This document shows positions 1 to 52,881 of a stretch of 52,881 nucleotides of DNA, one piece after another. The stretch's first letter is position 1; the number at the start of each line of letters is the position of its first letter. The notes below the pieces were generated by a model, which made no database searches, was not told the DNA's origin, and saw only the letters and a program-made list of their open reading frames with translations. The translations under genes and the position numbers were made by a program. This DNA is from Aigarchaeota archaeon (GTDB lineage: Archaea; Thermoproteota; Nitrososphaeria_A; Caldarchaeales; Wolframiiraptoraceae), in the NCBI GenBank assembly GCA_025058515.1, contig JANXDW010000001.1, positions 1-52,881 of the forward strand. Reading direction: 5' to 3'.

Positions 1-642
<642 letters not shown>

Positions 643-702
643 ACCGCCTATCCACTTCCTCTCAGAAGGGGGTGCGAAAGAGACCTCAAACCTATCCTAT
701 CC

Positions 703-1848
703 CTACCTCTCTGAACATATTATTGATGCCCGCAATCTCCCATACATTATCTCTCTAGTAGAGATTATACTATATCCTTCTTCATCTAGTATCTTCTTGA
801 AAAGAGTTGGCTTAGATACTATAACTGTAAGTTTTGATTTAGGTGAAGCTCTCCTAATATTCTCGATCAATCTTTTATAGAAGTTAGCTATATCTCTAAT
901 ACCCATTCTTATACCATATGGAGGGTTAGTAACTATATGGTCTGGCTCCCAATTCAACCACTCTCCAATCTTGAATACATCAGCCACCACAAGCTTTACA
1001 ATATCTATTACACTTGCAGCTTCTACATTCTTCTTAGCACCTTCAATACTCTTAGGGGAAACATCTACCCCAACCACGTCTGGAACCTTCTCAATACCGC
1101 TCCCCTTCTTTATCTTCTCTTCTACATCTCTCAAAACCCATCTATCTACAAACTTTAACTTTCCTATCCTCAAGTCTCCTCTCATAAGCCCTGGAGGGAT
1201 CTTCTTCAACTTTATAGCAGCTTCTATAGGTATGGTAGCTCCACCACACATAGGGTCTAGTAAGCTTTCACGATCACTCCACCCTGATATCTTAATCATC
1301 CCTGAAGCTATTGTAGGTTGAAGACTAGCTCTATGATAGTAAACTCTATAATATCTTCTGTGAAGCGATAGTCCAGTAGTATCAAGTCCGAGAAGCATCT
1401 CAGAATCTCTCAATAAACAATAAAACTCTAGGTCAGGTTCATCAAGGTTGACTCTAAGCTTAACACCACTCTTCTCTCTATAACTATCGATAATTCCTCT
1501 ACCAACTTTAGCTGAAGCTTCTATACTCGTAAAAGATAGATGTTTAGCATGCCTCTCAGCTCTTACAGCAAATGTTTGGTTAGGATCGATCAGCCAAGAA
1601 TAATCTAAGCTCTTTGCAACTCTATAGACATCCTCTAAGCTCTCTACATCCTCTCTAGCAAGAAGTAGGAATACCCTATTGACCATAGTTGAAGAATAGT
1701 TTACAATAACCGCATGTTCTACAGTACCTTTAAAGAAGATTTTTCCAATATCAGGTACAGAGGTTACCCCTGCCTCTTCTTCAACTTCTTTAGCAGCAAG
1801 ATCTTCTAAACCAGTAATAGTAGTAGCAAACCATTGAAAATACTCCAT
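703..1848 (-). CDS. THUMP-domain RNA methyltransferase (Trm14/TrmN-like)
   Basis: A 381-residue SAM-dependent RNA methyltransferase. The N-terminal half (about residues 50-165) looks like a THUMP RNA-binding domain. The C-terminal half is a Rossmann-fold methyltransferase with motif I as DPMCGGATIPIEAA, an acidic SAM-ribose motif (VVGVDVSP) and motif IV NPPYG, the signature of enzymes methylating exocyclic amino groups. Archaeal proteins of this architecture and length include Trm14, which makes N2-methylguanosine at tRNA position 6; other THUMP methyltransferases act on nearby tRNA positions or rRNA, so the target base is inferred. It is convergent with the 16S gene. The family is clear, the substrate is not certain. 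Confidence 0.85.
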   Translation of the reverse strand: MEYFQWFATTITGLEDLAAKEVEEEAGVTSVPDIGKIFFKGTVEHAVIVNYSSTMVNRVFLLLAREDVESLEDVYRVAKSLDYSWLIDPNQTFAVRAERHAKHLSFTSIEASAKVGRGIIDSYREKSGVKLRVNLDEPDLEFYCLLRDSEMLLGLDTTGLSLHRRYYRVYYHRASLQPTIASGMIKISGWSDRESLLDPMCGGATIPIEAAIKLKKIPPGLMRGDLRIGKLKFVDRWVLRDVEEKIKKGSGIEKVPDVVGVDVSPKSIEGAKKNVEAASVIDIVKLVVADVFKIGEWLNWEPDHIVTNPPYGIRMGIRDIANFYKRLIENIRRASPKSKLTVIVSKPTLFKKILDEEGYSIISTREIMYGRLRASIICSER

Positions 1849-1924
1849 CCAGCTCTAGATAATCTTAGCTATTAGAGATTAAAGAAAATTTCTTAATAGA
1901 TATAAGATTGCTAACCGTGGCTTA

Positions 1925-2614
1925 TCATTCATACCATGCTTTCCTAATACTTCCAAGCCTAACCTCTGTAAACTCTGAGATCTTCTCAATAAATCTCAAA
2001 GTCTTCTCTAGAGGTGGCTCAGGGAGATTAAACCTATAATTATCATATCCAATATACACAAAGACTGGAGAGATCTCTCTAACTACTTCTATAAATTCAT
2101 CTATATCGAAGTCTAGTATAGGCTCCAGCACCAAAGCCTTGTATCTATGTTTAAGATTCTTCATAGCTTCTATCCTAATAGATTGGACTGGGGCTTTAGA
2201 GATATCGGGATAACATCTATTACTTTCAATCGTAGCTGAAGCTACAGTATTTTCAGGTAGTCTTCCAAGTTCTAAATATCTTGAAGGATTCTTTGTTAAT
2301 AAGAAGAAGTAAACAGTTGGCTGAGCTCTAATACAGTTGAAGACCTTCTCTATCCAAGTCTCTGGAACCCATTCTCCGAAAAGATCTCCCATAATAGATA
2401 CGAAGATGAAAGATTTCTTAGAGAACTTCTTTCGAAGTCTTTCTACTACAAGTGTTGGCTTAAAGCCTCTCGAAGCATATGGCTCCACCCCTATCTTAGA
2501 TAAACGTTCAACATACTTTCTAGCCCAGCAGTATACACACATATGAAGACAGCCTGTTACAGGGTTCCAGCTATTAGTTATCTCTGGAAGCTTTTCTGAA
2601 ATCTGCTTAAGCAA
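1925..2614 (-). CDS. Radical SAM-like protein, DUF5131/Gp37-type
   Basis: A 229-residue protein opening with NSWNPVTGCLHMCVYCWARKY, a CxxxCxxC-type cluster like the [4Fe-4S] loop of radical SAM enzymes. The surrounding WNPVTGC context is typical of the DUF5131 (phage Gp37/Gp68) family. Downstream it has a TIM-barrel-like alternation with VSIMGDLFGEWVP and FLLTKNPSRY, also characteristic of that family. The reaction of the family is not established to my knowledge, so no substrate is proposed. The gene follows the nuoK gene on the same strand after 36 nt and may be co-transcribed, although no functional link is evident. Family assignment is fairly secure from the motif context. Confidence 0.72.
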   Translation of the reverse strand: MLKQISEKLPEITNSWNPVTGCLHMCVYCWARKYVERLSKIGVEPYASRGFKPTLVVERLRKKFSKKSFIFVSIMGDLFGEWVPETWIEKVFNCIRAQPTVYFFLLTKNPSRYLELGRLPENTVASATIESNRCYPDISKAPVQSIRIEAMKNLKHRYKALVLEPILDFDIDEFIEVVREISPVFVYIGYDNYRFNLPEPPLEKTLRFIEKISEFTEVRLGSIRKAWYE

Positions 2615-2650
2615 TAATCCGCCTCCAGCTATTTTCTCAAAGATAGTTTT

Positions 2651-2989
2651 TCATCTCTTCAATCTTCTCAAGATTGTTACATCTAGTGATCCGTAAGTTC
2701 TATAGATCTGGACAGCTAGGAGAATAGCTACAGCGATTATGGCGGCTCCAACCCCTAGAGAGAGGATTACAAAACTATGAGCATATGGGTCTATCCCTGA
2801 AGGAGTTACTGCAAAAGCTATAAAGTTTAGGTGCGCAGCGTTAACCATCAACTCTATCGCTATTATCTGTTTAATGATGCTCTTCTTGGTAGCTAGACAG
2901 TAGATCCCGATGGTGAATATCAAGCCTGCGAATATCGGGTAATAGTAGAGTGATAAAGTCAAGTCGTCACTCACCTCTAAGTAATACAC
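2651..2989 (-). CDS. nuoK: NADH-quinone oxidoreductase subunit K-like
   Basis: A 112-residue, three-helix membrane protein with the subunit K signature ELMVNAAHLNFIAF in helix 2, including the conserved membrane glutamate used in proton translocation, and a third helix VILSLGVGAAIIAVAILLAV. NuoK is part of the antiporter-like membrane arm of respiratory complex I. The length is slightly above the usual 100. The ORF overlaps the end of the nuoJ C-terminal gene by 23 nt, so translation is probably coupled. Unusually, the next gene is not nuoL but a radical-SAM-like protein; the rest of complex I must lie elsewhere. In this lineage the electron input may be ferredoxin or F420 rather than NADH; that cannot be told from this fragment. 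Confidence 0.88.
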   Translation of the reverse strand: MYYLEVSDDLTLSLYYYPIFAGLIFTIGIYCLATKKSIIKQIIAIELMVNAAHLNFIAFAVTPSGIDPYAHSFVILSLGVGAAIIAVAILLAVQIYRTYGSLDVTILRRLKR

Positions 2990-3227
2990 TTACAGAGATA
3001 GCTAAAGCTATTGCAACAAGTATCAATGCTAGAAGAGCTATGTATAGGTTCTCCCAAAGATATTGTCCAATAGCTCTACCTATTATGTTAAAGTCTAATG
3101 GTTTCAACTCTTCTATACTCCTCGTCCAACCAACGTGTATCGGAGGGTTACTTCCTAAACTGAAGAATAATAGTATGGCGAATACTATCGCGGTTAGTGA
3201 GCCGAAGACTTGGTATCCTCTCATCAC
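2967..3227 (-). CDS. NuoJ C-terminal half (split subunit J)
   Basis: An 86-residue protein with two predicted membrane helices (about 7-25 and 62-83) separated by a hydrophilic loop. By position between the NuoJ N-terminal half and NuoK, and by its size, it is the second half of a subunit J that is divided into two genes, as reported for several TACK archaea. It overlaps the preceding gene by 4 nt (ATGA) and the following nuoK by 23 nt, so the three are one translational unit. The sequence itself is poorly conserved and the call rests mainly on context. Its role would be in the membrane arm of complex I. Confidence 0.7.
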   Translation of the reverse strand: MMRGYQVFGSLTAIVFAILLFFSLGSNPPIHVGWTRSIEELKPLDFNIIGRAIGQYLWENLYIALLALILVAIALAISVSVLLRGE

Positions 3228-3496
3228 TCTTCCCTCCTATTAGTCATCATTATTACAACCATGAGGAGAGCTATCGCTCCACCTGCATAAACTAATAAGA
3301 GCATTAAACCTACGTGGAGAGCATAAAGCAAGATGAATAATATGCTTAGAGAGATGACGAATCCAAGTAATGCGAAGACTGATCTAATTAAGTTTTCCGA
3401 CTCAACCGCTATTATAGAGAAGAATATCAAAGAGATAAGTAAAGCTATCTCTAAACCTTCTATGCTCATCATAGGCTTAGAACCTATTTCCACCAT
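3224..3496 (-). CDS. nuoJ: NuoJ N-terminal half (split subunit J)
   Basis: A 90-residue protein with three membrane helices. The third, LHVGLMLLLVYAGGAIALLMVVIMM, carries the VYxGAIxxLxxFxIM-type motif of subunit J (chain 6), the helix that changes between alpha and pi form during the complex I cycle. Ordinary NuoJ is 160-200 residues; here the frame stops after helix 3 and the remainder is encoded by the next, overlapping gene. The ORF-track start overlaps the upstream small ORF by 13 nt; in-frame ATG codons nine and ten codons downstream (just before SIEGLEI) are equally plausible starts. Family call is firm, start uncertain. Confidence 0.85.
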   Translation of the reverse strand: MVEIGSKPMMSIEGLEIALLISLIFFSIIAVESENLIRSVFALLGFVISLSILFILLYALHVGLMLLLVYAGGAIALLMVVIMMTNRREE

Positions 3497-3678
3497 TTAA
3501 CCTTTGTCTCTAAACTCCTAACCTCTTTCTCAACATACTCTCTACTCAACCTATCTAAGTAGAATCCTTCTCCACTGAACATCAACCCTAACAATAAACT
3601 CAACCAACATAAAATATCAAAAAACAAAAACAGATATTGGTGAGAGTAAAAATGCAGGTAATCATGGATATTAGGCAA
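3484..3678 (-). CDS. Small ORF of unknown function upstream of nuoJ
   Basis: A 64-codon ORF that overlaps the start of nuoJ by 13 nt. It has one hydrophobic stretch (LFLFFDILCWLSLLLGLMF) followed by a charged tail (LDRLSREYVEKEVRSLETKVKWWK). I do not recognise it. An in-frame ATG just before FSGEGF would give a peptide of only 32 residues. It could be a real small membrane protein coupled to nuoJ, or the 3' remnant of a former upstream nuo gene left when the operon was broken. The position in the same transcription unit is the only contextual hint. Confidence 0.35.
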   Translation of the reverse strand: MPNIHDYLHFYSHQYLFLFFDILCWLSLLLGLMFSGEGFYLDRLSREYVEKEVRSLETKVKWWK

Positions 3679-3754
3679 GTATACTTATTATCCGATGGAG
3701 GGCTTGAAGACCATAAAAATATTGTCTCGTCATGAAGTAATCATAACTATACTT

Positions 3755-4924
3755 CTAGCTTGAGTATATCTCTACAACATCTCTATCTTGTAGAATATGG
3801 TCTGGACCAACTTGTTGACCTTGTAGCTTAACAGACTTCCCCCAAACTCTTGCATACTTCATCTTTCTAGCCAAGTCTTTATGGATCCTCTCTGCTAAAT
3901 CTCTAACTGTTGCATCCTTATTCAATACTATTGGTTTATGAGAGACTACACCATCTTTCTGAGTATATACTCTTATCAATTGAAGACTTTTGAAGACTTC
4001 TCTCTTCAGAATATCTAAGCCTTCACCTCTCTCAGTAGATATCGAGATAAATGGTACACCGAGGCTGCCGGCCACCTCTCTTACCCTATTAACTTCACTA
4101 GGAGAAGCTGCATCTATTTTATTTAAAACGATTAAAGCTTTCTTATACACAGTCTCTCTTATAATAGATTCTTCTAATTCTTCTATAGATGATTCTCCAT
4201 AGATCTTTACAACTACATTTCTTATACCTACATTCTTTAATACTTCTTCTATCTCTTTGTAGGTTCCAGTGAAGCTCCCGAAATTAACTATCCTAACCCC
4301 TCCACTATCTTTCTTCTCTAAGATTATCTCCCCTCTTCTAGGTTTTATCGAGATGCCTGCTTCATCAAGTAGCTGAACTATCTTCTCTAACTGCTGTACA
4401 GGATTATTAAGCCCATCTAACAGTATAATTACTCCATCTGCATTTTTGACCAGTCCAAGAGACCTATTTGTAAATTGAGTCTCTTCAAGGTTCTCCGTTA
4501 GTATTGCTGGAAGCTCTACAAGCTGTATCTCAACATCTTCATAAAGCATCATCCCTGGGAAAGGTCTATCGGTAGAGAATTGGTAAGGAGCTACTAAGGG
4601 TTTAGCATTTGTAACCATTCTCAAAAGACTTGATTTACCTGAATTTGCTGCACCGATTACTACTACTTGTGCTTCTCCTTCTTTAGATATAGTGAAGAAA
4701 TCTTTTCTAACACTCTTTGAAGTACTCCTTCTCTCAGCTTCTCTTTTTAATTCAGCGATCCTCCTCTTGATATGTGCTCTCAGCTTCTCAGTACCTTTAT
4801 GATCAGGTATCAAACTCAAAGCTTCTTCTAATGCTTTTATCTTATCTTGTAAAGTTCTAGCCACTTGATATTTCGCTAGAGCTTTCTGAGCTTCAGCAGG
4901 CAGGTTCGTGGGCATCCTACCCAC
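3755..4924 (-). CDS. Obg/DRG-related GTPase with C-terminal TGS domain
   Basis: A 389-residue GTPase. The first 75 residues are a charged helical segment. The G domain starts with the P-loop GAANSGKS (residues 91-98); G4 is NKID and G5-like SISTERG follows. The usual DxPG of G3 is replaced by VELPAIL, a notable deviation. The last roughly 65 residues form a TGS domain (KDATVRDLAERIHKDLARKMKYARVWG... DRDVVEIYS) as in DRG and YchF-type GTPases, which act in translation or ribosome-associated processes. It is divergent from argS with a 69-nt shared upstream region. The family is clear; the cellular task is inferred from relatives. Confidence 0.85.
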   Translation of the reverse strand: MGRMPTNLPAEAQKALAKYQVARTLQDKIKALEEALSLIPDHKGTEKLRAHIKRRIAELKREAERRSTSKSVRKDFFTISKEGEAQVVVIGAANSGKSSLLRMVTNAKPLVAPYQFSTDRPFPGMMLYEDVEIQLVELPAILTENLEETQFTNRSLGLVKNADGVIILLDGLNNPVQQLEKIVQLLDEAGISIKPRRGEIILEKKDSGGVRIVNFGSFTGTYKEIEEVLKNVGIRNVVVKIYGESSIEELEESIIRETVYKKALIVLNKIDAASPSEVNRVREVAGSLGVPFISISTERGEGLDILKREVFKSLQLIRVYTQKDGVVSHKPIVLNKDATVRDLAERIHKDLARKMKYARVWGKSVKLQGQQVGPDHILQDRDVVEIYSS

Positions 4925-4993
4925 CTAATCTATCTAGAGATAGATGAAGTAAGCTTAAAAGTTAAACATACATGAAATAGGATAGATAATGGG

Positions 4994-6874
4994 ATGACGT
5001 ATAAGAAGCTTATTCAAGAAGCTTCTAAAATGCTTATGAGCATAGGTGTAGCTGAAGCTCGGTTAATCCCTTCAAAAAACCCTGCATACGGTGAGATAAC
5101 TTCACTAGCTGCTTTCGAGATCTCTAAAGAGAAGAAAGTTAACCCACAAGAGGTAGCTTTAGAGATAGTTGAGAGATTGAAGAACTTTAAAGGAATCTTG
5201 GTAGACTCTGTTGAAGCAGTATCCGGCTACATCAATTTCAAAGTCAACTGGATAGAATACTCTAATCTTATACTTGAGACTGTTCTTAAAGAGAAGTCAG
5301 AATATGGTAAGAGTAAGATCGGGGTTGGTAAGAAGATAATCGTTGAGCATACTAGCGTCAACCCTAATAAAGCTCTACACGTTGGACATGCTAGAAATGT
5401 CTGTATAGGAGATACTCTAGCTAGGCTATTCCACTTCTTAGGATACGATGTAATCGTATTGAACTATATAGACGATAGTGGTACACAGATGGCTGACCTA
5501 CTCTTAGGATTCACGGAGCTAGGATACCCGATGACTTTAAGAGAAGGTGAGAGAGCTGACGTCTACTATGGAGATGTAGTCTATGTAGAGGTCTCGAGAA
5601 AGATAGATGAAGATATTGAGTTAGCTGAGAAGAGGAAGAAGATTGCTAGACTCATAGAAGAGAGAGATGAAGAATACTATAAATTGAATAGAGAGATAGT
5701 TGAAAGGGTTTTAAGAGATCAGCTTAAGACATGTTGGAGGATAGGAGCACGCTATAATATACTGAATATGGAGAGCGATATACTTTCCTATGACTTGTGG
5801 GGCGAGGTCTTTAAGAAGCTGTTAGAGAAGAAGGCTGTCTACAAAGCTGAGTCAGGATCAAAAGCTGGATGCTGGCTACTAAACCTATCTCTCCACCCAG
5901 TACTATCGAAAGAAGGAGATGAAGTACTAGTTAAAAGTGATGGGTCAACGACCTATACTGCGAGAGATATAGCTTATGGTGCTTGGAAGCTTGGTGGAAC
6001 TTCTAAAGACTTTAGATACAAGATATGGATTAGAGACCCGTGGGATGGAGAAGTCTTGATCACAGATATTGAGGGAGATGTTATAAAGCCTATCGGCGAT
6101 GTGGAGAAGGTTATAAACGTTATCGATATTAGGCAGAAGAGACCTCAAGAGATCGTACGGTATGCATTAGAGGTTCTCGGTCTACCTTCTGAGAAATATA
6201 TCCACTTCGGTTATGAAGTAGTGGCCATGAGCATCAAGGATGCTGTGAAGATGGGTTACGCACCTGAGCCTGGACAAGAATTTGTTCACATGAGTGGAAG
6301 AAGAGGATTATACGTTAAAGTAGATACTCTTCTAGATATGTTAAAAGAGAGAGTAGCTCGAGAGATTAGAGAGAAGCACCATGGATGGAGTAGTGAGAGA
6401 GTAGAGGATGTTGCTGAGAAGATTGCCGTAGGTGCTTTAAGATACTCGTTATTGAAACCAGATGTAGATAAGATGATAATCCTCGATACTGATGAGATAT
6501 TGAGATTAGAAGGAGATACAGGTCCATATCTACAGTATTCATATGTAAGAGCGTGTAAGATACTTGAGAAGTCAGATGTAGAGCCTTTAACAAGACCTCC
6601 AGTAGAGTTAGCTGAAGAAGAGAAACAGCTTCTAAGAAGAATCTCCTACTTCTCTGAGATAGTTGAAGAAGTAGGTAGGAGTCTACTTTTGAAGACTCTT
6701 GTAAACTATGCTTACTATCTTGCTTCCGATTTCAACAAGTTTTATGAGAAGATAACTGTCTTACACGTGGAAGAAGAGTTGAAGAGGTTTAGACTGGCTG
6801 AGGTAAGAGCATTCAAGATAACTTTTGAGAATATTCTGAATATTCTAGGGATACCGTTAGTGGAGGAGATGTAG
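4994..6874 (+). CDS. argS: Arginyl-tRNA synthetase
   Basis: A 626-residue class Ia aminoacyl-tRNA synthetase that charges tRNA-Arg. Domains in order: an N-terminal Arg-specific (additional) domain to about residue 110, the catalytic Rossmann fold with EHTSVNPNKALHVGHARN (HIGH motif HVGH at 129-132), an MSGRRG sequence in the KMSKS position, and a C-terminal DALR all-helical anticodon-binding domain (GDTGPYLQYSYVRACKIL onward). A TATA-like CTTAAAAGTT lies about 35 nt upstream of the ATG, so the leader is very short. The gene ends 14 nt from the end of the convergent cdc48. It fits functionally with the tRNA-Arg(UCU) gene about 4 kb away, though they are not co-transcribed. Confidence 0.97.
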   Translation: MTYKKLIQEASKMLMSIGVAEARLIPSKNPAYGEITSLAAFEISKEKKVNPQEVALEIVERLKNFKGILVDSVEAVSGYINFKVNWIEYSNLILETVLKEKSEYGKSKIGVGKKIIVEHTSVNPNKALHVGHARNVCIGDTLARLFHFLGYDVIVLNYIDDSGTQMADLLLGFTELGYPMTLREGERADVYYGDVVYVEVSRKIDEDIELAEKRKKIARLIEERDEEYYKLNREIVERVLRDQLKTCWRIGARYNILNMESDILSYDLWGEVFKKLLEKKAVYKAESGSKAGCWLLNLSLHPVLSKEGDEVLVKSDGSTTYTARDIAYGAWKLGGTSKDFRYKIWIRDPWDGEVLITDIEGDVIKPIGDVEKVINVIDIRQKRPQEIVRYALEVLGLPSEKYIHFGYEVVAMSIKDAVKMGYAPEPGQEFVHMSGRRGLYVKVDTLLDMLKERVAREIREKHHGWSSERVEDVAEKIAVGALRYSLLKPDVDKMIILDTDEILRLEGDTGPYLQYSYVRACKILEKSDVEPLTRPPVELAEEEKQLLRRISYFSEIVEEVGRSLLLKTLVNYAYYLASDFNKFYEKITVLHVEEELKRFRLAEVRAFKITFENILNILGIPLVEEM

Positions 6875-6888
6875 AGAGGCTGGTTAGC

Positions 6889-9090
<2,202 letters not shown>

Positions 9091-9271
9091 TTAAACATCT
9101 ACTTTAACTTATTCTATTTGATATTGGAAACAGGATATAATTGGATTATCTTGGATTTGAGAGTATTTTTAGAGATTAGAAGATTTAAAAAATAGTGTAT
9201 AAAGTATTGGGTATCTCGTGTAAGATCTGAAAAAATAGATGGGTGTTTTCTATCTTTTAGGGTACCGTTGA

Positions 9272-9853
9272 CTACTCCACCTTGATTTTTACGCCTCTCT
9301 CTTCTTTTGCTTCTCCTTTCTTCTTTAATGATACTTCAAGAACACCGTTCTTGTAAGATGCTTTCGCACTACTAGGCTCAACCTTCACGGGCAAGTCTAC
9401 TTCTTTGTAGTATTTTCTCTGAGGCGTCTTGACAGAGATTACGAGAACATCTTCTGTAGCATTCAAGTTTATATCTTCTTTCTCTACACCTGGAACTTCT
9501 GCAACTACTTTTACCTGGTCATCTTCTTCAAATACATCTACAAGTGGTTCTCTGGTCTCCGTTAATTCAACTACTTCAGGTTTACCTCTAGGTCTAATAT
9601 TTCCAAATTCTCTTATCTCTGGTTTTCCATCTGGTCCTATCTTGATAGAGTACCCGTATATTATTGGTCCGTATTCTCTAACAGTACTTCCATCTCTAAG
9701 CTTCTTCTCTCTAATCAAGTCTCTTGGAAATCCCTTCTCAAATTCTTCAAAAGATCTCGAGAACATTTCGTCAAGCTCTCTCATCATCTCTTCCATTTCT
9801 TCAAAGAATCTACCGAATGGGGATCTTCTTCTCCACCACCTCTCCCAAGACAT
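9272..9853 (-). CDS. Hsp20/alpha-crystallin family small heat-shock protein
   Basis: A 193-residue small heat-shock protein, a cytoplasmic ATP-independent holdase. The N-terminal arm (MSWERWWRRRSPFGRFFEEMEEMMRELDEMF) is aromatic and Arg-rich. A Gly/Pro-containing linker (FGNIRPRGKPEVVELTETREPLVDVFEEDDQ) leads into an alpha-crystallin domain with VVAEVPGVEKEDINLNATEDVLVISV and the closing NGVLEVSLKKK motif. The C-terminal tail ends GVKIKVE, with the IxV/VKI motif used in oligomer packing. The arm is longer than in the minimal archaeal proteins but typical of the larger subgroup. Placement beside cdc48 is consistent with a protein quality-control neighbourhood. Confidence 0.95.
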   Translation of the reverse strand: MSWERWWRRRSPFGRFFEEMEEMMRELDEMFSRSFEEFEKGFPRDLIREKKLRDGSTVREYGPIIYGYSIKIGPDGKPEIREFGNIRPRGKPEVVELTETREPLVDVFEEDDQVKVVAEVPGVEKEDINLNATEDVLVISVKTPQRKYYKEVDLPVKVEPSSAKASYKNGVLEVSLKKKGEAKEERGVKIKVE

Positions 9854-10004
9854 ATCTATACACCTAGAGATGGATGTGAACCCAACCTTATAACTCTTAG
9901 CTTTATACCTTAGAGGTAGTATTCTCCTGATTTGAATGTGATATATGCTTATACATCTAATATCTAGGTTGAAGATAGGCTCAGCCTTAAGAAGAGGTTA
10001 AAGT

Positions 10005-10580
10005 TCATAAATTTGATATTTGATCTTTGATATGTCTAAGTATCCTCTCATGTCTTCTCTCATCTTCAATAATATATTCTAAAACTTCTTTTATAAAACC
10101 TAGGTCTACAGTCTTATACTCAGCGAGGTCTAGAGACAACTTTAATTGAATATATGTAAAATATTCTTCTCCAAAGTATTTCTCTAAGTTAACTAGTTCA
10201 TCAAATATCAAAGTAAGATTTTTGGATGTGACCTTACCTCTCTCGCTCGATATCTTTTCTGCATCTTCTATAATTTGTAGAGCTATTGAGCCTATAATCT
10301 TTCCACATTCTTTTAAATCTATATCAGTGGCTCCAAGTTCTTTAGAGATCTGAATTAGAATATTTGAATGTTTCTTAGAATCGTCAGCGATATAGTTTAG
10401 TAAGATCTTGATAAGACCATCATCCAATCTAGAAGCTAGCGATCTATAAGCATTATGAACATAATCTTCAAGTAAACCACAACAGTAAAGAAATCTCTTC
10501 AACTCTTCAAATCCCCTCAATCTATCTAGACTCATGAGCAGAAGATATAATACATGGTCCTTAAAATATTTTAAAACCAA
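10005..10580 (-). CDS. Ferritin-like di-iron domain protein
   Basis: A 191-residue all-helical protein with a spaced carboxylate/histidine pattern like a ferritin-like four-helix bundle: E38 in LLEDY, D67/H71 in DDSKKH, E133 in NLEKYF, and a perfect ExxH at E174-H177 (DERRH). In the first ExxH the Glu position is Ser68 with Asp67 beside it, so one metal ligand may be shifted. Relatives include rubrerythrin-like and other di-iron proteins that handle iron or peroxide; no rubredoxin domain is present. It is the last gene before the tRNA and the accessory block. Family-level call only; the metal and activity are inferred. Confidence 0.6.
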   Translation of the reverse strand: MVLKYFKDHVLYLLLMSLDRLRGFEELKRFLYCCGLLEDYVHNAYRSLASRLDDGLIKILLNYIADDSKKHSNILIQISKELGATDIDLKECGKIIGSIALQIIEDAEKISSERGKVTSKNLTLIFDELVNLEKYFGEEYFTYIQLKLSLDLAEYKTVDLGFIKEVLEYIIEDERRHERILRHIKDQISNL

Positions 10581-10627
10581 TAATTAACAAAAACCAATAC
10601 AATAAATAAGTAGAAGATATTCAATCA

Positions 10628-10716
10628 CGGGCCCGGGGGGACTCGAACCCCCGACCCCCGGCTTTCTCCAAATTATTTAGAAGGCCGATGCTCTATCCAT
10701 GCTGAGCTACGGGCCC
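10628..10716 (-). tRNA. tRNA-Arg (anticodon UCU) with 14-nt intron
   Basis: On the minus strand the acceptor GGGCCCG pairs with CGGGCCC. The D arm is GCTC...GAGC, the anticodon stem TCGGC pairs with GCCGG, and the T arm is GGGGG-TTCGAGT-CCCCC. The mature anticodon loop is CTTCTAA with anticodon TCT. Fourteen bases (AATAATTTGGAGAA) interrupt the loop after position 37, the canonical archaeal intron site. The discriminator base is G (10628). CCA is not encoded. The variable loop is five bases, GGGTC. A weak TATA-like GGTTTAAC about 36 nt upstream lies inside the 94-nt repeat described separately. All stems are GC-rich, consistent with a thermophile. Confidence 0.95.
10664..10677 (-). other. tRNA-Arg intron (position 37/38)
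   Basis: Fourteen bases, AATAATTTGGAGAA, must be removed to give a seven-base anticodon loop and a continuous anticodon stem. The position after base 37 is the usual place for archaeal bulge-helix-bulge introns cut by the splicing endonuclease. A one-base shift of the boundaries is possible because A residues occur on both sides. Confidence 0.85.
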
Positions 10717-10808
10717 ATCCATGTTTCTAAACACCGTGAGTAGAGATTGTTAAACCTTTCACAGTTTGAAGAATGTGGTAAGCGGTATTTAGAGTTTAAT
10801 CCTCAGCT
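10715..10808 (+). repeat. 94-nt direct repeat, copy 1
   Basis: The block from CCATCCATGTTTCTAAACAC to TTTAATCCTCAGCT is repeated at 15093-15186 in the same orientation, with the same length, no gaps and five mismatches that I can count (about 95% identity). The left edge falls within two bases of the 5' end of the tRNA-Arg gene. The two copies bracket the accessory block of about 4.3 kb. Read on the minus strand, it is the immediate upstream region of the tRNA. Confidence 0.93.
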
Positions 10809-10908
10809 TCTCGAGAGGCGTCAGCATTATGCTTTAGTCAAGGTCTTGGAGTTTCTGAAGAAGGAACTTTACGTTTCGAGTGTTCTGAGTTTCTGCTGTT
10901 ACTTTTGA
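10717..10908 (+). pseudogene. Decayed coding fragment spanning repeat copy 1
   Basis: In the frame ATC CAT GTT TCT the repeat reads as protein with one stop (GAG TAG AGA). It continues past the repeat as QFEECGKRYLEFNPQL, then LLERRQHYALVKVLEFLKKELYVSS, ending at a TGA. At the position of this stop copy 2 has a sense codon, and the converse holds at copy 2's internal stop, so an ancestral open frame is likely. I do not recognise the family; a mobile-element protein is only one possibility. No start codon or promoter belongs to this copy, whose 5' side is cut off by the tRNA gene. A TTG at 10747 could open a 53-codon ORF, but I regard this as a remnant. Confidence 0.5.
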
Positions 10909-11041
10909 TAACCGATTTTTAATAGGCGAAGAATATAAGCATTTACAATAGCAGAATTCAGACCTGATAGCTATATGAAAAGTTATTGAAGAAGATTATA
11001 AAAACGATAAGTGAATTTTTAGACTCACTTTGAACAGAAAG

Positions 11042-11051
11042 CTTTTAAATA
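11042..11051 (+). promoter_or_regulatory. TATA box for the zinc-ribbon membrane protein
   Basis: CTTTTAAATA lies with its centre about 25 nt before the ATG at 11072, the spacing of an archaeal TATA box to the start site of a leaderless mRNA. This supports 11072 rather than the earlier ORF-track start at 11030, which would place the TATA box inside the coding region. Confidence 0.65.
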
Positions 11052-11071
11052 ATGATCTACAAATTTTTTAT

Positions 11072-11407
11072 ATGCCCATACAGGGAATAGAATGGATTAT
11101 TATACCTTTCATTGCAGTGTTGATACTCATAATCGTAGCTATCAGATATCCAACTTTGAGGGTTGGATTCGGAGCAGCATTAGCAGTTCTCGGAACATTA
11201 TTATTTCCCATACCCTTGATAGGACCATTTCTAGGCGGAGCCTCATTAGTAATTGGTATATTTTTATTGGCTTGGGGGGTTGCAACGCTTTCAAGTAAGA
11301 GAGAACGCTCTCATATCTTAAGAATCTGTCCAGGATGTGGTAGAGATATAAGTTCATTCCCAGATGACATAAAGAGATGTCCATATTGTGGTAGAGAATT
11401 AACTTAA
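11072..11407 (+). CDS. Two-TM membrane protein with C-terminal zinc ribbon
   Basis: Starting at MPIQGIEWIII the protein has 111 residues. Two to three hydrophobic stretches (WIIIPFIAVLILIIVAIRY; VGFGAALAVLGTLLFPIPLIGPFLGGASLVIGIFLLAWGVATL) form a membrane hairpin. The soluble C-terminus is a rubredoxin-like zinc ribbon, CPGCGRDI...CPYCGREL, with two CxxC pairs 19 residues apart. The start is chosen from the TATA spacing; the ORF track begins 14 codons earlier. Small membrane/zinc-ribbon proteins of this type are common in archaea and mostly uncharacterised. It is the first gene of the accessory block, on the opposite strand from the large protease. No function is proposed. Confidence 0.7.
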   Translation: MPIQGIEWIIIPFIAVLILIIVAIRYPTLRVGFGAALAVLGTLLFPIPLIGPFLGGASLVIGIFLLAWGVATLSSKRERSHILRICPGCGRDISSFPDDIKRCPYCGRELT

Positions 11408-11601
11408 TCCTAATTACTTAACAAAACAATCTTATGTTATCATCATAACTATTTTCTGGGAAGAATTTTAATGTAAAAGTTTAAATCAAATCGGTATGTA
11501 GTTGAAGTTGTACGTCTTCGGAAGAGATTATAAGTTTAGAAGAGGCTGAAGGAATAGCAATACGTTTAGTAACTACGAGGATAAAGAACTTTATTGGAAA
11601 T

Positions 11602-11799
11602 TTGCCTGTTAAAAACATAGTAGTAGAGAGTACTAATCTTAAGCAAATAGGTAGCTTATTAGTTTATGAAATAAATGGTAAAGCTGAGATAGTAGTTAAA
11701 CCTAAAGGAATATTTTCACTTGAAGAGACAGAGTTTAAAATGTTCGTAGTTAAAGTTCATGCTACTAGTGGGAAACCTCTTGGAATAACATTCACATAA
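11602..11799 (+). CDS. Short hypothetical ORF, probably truncated at its 5' end
   Basis: The ORF track begins at a TTG (MPVKNIVVES...). The same frame is open from 11506 and reads EEIISLEEAEGIAIRLVTTRIKNFIGNL before that point, a sequence that looks like genuine protein but has no ATG or GTG. The full open stretch is about 97 codons. The ISLEEAEGIAIRLV segment resembles the start of PepSY-like domains, which are usually secreted, yet no signal peptide is present, so the 5' end may have been lost or frame-shifted: a parallel frame begins TTG AAG TTG TAC at 11502 and stops after 15 codons. A TATA-like GTTTAAATC sits near 11480. Function unknown; it may be a pseudogene. Confidence 0.4.
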   Translation: MPVKNIVVESTNLKQIGSLLVYEINGKAEIVVKPKGIFSLEETEFKMFVVKVHATSGKPLGITFT

Positions 11800-11835
11800 A
11801 ATAAGGATATAAACCCCTTACAATATATTTTATGA

Positions 11836-12000
11836 TTACCGGACCATTATTAAGATCCTTCGTCTAGTGTCGACATCTAATAGTAATCTTATTAGTTTTT
11901 CTTCTTTCGGAACATAGGATACTTTCTTCAAAAATTTGGAACCGAAATCAGATGGAAACTTTAATTCGTAGAATAATATTGATGAACATAATCTAAACGT
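11836..12000 (-). pseudogene. ArsR-like winged-helix N-terminal remnant
   Basis: This minus-strand frame, too short for the ORF track and without ATG, is open for 54 codons. It reads ...FLKKVSYVPKEEKLIRLLLDVDTRRRILIMVR before a TAA. The LIRLLLDVDTRRRIL part resembles the first helices of ArsR-type HTH regulators (L...L.D.TRRRIL.LL), but the frame stops where the recognition helix should follow. It lies 50 nt downstream of the protease gene on the same strand. It may be a fragment of a regulator that once belonged to this block. Evidence is motif-level only. Confidence 0.3.
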
Positions 12001-12049
12001 TCACTATTATAATTGGGATGCGCTGTTCTCTAACTTATTGATGAGCGTG

Positions 12050-14908
12050 TTATTCGCTTTCGAGTAATTTCTTAAACTTGATTAGGCTCTCATTTAATTG
12101 TTTTATCTCATCTGCTAACTTTCCAGACATGACGATATATGTTTCTTTACTTATAGTGCCTGAACTATATTTCTGTAATAAGACTTTCAAGACCTCTTCT
12201 TTCTGGACTATCTGTTTTTCCATATCCCTTATATGTTCTCTAAGCCTGTCTTTAAGAGTCTTTAAACTATCTTCTATTTTTGATTTCATGCTTAAATAAT
12301 CTGCTTCGCTTATTACTTGTTGACCTCGCAGAGTATCTAATTTTCCTAAGAGAATTTTTAGATTCTGTATATTCAACTCTATTTCTTCAAGCTTTATAGA
12401 TGGTGGTTTTTCAATAATTACCTGAGCAGGAAGCTCAGTAGCAGATAATGTGGTAGGTTTAATCTGAGCTTTTCTTCGTCTAACTATAACCACAACTCCT
12501 AAGATGGTCATCAGTAGTATGATAGTGAATATGATGAAATTAATGAAAGCTACGTTAATTTCATTATATAGTGATCTTTCGGAAAGTATTGGTTCGAAGT
12601 TATCTCTTTCAATCCTTAATCTGAAGTTTTCAGTTGTTCCTGACATAGAGATTTTTATTTCATATTTTCCATTACCCAAATTATTTAGAGGGATTCCATT
12701 TACAATCACATTAGCATCATTTAGAGGAGTGTTATCTGACTCATATCTTAACCACACGTTTACATGAGCTCCAAATAGTTCAGGTTTGATATCCCATTTC
12801 CAAATTATTCTGTCAAATATTAATTCAATTGCGTTTGATTCAAAACGTGTTAAACCATATTTTTCATCTACGATATTATCCGCCTCTAATACCTTTTTTG
12901 CTATTTGGTGTTCTGGAGCAAATATTATTCTCATAGAGTAATCCTGACGATAATTTAAGATATTTCCATTAATTACTATTTTTCCTTCAAACGTTTCTCC
13001 ATCATAAGCATACTGTGCTCTTAAATTGACTTCAGCAGCTCTACCAACCTGGACCCTTTGAATTTCAGGCGATAACATAACTATAACCTTGTCGAATATT
13101 ACTGTTATTTCGTTACTTGAAAATGTTGTTAAACCATATTTTTCATCTACAACTTCTTTGGCTCTGAAGGTCTTGCTACCAACGTAGTCTAATGATGTTG
13201 GCTCTGGATCTACTATTACCTTACCTACGAAGGGCGACTTATCATATTCATACCAAGCTTTATAATGAATTACTGGTATAGAACCGATATCTATCCGCTC
13301 ATCTTCAGTCGAAAGGTCGATAGAAATCCTGTCATAAATGACTTTCAATGGAGGTGTCTTCATTTCAACTTTTTCAATTATTTCTTCGACTTCTCCGGAG
13401 CTTGTAGCAATAACTATCTCACCACCTGTGACAGTATAGACTTTCTCGCCTACAGATGAGGATGTATCCGAAATATAGAACCAACCATTTCCTTCTGGTT
13501 GAGAACCGACTTCATTTATTAGTATTGTACCTCCAGTCAATGGCTCACCATTATGAGCCCATATAGCATGAAAACCAATTCTCTGAGATTTACCAACGTC
13601 AACTCTCTCAGGCACCATAGATACTCCATCGATCACTACAAAAGTATGAATACTCGATAAGTCAACAATCACTTTATAGTAGCCGAAATTGTTTTCTATT
13701 TCAATTTTTATATCATGTTCTCCAACTCCATGAAAGGGTATTCTGAAATGTATATCTTCTATAGATGAATCTGGCTGCTTTCCATCAACTGTACCCATTA
13801 CAAAACTTTCTTTCTCATCTCCTAAAGATACTGTCACTATAACACTCTTTATCTTTACGATAGTTATATCCCTTCCCGAACCATAGGGATTCCGATTGGG
13901 AAGCGGATGTACAATGATTCTACCAATAAAATCTAGGGTATCGTCATCAGTGAAAGATTTAAAACCAGGGAGGCTTGTCTCAATTTTAACTTCTAAAAGA
14001 TCCAATATACCATTATGATTACCGTCAACCCACCCTATCTGACGTTTAGTACCTTCAGAAAGACACCATAGTCCAAGTGCCTTTTTCATAGAAAACAAAA
14101 ATTCTAACAAAAGATCTTTTAATGATTTGAATGTCTCAAAAGGAACATCCATTAGACAATTAGAGTTGTCTTCATCATAAAACCCAAAGTAGCCACTAAC
14201 TTCAGGAATATTGTCATATTCATCTGTGGCATAAAATATGTGAGCTATTTCATGCGCAATAGTTGCTTCATTAATTTTCATGATATCAAGGTCGATACCC
14301 GGAATATCGATTAGTGGAATTTCTTTTGGCATCCACCCAACTACTAAATATGGTCCTCCAGGAAGTGCGAAACCTACCGCTTCACCTCCAAAATTATTAC
14401 CTCTTACATCTTTCACCATAAATATTAAAAATCCCCAATCAGTTTTTTCTCTTCCTCTTAGTTCATTCACTATCTTTTTAGCCTTATGAATGTAGTCTCC
14501 TTCCTTATAGCCCATTTCATTTAACACATCAGAAACCCATATATGATGTTCATTAGGTGACATCTTGGATGGAATGTAGTTAGTGTAAATAGGCCCAGTC
14601 ACATAGAGTAGTTTAAACCTTAATGGTACATTGTTTTTTGAAGCCTGTTCTTCCCACCAATTGAATGCTTCGTTTACATCATCTAATGCATTATTCATCT
14701 CATCACGTGACCAACTTGCTATTGGATCATTAACAAATATCGCTAGAGCCGCTACGTCCCCAATCATATACTCACTAGTCTCATCAAACCCTGGCTCAGG
14801 ATTCTCTATAGAGTGCTTTTCAGATATAGCTGAAAGAAATGTTAAAACGAAACCACCTAAAACTAAAAATAAAATACACATAAGTAGCATTAATTTATTA
14901 AACGACAT
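12050..14908 (-). CDS. Membrane-anchored metzincin-like metalloprotease with cytoplasmic SHOCT-like tail
   Basis: A 952-residue protein. It begins with a signal-anchor (LMLLMCILFLVLGGFVLTFL, about 6-25). The extracellular catalytic region contains ATIAHEIAHIFYATDEYD: H219-E220-x-x-H223 followed by Asp229 at the third-ligand position of a metzincin (HExxHxxGxxH/D), with Tyr226 where Gly is usual. NCLMDVP downstream could be the Met-turn. Residues of about 300-780 are beta-rich, with at least two related units ending DEKYGLTxFxSNxIxxIFD. A second TM helix (about 786-809) and RRRK stop-transfer precede a 139-residue tail with two SHOCT-like stretches (LRGQQVISEADYLSMKSKI; LLQKYSSGTISKETYIVMSGKL) and coiled coil. 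Its own TATA box lies 28 nt upstream. Substrate unknown. Confidence 0.7.
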   Translation of the reverse strand: MSFNKLMLLMCILFLVLGGFVLTFLSAISEKHSIENPEPGFDETSEYMIGDVAALAIFVNDPIASWSRDEMNNALDDVNEAFNWWEEQASKNNVPLRFKLLYVTGPIYTNYIPSKMSPNEHHIWVSDVLNEMGYKEGDYIHKAKKIVNELRGREKTDWGFLIFMVKDVRGNNFGGEAVGFALPGGPYLVVGWMPKEIPLIDIPGIDLDIMKINEATIAHEIAHIFYATDEYDNIPEVSGYFGFYDEDNSNCLMDVPFETFKSLKDLLLEFLFSMKKALGLWCLSEGTKRQIGWVDGNHNGILDLLEVKIETSLPGFKSFTDDDTLDFIGRIIVHPLPNRNPYGSGRDITIVKIKSVIVTVSLGDEKESFVMGTVDGKQPDSSIEDIHFRIPFHGVGEHDIKIEIENNFGYYKVIVDLSSIHTFVVIDGVSMVPERVDVGKSQRIGFHAIWAHNGEPLTGGTILINEVGSQPEGNGWFYISDTSSSVGEKVYTVTGGEIVIATSSGEVEEIIEKVEMKTPPLKVIYDRISIDLSTEDERIDIGSIPVIHYKAWYEYDKSPFVGKVIVDPEPTSLDYVGSKTFRAKEVVDEKYGLTTFSSNEITVIFDKVIVMLSPEIQRVQVGRAAEVNLRAQYAYDGETFEGKIVINGNILNYRQDYSMRIIFAPEHQIAKKVLEADNIVDEKYGLTRFESNAIELIFDRIIWKWDIKPELFGAHVNVWLRYESDNTPLNDANVIVNGIPLNNLGNGKYEIKISMSGTTENFRLRIERDNFEPILSERSLYNEINVAFINFIIFTIILLMTILGVVVIVRRRKAQIKPTTLSATELPAQVIIEKPPSIKLEEIELNIQNLKILLGKLDTLRGQQVISEADYLSMKSKIEDSLKTLKDRLREHIRDMEKQIVQKEEVLKVLLQKYSSGTISKETYIVMSGKLADEIKQLNESLIKFKKLLESE

Positions 14909-14930
14909 ACTGATATAAATTATACTAAAG

Positions 14931-14943
14931 ATATTTTATAAAT
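14931..14943 (-). promoter_or_regulatory. TATA box of the metzincin-like gene
   Basis: On the minus strand ATTTATAAAATAT is centred about 28 nt before the ATG at 14908, suggesting an essentially leaderless transcript for the large protease gene. Confidence 0.5.
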
Positions 14944-15009
14944 ATTAATCCTAAAATATTTAATTATCCTAGTTTATTTAATGAGTTCATCACAAAAATC
15001 TTGATATCC

Positions 15010-15017
15010 TTATAAAT
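15010..15017 (+). promoter_or_regulatory. TATA box of the decayed gene carrying repeat copy 2
   Basis: TTATAAAT is followed about 31 nt downstream by GAGG (15045-15048) and, two bases later, an ATG at 15050. This keeps a recognisable promoter, ribosome-binding site and start in front of a reading frame that is now interrupted by stops. Confidence 0.4.
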
Positions 15018-15049
15018 ACTCAAACAAAATATAACACTTTAACAGAGGA

Positions 15050-15202
15050 ATGTTCATGGTATGTTTTGAGTAACGTAAAATCTTCTGTTTCGCCATCCAT
15101 GTTTCTAAACACTGTGAGAAGAGATTGTTAAATCTTTAACAGTTTGAAGAATGTGTTAAGCGGTATTTAGAGTTTAATCCTCAGCTCTTGAGGCTGGGTT
15201 AG
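15050..15202 (+). pseudogene. Decayed coding fragment spanning repeat copy 2
   Basis: From ATG 15050 a single frame reads MFMVCFE-stop-RKIFCFAIHVSKHCEKRLLNL-stop-QFEECVKRYLEFNPQLLRLG-stop. The second half is the same protein sequence as in copy 1. Two internal TAA codons interrupt it, and after NPQLL the similarity to copy 1 ends. A ribosome-binding site and TATA box remain upstream. This is best read as the 5' part of a dead gene whose middle part is retained in copy 1. The family is not recognised. Suppression or recoding of TAA is not expected, so I treat it as a pseudogene. Confidence 0.5.
15093..15186 (+). repeat. 94-nt direct repeat, copy 2
   Basis: Second copy of the block described at 10715-10808, in the same orientation and without indels. 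Here the sequence to the left is CTTCTGTTTCG instead of the tRNA gene. The remaining part of this 527-nt gap between the protease and guaB, 15203-15384, is AT-rich and shows me nothing besides the guaB promoter. Confidence 0.93.
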
Positions 15203-15384
15203 ATAGACTATTGAATTTGAAAATATTTACATTACATAAAAAGTATACTATTATGGTTAATTGTTAAGCTATAGGATTTACTCTATTTAAAGATGAAATG
15301 TTTTGGAGTTAACATTCTCGATGCACACTACTTTTCTAGATAATTTCTTAGAGTTTTAAAATGATTATTTTATTTTTTATTGAA

Positions 15385-15394
15385 TATTTAAAAT
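15385..15394 (+). promoter_or_regulatory. TATA box of the guaB-purA-purB operon
   Basis: TATTTAAAAT is centred about 47 nt before the GTG start of guaB, predicting a leader of about 20 nt that includes an AGGG about 7 nt before the GTG. Confidence 0.5.
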
Positions 15395-15435
15395 AAAAGA
15401 TATATTTTGGCTTATCTTCTGGTCTTAGGGATTTC

Positions 15436-16893
15436 GTGGCTAAAGTTTTAGATAATATTGGTTTATCTTTTGATGATGTTCTACTGGTTCCTCGAAACTC
15501 TTCTATAGCTTCTAGGAGAGAGATAGATACTAAGACAAAGTTTACTCAAAGAGTCTCTATAAATATACCGATAGTTTCTGCAGCTATGGATACTGTTACA
15601 GAATCAACCATGGCCATAACGCTCGCTAGAGAAGGAGGAATAGGAGTAATACATCGATTCATGCCTCCGGAAAAACAAGTAGAAGAAGTAGCAAGAGTAA
15701 AGAGAGCTGATAATGTAATAATAGAGAAGCCTACAACGATTTCTCCACATGCTACTGTAAGAGAAGCTAGAGAGATTATGAAGAATCTTGGGATAAGTGG
15801 GTTAATCGTAGTCGATTCTGAGAATAGAGTTTTGGGAATTCTAACGAGGAGAGATATACTCTTCGAAGATGATTCGACGATCGTAGCTAACTGCATGACA
15901 TCGAGAAAAGATATGATAACAGCAAGTCCAAACATCTCATTAGAAGAAGCAAAAAGGATCTTTAAACAATACAAGATAGAGAAGCTTCCACTAATTGATG
16001 AAGACGGTAAGCTTAGAGGCTTAATAACATGCATAGACCTGTTAAAGAGAGAAGCTTATCCAAATGCTTCTCGAGATCTTAAAGGTAGGTTATTAGTAGC
16101 AGCCGCTATAGGTGTAAAAGAGAATGAGATTAAACGTGCAGAACTCTTAATTGAAGCAGATGTAGATGTACTAGTAATAGATGTCGCCCACGGACATACA
16201 AGTATGTGCATCGATACTATCAAAAAGCTCAGAAAGATATATGGAGATAGCGTAGAGATAGTGGCAGGAAATGTAGCTACAGGAGAAGGAGTAGAAGACC
16301 TTGCTGCAGCAGGAGCTAACTCTGTAAAAGTAGGTGTAGGACCAGGCTCAGTCTGTACTACTCGAGTTGTTGCAGGAGTAGGCGTCCCACAGTTATCAGC
16401 AATATTAGACTGTGCAGAAGCTGCTGATAAGATGGGTGTCCCGATAATAGCAGATGGAGGTATAAGAGAGAGTGGTGATATAGTTAAAGCACTAGCAGCA
16501 GGAGCTTCATCTGTCATGATTGGAAGACTACTTGCAGGAACAGATGAAAGCCCAGGGACTACCGTTGTCAAGAATGGTAAAAGATACAAGATATACAGAG
16601 GGATGGCCTCTATCTACGCTATGCTCGGTAGAGACTTCAGACATAGAGAAGACTCTGTAGAAACATTGATAGACTCTTCAGAGTACTCTTATTATGCTGA
16701 AGGCGTTGAGGCATATGTACCGTACACTGGGTCAGCTTCAGAGATATTGAAGAGGCTTGTAGCTGGTCTGAGATCTGGGATGAGCTATCTTGGAGCCAAG
16801 TCCATAGATGAATTGAAGAAGAACGCAGTATTTATCAAAGTAACGCAATCAGGAATAAGAGAGAGTCTTCCACATGATGTTGAAGTGATATAA
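15436..16893 (+). CDS. guaB: Inosine-5'-monophosphate dehydrogenase
   Basis: A 485-residue IMP dehydrogenase that oxidises IMP to XMP with NAD+, the first step towards GMP. The TIM barrel is interrupted by a CBS pair (about 95-210, with two segments LGISGLIVVDSENRVLGILTRRDIL and YKIEKLPLIDEDGKLRGLITCIDLL). Catalytic loop GPGSVCTTRVV contains the active-site Cys; the phosphate/flap segments IADGGIRESGDIVKALAAGASSVMIG and GMASIYAM follow. Translation starts at GTG; it overlaps no neighbour. purA begins 3 nt after its stop. Grouping guaB with purA and purB places both branches from IMP (to GMP and AMP) under one promoter. Confidence 0.97.
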   Translation: MAKVLDNIGLSFDDVLLVPRNSSIASRREIDTKTKFTQRVSINIPIVSAAMDTVTESTMAITLAREGGIGVIHRFMPPEKQVEEVARVKRADNVIIEKPTTISPHATVREAREIMKNLGISGLIVVDSENRVLGILTRRDILFEDDSTIVANCMTSRKDMITASPNISLEEAKRIFKQYKIEKLPLIDEDGKLRGLITCIDLLKREAYPNASRDLKGRLLVAAAIGVKENEIKRAELLIEADVDVLVIDVAHGHTSMCIDTIKKLRKIYGDSVEIVAGNVATGEGVEDLAAAGANSVKVGVGPGSVCTTRVVAGVGVPQLSAILDCAEAADKMGVPIIADGGIRESGDIVKALAAGASSVMIGRLLAGTDESPGTTVVKNGKRYKIYRGMASIYAMLGRDFRHREDSVETLIDSSEYSYYAEGVEAYVPYTGSASEILKRLVAGLRSGMSYLGAKSIDELKKNAVFIKVTQSGIRESLPHDVEVI

Positions 16894-16896
16894 GTT

Positions 16897-18144
16897 ATGC
16901 CTGGTACAGTAGTAGTAGGACTCCAATGGGGAGATGAAGGAAAAGGTAAGATATCCTACTTATTATCGAGAGAAGCTGAATATGTTGTAAGATTTCAAGG
17001 TGGAGCTAATGCAGGTCATACGGTCGTAGTAGATGATAAAGAACTTAGATTCAATATGCTTCCAGCTGGAGCTGCTTCAGGAGCTCGACCATGTATAGCT
17101 TCTGGAACAGTTGTAGATCTTAATGAAGTAATGGAAGAAGTACAGTTGCTGAAGAGTATTGGAGTGAATGTAAGCCCCCTCATCAGCAGAAATGCAAACA
17201 TTGTTCTACCAATTCATAGAGAACTAGATAGTATGATTGAAGGTATGAGAAGTGGAGAAGCATTAGGAACTACAGGTCGAGGTATAGGACCAGCATACTC
17301 TGATAAAGCTTTGAGGATAGGGATAAGGATTGAAGATCTCCTACATAGAGAAATCTTAGAAAATAAGGTAAAATTCTTAGAGAAGGCTCATGGACTTAAG
17401 ATTACTGGGATCGATGAGTTAGCTAAACTAGCTGAGAACTTCATCGAGAATATCTGCAGTCTAGAGATTATATTGAACGACCTACTAGATAATGGAGTAA
17501 ACGTAATCTTCGAAGGAGCGCAGGGAACACTTCTAGATATAGACCATGGAACATACCCTTATGTAACTTCTTCAAATACAACTGTAGGAGCTGTACTTAC
17601 AAGCTGTGGGATAGGACCTAGGAAGATATCTGAAGTCGTCGGAGTGATGAAAGCATATACAACTAGGGTGGGAGCAGGAGTATTCCCAACTGAATTAAAA
17701 GATGAGAGTGGAGTAATACTCAGAGAGAGGGGAAGAGAGTATGGGACGACTACTGGTAGACCTAGAAGAGTTGGATGGCTAGACATACCTCTCACAAGAT
17801 ACTGTATAAAGATAAATGATGTAGATTGGATTGCATTAACTAAACTAGATGTTTTAAGTGGATTTGATAAGTTGAAGATTTGCGTAGAGTACGAGCTAGA
17901 TGGAGAGACCGTCAAATTAACTTCTCCAAGTGTTAGACTTCTTGAACGAGTTAAACCAATCTATATAGAGCTAGATGGATGGCCTAAACTCTCTAAAAAA
18001 GATTGGGAAGAGATCTCTACAAAAGGATGGGATTCTCTACCAGACAATGCTAGAGAATATGTAGAGACTATTGAAGAACTACTCGGCAAACCGATAAAGA
18101 TCGTTTCAATCGGAGCAAGAGTAGGGATGGAGGTCGTGAAGTAA
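16897..18144 (+). CDS. purA: Adenylosuccinate synthetase
   Basis: A 415-residue GTP-dependent ligase that joins IMP and aspartate, the first step to AMP. The P-loop-like start VVGLQWGDEGKGK (8-19) with its catalytic Asp, the GGANAGHTVV segment with the catalytic His, TTGRGIGPAYSDK, EGAQGTLLDIDHGTYPYVTSSNTT and TTTGRPRRVGWLD (IMP/aspartate binding) are all present. The length is near the bacterial form rather than the shorter (~340) form found in many archaea. It starts 3 nt after guaB and its TAA overlaps the ATG of purB by 1 nt (TAATG), so the three enzymes are translated as a coupled unit. Confidence 0.97.
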   Translation: MPGTVVVGLQWGDEGKGKISYLLSREAEYVVRFQGGANAGHTVVVDDKELRFNMLPAGAASGARPCIASGTVVDLNEVMEEVQLLKSIGVNVSPLISRNANIVLPIHRELDSMIEGMRSGEALGTTGRGIGPAYSDKALRIGIRIEDLLHREILENKVKFLEKAHGLKITGIDELAKLAENFIENICSLEIILNDLLDNGVNVIFEGAQGTLLDIDHGTYPYVTSSNTTVGAVLTSCGIGPRKISEVVGVMKAYTTRVGAGVFPTELKDESGVILRERGREYGTTTGRPRRVGWLDIPLTRYCIKINDVDWIALTKLDVLSGFDKLKICVEYELDGETVKLTSPSVRLLERVKPIYIELDGWPKLSKKDWEEISTKGWDSLPDNAREYVETIEELLGKPIKIVSIGARVGMEVVK

Positions 18145-19532
18145 TGGACTCATTAGAAGCGATAGTACCTATAGATGGAAGATATAGAGAGAAGGTGTAT
18201 TTCTTAGAGAAATATTTCTCAGAAAATGCGATTATGAAGGAGAGAATAAGGATTGAATTAAATTATCTAGTAAAATTCATGGATGAAGTAGAAAGTAGCA
18301 AAATAAAGCTACTACCTAGAAATTGGAGAGACTCCATCAAGGAGATCATTGATAATTTTTCTCTAGATGAAGCTAAAAAGATTAAAGAGATTGAGAAGAC
18401 TGTAGGACACGATGTAGTCGCAGTAGTAAGATTTCTTATAGATAAGTTGAGAGAAGCTGGGCTAGAAATCTTAACACCTTACGTACATATAGGGCTAACC
18501 TCTGAAGACGTCAATAACATCGCATACTCAGTATTACTTAAGAGATTCAATGAAGAAGTATTAATCCCATTAATATTGAAGATTGTTGATAAACTATATT
18601 CTATGTCGTCTGATAATATGGAGACAGTGATGCTTGCTAGAACTCATGGAGTCCCCGCAGTTCCAACGACTTTTGGAAGATTCATAGCAAACTACGCTTA
18701 TAGAGTTGCTAGGATATTAGAGGAATTAGCATCTATAAAGTTTCCAGGTAAGATAGGTGGAGCTGTTGGAGATCATAATGCTCTTAAATTCTCTTATCCT
18801 GAGATAGATTGGATAAAGTTTAGCAGATCCTTCGTAGAATCTCAAGGTCTCCGATACTTTCCAGCATTTACTCAAATCTTACCTCATGACCAGTTATCAG
18901 AATACTTGATGAAGATAGCCTTACTAGACTCAATACTATCTAATCTATGTAGAGACATGTGGATGATGTCATTGCTAGGTTACCTGTACTTTCCACCTCT
19001 TAAAGATGAGGTTCATTCATCGACTATGCCTCATAAATCTAATCCTACTCTAATAGAGAACTCTGAAGGAGCATTCGACCTCGCATCAGAGATCTTAACG
19101 TACATCTCTAGAAGATTACTTTCGAGTAGGCTTCATAGAGATCTCTCAGACTCAATAATTAAAAGATTCTACGGTCTACCACTTTCTCTAACATGTATTG
19201 GAATACAGAATTTACTGGTATCATTAGATAGAGTGGAGGTCGATAGAGAAGCCATGGTAAAAGATATTGAACAACATCAAGAAGTATTAAGTGAGGCATA
19301 CCAAGTATACCTTAGAAAACATGGTTATGTAGAAGCATATGAGGTTATACGAGCGATAACAAGAGAGCATCCTCAGGAGATACTTAAGAAGTTGGAGGGA
19401 AGAATACCGGATAGAGAGTTAGAGCACCTCTCTCAGTTAAGCCCTTCAAAATATATTGGAGAAGCGATAGAGATTACAGAGAAACTCCTTAGAGAAGTTG
19501 AAGAAATTATGAAGAAGTTTACTGAGAAGTAG
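18144..19532 (+). CDS. purB: Adenylosuccinate lyase
   Basis: A 462-residue member of the aspartase/fumarase superfamily. It cleaves adenylosuccinate to AMP and SAICAR to AICAR. The conserved catalytic His segments are TVGHDVVAVVRF and ARTHGVPAVPTTFGR, and the flexible signature loop is SSTMPHKSNPTLIENSEG. Superfamily members are homotetramers with shared active sites. Its start overlaps the purA stop. After the stop codon a T-rich stretch probably ends the operon. A PRTase-type regulator gene starts 76 nt downstream. Confidence 0.97.
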   Translation: MDSLEAIVPIDGRYREKVYFLEKYFSENAIMKERIRIELNYLVKFMDEVESSKIKLLPRNWRDSIKEIIDNFSLDEAKKIKEIEKTVGHDVVAVVRFLIDKLREAGLEILTPYVHIGLTSEDVNNIAYSVLLKRFNEEVLIPLILKIVDKLYSMSSDNMETVMLARTHGVPAVPTTFGRFIANYAYRVARILEELASIKFPGKIGGAVGDHNALKFSYPEIDWIKFSRSFVESQGLRYFPAFTQILPHDQLSEYLMKIALLDSILSNLCRDMWMMSLLGYLYFPPLKDEVHSSTMPHKSNPTLIENSEGAFDLASEILTYISRRLLSSRLHRDLSDSIIKRFYGLPLSLTCIGIQNLLVSLDRVEVDREAMVKDIEQHQEVLSEAYQVYLRKHGYVEAYEVIRAITREHPQEILKKLEGRIPDRELEHLSQLSPSKYIGEAIEITEKLLREVEEIMKKFTEK

Positions 19533-19543
19533 AGTGCTGAATA

Positions 19544-19557
19544 TTATTTTTTATTTA
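19544..19557 (+). terminator. Oligo-T terminator after purB
   Basis: ATTATTTTTTATTT follows the purB stop by about a dozen bases, with no stem-loop. Archaeal RNA polymerase terminates at such T-tracts, and the next gene appears to have its own promoter elements. Confidence 0.4.
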
Positions 19558-19608
19558 TACATTATATTAAGTTAATAAGCGGGATGGATATATTTTATAC
19601 GTAGACTG

Positions 19609-20316
19609 ATGAAGAAGATTGAGGAATTAAAGTATAGGCTTAGCTCAGTTGAAGCTCTCATAATACTTAAGAAGATGATGTCTTATGAACAGCTTTCCTC
19701 TATGCTCGATATTCCTCCAACAGCTCTTAGCAGATATGTTAATGGACATGTAATACCAAGCTTAGAAACATCTAGAGCAATATTCAATATATTTAAGAAA
19801 GAATACTTGAATAAGGAGATTAGTAGAAGGATTTCTGTAGATGAGTTCGGCGCTGTCGATAGCAGTATGATAATCTACGACCCAGTATTCTTAAAATATG
19901 TAACATTATCTGAGTATGAGAAGATAAATGTAGTTAAGGTTGATAAAGTCTTAACTCTTGAGATAGACGGCATACCTGTAGCGTATCAAGTAGCATCTAT
20001 ACTAGGTAGAGATGTAGCAGTTGCTAGAAAAGCGAAAAAACTAGGGGTAAGAGAGTTCATAGAGATAAAACAAGTATTCGAGTCGGGGGCATATAGGTAT
20101 ATCTACCTACCTAAGAACTCTATTAAGAGAGGAGAGTACGTTTTATTGACGGATGATATAATCAGAACTGGTGCAACTGTTAGAGCATTAGTAAACCTCT
20201 GTAAAGAAGCAAAAGCAAATGTCTCGGGGATCTTCACGATAATAGCATTAAAGAAGATGAATGCTAAACTTCAAGCAGAGTTGAATATCCCAGTTATCTC
20301 TTTCATAGAACTATAG
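19609..20316 (+). CDS. HTH-phosphoribosyltransferase regulator (GfcR/PurR-like)
   Basis: A 235-residue protein with an N-terminal helix-turn-helix (about residues 10-60: ALIILKKMMSYEQLSSMLDIPPTALSRYVNGHVIPS). This is joined to a type I phosphoribosyltransferase domain with the PRPP loop VLLTDDIIRTGAT. The architecture matches archaeal GfcR-type regulators and is analogous to bacterial PurR, in which a PRTase fold senses PRPP rather than acting as an enzyme. Its place directly after guaB-purA-purB suggests control of purine or sugar-phosphate metabolism, but that is inference. It is separated from purB by a T-tract and probably transcribed alone. Confidence 0.8.
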   Translation: MKKIEELKYRLSSVEALIILKKMMSYEQLSSMLDIPPTALSRYVNGHVIPSLETSRAIFNIFKKEYLNKEISRRISVDEFGAVDSSMIIYDPVFLKYVTLSEYEKINVVKVDKVLTLEIDGIPVAYQVASILGRDVAVARKAKKLGVREFIEIKQVFESGAYRYIYLPKNSIKRGEYVLLTDDIIRTGATVRALVNLCKEAKANVSGIFTIIALKKMNAKLQAELNIPVISFIEL

Positions 20317-20353
20317 TAAAAATCTCAAAGAATAAATATTGAATAAATTAGCT

Positions 20354-20439
20354 TGACGGGTTGTCTCTTATTACTCCTAGGATCCTGACGGGTTTAAGAA
20401 CCATCTAGTATCTTTAATAAGATGATGAACATCTTATTA
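20354..20439. promoter_or_regulatory. Direct repeats and palindrome upstream of CDP-alcohol transferase gene
   Basis: TGACGGGTT occurs twice, at 20354-20362 and 20386-20394, exactly 32 nt apart. It is followed by a perfect 10-bp inverted repeat with a five-base loop, TAATAAGATG-ATGAA-CATCTTATTA (20415-20439), ending about 38 nt before the TTG start. It could be an operator, an RNA hairpin in the 5' leader, or a remnant of a small RNA. I cannot decide which. Confidence 0.4.
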
Positions 20440-20477
20440 TGAAATAAGTTCGAAAGTGGTGAGTTGGTGGAGAATCC

Positions 20478-21104
20478 TTGAAGTGGAAGAGAAGCATCGA
20501 AGATAAGATCTTAAACTATTTATCTAGTAGCTTGGTAAACTTTCTCTCCTCAATAAATGTGAAGCCCATTCACTTAACATTTTCATCATTTATCTTAGCA
20601 TTACTATCCTCAATTCTATACTACTTCTCTAGAGATATCTCTATACTCTTTTACTTTGCTGGTCTTAGCCTTCTTCTCTCAGGTCTCTTAGATGCATTAG
20701 ATGGAGCCGTAGCTAGAAGGAAGAAGATGGAGAGTATTAGTGGAGCATTCCTCGACTCTACTCTCGATAAAATAGGTGAGTCAGCAATTTTCATAAGCTT
20801 AACCAGTGCAGAGGTTGTCACACCCTTATGGGGTACTGCAGCATTAGCTTCATCAATACTGGTTAGTTATACTAGGTCTCGTGCAGAATCACTTGGAGTA
20901 GACTTGAAGGGTGTTGGACTGATGGAGAGGGCTGAAAGGATTATACTCATCTCTATTGCATCTTTCATAGAACCATCAATCAAAGGCTCACTGAATATAG
21001 CATTAATAATCTTGACACTACTTTCATTAATTACAATTACTCATAGAATAATCTATAGTGTAAAGAGATTTAAGAATATTGAAGCTCAATCTTCTAATCT
21101 ATGA
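20478..21104 (+). CDS. CDP-alcohol phosphatidyltransferase (archaeal phospholipid synthesis)
   Basis: A 208-residue integral membrane enzyme with the complete signature DALDGAVARRKKMESISGAFLDSTLDKI, i.e. DxxDGxxAR-x8-GxxxDxxxD, which binds the CDP-alcohol and the divalent metals. Five to six membrane helices surround it. In archaea this family includes archaetidylinositol-phosphate synthase and archaetidylserine/glycerol synthases; the size and sequence are most like the inositol-phosphate type, but the acceptor is not proven. It starts with TTG, preceded by GGTGG about 9 nt upstream. The preceding intergenic region contains an unusual repeat and hairpin. Confidence 0.85.
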   Translation: MKWKRSIEDKILNYLSSSLVNFLSSINVKPIHLTFSSFILALLSSILYYFSRDISILFYFAGLSLLLSGLLDALDGAVARRKKMESISGAFLDSTLDKIGESAIFISLTSAEVVTPLWGTAALASSILVSYTRSRAESLGVDLKGVGLMERAERIILISIASFIEPSIKGSLNIALIILTLLSLITITHRIIYSVKRFKNIEAQSSNL

Positions 21105-21236
21105 AAGTAACCACATTATCTAGAGTATCTTTTTAGTTAGTAGATGTTGAAGAATGAGTGTATAGAGAGATCTTGATTAAAGAAAAACTAGGATGCCGTA
21201 AAAGAAGTTATTGTAAGATTGATAAACTGTAAAAAT

Positions 21237-21593
21237 CTAGTCGTATGCTTTCTTAAAGATTATGCTTCCATCTCTAAATTCAAGATCATATACGTCATTT
21301 ACTTCTAGCTTTACTCCAAGTAGGTCATACTCTTCTTCACTTAAGAATAGTGTCATCTTAGGCTTGATATTCTCTCCCATAAAAGGTAAAACTCCTAGAT
21401 TTTGAAGTTGAGTCATGGCATCTAAGATCATTCGATGGAGCATTATAGAGTCTTCTGTCAAGCTGTGAGCTTTAATATCTCTAGCCAACCTCTTCTCTTC
21501 TACTAATTCTATTATCTTTCCTCTCCTACCAGTTTCAGGATCCCGCATGCTCGAGATCCTGTGTACCCTCACTAAGACCATGAGATAATTCAC
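21237..21593 (-). CDS. Conserved small protein coupled to gcvH, function unknown
   Basis: A 118-residue acidic protein (MVLVRVHRISSMRDPETGRRGKIIELVEEKR... ending in a beta-rich segment LGVKLEVNDVYDLEFRDGSIIFKK). No membrane helix, no obvious catalytic motif. Its start overlaps the gcvH stop by 4 nt, so the two are translationally coupled and co-expressed. I do not recognise the family with certainty; the DPETGxxGKxIELVEE start recalls small archaeal proteins such as arcadin-1 of the crenactin cluster, but no crenactin is present here and I would not assert it. Confidence 0.6.
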   Translation of the reverse strand: MNYLMVLVRVHRISSMRDPETGRRGKIIELVEEKRLARDIKAHSLTEDSIMLHRMILDAMTQLQNLGVLPFMGENIKPKMTLFLSEEEYDLLGVKLEVNDVYDLEFRDGSIIFKKAYD

Positions 21594-22006
21594 TCTTCAA
21601 CCTTTGCTTCTTCCAAGTCTTCTAAATACTTTCTATACTCATCTGAATCCATAAAATCTTCATAACTAATCTCTTCAGTAATTTCTAATACTGATATCCA
21701 TCCAGATCCATACGGGTCTTCATTCAAAAGCTCTGGATTATCGATCAATCTACTATTCACTTCTACAACTTTACCTGTTATAGGTGAGTATACATCTGCA
21801 GATGCTTTAACCGATTCTATTGTAGCTAGGGTCTCTCCTTGTTTAATCTTCTGTCCAACATTTGGAAGCTCTACGAAGATTATCTCTCTAAGCTTCTTCT
21901 GAGCATAATCTGTTATTCCAACTCTAACTTTATTCTTCTCAACCTTTACCCATTCATGGTCTCTCGTATAGTAGTATCCTTCTGGAGCTTCATATTCTAG
22001 AGACAT
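21590..22006 (-). CDS. gcvH: Glycine cleavage system H protein
   Basis: A 138-residue lipoyl-carrier protein. The hammerhead lipoyl domain has the modification site Lys67 in ATIESVKASADVYSPITGKVVEVN, and the N-terminal YTRDHEWVKVEKNKVRVGITDYAQ segment is the classical GcvH start. H protein shuttles the aminomethyl group between the P, T and L proteins of glycine cleavage. None of gcvP, gcvT, or lipoate-attachment genes is in the window. The gene is followed by an overlapping small protein of unknown role, which may be a partner. Confidence 0.95.
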   Translation of the reverse strand: MSLEYEAPEGYYYTRDHEWVKVEKNKVRVGITDYAQKKLREIIFVELPNVGQKIKQGETLATIESVKASADVYSPITGKVVEVNSRLIDNPELLNEDPYGSGWISVLEITEEISYEDFMDSDEYRKYLEDLEEAKVEE

Positions 22007-22124
22007 ACCTCGACCACCACGTTGAAAGGATTAAATGGCTTACCTATAAATATATGCTTCCACGGACTTCATCTAGAGACTGCTTAGAATACGGTAAGAA
22101 TCTCAATCTACTTAATCTTCTAGA

Positions 22125-22499
22125 TTAATCTCGAAGGAGATCTGAGAGAGATTTGTACTCGCCCTTCTTATAATATCTTATACTAGTCTCAAGATGTATA
22201 TGCATCCCCAAGTTCTCAAACAATCTTAATAACTCTCCTCCATGGATCTTTTCTTTAAGAACTCCTTCCCTAATTTTCTGAGCTAGGATCATGACTACCT
22301 TCTTAGTAAGTTCAGGATATTCTCTTAAAGCTGCATCAAGAACTTCTTCACCTCTATCTCCAAGTCTCTCTCTAAAAATTCTCAAGGCATCTTCGAAATC
22401 TGAACCCTCATTAACTTGACCAGCCTCAGAACTCTTTGATGAAATAATCTTTCTCATCTTCTTTAATCTAAGCATCTTGAGTTCTAAGCTTTCATCCAT
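22125..22499 (-). CDS. Small conserved protein, possibly PDCD5-like dsDNA-binding
   Basis: A 124-residue charged helical protein. The N-terminus MDESLELKMLRLKKMRKIISSKSS resembles the charged leading helix of archaeal PDCD5/TFAR19-type DNA-binding proteins (LExLRxxKLxxL), and the remainder has a winged-helix-like pattern ending HIHLETSIRYYKKGEYKSLSDLLRD. I am not sure of the family. It stands alone on the minus strand between gcvH and the divergent glcD gene, with a 118-nt gap to gcvH. If the resemblance holds it would bind DNA; otherwise treat it as hypothetical. Confidence 0.55.
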   Translation of the reverse strand: MDESLELKMLRLKKMRKIISSKSSEAGQVNEGSDFEDALRIFRERLGDRGEEVLDAALREYPELTKKVVMILAQKIREGVLKEKIHGGELLRLFENLGMHIHLETSIRYYKKGEYKSLSDLLRD

Positions 22500-22675
22500 A
22501 GCTGATAGTAGAATAGCTCAACCATGATATAAATATTGAAATATAAGCAAGATTCATAAGATTATCAAATATTTAACAGTTAAAAATACGATAGGCTCTT
22601 ATCATCTTATCTTAATTTTATGTGAATTATGAATAAGGATATATCATACTTGATCTTTAGACTTGATGGAGGTAG

Positions 22676-24079
22676 ATGAACGGCTACTTCAATAAAGTAT
22701 CAGGAAAGGATGTAGAGTTTTATGAGAAACTGTTAGGTTCAAAAAACTTGTCGATTAGCGAAGAAGAACTGGTCACCAATTCTATAGATGCATATCCAGG
22801 AATGTTTTACAAACCAGAGATAGTATTATGGCCTGAAACATCTGAGCAAGTTTCAAGTATTTTGAGATATTCATATGATAGGCTAATCCCAGTCTATTTG
22901 AGAGGTGGGGGAACCGGATTAACTGGAACAGTCCCAATCTATGGTGGAGTATTGATCAATCTAGTTAAGATGAATAAGATATTAACAGTCTATGAAGAAG
23001 ATATGCAAGTCGTGGTTCAGCCAGGTATAGTATATAATACGCTCAATAAAGAATTAGAGAAGTACGATCTCTTCTTTCCTCCAGATCCTTCCAGTGGATC
23101 GGTCTGTACAATAGGTGGAATGGTGGCTTCAAATGCTTCTGGATTGAAAGCGGTAAAATATGGTACGACTAAAGATTATGTCTTAGGGCTTGAAGTAGTA
23201 TTACCAGATGGGAAGATAGTAAAGCTGGGAAGCAGAACTTTTAAGTATTCAACAGGCTTCGACCTCCTCAAGATGATGGTGGGATCTCAAGGAACACTAG
23301 GAGTTTTCACAGAGATAACTCTAAGATTAAAACATCTACCAGAATACATTGAGACCGGAGTGGCCTTCTTCCCATCAATAGAGAGAGCTGTAAAAACAGT
23401 CTATCAAATAATTAGAAATGGAATAGATGTAGCTGCAATAGAGTTTATCGATGAGCAGATGATCAAGGTGGTCTCAGAATTTAAAAAGCTTCAACTTCCA
23501 GAATCTAAGGCCATGCTACTCATAGAAGCTCATGGAACAGAAGCTTCTGTATCTGAGACTATGAAGAGATGTGTAAGGATAATGAAAGATAATGAAGCGG
23601 TAGAGATACGAGTTGCTAAAGATATTGAAGAAAGAGAAAAACTTTGGGCAGCTCGTAAAGGAGCTTATCCAGCAACCTTGAGATTAGGTAAATACATGAT
23701 TATAAGTGATGTAGTTGTTCCGATCTCTAAACTATTAGATGCAGTCTTAAATTCATATGAGATTGGTAGGAAGTACGGTATAGAAGTTCAAGTTATAGGT
23801 CACTTTGGAGATGGAAACCTACATGTTCACTGGACTTCTAGAGATGATAAAGAGAAGATCGGGCTTCTCCACCAAGCTAATGAGATGCTAGCTAAGTGGG
23901 TCATCGAGGTAGGTGGATCAGTATCTGGAGAACATGGAATAGGAGTTGAGAAGAAGAAGTTCATGAAGATTCAGCATGGGGAAGCCTACAAGATGATGCT
24001 TGATGTAAAACGTCTACTAGATCCCAGATGCATATTATCTCCTGGAATAATATTCGACCTTGAAGAAGTTGTACATTAA
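22676..24079 (+). CDS. FAD-linked oxidase, GlcD/D-lactate dehydrogenase type
   Basis: A 467-residue flavoprotein of the VAO/PCMH family. The FAD-binding segments are VYLRGGGTGLTGTVPIYGGVLINL, PGIVYNTLNKELEKYDLFFPPDPSSG and CTIGGMVASNASGLKAVKYGTTKDYVLGLEVVLPDG. The C-terminal cap contains VIGHFGDGNLHVHW and SGEHGIGVEKKKFM, typical of D-2-hydroxyacid dehydrogenases such as GlcD and D-lactate dehydrogenase. A strong ribosome site, GGAGGT, lies 4 nt before the ATG. It is paired with an Fe-S subunit gene 11 nt downstream. Substrate is probably D-lactate or glycolate, not decided by sequence alone. Confidence 0.9.
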   Translation: MNGYFNKVSGKDVEFYEKLLGSKNLSISEEELVTNSIDAYPGMFYKPEIVLWPETSEQVSSILRYSYDRLIPVYLRGGGTGLTGTVPIYGGVLINLVKMNKILTVYEEDMQVVVQPGIVYNTLNKELEKYDLFFPPDPSSGSVCTIGGMVASNASGLKAVKYGTTKDYVLGLEVVLPDGKIVKLGSRTFKYSTGFDLLKMMVGSQGTLGVFTEITLRLKHLPEYIETGVAFFPSIERAVKTVYQIIRNGIDVAAIEFIDEQMIKVVSEFKKLQLPESKAMLLIEAHGTEASVSETMKRCVRIMKDNEAVEIRVAKDIEEREKLWAARKGAYPATLRLGKYMIISDVVVPISKLLDAVLNSYEIGRKYGIEVQVIGHFGDGNLHVHWTSRDDKEKIGLLHQANEMLAKWVIEVGGSVSGEHGIGVEKKKFMKIQHGEAYKMMLDVKRLLDPRCILSPGIIFDLEEVVH

Positions 24080-24090
24080 AGTGTTGTAAG

Positions 24091-25329
24091 ATGAATGAGT
24101 ACAAGTATTCTGAGTTAATGTTAGATGAGTACCTCGAAGATGTCTGGAAATGTATAAGATGCGGGTTCTGCAATAGCGTATGCCCTACATCCAACACATC
24201 CTTCTCCTACATGTCTTCAAAAACATCTAGAGGAAGGATAATACTCCTACAAGCATACTTCTCAGGTATACTAAGGAAACCTCTCCGAGATCGGGAACTC
24301 CAAGAACTTCTAGATTACTGTTTTGGATGTAGAAGATGTTTAGAAGTCTGTCCTCCAGGAGTTAGAATACCCTACATGCTATGGAGAGCAAAACACATAG
24401 GAAGAAGACATAATCTTCTCAATAAATTAATCTATAGCAATTATGGATCATTCGAGAAACTCTGCTCAAATTTTCCAAGCTTATCCAATAATATTCTTAG
24501 ATCTAGGTTTGGTAAGATACTGCTTGAGCTTCTAGTAGGGATAGATAGGAGGATCGATTTCCCAGAGTTTCATGATGTTAGTCTCGAGAAGTGGATTAGG
24601 ATGAACAGATCATCTACAAGTGGAAAAAGGTTAGCATACTTTATAGATGTCTTTACAAATTATCATGAAGTAGGTTTAGGGATCGAGGTAGTGAGGTTGG
24701 TTGAGAAGCTTGGATACAGTGTAGAGGTTCCAGATCAGAGAGAAGCAGGAACACTATTACTCGAAGCCGGCATGATGGATAAGGCTATCAAGGTAGCTAA
24801 AGAAAATGTGGAGAGCTTATACAAGTATATCATGAATGGAGCATCTATCTTAACGAGCTCACCTGCAGCTTACATAGCTTTAAAATATGATTACCCAGAA
24901 ATATTAGGAGATAGTAAATCCAAGCTAGTCTCAGAGAAGACATTAGACATCATCGAACTCTTAATAAAAGAATATGAAGATGGGGAAATAAGATTTAACG
25001 AGAAAAATAGTGGTCGAATAATTTATCATCATAGTTGCTTCACCAAAGCTTCTGGGCTCACTAAACATATCAAGAGATTGCTGACCTTAGCTGGATACAA
25101 TCTAATAGAAGTAGAGGAGTGCTGTGGGATTGGAGGAGTATGGGGGATGAGTAAGAAACATTATAATGACTCATTAGACGTAGGCTCAAACTTATTCATT
25201 AAATTGAGAAGTTTATCGTCTCCAGTAGCTTCTCAGAGTGAGACATGCAGAATACAGATAAGAAATAACGCTAAGGTAAGAGTTGAACACCCCTTCTCCT
25301 ACATCTCCAAAGCTATAGAACTAAAGTAA
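24091..25329 (+). CDS. Fe-S subunit of glycolate oxidase/D-lactate dehydrogenase (GlcF-like)
   Basis: A 412-residue soluble iron-sulfur protein. Two 4Fe-4S ferredoxin motifs occur near the N-terminus, CIRCGFCNSVCP and CFGCRRCLEVCPPG. The C-terminal half has CCG (cysteine-rich) elements: HHSCFTKASG and EVEECCGIGGVWGM, with a final SETCRIQ. This arrangement matches GlcF and heterodisulfide-reductase-D-like subunits that pass electrons from the FAD subunit to a quinone or other acceptor. The usual first CCG motif is weak (the middle segment reads YFIDVFTNYHEVGLG), so that site may be degenerate. It follows the FAD subunit by 11 nt and must form a complex with it. Confidence 0.9.
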   Translation: MNEYKYSELMLDEYLEDVWKCIRCGFCNSVCPTSNTSFSYMSSKTSRGRIILLQAYFSGILRKPLRDRELQELLDYCFGCRRCLEVCPPGVRIPYMLWRAKHIGRRHNLLNKLIYSNYGSFEKLCSNFPSLSNNILRSRFGKILLELLVGIDRRIDFPEFHDVSLEKWIRMNRSSTSGKRLAYFIDVFTNYHEVGLGIEVVRLVEKLGYSVEVPDQREAGTLLLEAGMMDKAIKVAKENVESLYKYIMNGASILTSSPAAYIALKYDYPEILGDSKSKLVSEKTLDIIELLIKEYEDGEIRFNEKNSGRIIYHHSCFTKASGLTKHIKRLLTLAGYNLIEVEECCGIGGVWGMSKKHYNDSLDVGSNLFIKLRSLSSPVASQSETCRIQIRNNAKVRVEHPFSYISKAIELK

Positions 25330-25410
25330 AGAATCTCAGTTTAAGAGACCGGGCATCATTATAATTTATTAGAGAAGTCTAGGTAAAGTAGAATCCTTAA
25401 CTTTCTTTAC

Positions 25411-26043
25411 CTATCTACGTTTTCTTGTTAGTAGTCCGATTATCATCAATATAATAATCATCAAGATGATTAAGAATACTCCCACTATACATAGATTCAT
25501 AGTATCAGAATCTATTTTAGAGATAGAAGTAGTAAATGTTTTAAAAACTGTTGTAGTCTTAATAGTAGTTACTGTCTTGACAGCTTCTTCCAATTCTTCT
25601 AGATATTCTTCGTATAGGTTCCAGCTAGATGGGTTAAACTCATTATCATGATCTACGATTGATACAAGTTTTCTCTCAGCCAACCATTTATTTACATTAA
25701 GAAGTCTCCTAGAATCTTCTCTTATGTAGACTATGCAGACTAGACGGTTATATTTATCTACGACATATCTATCATCAACATCTAGATAGACCTTCTTACC
25801 TAATACGAGATTTGTTAAAGCTTCTCTAGCTTCTTTACCACCAGTTTCATCTAGTTCAGGAGCATTAATATCTGCGAGCCTAACTCTTCCTATGGGGAAA
25901 GCATCAAAGGTATCTCCATCAACAACTTTGTAGACGGTAGCAGTAACATCAACTTCAAAAGGTGAAGCATTAACATAATATATTGCAAACTTCAGAGAGA
26001 TAAGTAGAAAGAATATGACTAGTAAGCTATATTGATACTTCAT
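25411..26043 (-). CDS. Membrane-anchored SNase-like (thermonuclease) protein
   Basis: A 210-residue protein with an N-terminal signal sequence (YSLLVIFFLLISLKFAIYYVNA). The staphylococcal-nuclease-type OB-fold has the metal/catalytic elements VVDGDTFDAF, RVRLADINAPELDE (with the Arg and Glu of the active site), and DKYNRLVCIVYI carrying the second Arg. This is followed by a Thr-rich linker and a C-terminal TM helix (VGVFLIILMIIILMIIGLL) with an RKRR tail. The topology predicts a nuclease domain on the outside of the cell, anchored by its C-terminus. The family cuts DNA and RNA in a Ca2+-dependent manner. Convergent with glcF; no operon partner. Confidence 0.85.
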   Translation of the reverse strand: MKYQYSLLVIFFLLISLKFAIYYVNASPFEVDVTATVYKVVDGDTFDAFPIGRVRLADINAPELDETGGKEAREALTNLVLGKKVYLDVDDRYVVDKYNRLVCIVYIREDSRRLLNVNKWLAERKLVSIVDHDNEFNPSSWNLYEEYLEELEEAVKTVTTIKTTTVFKTFTTSISKIDSDTMNLCIVGVFLIILMIIILMIIGLLTRKRR

Positions 26044-26144
26044 AAAAATAGATTAGAATACCTTGTATCTAAAGATTTACACTATGTTAAGAGTGTTGAG
26101 TTCATGTCTTCCATATTTTTAAGTTATTTTGTTCAAGGGCTAGT

Positions 26145-27587
26145 CTAGGTAAGTCTCCTCCCTATCCTAACCTTTCTAAGCCTTACGTCTGGTCCACCAA
26201 ACCAGACTGGAATCGCTTGCATCGGATCTCCTTTCCCACAGTATCCAGCTCTAAAGGATATCTTTTTCCCAACTGAATCTATAGATGAGTAAAACTCTTT
26301 TGTAGTAATCTCTAGGACAGGGTTTCTCACAGGTTCACAGATCTCTCCATTAACAATCTTGTATGCTTCAACTCCAACGTATCTCTGATTCCATCTCTTA
26401 TCATCAATATTCCATTCTTGATTCGTCTTAATGTATACACCTATCTTTATATCTTCTAGAAGTTCTTGGAAGCTGTAATCTCCTGGCCTCATATAAGTAT
26501 TGGCCATCCTAACTATCGGTTCACGATCATATCTACTAGCTCTCGAGGATCCATTACTCTCAACATTAAAGATCTTTGCAGTCTCCCTATTATGGAGTAG
26601 TTCTTTTATCAAGCCTTTCTCTATCAAGACTCTCTCTCTAGCTTCTACACCTTCTTCATCGTAGAGATAGTATCCGAAGGATCCAGGGATCCTCGGGTCA
26701 TCGACTACGGTAACTAGATCTGAGCCTATCTTTGTACCTATCATACTAGGCTTAATGTAAGTCTCTCCAGCTTGTGCAGCTTCTCTTCCTAAAACTCTAT
26801 CAGCTTCACCAGGGTGACCTGCAGATTCATGACATATTAATCCTACAACTTCTGATCCAACAACTACATCTACTTCCTCGTTTGGGGGTTCAACCCCTTT
26901 GATAAGTACGTTGCCGAGATTCTCTGTTTCTTCTTTGAGAGATTCTACTAGATTCCATTTTTCAACTGCTTCCCAACCTCTAGATTCTCCAAGTTCTATA
27001 TGTCTCTGGAGAACGCCATGTTGTGGATGGTATAGTGTTAATAGAAAGCTGAAGATAGTTCTTGGAACTATGTGGATGACGTCAGCTCCATCACTATTCA
27101 GTACATGTTTCTCTAGATCCCATTTCTCCAATGTCAATAATCTAGATGGAAGCTTAACCCCCATCTTCTCTGAAACCTCTACAATATTTCTATCAACATC
27201 TCTCAAGTATTCTATCTTATCTTCTAAATCTACTGAATCCCATTTTATCCTCGGCTTAATCTTTACAATTCCTCTACAAACCTTTGCATCACTCATTGAG
27301 ACTCCTTGAAGAACGATCTTAGATGCAGCCCTAGCCATGGAGATAGAGTCTTTAACGATCTTTCTAATAGATGCTTTATTCAATCTACTTGTTGAACTAA
27401 ATCCAAGCGAGTTTCCTACTAAGACTCTAATAGCTATACCTTTATCTGTTGAAGTTACGGAGACTTCTGGAACACCATTCTTCATTACAATAGACTCTAA
27501 TACATCTTTCTGGTATCTAGCTTCAGCATAATTTGCTCCAAGGCTTAGTGCAAAGTCTACTGCATCCTTAAGCAAGTCCTCAAACAT
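26145..27587 (-). CDS. tldD: TldD family metalloprotease
   Basis: A 480-residue TldD/PmbA family peptidase. The zinc motif is HESAGHPGEADRVLGREAAQAGETY (HExxxH), typical of the active TldD subunit rather than TldE. The downstream PRIPGSFGYYLYDEEGVEARERVLIEKG and SSRASRYDREPIVRMANTYMRPG segments are conserved. The bacterial TldD/E heterodimer cleaves unfolded peptides; archaeal homologues are widespread with unclear substrates. No TldE/PmbA partner lies next to it in this window, unlike many archaeal genomes where the two adjoin. Length is normal. Confidence 0.93.
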   Translation of the reverse strand: MFEDLLKDAVDFALSLGANYAEARYQKDVLESIVMKNGVPEVSVTSTDKGIAIRVLVGNSLGFSSTSRLNKASIRKIVKDSISMARAASKIVLQGVSMSDAKVCRGIVKIKPRIKWDSVDLEDKIEYLRDVDRNIVEVSEKMGVKLPSRLLTLEKWDLEKHVLNSDGADVIHIVPRTIFSFLLTLYHPQHGVLQRHIELGESRGWEAVEKWNLVESLKEETENLGNVLIKGVEPPNEEVDVVVGSEVVGLICHESAGHPGEADRVLGREAAQAGETYIKPSMIGTKIGSDLVTVVDDPRIPGSFGYYLYDEEGVEARERVLIEKGLIKELLHNRETAKIFNVESNGSSRASRYDREPIVRMANTYMRPGDYSFQELLEDIKIGVYIKTNQEWNIDDKRWNQRYVGVEAYKIVNGEICEPVRNPVLEITTKEFYSSIDSVGKKISFRAGYCGKGDPMQAIPVWFGGPDVRLRKVRIGRRLT

Positions 27588-27723
27588 CTAGAATATATCA
27601 GGATGATGTTAAATTAATCTATTTCTAAGACTCAGATAACTGGAAGGCTATTCTTAAAAATGATATAGCTATTTAAGTCTAAAAACATTATTTTACCTAC
27701 TTTAAACAATTCTTTCATGTAAT

Positions 27724-28128
27724 CTACTCTTCTTCTATTATTTCTTCTAGATCTTCATGAGATGCTGGTTCTTCAACCTTCTTCTGTATCTTATGAGGTT
27801 TGGGAAGCTGGTCTATCATAGAGATCAAGTCTAACCATGCTTGGAGAAATCTACTAGGTGGATCATATAATTCACCCATAAATCTCTTAATCTCATTATA
27901 GAGCGTTTTCTTGTCTATACCATCAAGATACTTCTCCCACATCTTGAATACATATGAATCTCTATCATCATTAATATAGGAGTAGTAGATTCCGTATAGA
28001 GCTTTATAGTAATCATCTTCTCCAATCTTCTTTTTAATGTATTCTAAACTTCTCTCAGCATCGCTAATCTTCCCACTGAATAGAAGGCTGAAGAACTTCT
28101 TTACCGATTTGAGAGGTCTCTCGCTCAT
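27724..28128 (-). CDS. Conserved protein translationally coupled to radA, function unknown
   Basis: A 134-residue alpha-helical, acidic-tailed protein (ending [16 protein letters not shown]). No catalytic motif is visible; the repeated helical pattern ([34 protein letters not shown]) is reminiscent of TPR-like helical hairpins. Its ATG overlaps the last 4 nt of radA, so it is co-translated with the recombinase and may be an accessory factor in recombination or repair. I do not recognise a named family. Confidence 0.6.
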
Positions 28129-29135
28129 GTCTCCTCCTCTAAATCTTCTACACCATTCTCTGTTATCTTAAATATTGCTTCACCTTCTGGAAGATATGGG
28201 CTTGAAATAAGTCTAGCTATTCTAGTATTCTTTCCAACCGCCTTCCTTATGTAGATTCTTGTATGACTTGTATGTCCAACGATATGTCCTCCTACAGGTA
28301 GAACAGACATAGCGCTAAAGTATTCATCAGGTCTAGCCATTACTTGATTGGTGACAACAGCTGCAGCATTAAACGCTCTAGCTAATCTTAGAAGTTTATG
28401 CATATGCTTATTCAACTTCTGCTGACGTTCAGGAAGACTCTGTCTACCAGCATACTCACTTCTAAAGTGTGCAGTCAAAGAATCAACAATAATCAATCTA
28501 ATATTATTCTCCTTGATCACTTTATCAGCTTTTTCTACTAGAAGGATCTGATGGTCACTATTATATGCTTCAGCATATATTATCCTTTCTACTACTTGGT
28601 CTGGGTTAAGTCCTAGAAACTTAGCCATCTGAACTATTCTCTCTATTCTAAAAGTATTCTCAGAGTCTATGTATAGTGCTCCTCCAGCTAGTCCACCCCG
28701 CTCAGGTGGTAGCTGAACGTTTACAGCAAGCTGGTGGCAGAGCTGGCTCTTACCACTACCAAATTCTCCAAAGAATTCTGTAATCGTCTGTGTCTCCACG
28801 CCTCCACCTATAAGCTTATCTAAAGCTTTACTTCCAGTTGTAATCCTTCCAACACTCTTCTTTAACTCTGCTAAGTCTCTAGCTGTAACCCAGCTTATCT
28901 CTATCGCCTTTCTAGCAGATGCAATTATCTCAGCAGCTCTCTTCTCACCTATACCTGCAGCAGCTAGCTCAGCTATAGTTGCTGTAGCTAAAGATTCTAT
29001 CGTTGAGAAACCTATCTCTTTAAGTTTAGCGGCTGTTGCATTCCCTACAGATGGTAGATCTTCTATCTTCAAGTAAACTTTCCTATCTTCTCTCTCTGGT
29101 TGTTCAGCCTCAGCCTTCTTATCTCTCGGAGACAT
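28125..29135 (-). CDS. radA: DNA repair and recombination protein RadA
   Basis: A 336-residue archaeal RecA/Rad51 orthologue that forms filaments on single-stranded DNA and performs strand exchange. N-terminal helix-hairpin-helix domain (about 26-80, [24 protein letters not shown]...[14 protein letters not shown]), then the ATPase core with Walker A GEFGSGKS (123-130), Walker [15 protein letters not shown], and the L1/L2 region [11 protein letters not shown]...[20 protein letters not shown]. It has normal length and no inteins. It overlaps the small downstream gene by 4 nt. Distinct from the KaiC/RadB-like ATPase elsewhere in this window. Confidence 0.98.
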
Positions 29136-29208
29136 CTTAACCTACTACCGTAAGTATGTTTTTAGAAGCAGTATTTAAGTAGAGAGGTGAGGGATGATTG
29201 AAAGTGGA

Positions 29209-29847
29209 TTACTTCTTTTTCTTCTCAGAGGTTAAACGTTTTTCAAGGTATTCGTGGAAGAAGAACCAGACTGCGAATACAGCTAGAGATGCTCCTATCC
29301 CTATAGATAGACCTGTGTAGAGAGATTCTTTAACAGATTCACTTAATGTTGTCACATCTATCATCATAGATGTTAGTAGGAGCGTTATGATGAAGAGGAG
29401 GTATCCTTTCAGCCTACTCTCACCCATTATCCTATCTATAACCAGTGTAAATACTGTGAAGAGGATCAATGAGACGACTATTATGCTTATCATTCTCGTA
29501 CCGTAGAGTATCATTGAAGAAGCTGCCTCCAAATACTCTCTAGTTACAAAGATTGATATGACTCCATACACTGCTGCTAAGATTACTGCAATGTAGACGA
29601 GAACGATCACCAATCTATTAAATGAGAGCGGTAACTCTCCACCCCAATATCTTTTTATAAATTTATCTATATCTGCAAATCCTAGAATCTTCTTCATCAA
29701 GTATCCGAGCAACCTTAAAGAAACGTAGGCGACAACTATTATCAAGATGGCAGTAATTATCTTAGGTACGACGGCCGTAATCTCCATAGAGATAACTTCT
29801 AAAAATTCTTCAATAACTTGTAACTGAGACTTATCCATCTGCACCAC
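29209..29847 (-). CDS. Multi-TM membrane protein resembling MscS-family helices
   Basis: A 212-residue protein with about five membrane helices, the first of the type VVPKIITAILIIVVAYVSLRLLGYLMKKIL followed by an amphipathic segment, as in the conserved-TM-helix repeats of small mechanosensitive-channel relatives. No MscS beta domain is present, so channel activity is doubtful. The tail is Lys-rich (RLTSEKKKK). It lies between radA and an MFS gene on the same strand, with a 24-nt gap to the latter. Hypothetical membrane protein with a possible MscS relationship. Confidence 0.6.
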   Translation of the reverse strand: MVQMDKSQLQVIEEFLEVISMEITAVVPKIITAILIIVVAYVSLRLLGYLMKKILGFADIDKFIKRYWGGELPLSFNRLVIVLVYIAVILAAVYGVISIFVTREYLEAASSMILYGTRMISIIVVSLILFTVFTLVIDRIMGESRLKGYLLFIITLLLTSMMIDVTTLSESVKESLYTGLSIGIGASLAVFAVWFFFHEYLEKRLTSEKKKK

Positions 29848-29871
29848 AAGATTTAGTGTATCTCCAGCTAT

Positions 29872-31203
29872 TTATGATATACTCATGATAAAGAATAGGA
29901 ACCTATAAACAATGAAGAGGAGTAAGAAGATTGTTATTATCGCGAGTACTTTCAAGGTTATCATTATAGATTCTTTAACTACGTCAGTTACTAGAATATA
30001 CCCCCATAAACTATTTCTATAAAGAATTTGAGAATATGTTCTAGCATCTTCTTCAGAGACAATCGCCACCTCAACTATGGTTAAGTAAGCTACTGTTATA
30101 GACAATAATCTAACTACTGCTGAAGCTAAGAATAAAAGTGTATAATCTTCTTGGAATAGTAATCCAAAAGGTGTGGCCAAGAGCTGAGAGAGATTAGTGA
30201 TCAAGCTCATTAATGTACTTACTCTTAGAACTCCAAGCCAGTTCTTGTATCTTGCGAAGAGGAAGCTTCCTAAGAAGTTAGCTCCAACAAAAGTAAAACC
30301 TCCATAAGCTGAGATACCTATATGTAAGATAGGATAATGAGTTATGATACAAAGTATTGGTGTAAGAGAAGCTAAGCCTAGAGATATTCTGAGCTTCTTT
30401 AATGAAGTCTTAGCCCAGAATATTGAAGAGAAGATGCCCGCTATACTTCCTGCAAAATTTACTGCTATAACTATATAGTCTGGTGATTTTAAGGCTCTAA
30501 TGAGGAATGGAGTCCAGACAAGTCCAAGTAAGTTTGAAGAGGTTAATAATGTAATAAAGTAGTAGGATGTAGTGAATAATCGTTCAGGCGAGCTCACCTG
30601 CTCAAGAATCTTCGCCTTCATCACATTCTTCAAATTTATAGGAAGTATAGAGATAGTTGATAATACTCCGATCAATCCTCCAAGCGTATATATCGTTTGA
30701 AACTTTACATTAGAAGGTAGTGAATATATCAGGAACATGGTCAAGATATATCCTAGGATATTTGTAATATTTGCTGTTATGGTTCTTTTCGCTATCACAT
30801 CTTTTATGTCTGCTTCTTCAAACAATCCATATATTGCCAAGTTTGTGTAAATGGTTGAGAATATTGATGTAATGTTAACTGCTCCGTATAATATCGTTAT
30901 AGCTATAGGGTTTGATGTAAAACCTATAGGGATGAACAATATCTTCTCTAAGGCATGAGTTAAGATGAATTTTTCATTGATATTAGAGATAAGGATTCTC
31001 GGATGTTTGTGAACTACTATAGATATTATCGTTGATATTAAAGTGGATAAGAAAACTATCGTAGATATCATAAACATATCCAATTCGATTGAGACAAGGT
31101 AGAGTACGAAGATGTTCCTAGTCATAATTAAATATATACTGTAAAAAGCAATCTCTCCAACTAGATATGTCTTCAGCAGATTTTTCGTAAGAAGCTCTCT
31201 CAA
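29872..31203 (-). CDS. Major facilitator superfamily transporter
   Basis: A 443-residue integral membrane protein with roughly twelve hydrophobic segments and the two-halves arrangement of an MFS carrier. The loops are short and basic (for example SLKKLRISLGLA between helices). No family-specific substrate motif is apparent. Predicted inner-membrane secondary transporter; substrate unknown. It is 24 nt from the MscS-like gene and probably co-transcribed with it, and divergent from apgM. No adjacent enzyme suggests a substrate. Confidence 0.75.
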   Translation of the reverse strand: MRELLTKNLLKTYLVGEIAFYSIYLIMTRNIFVLYLVSIELDMFMISTIVFLSTLISTIISIVVHKHPRILISNINEKFILTHALEKILFIPIGFTSNPIAITILYGAVNITSIFSTIYTNLAIYGLFEEADIKDVIAKRTITANITNILGYILTMFLIYSLPSNVKFQTIYTLGGLIGVLSTISILPINLKNVMKAKILEQVSSPERLFTTSYYFITLLTSSNLLGLVWTPFLIRALKSPDYIVIAVNFAGSIAGIFSSIFWAKTSLKKLRISLGLASLTPILCIITHYPILHIGISAYGGFTFVGANFLGSFLFARYKNWLGVLRVSTLMSLITNLSQLLATPFGLLFQEDYTLLFLASAVVRLLSITVAYLTIVEVAIVSEEDARTYSQILYRNSLWGYILVTDVVKESIMITLKVLAIITIFLLLFIVYRFLFFIMSIS

Positions 31204-31323
31204 ATCTAAACAATTAATTTAGATTAGCTCAATTAAAGAGTTACTTTATTAGATCTACGAATTACGATAATCGCCAGCTCATTTAAGACAATATTTAAGT
31301 GAATCTTTAGAATAGAGTATCTA

Positions 31324-32562
31324 ATGAATATGAAAACGGTATTGATAGTATGTGATGGAATGGCTGATAGGCCTACTAGAGCTCTTAAAGGTCTTACGCC
31401 ACTCCAAGCTGCCCATGTCCCAACATTCGATAGGATAGCATCTCTCAGTGAGTGTGGTATAATGGACTTGATCTCACCTGGTCAACCTCCTGGAAGCGAT
31501 ACAGCTCACCTAGCAATCTTCGGATACGACCCAGAGAAGTATTACTCAGGTAGAGGAGCTTATGAAGCACTAGGTGCAGGCATAGACTTGAAACCTGGAG
31601 ATGTAGCTTTTAGATGTAATTTTGCAACTGTAAATGAAGAAGGTGTAATCATAGATAGGCGGGCTGGTAGAATATCTTCTGAAGAAGCTAAGATCCTTGC
31701 TGAAGCATTAAAGGATATTGAGCTCGAAGATGTTAAGAGCATATTCATTTCTACAACTGAGCATAGAGGCGTTCTAGTACTTAGAGGAGAAAAGCTGTCA
31801 AGGATGGTCTCAGATGTAGACTTACATAAAACAGGTGTAAAGATTGAAAAACCAATCCCGCTAGATAGTTCAGAAGAAGCAAAACGTACTGCAAAGATCT
31901 TAGAAGAATTTATAACAAAAGCAAAGAAGGTCTTGGAAGAACATGAGTTGAATAAGGAGAGAGTTGCAAGAGGCCTTAGGCCTGCGAATATCTTACTCCC
32001 AAGAGGAGCTGGAACTATGCCGAATGTAAAGAATATTGAAGAAGTATGGGGGATTAAAGGTGCGGCTATAGCTGGAGGAGCACTCTACAAGGGGGTTGCG
32101 AAGGCTCTAGGTTTTAAGTTGATAAACGTGCCCGGGGCAACCGGCGGTCTCGATACCAACTTGAAAGGAAAAGTAGATTATACAATTAATGCTCTCAAAG
32201 AGTATGATTTAGTCTTTCTACATATCAAGGCGACAGATACGGTAAGCCATGATAAAGATCCAGTAAAGAAGAAAGAAGTTGTCGAGTGGATCTCTCGTGA
32301 GCTCACTCCTCTAATAGATCTAGTTGAAGATAGAGGATACTATCTTGTCTTAACAGCTGACCATACAACCCCATCTGAGGTTGGAGATCATAGAGGAGAC
32401 CCTGTACCTATCGCTATAATGGGTCCAGATGTTAGAAGAGATTCAGTTGAAAGATTTGATGAGATATCTTGTGCAAAAGGTGGGCTTAACCGTATCCGGG
32501 GTATAGACTTAATGAAGATCTTGATGAACTATCTAGGTAAAGTTCCTCTCTTTGGCGAGTAG
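31324..32562 (+). CDS. apgM: 2,3-bisphosphoglycerate-independent phosphoglycerate mutase, archaeal type
   Basis: A 412-residue member of the alkaline-phosphatase superfamily that interconverts 3- and 2-phosphoglycerate. It has the metal-site start VLIVCDGMADRP, the catalytic Ser segment GSDTAHLAIFGYDP, a cap domain, and the closing metal ligands LTADHTTPSEVGDHRGDPVPIAI. This is the short archaeal ApgM form rather than bacterial GpmI (~510). Two possible ATG starts lie two codons apart (MNMK). A TATA-like ATATTTAAGT is about 31 nt before the first ATG. Its 3' end overlaps the convergent VTT gene by 77 nt. Confidence 0.95.
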   Translation: MNMKTVLIVCDGMADRPTRALKGLTPLQAAHVPTFDRIASLSECGIMDLISPGQPPGSDTAHLAIFGYDPEKYYSGRGAYEALGAGIDLKPGDVAFRCNFATVNEEGVIIDRRAGRISSEEAKILAEALKDIELEDVKSIFISTTEHRGVLVLRGEKLSRMVSDVDLHKTGVKIEKPIPLDSSEEAKRTAKILEEFITKAKKVLEEHELNKERVARGLRPANILLPRGAGTMPNVKNIEEVWGIKGAAIAGGALYKGVAKALGFKLINVPGATGGLDTNLKGKVDYTINALKEYDLVFLHIKATDTVSHDKDPVKKKEVVEWISRELTPLIDLVEDRGYYLVLTADHTTPSEVGDHRGDPVPIAIMGPDVRRDSVERFDEISCAKGGLNRIRGIDLMKILMNYLGKVPLFGE

Positions 32563-33121
32563 TTATGTATCTGTAAAGAGCATAAGTTGCTATAACTATT
32601 ATGACTCCGATGATCGAGAATAATACAATGTTTTCTTCAATCAACATTATTGCCTCATCACCCCATAAACCTACTAGTATAGCTTCTGGAACAAGCCTCG
32701 CAGCTCTCCCCAGTAAGCATACTATAAAGTATACAGGTAATCTATTGAATCTCAGTAATCCTGAAGTTAATGTGAATGCTTTGAAAGGTATAGGTGAGAA
32801 TGCAGCGATAGCAATTCCAATCAATCCATACTTTTGATAAATTCTCTCAGCTCTCATTATCTGACTAGATTTCAAGAATTTTTCTACTATTGGTCTACCT
32901 AGCTTTAAACCTATGAAGTAACCTAATAGTGCGCCAAATGCAGATGAGATTGTTGAAGCTAAGCCATACCATATAGCATTAGATGAATCTACTAAGACTA
33001 GAGGTATCAAGAAAACATCTGGAGGTACGGGGAATATGGAAGCCTCGAAAAACGAGACGACAATCAATCCTATTAAGCCGAGAGAAGAGAGACTCTGAAC
33101 AAGATCTTCAAAGAGGCTCAT
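32486..33121 (-). CDS. VTT/DedA-family membrane protein
   Basis: A 211-residue membrane protein with about four to five helices. The family features ASIFPVPPDVFLIPLVL and GALLGYFIGLKLGRPIVEKF, plus FSPIPFKAFTLTSGLLRF, match the VTT/SNARE-associated (DedA, YqaA) superfamily, which includes putative lipid scramblases and transporters. The C-terminal tail (TTRQREELYLDSSSRSSLSLYPGYG) is polar and runs 77 nt into the 3' end of the oppositely oriented apgM. That tail looks like a coincidental extension because apgM is conserved there. Role in archaea unknown. Confidence 0.85.
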   Translation of the reverse strand: MSLFEDLVQSLSSLGLIGLIVVSFFEASIFPVPPDVFLIPLVLVDSSNAIWYGLASTISSAFGALLGYFIGLKLGRPIVEKFLKSSQIMRAERIYQKYGLIGIAIAAFSPIPFKAFTLTSGLLRFNRLPVYFIVCLLGRAARLVPEAILVGLWGDEAIMLIEENIVLFSIIGVIIVIATYALYRYITTRQREELYLDSSSRSSLSLYPGYG

Positions 33122-33302
33122 AAACTCTAGTGTTAATACGTTAGCTAGAATTAAACCATTTCTCTAAACTAGAGGTAGATAGTTGAGAGCTCTAGAAATT
33201 CTAGCTTTTATATTGTATTCTGAGGAAATCTTTAAATAACCTATTCTTAATTGAAAATCTTAAACTGGAAAGTAGATATAATAGATTCTGGAGAGAAGTG
33301 AT

Positions 33303-33698
33303 GTGAGTAAACCATCTGATCAGATGATGAGGATACCTCTAGAGATAAGTATAGAAGATATAGGAATACTAGAAGGTGAGTTCGTCAGATTCTACGCACC
33401 ATTAACCATTAAAGACCTATTGAAGATGATCCCTCTCGAAGGCTTCTTAGCTAAATGGGATTATGCAATATATTTTCAAATAGATCTAAAAAGAGGGGCT
33501 GAGAAGATCGTTAGTAAAGTCTCTGGAGGAGATATCTTATTCTGGCCTCCTGGTCCATACTTACTCATTGCTTTCAAAGATGCTACTCCCCCTTCACAGA
33601 TGGTTAGAGTAGGCCGAGTAGGAGAAAAATACGGAGAACTAGCTAGAGCTAAACCGGGGTCGAGAATTAGAATAAGCTTCTCCAGTAAGATTACTTAG
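33303..33698 (+). CDS. Cyclophilin-like fold protein (TM1367/DUF369 type)
   Basis: A 131-residue protein with the pattern of the archaeal/thermophile cyclophilin-like family: a strand-rich core, APLTIKDLLKMIPLEGFLAKWDYAIYFQIDL, then GGDILFWPPGPYLLIAFKD and GRVGEKYGELARAKPGSRIRISF. The WPPG and IPLEG elements are the family markers. The residues needed for prolyl isomerase activity in true cyclophilins are not evident, so an enzymatic role is doubtful. The gene overlaps the 3' end of the convergent eS25 gene by 8 nt. Upstream is a TATA-like sequence at about 33230. Confidence 0.8.
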   Translation: MSKPSDQMMRIPLEISIEDIGILEGEFVRFYAPLTIKDLLKMIPLEGFLAKWDYAIYFQIDLKRGAEKIVSKVSGGDILFWPPGPYLLIAFKDATPPSQMVRVGRVGEKYGELARAKPGSRIRISFSSKIT

Positions 33699-34059
33699 AT
33701 TTCTTCTTCTTTGTAGTAGGCTTCTCTACAACTTCTTCTTTAGCTTTCTCTGCTACTGCAACTACTTCTAAAGGTGTAAAGATCTTGAGTTTACTATTTC
33801 CTGAAACAAGTTTCACGGACTTCATCTCTACAAGCTTATTCAAAGCTTGCTTAGCTATCGATAGTTTTACTCCAAATTTCTCTGCAATAACATAAGGTGT
33901 TAAGTATTTCTGAGTTCTCGCGAACTCTACTAGCTCATCTATAGAAGGCATCGCTATATCACTTACAAACTTCTCTCTTGTCTGTTTCTCACCTTCTTCC
34001 TTCGTCTTCACAACCTTCTTCTCCAACTGGCTTATACGCGGCTTCTTAGCACCGCCCAT
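33691..34059 (-). CDS. Ribosomal protein eS25
   Basis: A 122-residue small-subunit protein with a winged-helix core (MPSIDELVEFARTQKYLTPYVIAEKFGVKLSIAKQALNKLVEMKSVKLVSGNSKLKIFTPL). Basic N- and C-terminal extensions are rich in Lys (KKPRISQLEKKVVKTKEEGEKQ; TTKKKKSK). eS25 is present in Thermoproteota-type archaea and eukaryotes but absent from most Euryarchaeota, so it helps place the organism. Its 3' end overlaps the cyclophilin-like gene by 8 nt. The start is preceded by a GGTAGAAT region; a separate promoter is likely. Confidence 0.92.
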   Translation of the reverse strand: MGGAKKPRISQLEKKVVKTKEEGEKQTREKFVSDIAMPSIDELVEFARTQKYLTPYVIAEKFGVKLSIAKQALNKLVEMKSVKLVSGNSKLKIFTPLEVVAVAEKAKEEVVEKPTTKKKKSK

Positions 34060-34261
34060 ATTATTCTACCTTAGTAGATCGTGGAGACACCCTAATAAAA
34101 ACTTACACTATTGTTGCTAGGTTGAAATTATCTATCTTAAACGTAAAAATGACTATAAATTAAGGCTATATATAGCAGTTTACCGTAAAAATGCCATTAT
34201 CTTGATTAAAGAGACAAATACCTCTATTATGGAGAGTATAGACAGGTGGTGAGAAGATAAA

Positions 34262-35227
34262 TTGAAGAGTAATCCAGCTATTACTACTCAACTATCCTAT
34301 CTAGTCTCTATTGAGAAGATCAATAGTCCGAGAATGTCTGCTATACTAAAAGTGTATAGTAAGGTATTAAAGACCATGGTTGATATACTCTTAGACAAAG
34401 GCTTCCAATGGATCCTACCAGTAATCTTAGCTAAATCGACAGACCCATTATGGCCTGATCCTAATTTCAGTATCGAGGATAGAATTGAATTAGAGATCTA
34501 TGGAACCAGAGTTAAGACAATGCAGAGTATGATAGTCCATAAGAGGGTTCTAGTCTCTCTAGGTCCTCCAAAGATATTTACCCTCTCTCCAAATATTAGG
34601 ATAGAGAATAGAGAAAGAGTTGCAACCGGTAGACATCTCTACGAATTTACACAACTAGATCTAGAGATTGCATATGGAAAGATGGATGATGTATTTAGAT
34701 TATTTGAAGAATTGGTGAAGAGATCGATCGAAGTCGTTAGTAAAGAGATGGAGGAAGAGCTGAAGATATTCTCAAGAGAACTACGTATCCCAAGTACACC
34801 TTTTAAAGTCTTTAAGAGAAGATGGCTTATAGAAAAATATGGAGAAGACTGGGAAGAGATAATCTCAAGAGAATTTGAAGAACCTGTATGGGTTACAGAT
34901 ATCCCAAGACAATTCTACGATTATGAAGATGTTGAAACAGGAGAGTGGAGAAACTATGACTTAATACTTCCTGAAGGATATGGTGAAGTGCTTTCAGGAG
35001 CAGAGAGAGAATATGAATATGAGAAGATCTTAAAGAAGATAGAGAGAGATGGGTTGAGAAGAGAAGATTATAAATTACTTCTAGAATTAGCTGAGAAGAG
35101 ACTCTTAAAACCTTCTGCTGGAGCAGGATTAGGAGTAGAAAGATTCATTCAATACATCTGCGGAGTAAAACATATTGGAGAAGTTCAACCATTCCCAAGA
35201 ATCCCAGGCATCGTACCAGACCTCTAA
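34262..35227 (+). CDS. Asparagine synthetase related to asparaginyl-tRNA synthetase
   Basis: A 321-residue class II synthetase core without an anticodon-binding domain. It shows the class II motif 2-like RHLYEFTQLDLEIAYG and motif 3-like AGAGLGVERFIQYICGV, with GEVQPFPRIPG typical of the AspRS/AsnRS family. Archaeal proteins of this kind (AS-AR) make asparagine from aspartate with ATP, ammonia being the nitrogen donor. A stand-alone adaptor role cannot be excluded. The start codon is TTG with GGTGGTGAG about 9 nt upstream. No anticodon domain is missing by truncation: the flanks are free of related sequence. It is followed by taw2. Confidence 0.82.
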   Translation: MKSNPAITTQLSYLVSIEKINSPRMSAILKVYSKVLKTMVDILLDKGFQWILPVILAKSTDPLWPDPNFSIEDRIELEIYGTRVKTMQSMIVHKRVLVSLGPPKIFTLSPNIRIENRERVATGRHLYEFTQLDLEIAYGKMDDVFRLFEELVKRSIEVVSKEMEEELKIFSRELRIPSTPFKVFKRRWLIEKYGEDWEEIISREFEEPVWVTDIPRQFYDYEDVETGEWRNYDLILPEGYGEVLSGAEREYEYEKILKKIERDGLRREDYKLLLELAEKRLLKPSAGAGLGVERFIQYICGVKHIGEVQPFPRIPGIVPDL

Positions 35228-35488
35228 AAGATGTTAAAGACTAGTTAAATAATAATCAATTCTCAAATATCTGGAAATATTTTTCCAATGCTTGAAGGCT
35301 TATTCATTAGATGATAGAAATACTCTACATGTGTTAATGTTGAAGTCATCATGATGGTATTATCACTATTTAGAGAATCTCATAAATCTAGGTAAGAATC
35401 AGAAAATCATCTCTTTTTATAACGCATCTACAGATGATAAACAAACATAAAATTAAATTAGGAAATTCTTTATTATGAGTAGAATAGG

Positions 35489-36325
35489 TTGAAGTTTAAA
35501 GATTACTTAGCTGAGAAGATTCCTGAAGCTCCAAAGAGTCTACTACCTTCTAGAGCGAGGATTATTGATAAGATTGCAATACTACGCATCTCCAGTGAAC
35601 TTGAACCATGGTTTAAAGAAATAAGTAGATTAGCTCTCCAATATTACCCTAGAGTTCGAGCTGTTTATAGATGGATTGGTGTAGAAGGAATTGAGAGGAG
35701 ACCGATTATCGAGCATCTAGCAGGAGAACGAGTTAGAGTCGTAGAACATAAAGAGTATGGCTGGAAGCTTAGATTAGATATTGAAAGATTGATGCTCTGT
35801 CTAGGTAATAGTTATGAAAGACTTAGAATAGCTAGAATCGTTTCAAATAACGAGATAGTAGTCGATATGTTTGCAGGTGTAGGTCAATTCACCATACCTA
35901 TAGCTGTCATCGGTAAGCCTAGAAAAATATACTCAGTAGAGATAAATCCTGAAGCATACTCCTACCTAGTAGAGAATATATTATTGAACAGAGTCCAGCA
36001 TATAGTAGATCCTATACTTGGAGATTGTAAGAAGATCGTTGGAGAAGAGATCAAAGAGATTGCAGATAGAGTAGTCATGGGATATTTCGGAGGCACTATA
36101 GAAGCATTACCTCAAGCTCTAGAAGCATTGAAACCAATTGGAGGAATAATCCACTTTCATGAATTAGTGAGAAGAGGGAGAGAAGAAGATTTTATCTATA
36201 CGATTAAGAAGAAAGTTGAAGAACAAGGATACTGGATAGATGTCAAGAGTTGGAGGATAGTCAAATCATATTCTAAAACACGGAATCACATAGTCATAGA
36301 TATCTATGCTAGAAGAACCAATTAA
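35489..36325 (+). CDS. taw2: tRNA wybutosine-synthesis enzyme Taw2 (aminocarboxypropyltransferase)
   Basis: A 278-residue Trm5/TYW2-family protein with a Rossmann fold: motif I VVDMFAGVGQFTIPIAVIG, acidic motif II YSVEINPEAYSYL, and MGYFGGT in the motif IV position. Trm5 proteins have NLP there while TYW2/Taw2 have a GYxG element, so Taw2, which transfers the 3-amino-3-carboxypropyl group from SAM to 4-demethylwyosine at position 37 of tRNA-Phe, is preferred. The start is TTG; no upstream ATG is open in this frame. The 261-nt gap before it holds nothing I can identify. Confidence 0.85.
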   Translation: MKFKDYLAEKIPEAPKSLLPSRARIIDKIAILRISSELEPWFKEISRLALQYYPRVRAVYRWIGVEGIERRPIIEHLAGERVRVVEHKEYGWKLRLDIERLMLCLGNSYERLRIARIVSNNEIVVDMFAGVGQFTIPIAVIGKPRKIYSVEINPEAYSYLVENILLNRVQHIVDPILGDCKKIVGEEIKEIADRVVMGYFGGTIEALPQALEALKPIGGIIHFHELVRRGREEDFIYTIKKKVEEQGYWIDVKSWRIVKSYSKTRNHIVIDIYARRTN

Positions 36326-36448
36326 TAGAAAACCTTAAGATTCTTAACCTATTAAGAACTTGCTCTTCTCTCTATTAATACTATATCTCTCCGTTTCTTA
36401 AAATTGATGATAATACTTAATATTAAGGTAAGATCAATTTTTCATTGA

Positions 36449-36802
36449 ATGAACCCTGAGCTATTCTCTGAGTTAAAGAAGATAATAGATAGTGTAAATT
36501 CAGATTATGTTTTGAGGAAGCTCCTCCCCCATGAACCGATAGTTGTTGAATTAAGAACTGAAGATAATGTCTCAAAATTTTTCGAGATTAGTGAGAATGG
36601 TGTAATGATGTTGGAGAGTTTTAGTGGTAAACCTGATGCCATAGTTAAAGGTAATAGTAGATTGATCATAAAGCTTTTAAGAGGTGAAGAAGATCCGATT
36701 AAATCATTCTTCTTAGGTAAGGTTAAAGTTGAAGGAAGCTTAGATTTTGCTTATATTATACATGAAAGACTGAGAGAGTATAGAAGAATCAAGAAGAAGT
36801 AA
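36449..36802 (+). CDS. SCP2 sterol-carrier domain protein
   Basis: A 117-residue single-domain SCP2-like protein (ENVSKFFEISENGVMMLESFSGKPDAIVKGNSRLIIKLLRGEEDPIKSFFLGKVKVEGSL...). SCP2 folds have a hydrophobic pocket that binds lipids or acyl groups; archaeal members are uncharacterised. It is on the plus strand after taw2 with a 123-nt gap and probably its own promoter. No enzyme domain is fused. Convergent with the rplN end of the ribosomal cluster. Confidence 0.8.
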   Translation: MNPELFSELKKIIDSVNSDYVLRKLLPHEPIVVELRTEDNVSKFFEISENGVMMLESFSGKPDAIVKGNSRLIIKLLRGEEDPIKSFFLGKVKVEGSLDFAYIIHERLREYRRIKKK

Positions 36803-36874
36803 GAATATTGTTCTTAAAGATTGCTTAAATAACTTTTAAGAATTATCTGTTTAGAGTATGTGAAGCTTGAAAGG

Positions 36875-37309
36875 CTAGATTATCATACCCGCTATGTTTG
36901 CAACTCGTGGCCATCTCTCAGCTGCTTCTCGAGCTACAGGTCCTTTAATCTCTGTTGCTTTAACATCTCCTTCAGGTGTAACGAGTACTGCAGCAGTATC
37001 TTCAAAAGATATCCATGTTCCATCAGGTCTCCTATAAGGCATCCTCTGCCTAATTATTACGGCATGCATAACCTTCTTCCTCAAGTCTATCGGACCCTTC
37101 TTCACAGTTACTGAGACCAAGTCCCCGATCCCTGCCGATGGATGTTGTCTCAGTCTAGTCTTAACACCGTGTACCTGGACTATCTTGAGTATCTGAGCTC
37201 CAGAGTTATCGGCACACAATATCTCCGAGCCTACATTTATCGTTCTAGGAATATTAGGTCTCCTCTCAAGTATTCCAACAGCTGCTACAGCTCTGCTCTT
37301 CTTAGACAT
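36875..37309 (-). CDS. rplN: Ribosomal protein uL14
   Basis: A 144-residue large-subunit protein with the L14 core NVGSEILCADNSGAQILKIVQVHG, SAGIGDLVSVTVKKGP, HAVIIRQRMPYRRPDGTWISFEDTAAVLVTPEGDVKATEIKGPVAREAAERWPRVANIAGMII. An N-terminal basic extension is normal in archaea. A strong ribosome site (GGAGGGTGA) precedes the ATG. It is last in the ribosomal cluster in this window: the usual following genes (uL24, eS4, uL5) are missing. Confidence 0.97.
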   Translation of the reverse strand: MSKKSRAVAAVGILERRPNIPRTINVGSEILCADNSGAQILKIVQVHGVKTRLRQHPSAGIGDLVSVTVKKGPIDLRKKVMHAVIIRQRMPYRRPDGTWISFEDTAAVLVTPEGDVKATEIKGPVAREAAERWPRVANIAGMII

Positions 37310-37402
37310 GTCTTCACCCTCCTACTATATTAGATTCAAGTACTCCATCTATATAACCTATACATTAGATAAAAGGATGAATTAGCTGAATGCTCTAATC
37401 GA

Positions 37403-37738
37403 TTACTCTAGCTTCTCTATCACTACGAAGCTTACGGTCTTACTTAGAGGTCTGCACTCAGCTATCTTAACCTTATCACCTTCATTCACATCTATACATT
37501 CTGGGAGATGAGCTGGTATATTGCTCCTCCTCCTCTCATACCTCTTATACTTTCTTAGATAATAGAGATATTCACGTCTAACGACCACTGTCTTGTTCAT
37601 CTTCTTCTTATATACTGTACCTGTTAAGATTATTCCTCTAATCTTTAAGTATCCATGGAATGGACAGTCTGGGTCACTGCACTCTCTTGCAGGTGGTCTC
37701 ACAGGTACTCCAATATTCTTAGTAGTAATAGTCATCAC
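37403..37738 (-). CDS. rpsQ: Ribosomal protein uS17
   Basis: A 111-residue small-subunit protein. The core GTVYKKKMNKTVVVRREYLYYLRKYKRYERRRSNIPAHLPECIDVNEGDKVKIAECRPLSKTVSFVVIEKL is characteristic, with an archaeal N-terminal extension containing CSDPDCPFHGYLKIRGIILTG. The start is GTG in the ORF track with an ATG as codon two. A 176-nt gap separates it from the upstream Rpp29 gene. A TATA-like TTTAAAGTTTA in the gap suggests an internal promoter for uS17-uL14. Confidence 0.96.
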   Translation of the reverse strand: MMTITTKNIGVPVRPPARECSDPDCPFHGYLKIRGIILTGTVYKKKMNKTVVVRREYLYYLRKYKRYERRRSNIPAHLPECIDVNEGDKVKIAECRPLSKTVSFVVIEKLE

Positions 37739-37914
37739 CTTCTAACCTAAGTTCATAACTCTCCTAATAAACTTTAAACATTAAATGGGAACCCTCGTAC
37801 TTCACGTATCAAGTAGTTTTCAAGTCTATAAACATATAGCGCTTACATCTCGGAGAGTATCTCGAGGCTTTTGAGAAGGTAGATCTACTCTATTCTAAAC
37901 TCGCTAGATTTTTA

Positions 37915-38199
37915 CTACCATCTTCTTATCTTCTTTTTTAATCTATCTTCTGGTCTACCTAATAATGCAGCACCCTCAACTCTTACTCTTTCATTATTTG
38001 GGAGAATAAACTCAAAGACATATGCATCTTTTATCAATCTAATTATTCTTCCATCTTTTCTTAATATCTTAAAGGTTTTCTGAGATTCTTCAACAATCTC
38101 TCCAACATGTTCTATCTTCTGTTTTATTCCTCTTGCTACTACATTTAATCCAAGAAGTTCATGGCGTAAGATATTTTTTGCAGTGAAGGTTTTATGCAC
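37915..38199 (-). CDS. rnp1: Ribonuclease P protein component 1 (Rpp29/Pop4)
   Basis: A 94-residue Sm-like barrel protein, the archaeal RNase P subunit Rpp29, which with Rpp21 stabilises the specificity domain of RNase P RNA in 5' processing of tRNA precursors. Core: NILRHELLGLNVVARGIKQKIEHVGEIVEESQKTFKILRKDGRIIRLIKDAYVFEF. It starts with GTG, overlaps uL29 by 8 nt, and has a GAGGAG ribosome site just upstream. Presence of this gene between uL29 and uS17 is the standard archaeal arrangement. Confidence 0.92.
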   Translation of the reverse strand: MHKTFTAKNILRHELLGLNVVARGIKQKIEHVGEIVEESQKTFKILRKDGRIIRLIKDAYVFEFILPNNERVRVEGAALLGRPEDRLKKKIRRW

Positions 38200-38392
38200 T
38201 CACTCCTCTCTCCGTTAAGATTGTCAAGATCCTCGCTATCCTTCTACGGGTATTTCTTATTAATGCTGTTTTTTCAGCTCCAGCTTTACTAGTCTTACTC
38301 CTAAGTAAGATCAACTCTGACCTCAATCTATCTAGTTCATCTAGTAGTTCTTCATTACTCTTCTGTCTTAAGTCCTTTACTTCTTTCACCAT
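38192..38392 (-). CDS. rpmC: Ribosomal protein uL29
   Basis: A 66-residue two-helix protein (LRQKSNEELLDELDRLRSELILLRSKTSKAGAEKTALIRNTRRRIARILTILTERG), the classical L29 hairpin near the tunnel exit. The ATG has GAGGT about 9 nt upstream. Its first 38 nt overlap the 3' end of uS3 in another frame, an unusually long overlap for this operon. Confidence 0.95.
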   Translation of the reverse strand: MVKEVKDLRQKSNEELLDELDRLRSELILLRSKTSKAGAEKTALIRNTRRRIARILTILTERGVSA

Positions 38393-39035
38393 CTTCCACT
38401 ACCTCACCCTTATGTTCTGAAGTCTTTATAGTAGTAATCTTCTCAATATCTAAGTTTAATTCTTCAGGTAATGGTGCATCTGGAGGATATATCTTTACCT
38501 TTACTCCGTATATACCTGTTTTCAGTAAGATGGATGCTTTACCGACCTTTAAATATTTTAATGCATAATCTCCCGATTTAGGGATTAGTCCAGAAGAGTA
38601 TTTCTCTGTTCTCGCTCTAGCAGATGTTAACTTACCGCTTATCTCTATTTCTACACCTCTAGCACCTGCATCCATTATCCTTCTAAGAGCCCAGAATGCT
38701 ACTCTTCTATGTCTAACACCTTTCTCTATTGCTTGAGCTATCCTATAGGCCATGACATATGGATTCAGTTCTGGAACCTCTATCTCTGCAACGGTAACAT
38801 TAGGATTCTCTATACCGAATTTACTGGCTAATGTTTCTGATATTTCTTTAATAGTTCTTCCTCTAGGTCCTATAACTCTACCAGGATGCATAGCGTATAC
38901 TGTGACTCTAGTACCTATTGGTGTAAAGACTATGTCTACTCCTCCGAAGCCTGCATCCTTCAACTTCTCTCTAAGATACTCTTCCACCTCTGACTTCTTT
39001 CTCCTCTTCTCAACTATCTGCTTAACTGTAGACAT
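38355..39035 (-). CDS. rpsC: Ribosomal protein uS3
   Basis: A 226-residue small-subunit protein with the KH domain (TRVTVYAMHPGRVIGPRGRTIKEISETLASKFGIENPNV) and the C-terminal S3 domain (FWALRRIMDAGARGVEIEISGKLTSARARTEKYSSGLI...). Sits at the mRNA entry site. The ATG is 132 nt from the upstream uL22, wider than is usual in this cluster, so a separate promoter may serve uS3 onward; I see no obvious small gene in that gap. Confidence 0.97.
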   Translation of the reverse strand: MSTVKQIVEKRRKKSEVEEYLREKLKDAGFGGVDIVFTPIGTRVTVYAMHPGRVIGPRGRTIKEISETLASKFGIENPNVTVAEIEVPELNPYVMAYRIAQAIEKGVRHRRVAFWALRRIMDAGARGVEIEISGKLTSARARTEKYSSGLIPKSGDYALKYLKVGKASILLKTGIYGVKVKIYPPDAPLPEELNLDIEKITTIKTSEHKGEVVEDGERSKGLKTEE

Positions 39036-39167
39036 CTTTATCTTCCACCCAACCGGTCTATCTCAAGTCTACTGATTCTAAGTCTTCTACACAAGACCTA
39101 TATTTTAAAGTTCCCTTTCTCTCTATATCTAGTATATGAAAGTATCTTGAATTATTAGAGTATCTTC

Positions 39168-39626
39168 TTATTCTCTCACTTCTCCGATCAATTCTATATG
39201 GGTTAAAGTTTTCTCATATGGTGTAGCTCTACCGAAAGCTCTCTCGATAAACTTTGTCAAAACTCTGCCTTTGTGTGCTACAGCATATCTTATAACTACT
39301 TGCTCTGGGTCTAATCCCTTAAACTCTGCATTAGCCTCAAGACTTTCAAGTAGCTTTAACATTAGTTTAGCAACTTTTACCGGATATCCTCCTGGACCTT
39401 TAGTTTGAGCATGCTGTGCTCTCTTCTTCCTATACCTTCTATAAGGTATCATCTTCTTCTTGGCGATAACATCTTCCATCAACTTCTTTGCTTTAGGGAT
39501 ACTTAACCCGATTATCGCTCTACAAACTTCTCTAGAAAACTTTGGTGAAACATCTACCTCTCTAAGACTTGCTTTCACAGTTTTAGCAGGATCAAGTTCT
39601 TTAACAGAGTATCCCCAGTTCGGCAC
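39168..39626 (-). CDS. rplV: Ribosomal protein uL22
   Basis: A 152-residue protein of the tunnel wall: VKASLREVDVSPKFSREVCRAIIGLSIPKAKKLMEDVIAKKKMIPYRRYRKKRAQHAQ plus the extended loop and AYAVAHKGRVLTKFIERAFGRATPYEKTLTHIELIGE-type C-terminus. The start codon is GTG, preceded by GGGTGG about 9 nt upstream. It is first in the cluster here; the usual upstream genes (uS19, uL2, uL23, uL4, uL3) are not present and an Ogg2 gene lies there instead, so the ribosomal cluster is divided in this genome. Confidence 0.96.
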   Translation of the reverse strand: MPNWGYSVKELDPAKTVKASLREVDVSPKFSREVCRAIIGLSIPKAKKLMEDVIAKKKMIPYRRYRKKRAQHAQTKGPGGYPVKVAKLMLKLLESLEANAEFKGLDPEQVVIRYAVAHKGRVLTKFIERAFGRATPYEKTLTHIELIGEVRE

Positions 39627-39708
39627 TACTCATCCACCCATTTAATTTTCTCGTCGTCTAGCTGAAAACGATAAAACCACTATTTTAAGATACTGGATGA
39701 GGATAGTT

Positions 39709-40341
39709 CTACTTGAGTATCTTACCCGTCTCAAGATACCATAAATAAAGATCTAACTCACCTAATTTCATATTAAGTTGATTAGAGATATTCTCTAATA
39801 TCTTTTCGATCTCGAGATACTTTTTCTTTGTTAAGGTCTTCGGCTTCTTTATAACTCCATATCTGTCTAAGAGGTCGAGAATGTGGAAATCGATTATAGC
39901 TACATCTAGACGACCTATATTCCTAAGGAAATGGCTAGCCTCTTTATATCCTACTCCATCTATATTCTCTACAAGCCACTCTCTAATCTGCTTATCATCC
40001 CTCAAGCTAGATAATACGATCTTTAAATCATCTATCTTCTCCCTAGCCTTCACAATATACCTAGCTCTTGCATCAGGATATCTATGTCCAAGCTCTCTAA
40101 GCATTAGAGATAAATCTTCTTGAGAGAACTTTAAGAAACCATCACCAATCTTCTCTTGAATCATTATACTTCTCTCAGCATTATAGCCTGCGGTCAAGAT
40201 ACAGAAACAAAGTTCTTTAAAGATCTCATCAATATCCTTTCCACCTAATTCTTTAAATTCTCTAATCTTTTCTTGAACGATCCTACTTACACTTGTGTTG
40301 ACAAGTTTTCTTAAATCTTCTAATAATCTTTTTAACCCCAT
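39709..40341 (-). CDS. ogg2: 8-oxoguanine DNA glycosylase/lyase, archaeal Ogg2 type
   Basis: A 210-residue helix-hairpin-helix glycosylase with the motif DGVGYKEASHFLRNIGRLDVAIIDFHIL: catalytic Lys133 and Asp151 about 18 residues apart. N-terminal features ELCFCILTAGYNAERS and the C-terminal helical end (LGELDLYLWYLETGKILK) match the MJ0724-type Ogg2 family. It removes 8-oxoguanine and nicks the abasic site, repairing oxidative damage, in keeping with the oxygen-related genes next to it. It is transcribed from the minus strand between cydA' and uL22. Confidence 0.88.
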   Translation of the reverse strand: MGLKRLLEDLRKLVNTSVSRIVQEKIREFKELGGKDIDEIFKELCFCILTAGYNAERSIMIQEKIGDGFLKFSQEDLSLMLRELGHRYPDARARYIVKAREKIDDLKIVLSSLRDDKQIREWLVENIDGVGYKEASHFLRNIGRLDVAIIDFHILDLLDRYGVIKKPKTLTKKKYLEIEKILENISNQLNMKLGELDLYLWYLETGKILK

Positions 40342-40408
40342 CTATATTCTCCACACAATATATTGAGCGTCATAAAAATATAGGGAGGTTTATGGATTAT
40401 TCTAAAGA

Positions 40409-41512
40409 TTACTGGAGGAACCCCTTTGCTAGATAGTGGTATAGTAGTATTAGGAATACTCCTGTCATTATTAGTATGGATGCTACTCCAACTCCAATCA
40501 GAATTGGATCTATTATGATTAGTTTGTTTAGGAATGCAGATGCTTCTATTCCTTTCTCACCTATGATAACCATGTATGGTAGTCTCCCCACATCATGGGC
40601 TATCTCACCTAAGATCAATGATATTATAGCGAGAGATGGTAAGATGTACGCTACCTTCTTATCAGGCTTGTAATAATATGCTACCCCCATTACTAGTATA
40701 ACTATAGCTAATAGTACCATCCCTAGAAAACTATGTCCCATATCTATAGAAGATTCTCCTACTGGTAGGAACGATTTATTGATACTGTTGAAGAGGTATC
40801 TTGAGTGAAAGCTTAGTGTACTCCAGAACCAGAACCCAACTATTCCTTGAGGTATTATCATCAGTGATCCCAGTAGGCTTGCATGTCTACTCCACTCAAG
40901 GTCTTCTCCACTTCTCCTAGATGTCCATGAGAGACCTGCAGCAGCGGTCAAGAATCCTATCGATAATGCTCCAATCCATGTATGTAGTAAAAGTGGTGGA
41001 TATACTGGATTGAATAATGCTTCTATAGGGTCTCCTAATAAAGGTGTTAAACTCTTTAAACCTACTGGATTATTTATTAAAGCGAATATGTATCTAAACC
41101 CTCCGGGGATCATCAAGCCTGAGACCGCCATCACTATACCTATTGATAGATGGGTCTTCACGTTTACCCTATCCCAAGTATACCAGTAGGCCACGATCGA
41201 CGTCAACCTTATCAATATTCCTAGTATGCTTATGATTAGTGGGATGAATAAGATCGTTGCAGCTATGTTTACCAATGTGGGGAATAGGCCTGCGAGAACA
41301 ACTGTAATCATTGTTCCATAGACTCCTGAAACTACTTCTGTAGCAACGAGGAACTTGAATACTTTACGTGCAGTTCTAGCTACCTCGCTTCTTCTTAGAG
41401 AGATGAACCTTAAGATTAAGCTGTAAAATCCTAGACCGATATTGATATTTACGAATGTGAGATGTATTAAGAGGATTAGTCCTAGGACGAGGATAGGTAA
41501 TGTTACATCCAT
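40409..41512 (-). CDS. Cytochrome bd-type oxidase second subunit, CydA' (CydA paralogue)
   Basis: A 367-residue membrane protein with about nine helices, immediately after cydA (the genes abut). Instead of resembling CydB, it looks like a shortened CydA: its N-terminal helix keeps LIHLTFVNINIGLGFY with the membrane His, and GEIAHDVGRLPYMV mirrors the GWxxxExGRxPW signature of CydA. It lacks the GxxxEF motif present in CydA (it reads GVYGTMITVVL) and the quinol-binding loop. CydA/CydA' pairs without CydB occur in some archaea and other lineages and form a distinct branch of the bd superfamily. Role: partner for the catalytic CydA. Function is inferred from this arrangement. Confidence 0.8.
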   Translation of the reverse strand: MDVTLPILVLGLILLIHLTFVNINIGLGFYSLILRFISLRRSEVARTARKVFKFLVATEVVSGVYGTMITVVLAGLFPTLVNIAATILFIPLIISILGILIRLTSIVAYWYTWDRVNVKTHLSIGIVMAVSGLMIPGGFRYIFALINNPVGLKSLTPLLGDPIEALFNPVYPPLLLHTWIGALSIGFLTAAAGLSWTSRRSGEDLEWSRHASLLGSLMIIPQGIVGFWFWSTLSFHSRYLFNSINKSFLPVGESSIDMGHSFLGMVLLAIVILVMGVAYYYKPDKKVAYILPSLAIISLILGEIAHDVGRLPYMVIIGEKGIEASAFLNKLIIIDPILIGVGVASILIMTGVFLILLYHYLAKGFLQ

Positions 41513-43015
41513 CTATTCTTCAACCTCCAATAAGAATCGAGGAGGCTTCTGCAATACTTTATATGCTGTCCAGAAAGTTAAGAGTAATCCAGCGATTATC
41601 CCTGCAAGGATAGCTAATCCAACCCATAGATTTACTGGATTAAGCGTTATCAGTTCTTCTGGATAAAGTAATCCATATACTGTCCATGGTTTTCTACCTA
41701 TCTCTCTTACAGCCCATCCGAGACCTGCTACAGCTGGAGGAATAAAGGGCATCGCTAGACCACCATAGAGGAGTATCTTCTCTCTTCCAACCCAGAACTT
41801 CTTAAAGACTAGAGTAGATAATATCATCAGAGAGATGATGACACCTATGCCTGCTAAAAGTAGCTTGACTTCATATAAGACTTTTACTAGAGGTAGTTTT
41901 TCCAGAGCTTTCAATGTATCTGAGATAGCTATCTCTTTAAGCGATATTCCAGCTATCTTGATATCTGGATTTGGATGATTCTCTGAGACTTGTAGTAGAT
42001 AGTCAAATCCTTTAAAGATGTAGTTCGGGTCTCCGAATAAAGTTAATCCTGCAGGTGGGTAAGCTCCAGATTTTTCAAGCCCAGCTATCATCGCAAACTT
42101 TGTCGGTTGATACAAGTAGACCATCAATCCTTGTTCATGACCTTCTATTCCTTGAACGATGAATAGAATAGCTCCTATCAAAGCAACTGATTTGAATAAT
42201 TTGAAATATTTTTCTCTCTTCTCAACGTTTCTTAAAGCTTTGTATGATAATGCTCCAGCTATCCAGAATACTCCTACAATTGTAGTTGCGAGCAGTTGAT
42301 GGATTACACTTATTAAGGCAACTGGACTAGTTAGTGAGACCCAAGGATCTTTAAGTAAGATTCCATGCTTGTTTATCAACTGCTCTAACACGGTAGGTGT
42401 GATTAAAGATGGACCATACCCATTCTTCAAACTATTATCTACTAAAATTATCTTTAATTCTACTAAGAAATCTACATTAGATAAGTTAGGTCCATAAGAT
42501 GGAGCCCATGGATATATTAGTTTGACTAGGTCTCCCGTCCCCCAAGGTGCTTGCATCCAAGAGTTAACCGATGTAATCAATGCTCCTGAGAATAGAGCTC
42601 CAACTGCATAAACTACAGTTATAGTCCAGTGGGTCCAAGGGTTCTTGAACTTGTCCCAAGTATATACTAAGGCGATTAGAAGACCGGCTTCGATCACGAA
42701 TGCTACAAGTTCTAGATAGAGAGGGAGGAAGACATAAGAACCTATAGCTAAGATAACTCCATTCCATACTTGTATTAATCCAAACTCAACTAATGTTCCA
42801 GTAGCAGCTCCGAAGACAAACGCTATGATTAGAAATATTGCGACCTTCTTTGCTAATTTAATATATTCTTTATCTTTCTTCTTTATTCCTAGAAATTCAA
42901 GTACTACTAAAGCTATGGAGAAACCTATAACGATAGCTACAGTTATAGCGTGAACGTATATTCCGATTGAAGAAAGTGTAAGAGCAAAAGATACATCTAT
43001 CGTTTCTGGAGACAT
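41513..43015 (-). CDS. cydA: Cytochrome bd-type oxidase subunit I
   Basis: A 500-residue membrane protein with about nine helices. Recognisable elements are the first helix YVHAITVAIVIGFS carrying the heme-ligand His, the GTLVEFGLIQVW element with its conserved Glu, a second His-bearing helix (VISVIHQLLATTIVG), a long periplasmic quinol-loop region, and GWAVREIGRKPWTVYGLL, equivalent to the signature GWxxxExGRQPW. It would oxidise quinol and reduce O2. It is followed at once by a CydA-like gene and not by cydB. Upstream of it on the same strand is a peroxiredoxin gene. Confidence 0.93.
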   Translation of the reverse strand: MSPETIDVSFALTLSSIGIYVHAITVAIVIGFSIALVVLEFLGIKKKDKEYIKLAKKVAIFLIIAFVFGAATGTLVEFGLIQVWNGVILAIGSYVFLPLYLELVAFVIEAGLLIALVYTWDKFKNPWTHWTITVVYAVGALFSGALITSVNSWMQAPWGTGDLVKLIYPWAPSYGPNLSNVDFLVELKIILVDNSLKNGYGPSLITPTVLEQLINKHGILLKDPWVSLTSPVALISVIHQLLATTIVGVFWIAGALSYKALRNVEKREKYFKLFKSVALIGAILFIVQGIEGHEQGLMVYLYQPTKFAMIAGLEKSGAYPPAGLTLFGDPNYIFKGFDYLLQVSENHPNPDIKIAGISLKEIAISDTLKALEKLPLVKVLYEVKLLLAGIGVIISLMILSTLVFKKFWVGREKILLYGGLAMPFIPPAVAGLGWAVREIGRKPWTVYGLLYPEELITLNPVNLWVGLAILAGIIAGLLLTFWTAYKVLQKPPRFLLEVEE

Positions 43016-43081
43016 GGTTTCCCCTCAAAAAATGAATAGGATAGAATACATTATATTTATTTCTATTTTATTTACTTTTAT

Positions 43082-43744
43082 TTACTTTGTTGATATCTCT
43101 TTGTATACGAACCACCAGTCGAATCCTTTATACTGTTTTAGACGTTCTTCAGCAGATGCTTCATCGGTTGCAGGTGGGACGATAACTTTATCTCCAACGA
43201 TCTCATTCTCTGGCCAGTTAGCTGGGAGAGCTGCCTTCTCTTTATCAGCAATCTGTAATCCTCTTACAGCTCTTAGAATCTCATCGATATTTCTACCAAG
43301 TTCTGGAGGATAGTAGAATACTGCTCTTAGCACACCTTCGGGATCAATTATGAAGACAGCTCTAACTGTATTCGTTCCCTTCTTCGGATGCACCATGCCG
43401 AACATAGCTGCAATCTTACCCATATCATCTGCGATTATTGGAAATTCTATCTGTATATTTAGCTTCTCTTTTATCCATCTAACCCACTGGATATGGCTGA
43501 AGACTTGGTCGATGCTCAATCCGATTAACTCACAGTTTAATTTTTTGAATTCATTATGTCTCTTCTGGAATGCGTAGAACTCTGTAGTACAGACTGGGGT
43601 GAAGTCTGCTGGATGGGAGAATAAGACAACCCATTTACCACGATAATCTTCTGGGAAGTTTATGACCCCTTTCGTTGTCCTAGCTCTAAAACTAGGTACT
43701 TTATCTCCTATCATAGGTATCTTCTCAACTTGGATGGTTTCCAT
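43082..43744 (-). CDS. Peroxiredoxin, 1-Cys Prx6-like
   Basis: Starting at [10 protein letters not shown] the protein has 220 residues. The peroxidatic loop is [13 protein letters not shown] with Cys52 preceded by the TxxC active-site Thr. The C-terminal extension ends [15 protein letters not shown] and has no resolving Cys, indicating a 1-Cys enzyme of the archaeal Prx6/thermostable class. The ORF track starts 18 codons earlier, but a GGGGTG ribosome site lies 8 nt before the internal ATG. It reduces peroxides and fits the neighbouring bd oxidase and Ogg2. A divergent Lrp-type regulator starts 56 nt away. Confidence 0.93.
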
Positions 43745-43772
43745 TTCTAACACCCCTTTTTCTTGTATCTTT

Positions 43773-43796
43773 ATTAAATAGTTTGATTTATTAAAC
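43773..43796. promoter_or_regulatory. Overlapping divergent promoters, peroxiredoxin and Lrp regulator
   Basis: The 55-nt intergenic region is TATTAAATAGTTTGATTTATTAAACATTA. ATTAAATA is centred about 24 nt before the ATG of the regulator, predicting a leaderless mRNA. A second AT element (TTTAATAA on the other strand) is positioned for the peroxiredoxin transcript with about 20 nt of leader. A protein bound here could control both genes. Confidence 0.5.
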
Positions 43797-43799
43797 ATT

Positions 43800-44222
43800 A
43801 TGGTTCAACTAACGAACTATGAACTGATCAATATCTTGAAAGAGAACTCGAGGATCTCTTTTAAAGAATTAGCTAGAATTTTTGGGGTTACAGATACAGC
43901 TATCAGGAAGAGGTTGAAGAGATTGGAGGTTGAAGGTATAATCAAGAAGTATACCATAGAGATCGATATGAAGAAGTTGGGGTATAATGTTCATGCACTT
44001 ATAGGTTTAGATGTTAAACCAGAGAGATTATTTGGAGTAATTGAGGTATTGAAGAATATGAGTGAGGTCTCCAATTTATATTCTACATCGGGAGACCACA
44101 TGATAATGATTGAATGCTGGTTCGAGAATTCTAACAAGCTCTCAGAGTACATTAAGAAGTTAAACGATTTAGAAGGAGTAACGAGAGTCTGTCCAACAAT
44201 AATACTAGAAAAGTTAAAGTAA
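43800..44222 (+). CDS. Lrp/AsnC family transcriptional regulator
   Basis: A 140-residue regulator. The N-terminal HTH is [49 protein letters not shown], followed by a RAM domain ([47 protein letters not shown]) that normally binds amino acids and mediates octamer formation. It starts at the ATG directly after the divergent promoter and likely autoregulates and controls the neighbouring peroxiredoxin. An oxidant-sensing role is possible but not shown by the sequence, as it carries only scattered Cys residues. Confidence 0.92.
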
Positions 44223-44285
44223 AATTACGATAAAGACAGTATTCACATTAGATTGAGCTGTTATCTAAAGGAGCCTCATCAGATC

Positions 44286-45698
44286 TTAAACCATTGGGAT
44301 AAGTCTTACAGCTCTCTCATCATCAACTGGCTCAACGACGTAAAGAGGTGTAACAGGCTTCACACCGTAAAAAACTGTTCTACTGAGTGTCTTTGTAAGC
44401 TTGAAATGGAAGTCTGCGAGAGGTGAGATCCTCTCAATAATCCATGGATAGATTGGTTCATGAATCCAGACTGATAACCCGCCTAAACTCTTAGTTAAGT
44501 TAGTTACAAAGTACACAGCATCTAACATTTCTTCTCTAAATCTATAAGCTAGTTTATCAACTCCTAGAATTATCAATGGTGGAGTACCGATAGTTCTCAT
44601 AAACTTATCTGATATATTCCGTATCTTCTCGTTGAAGTCTCCAAGGTCCAGTAAGTCGATCTTCTGAATATAAGTCGAGGGCGTATCTTTCTCTTCTATA
44701 TCGCTCAAAACAATTAGATACTTATCTATGATCTCGGAAGATATATTGAACAATTTGTGAAAATCGTGAATATAGGGAAGACTTATCCGAACACTTGGAA
44801 GCCATATTACAGGTCTTCTCTTTTTAAGATAACTTACGTAGATACATGAAGTAACTTGAATACGCTCATATATAGTCAATTTTGGATCTATTTCAAATAA
44901 TACAATAGAGCCTTTTGGAAATCCACCTATCTCTTCATCTAAGTCTTGTATACCTGATGTGTATCCTTCCTCAGGATCAGGAGGTGGCTCGTACCTTTTC
45001 TTTAGATGGGTAGAGCTTATCCTTATTGGTTTGAAGAGGTGGAAACCTTTATGAAGACTGAAAAGAATACTTTGTTCTTTAACCTCGGTGCCTCTCATCT
45101 TGACTATATTCATCTCTCTAACTAGTTTATCTTCAAACTTAGTTCTCCTAAATATGATTACTCCATCTGAGATAAAATCTTCATACTCGTATTCACTCTC
45201 ATCTCTTGAGACTTCTTTAATTAGAATAGTCGTGCAATCAAGCTGTCTAGCTAGCCTAGATAATAGAGAGTGGAGAAAGACTCTAGACTCTGAAGGCGAC
45301 TTAAACATCTGCTTCATCGCTGTAAATGAATCTATTACAAGCCTCTTCGCACCAATAGATTCTACTGCATCGATTATTTCAGCAGCAGACATACTCATTC
45401 CAGGTTCTAAAAGCGTAGGGATAGAGAGATACTTGAACATCTTTCTATCTTCTAAAATCTTGAAATCTAATCCGAAGTTCATCATATACTCATAGAATCT
45501 TTCTTCATCTTCTAGAAAAGATGCATATACTCCTGGCTCATTATACTTTACTATACCATTGTAGATAAGAGTTGCAGCAAATGCTGATTTACCTGTTCCA
45601 GGATTACCTGCTAAGGTTATCAGACCACCTCGTGGAAACCCTCCTATAATCTCATCTAACACTTCTAAACCTGTTGGAGCCATGATAGGCTTCTTCAT
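44286..45698 (-). CDS. KaiC-like two-domain RecA-superfamily ATPase
   Basis: A 470-residue protein with two RecA-like domains. The first is intact: GLEVLDEIIGGFPRGGLITLAGNPGTGKSAF (Walker A 31-38), Walker B KRLVIDSFTAM. The second begins SGIQDLDEEIGGFPKGSIVLFEIDPKLTIYERIQ, where the expected GxxGxGKT is replaced, so it probably no longer hydrolyses ATP. This architecture is that of archaeal KaiC-related proteins involved in signalling, distinct from RadA. Its start codon overlaps the stop of an upstream small gene by 4 nt. Partner or target unknown. Confidence 0.85.
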   Translation of the reverse strand: MKKPIMAPTGLEVLDEIIGGFPRGGLITLAGNPGTGKSAFAATLIYNGIVKYNEPGVYASFLEDEERFYEYMMNFGLDFKILEDRKMFKYLSIPTLLEPGMSMSAAEIIDAVESIGAKRLVIDSFTAMKQMFKSPSESRVFLHSLLSRLARQLDCTTILIKEVSRDESEYEYEDFISDGVIIFRRTKFEDKLVREMNIVKMRGTEVKEQSILFSLHKGFHLFKPIRISSTHLKKRYEPPPDPEEGYTSGIQDLDEEIGGFPKGSIVLFEIDPKLTIYERIQVTSCIYVSYLKKRRPVIWLPSVRISLPYIHDFHKLFNISSEIIDKYLIVLSDIEEKDTPSTYIQKIDLLDLGDFNEKIRNISDKFMRTIGTPPLIILGVDKLAYRFREEMLDAVYFVTNLTKSLGGLSVWIHEPIYPWIIERISPLADFHFKLTKTLSRTVFYGVKPVTPLYVVEPVDDERAVRLIPMV

Positions 45699-46045
45699 CT
45701 TAACCCACCTCTAAAACTTCTCAGAAGCTTCCGACGGAAAGATTCATCATCTTTACTTATTAATTCTAAGAATTCTTTAGGAGTAATTCCCGTTATTCTA
45801 CCTTCATCGATTAATTTTGATACTACTATCTTCAATATAGCGTCTGCACCAGACCCGAGGAAACTCCTTAAAGCATTATAGAAAACATTTGGAGAATAAT
45901 AAAATACTTCATACATATCTCTTCCAAGTTTCCTATTTAAGTGATGTTCAAGAGCGGTTAATCCAGAAGGTCCTAATAGTGAAGCAATACCATAGATTAA
46001 AGTATTTTTAACATATTTGAACAGATGATCATCAGGACCTTCCAT
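45695..46045 (-). CDS. Small helical partner of the KaiC-like ATPase, function unknown
   Basis: A 116-residue alpha-helical protein (YVKNTLIYGIASLLGPSGLTALEHHLNRKLGRDMYEVFYYSPNVFYNALRSFLGSGADAILKIVVSKLIDEG). It overlaps the KaiC-like gene by 4 nt and is therefore co-translated with it. The pattern recalls the small helical output-type domains (for example NitrOD5) found near archaeal KaiC genes, but I cannot confirm the family. No membrane helix or metal motif is seen. A regulatory or adaptor role is inferred only from the coupling. Confidence 0.6.
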   Translation of the reverse strand: MEGPDDHLFKYVKNTLIYGIASLLGPSGLTALEHHLNRKLGRDMYEVFYYSPNVFYNALRSFLGSGADAILKIVVSKLIDEGRITGITPKEFLELISKDDESFRRKLLRSFRGGLR

Positions 46046-46214
46046 GAAACTCGATTATTATAACATTAAAGAAATTTAAAAGTTTTTGTAAAAACGTCTC
46101 AATATTTTATAGTGAGTAATATGCTGTCTCTATGGTTTGGCCAAATACAAAGTGTATGTTATTTCTCTTTAGTCTCTATACTCTCTATAAGTAAAATCAC
46201 AGGATAAAGATTAA

Positions 46215-46628
46215 TCACTCAATGCAGCTCTCACAACATGATTTATTGATTAAGTTTAAAGCTGCTAACAATCCAGCTTTTACTATTAACTCTGAGTTTA
46301 TCGTCTCGTATACCCTGCCGTTTAACTCAATTGTTCTACACTCGTAAGGACTACATATATCGCAGCACGGGCTTTTCCCAACACTACCTCTTAGCCAATC
46401 TTCTATTAATTTTTCATTAATCCAAATCTTATTAGACTCTAAAGGATTCTTATGAAAATCATCGATCGAGAGTTCAACTTTCTCTAGAACCACCTTTATT
46501 CCAAATGGTTTAAGAATATCTTGAAGAATAGCTACTGCTTTTTCTAACTCTTCACCCGTTGATTCACATCTTTGACATGTCTGCTGATCGTCTACAAGCC
46601 TTTGCCACTTAATTTTTAGCATCTTCAA
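46215..46628 (-). CDS. DUF2703 Cys-rich protein
   Basis: A 137-residue protein with many Cys residues: CQRCESTGEELEKAVAIL, a DICSPYEC segment preceded by SPCCDIC, and SCCESC near the C-terminus. The start, LKIKWQRLVDDQQTCQRCESTGEELEKAV, is the pattern of DUF2703, a family found in anaerobic and metal-exposed prokaryotes. Metal or metalloid binding is likely from the Cys pattern but no reaction is known to me. It stands alone, with a 169-nt gap to the KaiC pair. Confidence 0.75.
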   Translation of the reverse strand: MKMLKIKWQRLVDDQQTCQRCESTGEELEKAVAILQDILKPFGIKVVLEKVELSIDDFHKNPLESNKIWINEKLIEDWLRGSVGKSPCCDICSPYECRTIELNGRVYETINSELIVKAGLLAALNLINKSCCESCIE

Positions 46629-46812
46629 CTTTCATAAATATATCTAAAACACCTCTATAAATCTCTTAAATTAGTATTGAAATACACATATATCTAGACC
46701 TCAGAAACAAACAACATTACATCTTTCGAAAATCTACTCTTAGAAGTAGTAAGTATACCTAAACGTCTGCAAATTTCTACAAGTTAAGAAAGTTTTCAGA
46801 ACTCTGTAGTGA

Positions 46813-46878
46813 GTAGAGGGGTCGGCTCGGCTCTTCCACCATCACAACTCAGTCTGGGGCAGCAGCCTCATCCCCTAC
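46813..46878 (-). ncRNA. Candidate box C/D guide RNA (23S rRNA target)
   Basis: A 66-nt GC-rich stretch in an AT-rich gap. Minus strand: GTAGGGGATGAGGCTG..., box C-like GGGATGA (one mismatch to RTGATGA), 15-nt guide, D' box CTGA, 3-nt spacer GTT, C' box GTGATGG (one mismatch), 13-nt guide TGGAAGAGCCGAG, and a D-like CCGA (one mismatch). The ends GTAGGGG and CCCCTCTAC pair with one bulge. The D guide is complementary to UCGGCUCUUCC, which matches the highly conserved GUCGGCUCUUCC of 23S rRNA domain V. A TATA box lies about 25 nt upstream. Plausible C/D sRNA; no ORF covers it. Confidence 0.5.
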
Positions 46879-46898
46879 AGATAGATATCCATGATACG

Positions 46899-46908
46899 AT
46901 TTTTAAGT
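46899..46908 (-). promoter_or_regulatory. TATA box of the candidate C/D RNA
   Basis: On the minus strand ACTTAAAAAT is centred about 25 nt before the first base (46878) of the GTAGGGG terminal stem, the spacing expected if the RNA is transcribed from its own promoter. The rest of the 46629-47020 gap shows nothing else that I can identify. Confidence 0.45.
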
Positions 46909-47020
46909 ATTTGCTTTGTAGAAGCTTTACCTATGATAGTTTTTCCAATATCCTAAGCTTTAAAATAAGATATGTTTATACTGAGGTTTGTAAGTAATGT
47001 TTCTGTCGTGGTGTTCATTT

Positions 47021-47488
47021 TTGAAGATTAGATTTAATCTAAATGGAAGAGTAGTTGAAGTTGATGCTCCACCAAGTACCATTCTTCTAGATTTATTGAG
47101 AGAAGAGCTTAGGATAACAAGCGTTAAGAGAGGATGTGAAATTGGAGAATGTGGTGCATGCACAGTACTATTAGATGGTAAACCTGTCAATAGTTGCTTA
47201 ATACTCGCTCCGATGATAGACGGTAAGACAATCATAACCGTAGAAGGATTAGCGAAAGATGGTGAGCTACATCCACTTCAAGAAGCATTTATAGAAGAAT
47301 TCGCTCTCCAATGTGGATACTGCACCCCAGGTATACTATTGACTGCGAAAGCGCTCCTAGATATCAACCCGAGACCAACTATACACGAGATAAAAGAAGC
47401 TCTTGTAGGAAACATATGTAGATGTGGAGCATACCAGCAAATAATTAATGCAATAATTAAAGCATCACAAAAACTTCGTAGAACTTAG
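47021..47488 (+). CDS. Molybdenum hydroxylase small subunit (2Fe-2S), first copy
   Basis: Begins at TTG (LKIRFNLNGRVVEVD) with GGTG 8 nt upstream; the ORF track starts eight codons earlier. About 155 residues with a plant-type [2Fe-2S] ferredoxin domain (RGCEIGECGACTVLLDGKPVNSCLIL) and a helical [2Fe-2S] domain (QCGYCTPGILLTAKALLDINPRPTIHEIKEALVGNICRCGAYQQI). It transfers electrons between the molybdenum centre and FAD in xanthine-oxidase-family enzymes. It is separated from the other subunits by mocA, and a second small subunit follows the FAD subunit. Confidence 0.93.
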   Translation: MKIRFNLNGRVVEVDAPPSTILLDLLREELRITSVKRGCEIGECGACTVLLDGKPVNSCLILAPMIDGKTIITVEGLAKDGELHPLQEAFIEEFALQCGYCTPGILLTAKALLDINPRPTIHEIKEALVGNICRCGAYQQIINAIIKASQKLRRT

Positions 47489-47527
47489 AATAATTAAGAT
47501 AAGTATCCCTATGAAGTTGGTGGATCC

Positions 47528-48133
47528 ATGACTCTAAAGGTTGCGCTAGTAATACTTGCAGCTGGAAAGTCGACTAGGTTTCCAGGGAACAAGCTCTTAG
47601 CAAAAATTAAAGGAGAATCTATTATCGAGAAGATTGTTAAAACAGGGTTAAGATCTAAAGTAGATATGATAATAGTGGTTACAGGTTATGAAGCAGATAA
47701 GATAAGAAAAGAAGTAGAGAAGTTGGGAAATGATAGAATTAAGATAGTATATAACCCTGATTATGAAGAAGGTCAGAGCACCTCAGTAAAGCTTGGAGTA
47801 AGAGAAGTGATAGGAAAAGTAGAAGCAGTCATGATTCATCCAGCAGACGTAGCATTAATCAATCCAGAAGATATCAATAGATTGATAGAAGTATTTCAGA
47901 TAACGAGTGCACCGATAGTAGTTGCCTCTCATCGTGGGAGACGTGGACACCCTATACTCTTTTCCAACAAAATTCATGAAGAGATAATGATGATAAGAGA
48001 AGAAAAACGTGGTCTCAAGGAAATAGTGGAGAAGTATAGAGAAGATACTGTAGAGGTGGAGTCAAGTAGGTTTACGATTATAGATATAGATACTCCTGAA
48101 GATCTTAAAAAGGTTTTGGAGAACCTTCAATAA
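47528..48133 (+). CDS. mocA: Molybdenum cofactor cytidylyltransferase-like protein
   Basis: A 201-residue nucleotidyltransferase of the GT-A/MobA-like fold with VILAAGKSTRFPGNKLLAKIKGESIIEKIV and the metal-binding GYEADKIRK/MIHPADVALI segments. MocA adds CMP to molybdopterin, giving the MCD cofactor of xanthine-oxidase family enzymes. Its location between the first small subunit and the large subunit supports that assignment over MobA (MGD). ATG preceded by GGTGGATCC. The C-terminal IDIDTPEDLKKV is the family's usual end. Confidence 0.9.
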   Translation: MTLKVALVILAAGKSTRFPGNKLLAKIKGESIIEKIVKTGLRSKVDMIIVVTGYEADKIRKEVEKLGNDRIKIVYNPDYEEGQSTSVKLGVREVIGKVEAVMIHPADVALINPEDINRLIEVFQITSAPIVVASHRGRRGHPILFSNKIHEEIMMIREEKRGLKEIVEKYREDTVEVESSRFTIIDIDTPEDLKKVLENLQ

Positions 48134-48201
48134 CAATTACGCAACCATTAATACAATCTTCTCTAGTATATTAGGAAGATTAATAAGAGAGCTTAGAAAA
48201 A

Positions 48202-50595
48202 ATGACTTTAGAGCTTATGAGTTATCATGTTATAGGGAAGAAGACTATTAGGAAAGATGGTGTCGCTAAAGTCACTGGACGTGAGAAGTACGCTTCAGAC
48301 ATATATCTTCCAAACATGCTTTATGCAAGAGTTCTAAAGAGCCCATATCCACATGCAAGAGTGAAGAGTATAGATACCAGTGAAGCAGAGAAGATAGGTG
48401 CAGTAGTAATCACGTTTAAGGATGTACCAGATATATTGTTCTGCCCTAGGCTTGTAAGTACTCCTGAAGCAACATACAAAGATTGGAGAGTCTTAACAGA
48501 TAAACCATCATATGTTGGTGAACCAATAGCCGCAGTAGCTGCAGAGACAGAAGAGATAGCTCAGAAGGCTATAGAATTGATAAAGGTAGAATACGAGGTG
48601 TTCGAGCCTAGCTTCGACCCTCTTGAATCAATGAAGGATGGTAAGCCTAAGATACATGAAAAGATAATATTAAATGATAAAGAGGTAATAATCGAGAACA
48701 ATATTGCTTGTAAACTCGAGCTTCAAGAAGGAGATCTAGAAGAAGCATTCAAGAACTCAGACGTAATTATCGAGAGAGAGTTTAAGACTAATAGAGGATA
48801 TCATAACCAGCTTGAGCCTAAGACTGCTATTGTAAACCCTGAACCAGATGGAGGCTTAACAATATGGTGTACGACCCAGAGTATACATAATACGAGACTA
48901 CTGATAAGCGAGATCTTCAAGATACCTATAAGCAAGATAAATGTAAAGAAGGTTGCTCTAGGTGGAGGATTCGGCTCAAGTATACAAACCAATATAGTTG
49001 TACCGATCGCTGTGGCATTAGCACTAAAAGCTAGAAGACCTGTGAGATTAGCTTACACAAAAGAAGAAGATATGCATGAACACAGTAGTTATCAGATGAT
49101 ATTCAAGTTCAAGATAGGTGCAAAGAAAGATGGAAGGCTCACAGGTGGATACATGATAAATATAATGGATATAGGTGCACACCAAATCCAAGCATATCCA
49201 CTACTGGGAACATGTGCAGGATGGTGGGTTTCTCTCTACAAGCTTCAAGCTATGAAATACTCTGGGATAGCGGTCTACACAAATAAGGTACCATCATGTG
49301 CGTATAGAGGATATGGAAACCCTCAAGTTACATGGGCCGTTGAGACAATAATGGATGAGTTAGCAGAGATTCTAGGAATAGATCCAATAGAGATAAGATT
49401 GATAAACTATATTGGAGAAGGAGATCTATTCTGGGGTCAGGGACCTACCGTTAAGTCTGTAATCAAAAGTTGCGGTGTAGAGGAGATATTGAAGAAAGGA
49501 GCACTACTCATAGGGTGGAAAGATAGACCTAGACCAAGAGATCAGAAGGGGAGGTTTAGAAGAGGGATAGGTATGGCTAGAGGCTACCATACATCTAGTG
49601 CAGGTGCACCGATATCAAGCCAAGTAATCGATTACTCTGGAGCAATTTTGAAAGTAAACGAAGATGGGACGATCGATTACATTACTGCTATGGTAGACCA
49701 TGGAGGTGGGACGCTGGAAGCACATGCTAAGATAATAGCGGAGGAGATCGGGGTCCCTCTAAAAAACGTAAACATAGTTTCAGCTGATACTCAGACAACA
49801 GTATACGATGTATGTACACATGCTTCGAGAGGGATATACGCTGGAGGTGGAGCAGCACTAAACGCTGCTAGACAAGTTAAAAAGAAGATACTAGAATTAG
49901 CTTCAAGAATCTTGGACGCCTACCCCCATTCTCTTAAGATAAGACCAGATGAAGAGAGAGGTCAGGGAATAGTCTACGTGGAGGGATCTTCTAGGAAAGA
50001 GATAACGATAGGTGAGTTGGCCACTCTTGCAAGGATAAAGAATTGGGGAACAATTGCTGCAGTAGAGAGCTATCGACCCCCAGCCTGCCCACCACATTTC
50101 ACAGGATACTTCGTAGAAGTATTAGTAGATACTGAGACCGGCATGGTTAAGCCTCTTAAAGTTGTAATCGGAGCAGATGTCGGTACATTGATAAATCCAG
50201 ATCTTGCTGAAGGACAGTTACATGGTGGATTCATGATGGGTTGGAGTAGAGCAATACTGGAAAATCTAAACTATAGTAAGGATCTAGGAGACATGGAGTG
50301 TAAAGGTTTCATAATAGATTACAAGATGCCTACTGTCATGGACATACCAGATGAGATCAAAACCTTCTTCGTAGAGACTTACGAGCCTACTGGACCATTT
50401 GGAGCAAAAGGACTTGGTGAAGGAGCACAGAACCCAGCTATAGCAGCAATAGCCAACGCTATCTACAACGCTATAGGTATAAGATTTTATGAACTACCGA
50501 TCACTCCTGAAAAGATCTTAGAGAAACTAAAGCAGAGTAAAGAAATTGAGAAACTAGATTTAGAGAAGGAAGTTGTTAAGAGTGAGGTTGCATGA
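48202..50595 (+). CDS. Molybdenum hydroxylase large (molybdopterin-binding) subunit
   Basis: A 797-residue xanthine-oxidase-family large subunit. The motif in the substrate loop reads SCAYRGYGNPQVTWAVE, unlike form I CO dehydrogenase (AYRCSFR) and closer to the other xanthine-oxidase/hydroxylase groups, so CO oxidation is unlikely. Conserved elements include GGGFGSSIQTNIVVPIAVALA, VDHGGGTLEAHAKIIAEEIG, and the C-terminal GAKGLGEGAQNPAIAAIANAI with the catalytic Glu. It would bind the MCD cofactor. An internal Met codon at residue 6 is an alternative start. The substrate, an aldehyde, purine or aromatic, is not resolvable by sequence. Confidence 0.93.
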   Translation: MTLELMSYHVIGKKTIRKDGVAKVTGREKYASDIYLPNMLYARVLKSPYPHARVKSIDTSEAEKIGAVVITFKDVPDILFCPRLVSTPEATYKDWRVLTDKPSYVGEPIAAVAAETEEIAQKAIELIKVEYEVFEPSFDPLESMKDGKPKIHEKIILNDKEVIIENNIACKLELQEGDLEEAFKNSDVIIEREFKTNRGYHNQLEPKTAIVNPEPDGGLTIWCTTQSIHNTRLLISEIFKIPISKINVKKVALGGGFGSSIQTNIVVPIAVALALKARRPVRLAYTKEEDMHEHSSYQMIFKFKIGAKKDGRLTGGYMINIMDIGAHQIQAYPLLGTCAGWWVSLYKLQAMKYSGIAVYTNKVPSCAYRGYGNPQVTWAVETIMDELAEILGIDPIEIRLINYIGEGDLFWGQGPTVKSVIKSCGVEEILKKGALLIGWKDRPRPRDQKGRFRRGIGMARGYHTSSAGAPISSQVIDYSGAILKVNEDGTIDYITAMVDHGGGTLEAHAKIIAEEIGVPLKNVNIVSADTQTTVYDVCTHASRGIYAGGGAALNAARQVKKKILELASRILDAYPHSLKIRPDEERGQGIVYVEGSSRKEITIGELATLARIKNWGTIAAVESYRPPACPPHFTGYFVEVLVDTETGMVKPLKVVIGADVGTLINPDLAEGQLHGGFMMGWSRAILENLNYSKDLGDMECKGFIIDYKMPTVMDIPDEIKTFFVETYEPTGPFGAKGLGEGAQNPAIAAIANAIYNAIGIRFYELPITPEKILEKLKQSKEIEKLDLEKEVVKSEVA

Positions 50596-51494
50596 GAGCA
50601 GATTACGTAAATATAGTCAATACCCACATCGTTCCAGTTAAGCTGACCTACCACGCTCCAAAAAGCATAGAAGAATCACTAAGATTATTAGCTAATTATA
50701 GAAAGAAGGCCAGGATACTTGCAGGAGGAACTGACTTAGTAGTAGATATGAAGCTCCGTAGGAAAGAACCTGAACATATAATTAGCTTAAAGAAGATTAA
50801 GGAGTTAGATTATATTGTAGATGATGGCTCGGCTGTAAGAGTAGGAGCAGCGACAAAGTTGAGGACTATCGAGAAGAATAAGATTATCCGAGAAAGATTC
50901 CAAGCACTATACGAAGCCGTGAGATCGATTGGGTCAATACAAGTAAGAAATATGGGGACATTAGTTGGAAATATATGTAATGCGAGTCCAGCGGCTGATA
51001 CTGCTCCACCACTGCTCATATTCAATGCTACCGTTATTGCCAAGAGCTTAAATGGAGAGAGAACTATCCCAATAAATAAATTCTTCAAAGGTCCTGGTAT
51101 AACCAGTCTAGAAGATAATGAGATGGTTACCGAAGTAAGTATTCCCTATCCTCCCGAGAACTCTGGAAGCTCTTTCTTAAAGATAAGTAGAGTGGGCATG
51201 GACTTAGCTAAAGTAAATGTAGCAGTACTAGTAAAGCTAGATAAAGGAGTGGTTGAAGAATGTAGGATAGCGCTTGGAGCAGTTGCACCTACCCCGTTGA
51301 GAATATCCAAAGCTGAAGAATATCTTAGATATAAAAGTATTAATGAAGAGAATCTAAGAGTAGTCCAAGAAATCGTTGCAGAAGAAATTAAACCCATAAC
51401 AGATGTTAGGTCTACTGAATGGTATAGAAGAGAAGTCTCTAAGATTCTTGTAAGAGATGCTATAAAGCTCTCGGTAGAAAGGGTGAAAAAATGA
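50592..51494 (+). CDS. Molybdenum hydroxylase FAD-binding subunit
   Basis: A 300-residue CoxM/XdhB-like subunit. FAD elements ARILAGGTDLVVDMKLRRKEPEHIISL and GSIQVRNMGTLVGNICNASPAADTAPPLLIFNA are conserved; the C-terminal CO_deh_flav_C-type domain follows (KISRVGMDLAKVNVAVLV...IALGAVAPTPLRISKAEEYL). It overlaps the large subunit by 4 nt and the next small subunit by 4 nt. It accepts electrons from the Fe-S subunit and passes them to an acceptor. Confidence 0.93.
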   Translation: MRADYVNIVNTHIVPVKLTYHAPKSIEESLRLLANYRKKARILAGGTDLVVDMKLRRKEPEHIISLKKIKELDYIVDDGSAVRVGAATKLRTIEKNKIIRERFQALYEAVRSIGSIQVRNMGTLVGNICNASPAADTAPPLLIFNATVIAKSLNGERTIPINKFFKGPGITSLEDNEMVTEVSIPYPPENSGSSFLKISRVGMDLAKVNVAVLVKLDKGVVEECRIALGAVAPTPLRISKAEEYLRYKSINEENLRVVQEIVAEEIKPITDVRSTEWYRREVSKILVRDAIKLSVERVKK

Positions 51495-51973
51495 AGATAA
51501 AGTTGATAGTAAATAATGTAGAGAAGACTTTGGATGTTGAGCCGAATGAACTTTTACTCAATGTACTTAGAGAGAAGTTAGGGTTAACTGGATCTAAATA
51601 TGGCTGCGGAATAGGAGAATGCGGAGCATGTACGGTATTGGTTGATGGAGAGCCGGTCCTCTCATGTCTAACCCTCGCAGTTGAGGTAGATGGAAGAGAG
51701 ATAACTACTGTTGAAGGACTTGATGTTAATGGAGAACTCGACCCAGTTCAAGAAGCCTTCCTAGAAGAAGGAGCAATCCAATGTGGATACTGTACCCCAG
51801 GATTCATAATGATTGCCAAGGCTCTACTTAGAGAGAATAAGAACCCATCAAGATCAGAGATCACTGAGTATATTAAAGGAAACCTATGTAGATGTACTGG
51901 ATACATAAACATAATAAAAGCAATACAGAAAGCTTCAGAGAAGATTGCATTAAGAGAGAGGAACATTATCTAG
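51491..51973 (+). CDS. Molybdenum hydroxylase small subunit (2Fe-2S), second copy
   Basis: A 160-residue [2Fe-2S] protein. Motifs are KYGCGIGECGACTVLVDGEPVLSCLTL and QCGYCTPGFIMIAKALLRENKNPSRSEITEYIKGNLCRCTGYINI. It has the CRCTGY end normal for the family; copy 1 has CRCGAY instead. Overlapping ATGA with the FAD subunit shows that this copy is the partner most tightly coupled to the large and FAD subunits. A duplication gave both small subunits; their individual roles are unknown. Confidence 0.95.
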   Translation: MKIKLIVNNVEKTLDVEPNELLLNVLREKLGLTGSKYGCGIGECGACTVLVDGEPVLSCLTLAVEVDGREITTVEGLDVNGELDPVQEAFLEEGAIQCGYCTPGFIMIAKALLRENKNPSRSEITEYIKGNLCRCTGYINIIKAIQKASEKIALRERNII

Positions 51974-52028
51974 ACTTAGTTCTTTCCTTAGAAGCTATTA
52001 CTCTAACCAGTTTTAGTAGAAAGAAAAG

Positions 52029-52038
52029 ATTTTAAAAG
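52029..52038 (+). promoter_or_regulatory. TATA box of the small membrane protein
   Basis: ATTTTAAAAG is centred about 25 nt before the ATG at 52059, predicting a leaderless transcript separate from the molybdenum-hydroxylase operon. Confidence 0.5.
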
Positions 52039-52058
52039 AAGTATCCAGAGATATAGGT

Positions 52059-52463
52059 ATGTCAAGAGATCGTCCTACCGCTGCTTTCGCATTATCTCTT
52101 ATAGGAGGTATCTTCATTATAATTGGAAGTTTGGTTACAGCTTTAGTTACAGTACTCTTCGGTGGAGTCTTGATGCTTATACCGTTCGTGGGAGGTCTCG
52201 GAGCATTAATAATCGTGTTCGGAATAATTGGATTAGTATTCGGTATAATAACATTGATCGGAGCTACTATGATAAATTCAGGCGACCCATCTAAGGTTAG
52301 AACAGGTTCAATACTTGTTTTGATCTTCTCTATTCTAAGCCTCTTAACTGGTGGAGGATTCATAATAGGGTTTATACTAGCATTAATTGGAAGCATACTC
52401 GGACTGACTTGGAAGCCTTCTGAAAAACCAAGATATGAGTCACTGCCTCCACCACCTCCTTAA
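52059..52463 (+). CDS. Small membrane protein, DUF4064-like
   Basis: A 134-residue protein with three to four membrane helices rich in Gly (FALSLIGGIFIIIGSLVTALVTVLFGGVLML; LGALIIVFGIIGLVFGIITLIGATMI; GSILVLIFSILSLLTGGGFIIGFILALIGSILGLTW) and a Pro-rich C-terminal tail (SLPPPPP). The helix pattern and the GxxLGxxW-like ending resemble small four-helix membrane proteins (DUF4064-like). No function is known; a leaderless promoter and no operon partner are visible. A related layout is not otherwise repeated in this window. Confidence 0.65.
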   Translation: MSRDRPTAAFALSLIGGIFIIIGSLVTALVTVLFGGVLMLIPFVGGLGALIIVFGIIGLVFGIITLIGATMINSGDPSKVRTGSILVLIFSILSLLTGGGFIIGFILALIGSILGLTWKPSEKPRYESLPPPPP

Positions 52464-52501
52464 ATAATCTAAAAACCTAAATTATTTTTACAGTTTCTTC
52501 A

Positions 52502-52642
52502 TCAAGCGCTCGCAAGAGTCCTAATATATTCTCTAAGAGATTCTAGATCTCTATCAGATCCTTCAACCTTCATCGCCAGCTTAACAATTTTCTTAAATAA
52601 GAAAGTTCTTAAATAAGAAAGCTCGATTCCACACTCATGCAT
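52502..52642 (-). CDS. Possible small ORF (46 codons)
   Basis: Too short for the ORF track. The minus-strand frame from ATG reads MHECGIELSYLRTFLFKKIVKLAMKVEGSDRDLESLREYIRTLASA. It is helical and charged, looks protein-like, and is the only candidate in the 256-nt gap between the membrane protein and the xdhC gene. It includes the tandem 16-nt repeat. There is no obvious promoter, and the frame is open about eight codons further upstream; it could also be the 3' end of a lost gene. Confidence 0.3.
   Translation of the reverse strand: MHECGIELSYLRTFLFKKIVKLAMKVEGSDRDLESLREYIRTLASA
52591..52622. repeat. Tandem 16-nt repeat with internal palindrome
   Basis: TCTTAAATAAGAAAGT is followed directly by TCTTAAATAAGAAAGC, 15 of 16 bases the same. 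Each unit contains a near-palindrome TTCTTA-AA-TAAGAA. It may be a regulatory element or simply a local slippage duplication inside a small ORF. Confidence 0.5.
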
Positions 52643-52719
52643 AAACAAATCATATAGTTTTATCTAAATCTCTTTAGTTTCTAAAAGATAACCCTGTATA
52701 GATTATCTTGTTCAAGTTC

Positions 52720-52881
52720 TCATGATAGGAGAGTTAAATGCTTTAGTTCACCACCTCTCTGAATCTTTATCAACTCAGCTATTATCGATACCGCAATCTC
52801 TTCAGGGGTATCCGCTCCAATATCTATTCCCACAGGCATGTACACTCTACCCTTCAAGTCTTCATCTCTATAACCTTCTCC
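52720..52881 (-). CDS. XdhC/CoxI-family maturation protein, 3' end (partial)
   Basis: Only the last 53 codons lie in the window, running off its right edge, and this ORF is not on the track. The minus-strand protein reads GEGYRDEDLKGRVYMPVGIDIGADTPEEIAVSIIAELIKIQRGG then a short tail and TGA. VYMPVGIDIGADTPEEIAVSIIAEII-type sequence is the conserved C-terminal region of XdhC/CoxI proteins, which insert the sulfurated molybdenum cofactor into xanthine-oxidase-family enzymes. Its place beside the hydroxylase cluster supports that job. Confidence 0.85.
   Translation of the reverse strand, partial: GEGYRDEDLKGRVYMPVGIDIGADTPEEIAVSIIAELIKIQRGGELKHLTLLS

What the first reader, a model, noticed from the sequence alone, without database searches (positions are those of the whole stretch)
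10715..15186. 94-nt direct repeats flank an accessory block, one edge at the tRNA-Arg 5' end
Copies at 10715-10808 and 15093-15186 are the same length and about 95% identical. Copy 1 begins within two bases of the tRNA 5' end. The block between them has only accessory or unrecognised genes, is richer in AT, and contains broken frames. This is what an integrated or recombined element would leave. Classic archaeal integrases use the 3' half of tRNAs, so a boundary at the 5' end is unusual.
Basis: partly seen in the sequence, partly recalled or inferred. Interest (0 to 1): 0.75.

Follow-up and report, generated by a model that had tools for sequence, protein, structure and literature searches.

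The report
Integrase gene relics at tRNA-Arg 5' end
The two 94-base repeats are broken copies of the start of an archaeal integrase gene, left where small mobile elements inserted at the 5' end of an arginine tRNA gene; the tRNA edge is real and fits a consistent habit in this group of hot-spring archaea, but such insertions were already known there.

Summary
The repeat pair is real: 94 nt, 89/94 identical, copy 1 overlapping the tRNA-Arg(TCT) 5' end by two bases. But the repeats are not attachment sites. Both are fragments of the first codons of a tyrosine integrase gene. Intact relatives occur in Caldarchaeales (Aigarchaeota) and one Bathyarchaeota MAG. In all 14 loci where the integrase N-terminus could be placed beside a complete tRNA, it lies at the tRNA's 5' end (Arg/Lys type) and reads away from it. 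Where an element's far end is visible, the first 20-26 nt of the tRNA are repeated 2.6-7.4 kb away, sometimes followed by an older integrase relic. Two other tRNA-Arg genes of this genome show the same pattern. The window is most likely a decayed case of repeated integration at tRNA-Arg(TCT): copy 1 is the relic beside the tRNA, copy 2 an earlier relic pushed 4.4 kb away. Weak point: no tRNA core survives before copy 2, so duplication of a single relic remains possible. Congeners lack the 4.3-kb block, but gene order around these tRNAs is so reshuffled that no clean empty site exists. tRNA 5'-end integration is already published (CalSub-E1, pTN3, C. subterraneum tRNA-Thr): a new, broken member of a known kind.

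The parts
10627..10716 (-). tRNA-Arg(TCT) gene with an intron; its 5' end is the boundary
   Evidence: ARAGORN 10627-10717; 5' motif GGGCCCGTAGCTCAG at 10702-10716 minus; anticodon loop CTTCTAA read in the sequence
10715..10808 (+). repeat copy 1: leader and first codons of a decayed tyrosine-integrase gene, abutting the tRNA 5' end
   Evidence: integrase match 10750-10884 E=2.3e-12
10809..10884 (+). continuation of the integrase relic beyond the repeat (to about residue 52 of ~354)
   Evidence: tblastn; profile match 10741-10884 E=1.7e-12
11072..11407 (+). membrane protein with C-terminal zinc ribbon, block gene
   Evidence: ORF; weak zinc-ribbon Pfam matches below cut-off
12050..14908 (-). 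intact 952-aa gene with HEIAH (HExxH-type) motif and repeated segments, block gene of unproven relation to the element
   Evidence: partial relatives in only two of 40 related genomes
15093..15186 (+). repeat copy 2: second, shorter integrase relic; no tRNA core to its left
   Evidence: integrase match 15128-15190; no tRNA similarity upstream

Best explanation
Small integrative elements encode a tyrosine integrase that recombines their attP with the first ~20-26 nt of a tRNA gene. Integration rebuilds the tRNA from the host's 3' part and the element's copy of the 5' end, places the integrase start about 30-125 bp from the tRNA 5' end reading away from it, and leaves a second ~20-nt copy of the tRNA 5' end at the far junction (anatomy shown in relatives; the reaction itself is inferred). 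The site can be used again, so a newer element lies beside the tRNA and the older element's integrase is pushed outward (anatomy shown in relatives). The window is inferred to be a decayed product of this: copy 1 is what remains of the integrase beside tRNA-Arg(TCT), copy 2 the matching piece of an earlier, closely related integrase displaced by 4.4 kb, and the block between them is leftover or later-acquired cargo. The tRNA core before copy 2 has been lost. Neither copy can now encode an integrase.
For: Repeats are integrase N-terminal sequence. Intact relatives have the R..HxxR..H..Y residues and PF00589. 14 of 14 placed N-termini lie at a tRNA 5' end, same orientation. Second tRNA 5' cores at the element's far end in L051, L053, L060, L062, L189, and more diverged in L059. 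Integrase relic right behind the second core in L051, L062 and own C36. Block absent from congeners.
Against: No tRNA core to the left of copy 2 (p=0.91), although the adjacent 92 nt are 95% conserved. Both copies share the same short leader lacking the TATA stretch of intact members, which fits copying of one relic as well. No other element gene found in the block. No clean empty site. Single MAG assembly.
Confidence: 0.6

Rival explanations
1. One integration, then local duplication: a single old integrase relic beside tRNA-Arg(TCT) was copied (microhomology-mediated or unequal recombination, or carried in with the block) to 4.4 kb away; there was no second integration.
For: Identity starts within two bases of the tRNA edge with no core before copy 2; both copies share the short leader and apparent frame damage.
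Against: Displaced integrase relics behind a far-end core are seen at other tRNAs of the family, so serial integration needs no special event.
Confidence: 0.25
2. The 94-nt repeats are the attL and attR sites of the block itself.
For: They flank an AT-rich accessory block and one begins at a tRNA edge.
Against: The repeat is integrase coding sequence, and in relatives the repeated core is tRNA nt 1 to ~20 and does not run on into the integrase leader.
Confidence: 0.05
3. Chromosome rearrangement or misassembly brought two unrelated relic-bearing regions together: copy 2 with guaB came from another place.
For: guaB and HisC neighbourhoods differ from congeners and tRNA flanks are reshuffled across the genus.
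Against: Copies are 95% identical while relics at different tRNAs of this genome match only over 36 nt; no tRNA beside copy 2.
Confidence: 0.1

Closest known systems
CalSub-E1 of Ca. Caldiarchaeum subterraneum (Krupovic et al. 2019, PMC6563490)
   Same: Same order; integration at the 5'-distal part of a tRNA gene (tRNA-Ser). In G024, a single-contig genome whose length matches C. subterraneum from memory, a homologous integrase (E=3e-41) faces the tRNA-Ser 5' end and tRNA nt 1-20 are repeated 7.2 kb away.
   Different: Window copy is decayed, at tRNA-Arg(TCT), with two relics and no surviving far core.
tRNA-Thr(GGU) insertion of C. subterraneum (Sugahara et al. 2012, PMC3293823)
   Same: 5' fragment of a tRNA repeated at the far side of an insertion with a recombinase gene beside the tRNA.
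   Different: Different tRNA, 1.8-kb insert; homology of its recombinase to this family not tested here.
pTN3-like suicidal integrases of Thermococcales (Cossu 2017 PMC5495485; review PMC8371274)
   Same: attB is the 5' half of a tRNA gene.
   Different: pTN3 integrase is split on integration with att inside the gene; here integrated relatives are full length and the core is shorter.
pNOB8-type (classical) archaeal integrases
   Same: Intact integrase gene next to the reconstituted tRNA.
   Different: Archaeal integrases in general prefer the tRNA 3' end (PMC8371274). Direct homology to pNOB8 integrase not tested.

Membership tests
tRNA 5'-end integrative elements (CalSub-E1-like) | Homologous tyrosine integrase gene beside the tRNA 5' end, reading away from the tRNA | tested here: met
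   Copy 1 relic at 10741-10884, E=1.7e-12 against the family profile; starts at the tRNA edge
tRNA 5'-end integrative elements (CalSub-E1-like) | Second copy of the tRNA 5' end (~20 nt) at the far junction | tested here: not met
   Met in relatives but absent in the window: so the window is called a relic, not an element
tRNA 5'-end integrative elements (CalSub-E1-like) | Functional integrase | tested here: not met
   Only about 45 and 20 codons remain, with stop codons
Suicidal (SSV/pTN3-type) integrases | att site inside the integrase gene; gene split when integrated | tested here: not met
   Five integrated relatives are full length; the leader between tRNA and start codon is not an open frame in G030 and G013
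Dispersed repeat (IS, MITE) | Many copies in unrelated contexts | tested here: not met
   Two long copies only; the other matches are the same integrase at tRNA-Arg genes

The most novel reading that the evidence does not exclude
Caldarchaeales and some Bathyarchaeota carry a distinct non-splitting integrase family specialised for the first ~20 nt of Arg/Lys (and Ser) tRNAs, which re-uses the same tRNAs again and again and supplies the sequence upstream of the tRNA, promoter included. What looked like single exceptions would then be instances of a rule, and these tRNAs would also be hot spots of chromosome shuffling.
Probability: 0.3. Interest if true: 0.6.

Novelty: new member of a known kind. 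Interest (0 to 1): 0.4.

Why it matters
It turns an odd repeat pair into a record of repeated integration at a tRNA 5' end. With its relatives it suggests that 5'-end targeting, listed in the literature as a rare exception in archaea, is the regular mode of one integrase family in Caldarchaeales. Such elements bring their own sequence upstream of the tRNA, so the promoter of an essential tRNA may come from the element.

Tried and rejected
Repeats as att sites: rejected, since they are integrase coding sequence and the family's core lies inside the tRNA. Dispersed repeat: rejected. Hidden tRNA core before copy 2: none. Other element genes (integrase C-terminus, Prim-Pol and others) in the block: none by tblastn. 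Suicidal integrase: rejected for the family. Empty-site comparison: guaB, the rubrerythrin-like neighbour and HisC were followed into congeners, but tRNA contexts are reshuffled; the same holds at the tRNA-Lys site in genus g4. IMG/VR: no relative of the integrase. Pfam finds nothing in the short fragment itself.

Full report
Observation. The two 94-nt direct repeats exist at the stated coordinates, 95% identical with five substitutions. The tRNA is tRNA-Arg(TCT) with an intron, minus strand, first base at 10716, so copy 1 shares two bases with it. In the whole genome (1.47 Mb, 53 contigs) the second copy is found at E=4.8e-37 and there is no third long copy. The interval is AT-richer than its surroundings (33.7% against 38.0% GC).

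What the repeat is. Two short matches elsewhere in the genome (C36 and C33) lie inside reading frames that begin at the 5' ends of two other arginine tRNA genes. The longer frame is an interrupted integrase. With it, complete relatives were found in other Caldarchaeales genomes and in a Bathyarchaeota MAG: 354-404 aa, with the tyrosine-recombinase catalytic residues, PF00589 well above cut-off, PHROG integrase families and XerC/XerA-like solved structures. Copy 1 and its continuation align with residues 8-52 of these proteins (E=2.3e-12; profile E=1.7e-12). Copy 2 aligns with residues 8-28, weakly on its own (E=0.019; 2.4e-4 against the block alone) but securely through its identity to copy 1. 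Both carry stop codons in the integrase frame, so they are relics.

How the family works. In 14 of 14 loci where the integrase N-terminus could be placed beside a complete tRNA, it lies at the tRNA 5' end and reads away from it: tRNA-Lys(TTT) in G013, G010, G029, G041 and the Bathyarchaeota MAG; tRNA-Arg in G030, G007, G036, G016 (C9) and three times in the own genome; and two further tRNAs matching the tRNA-Arg query in G016 (C8) and G034 (C2), whose isoacceptor was not determined. In five loci the element's far end is visible as a second copy of the tRNA 5' end: 23 nt at 5.7 kb in L051, 23 nt at 7.4 kb in L053, about 22 nt at 2.6 kb in own C33, 26 nt at 3.9 kb in L062, and tRNA-Ser nt 1-20 at 7.2 kb in G024. 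The core runs from within tRNA nt 20-24 to the tRNA's first base or one or two bases past it. In L051 and L062, and in own C36 where the second core is more diverged, an older integrase relic lies directly beyond the second core, the signature of repeated use of one site. Two elements carry a Prim-Pol gene, as expected of integrative plasmids. The integrase is not of the splitting kind: integrated copies are full length, and the leader between tRNA and start codon is not an open frame in G030 and G013.

Reading the window. Copy 1 sits where the youngest integrase sits in this family. Copy 2 has the orientation and layout of a displaced older relic. What is missing is the tRNA core left of copy 2: the 89 nt there align with the tRNA no better than shuffled sequence. 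Both copies also share a short leader without the TATA stretch of the intact members. Serial integration followed by loss of the core is the best fit (about 0.6); duplication of one relic is the main rival (about 0.25). Nothing else in the block is recognisable as element machinery. The 952-aa gene is intact and nearly private to this genome: only partial matches in two genomes of another family.

Comparison with relatives. Congeners lack the block at both possible places: the 5' neighbour of tRNA-Arg(TCT) in G001, G003 and G004 is a block containing HisC, and guaB in G001, G003 and G004 follows pyr and purP-like genes. Short sequences resembling the same integrase codons lie at tRNA-Arg(TCT) in G001 and G004, and an inverted fragment in G003, so this tRNA was probably a target before the species split. 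A clean empty site could not be shown because gene order around these tRNAs is reshuffled.

Literature. In a survey of 39 thaumarchaeal tRNA integrations all but one were in the 3'-distal region; the exception, CalSub-E1, is in this order (PMC6563490). pTN3-like integrases use the 5' half (PMC8371274). A tRNA-Thr 5' fragment flanking a recombinase insertion was described in C. subterraneum (PMC3293823).

Noticed in passing
tRNA-Lys(CTT), tRNA-Arg(TCT), (CCG) and (GCG) loci in G000-G004 (e.g. L104, L193, L195, L061; window 9-11 kb): 5' sides of a given isoacceptor tend to be conserved across the genus while 3' sides are exchanged between isoacceptors: the genes 3' of tRNA-Lys(CTT) in G001 lie 3' of tRNA-Arg(TCT) in G004, and the rubrerythrin-like gene is next to Arg(TCT) here but Lys(CTT) in G004. 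Suggests rearrangement breakpoints at the 3' ends of these tRNAs; misassembly not excluded.
   Followed up: partly
L013 1668-1729 and L096 1-63 (G001 contigs C24 and C16): The ~65 nt 3' of tRNA-Arg(TCT) and of tRNA-Arg(GCG) in G001 are nearly identical and both contigs end there.
   Followed up: no
window 12050-14908: Intact 952-aa predicted membrane-anchored protein with an HEIAH metalloprotease-like motif, internal repeats (12811-12871 / 13090-13150, 77%) and a weak CdvA-like coiled coil at the C-terminus; nearly private to this genome.
   Followed up: partly
L207 (own contig C23) 3635-3664: HisC, the 5' neighbour of tRNA-Arg(TCT) in congeners, ends 29 nt before the end of a 3.7-kb contig, so its true neighbour in this genome is unknown.
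   Followed up: partly
L052, L053, L055, L109 integrase leaders: A conserved TATTTAAATA stretch about 20-28 nt upstream of the tRNA 5' end lies in the element's integrase leader, so the element may supply the tRNA promoter.
   Followed up: no
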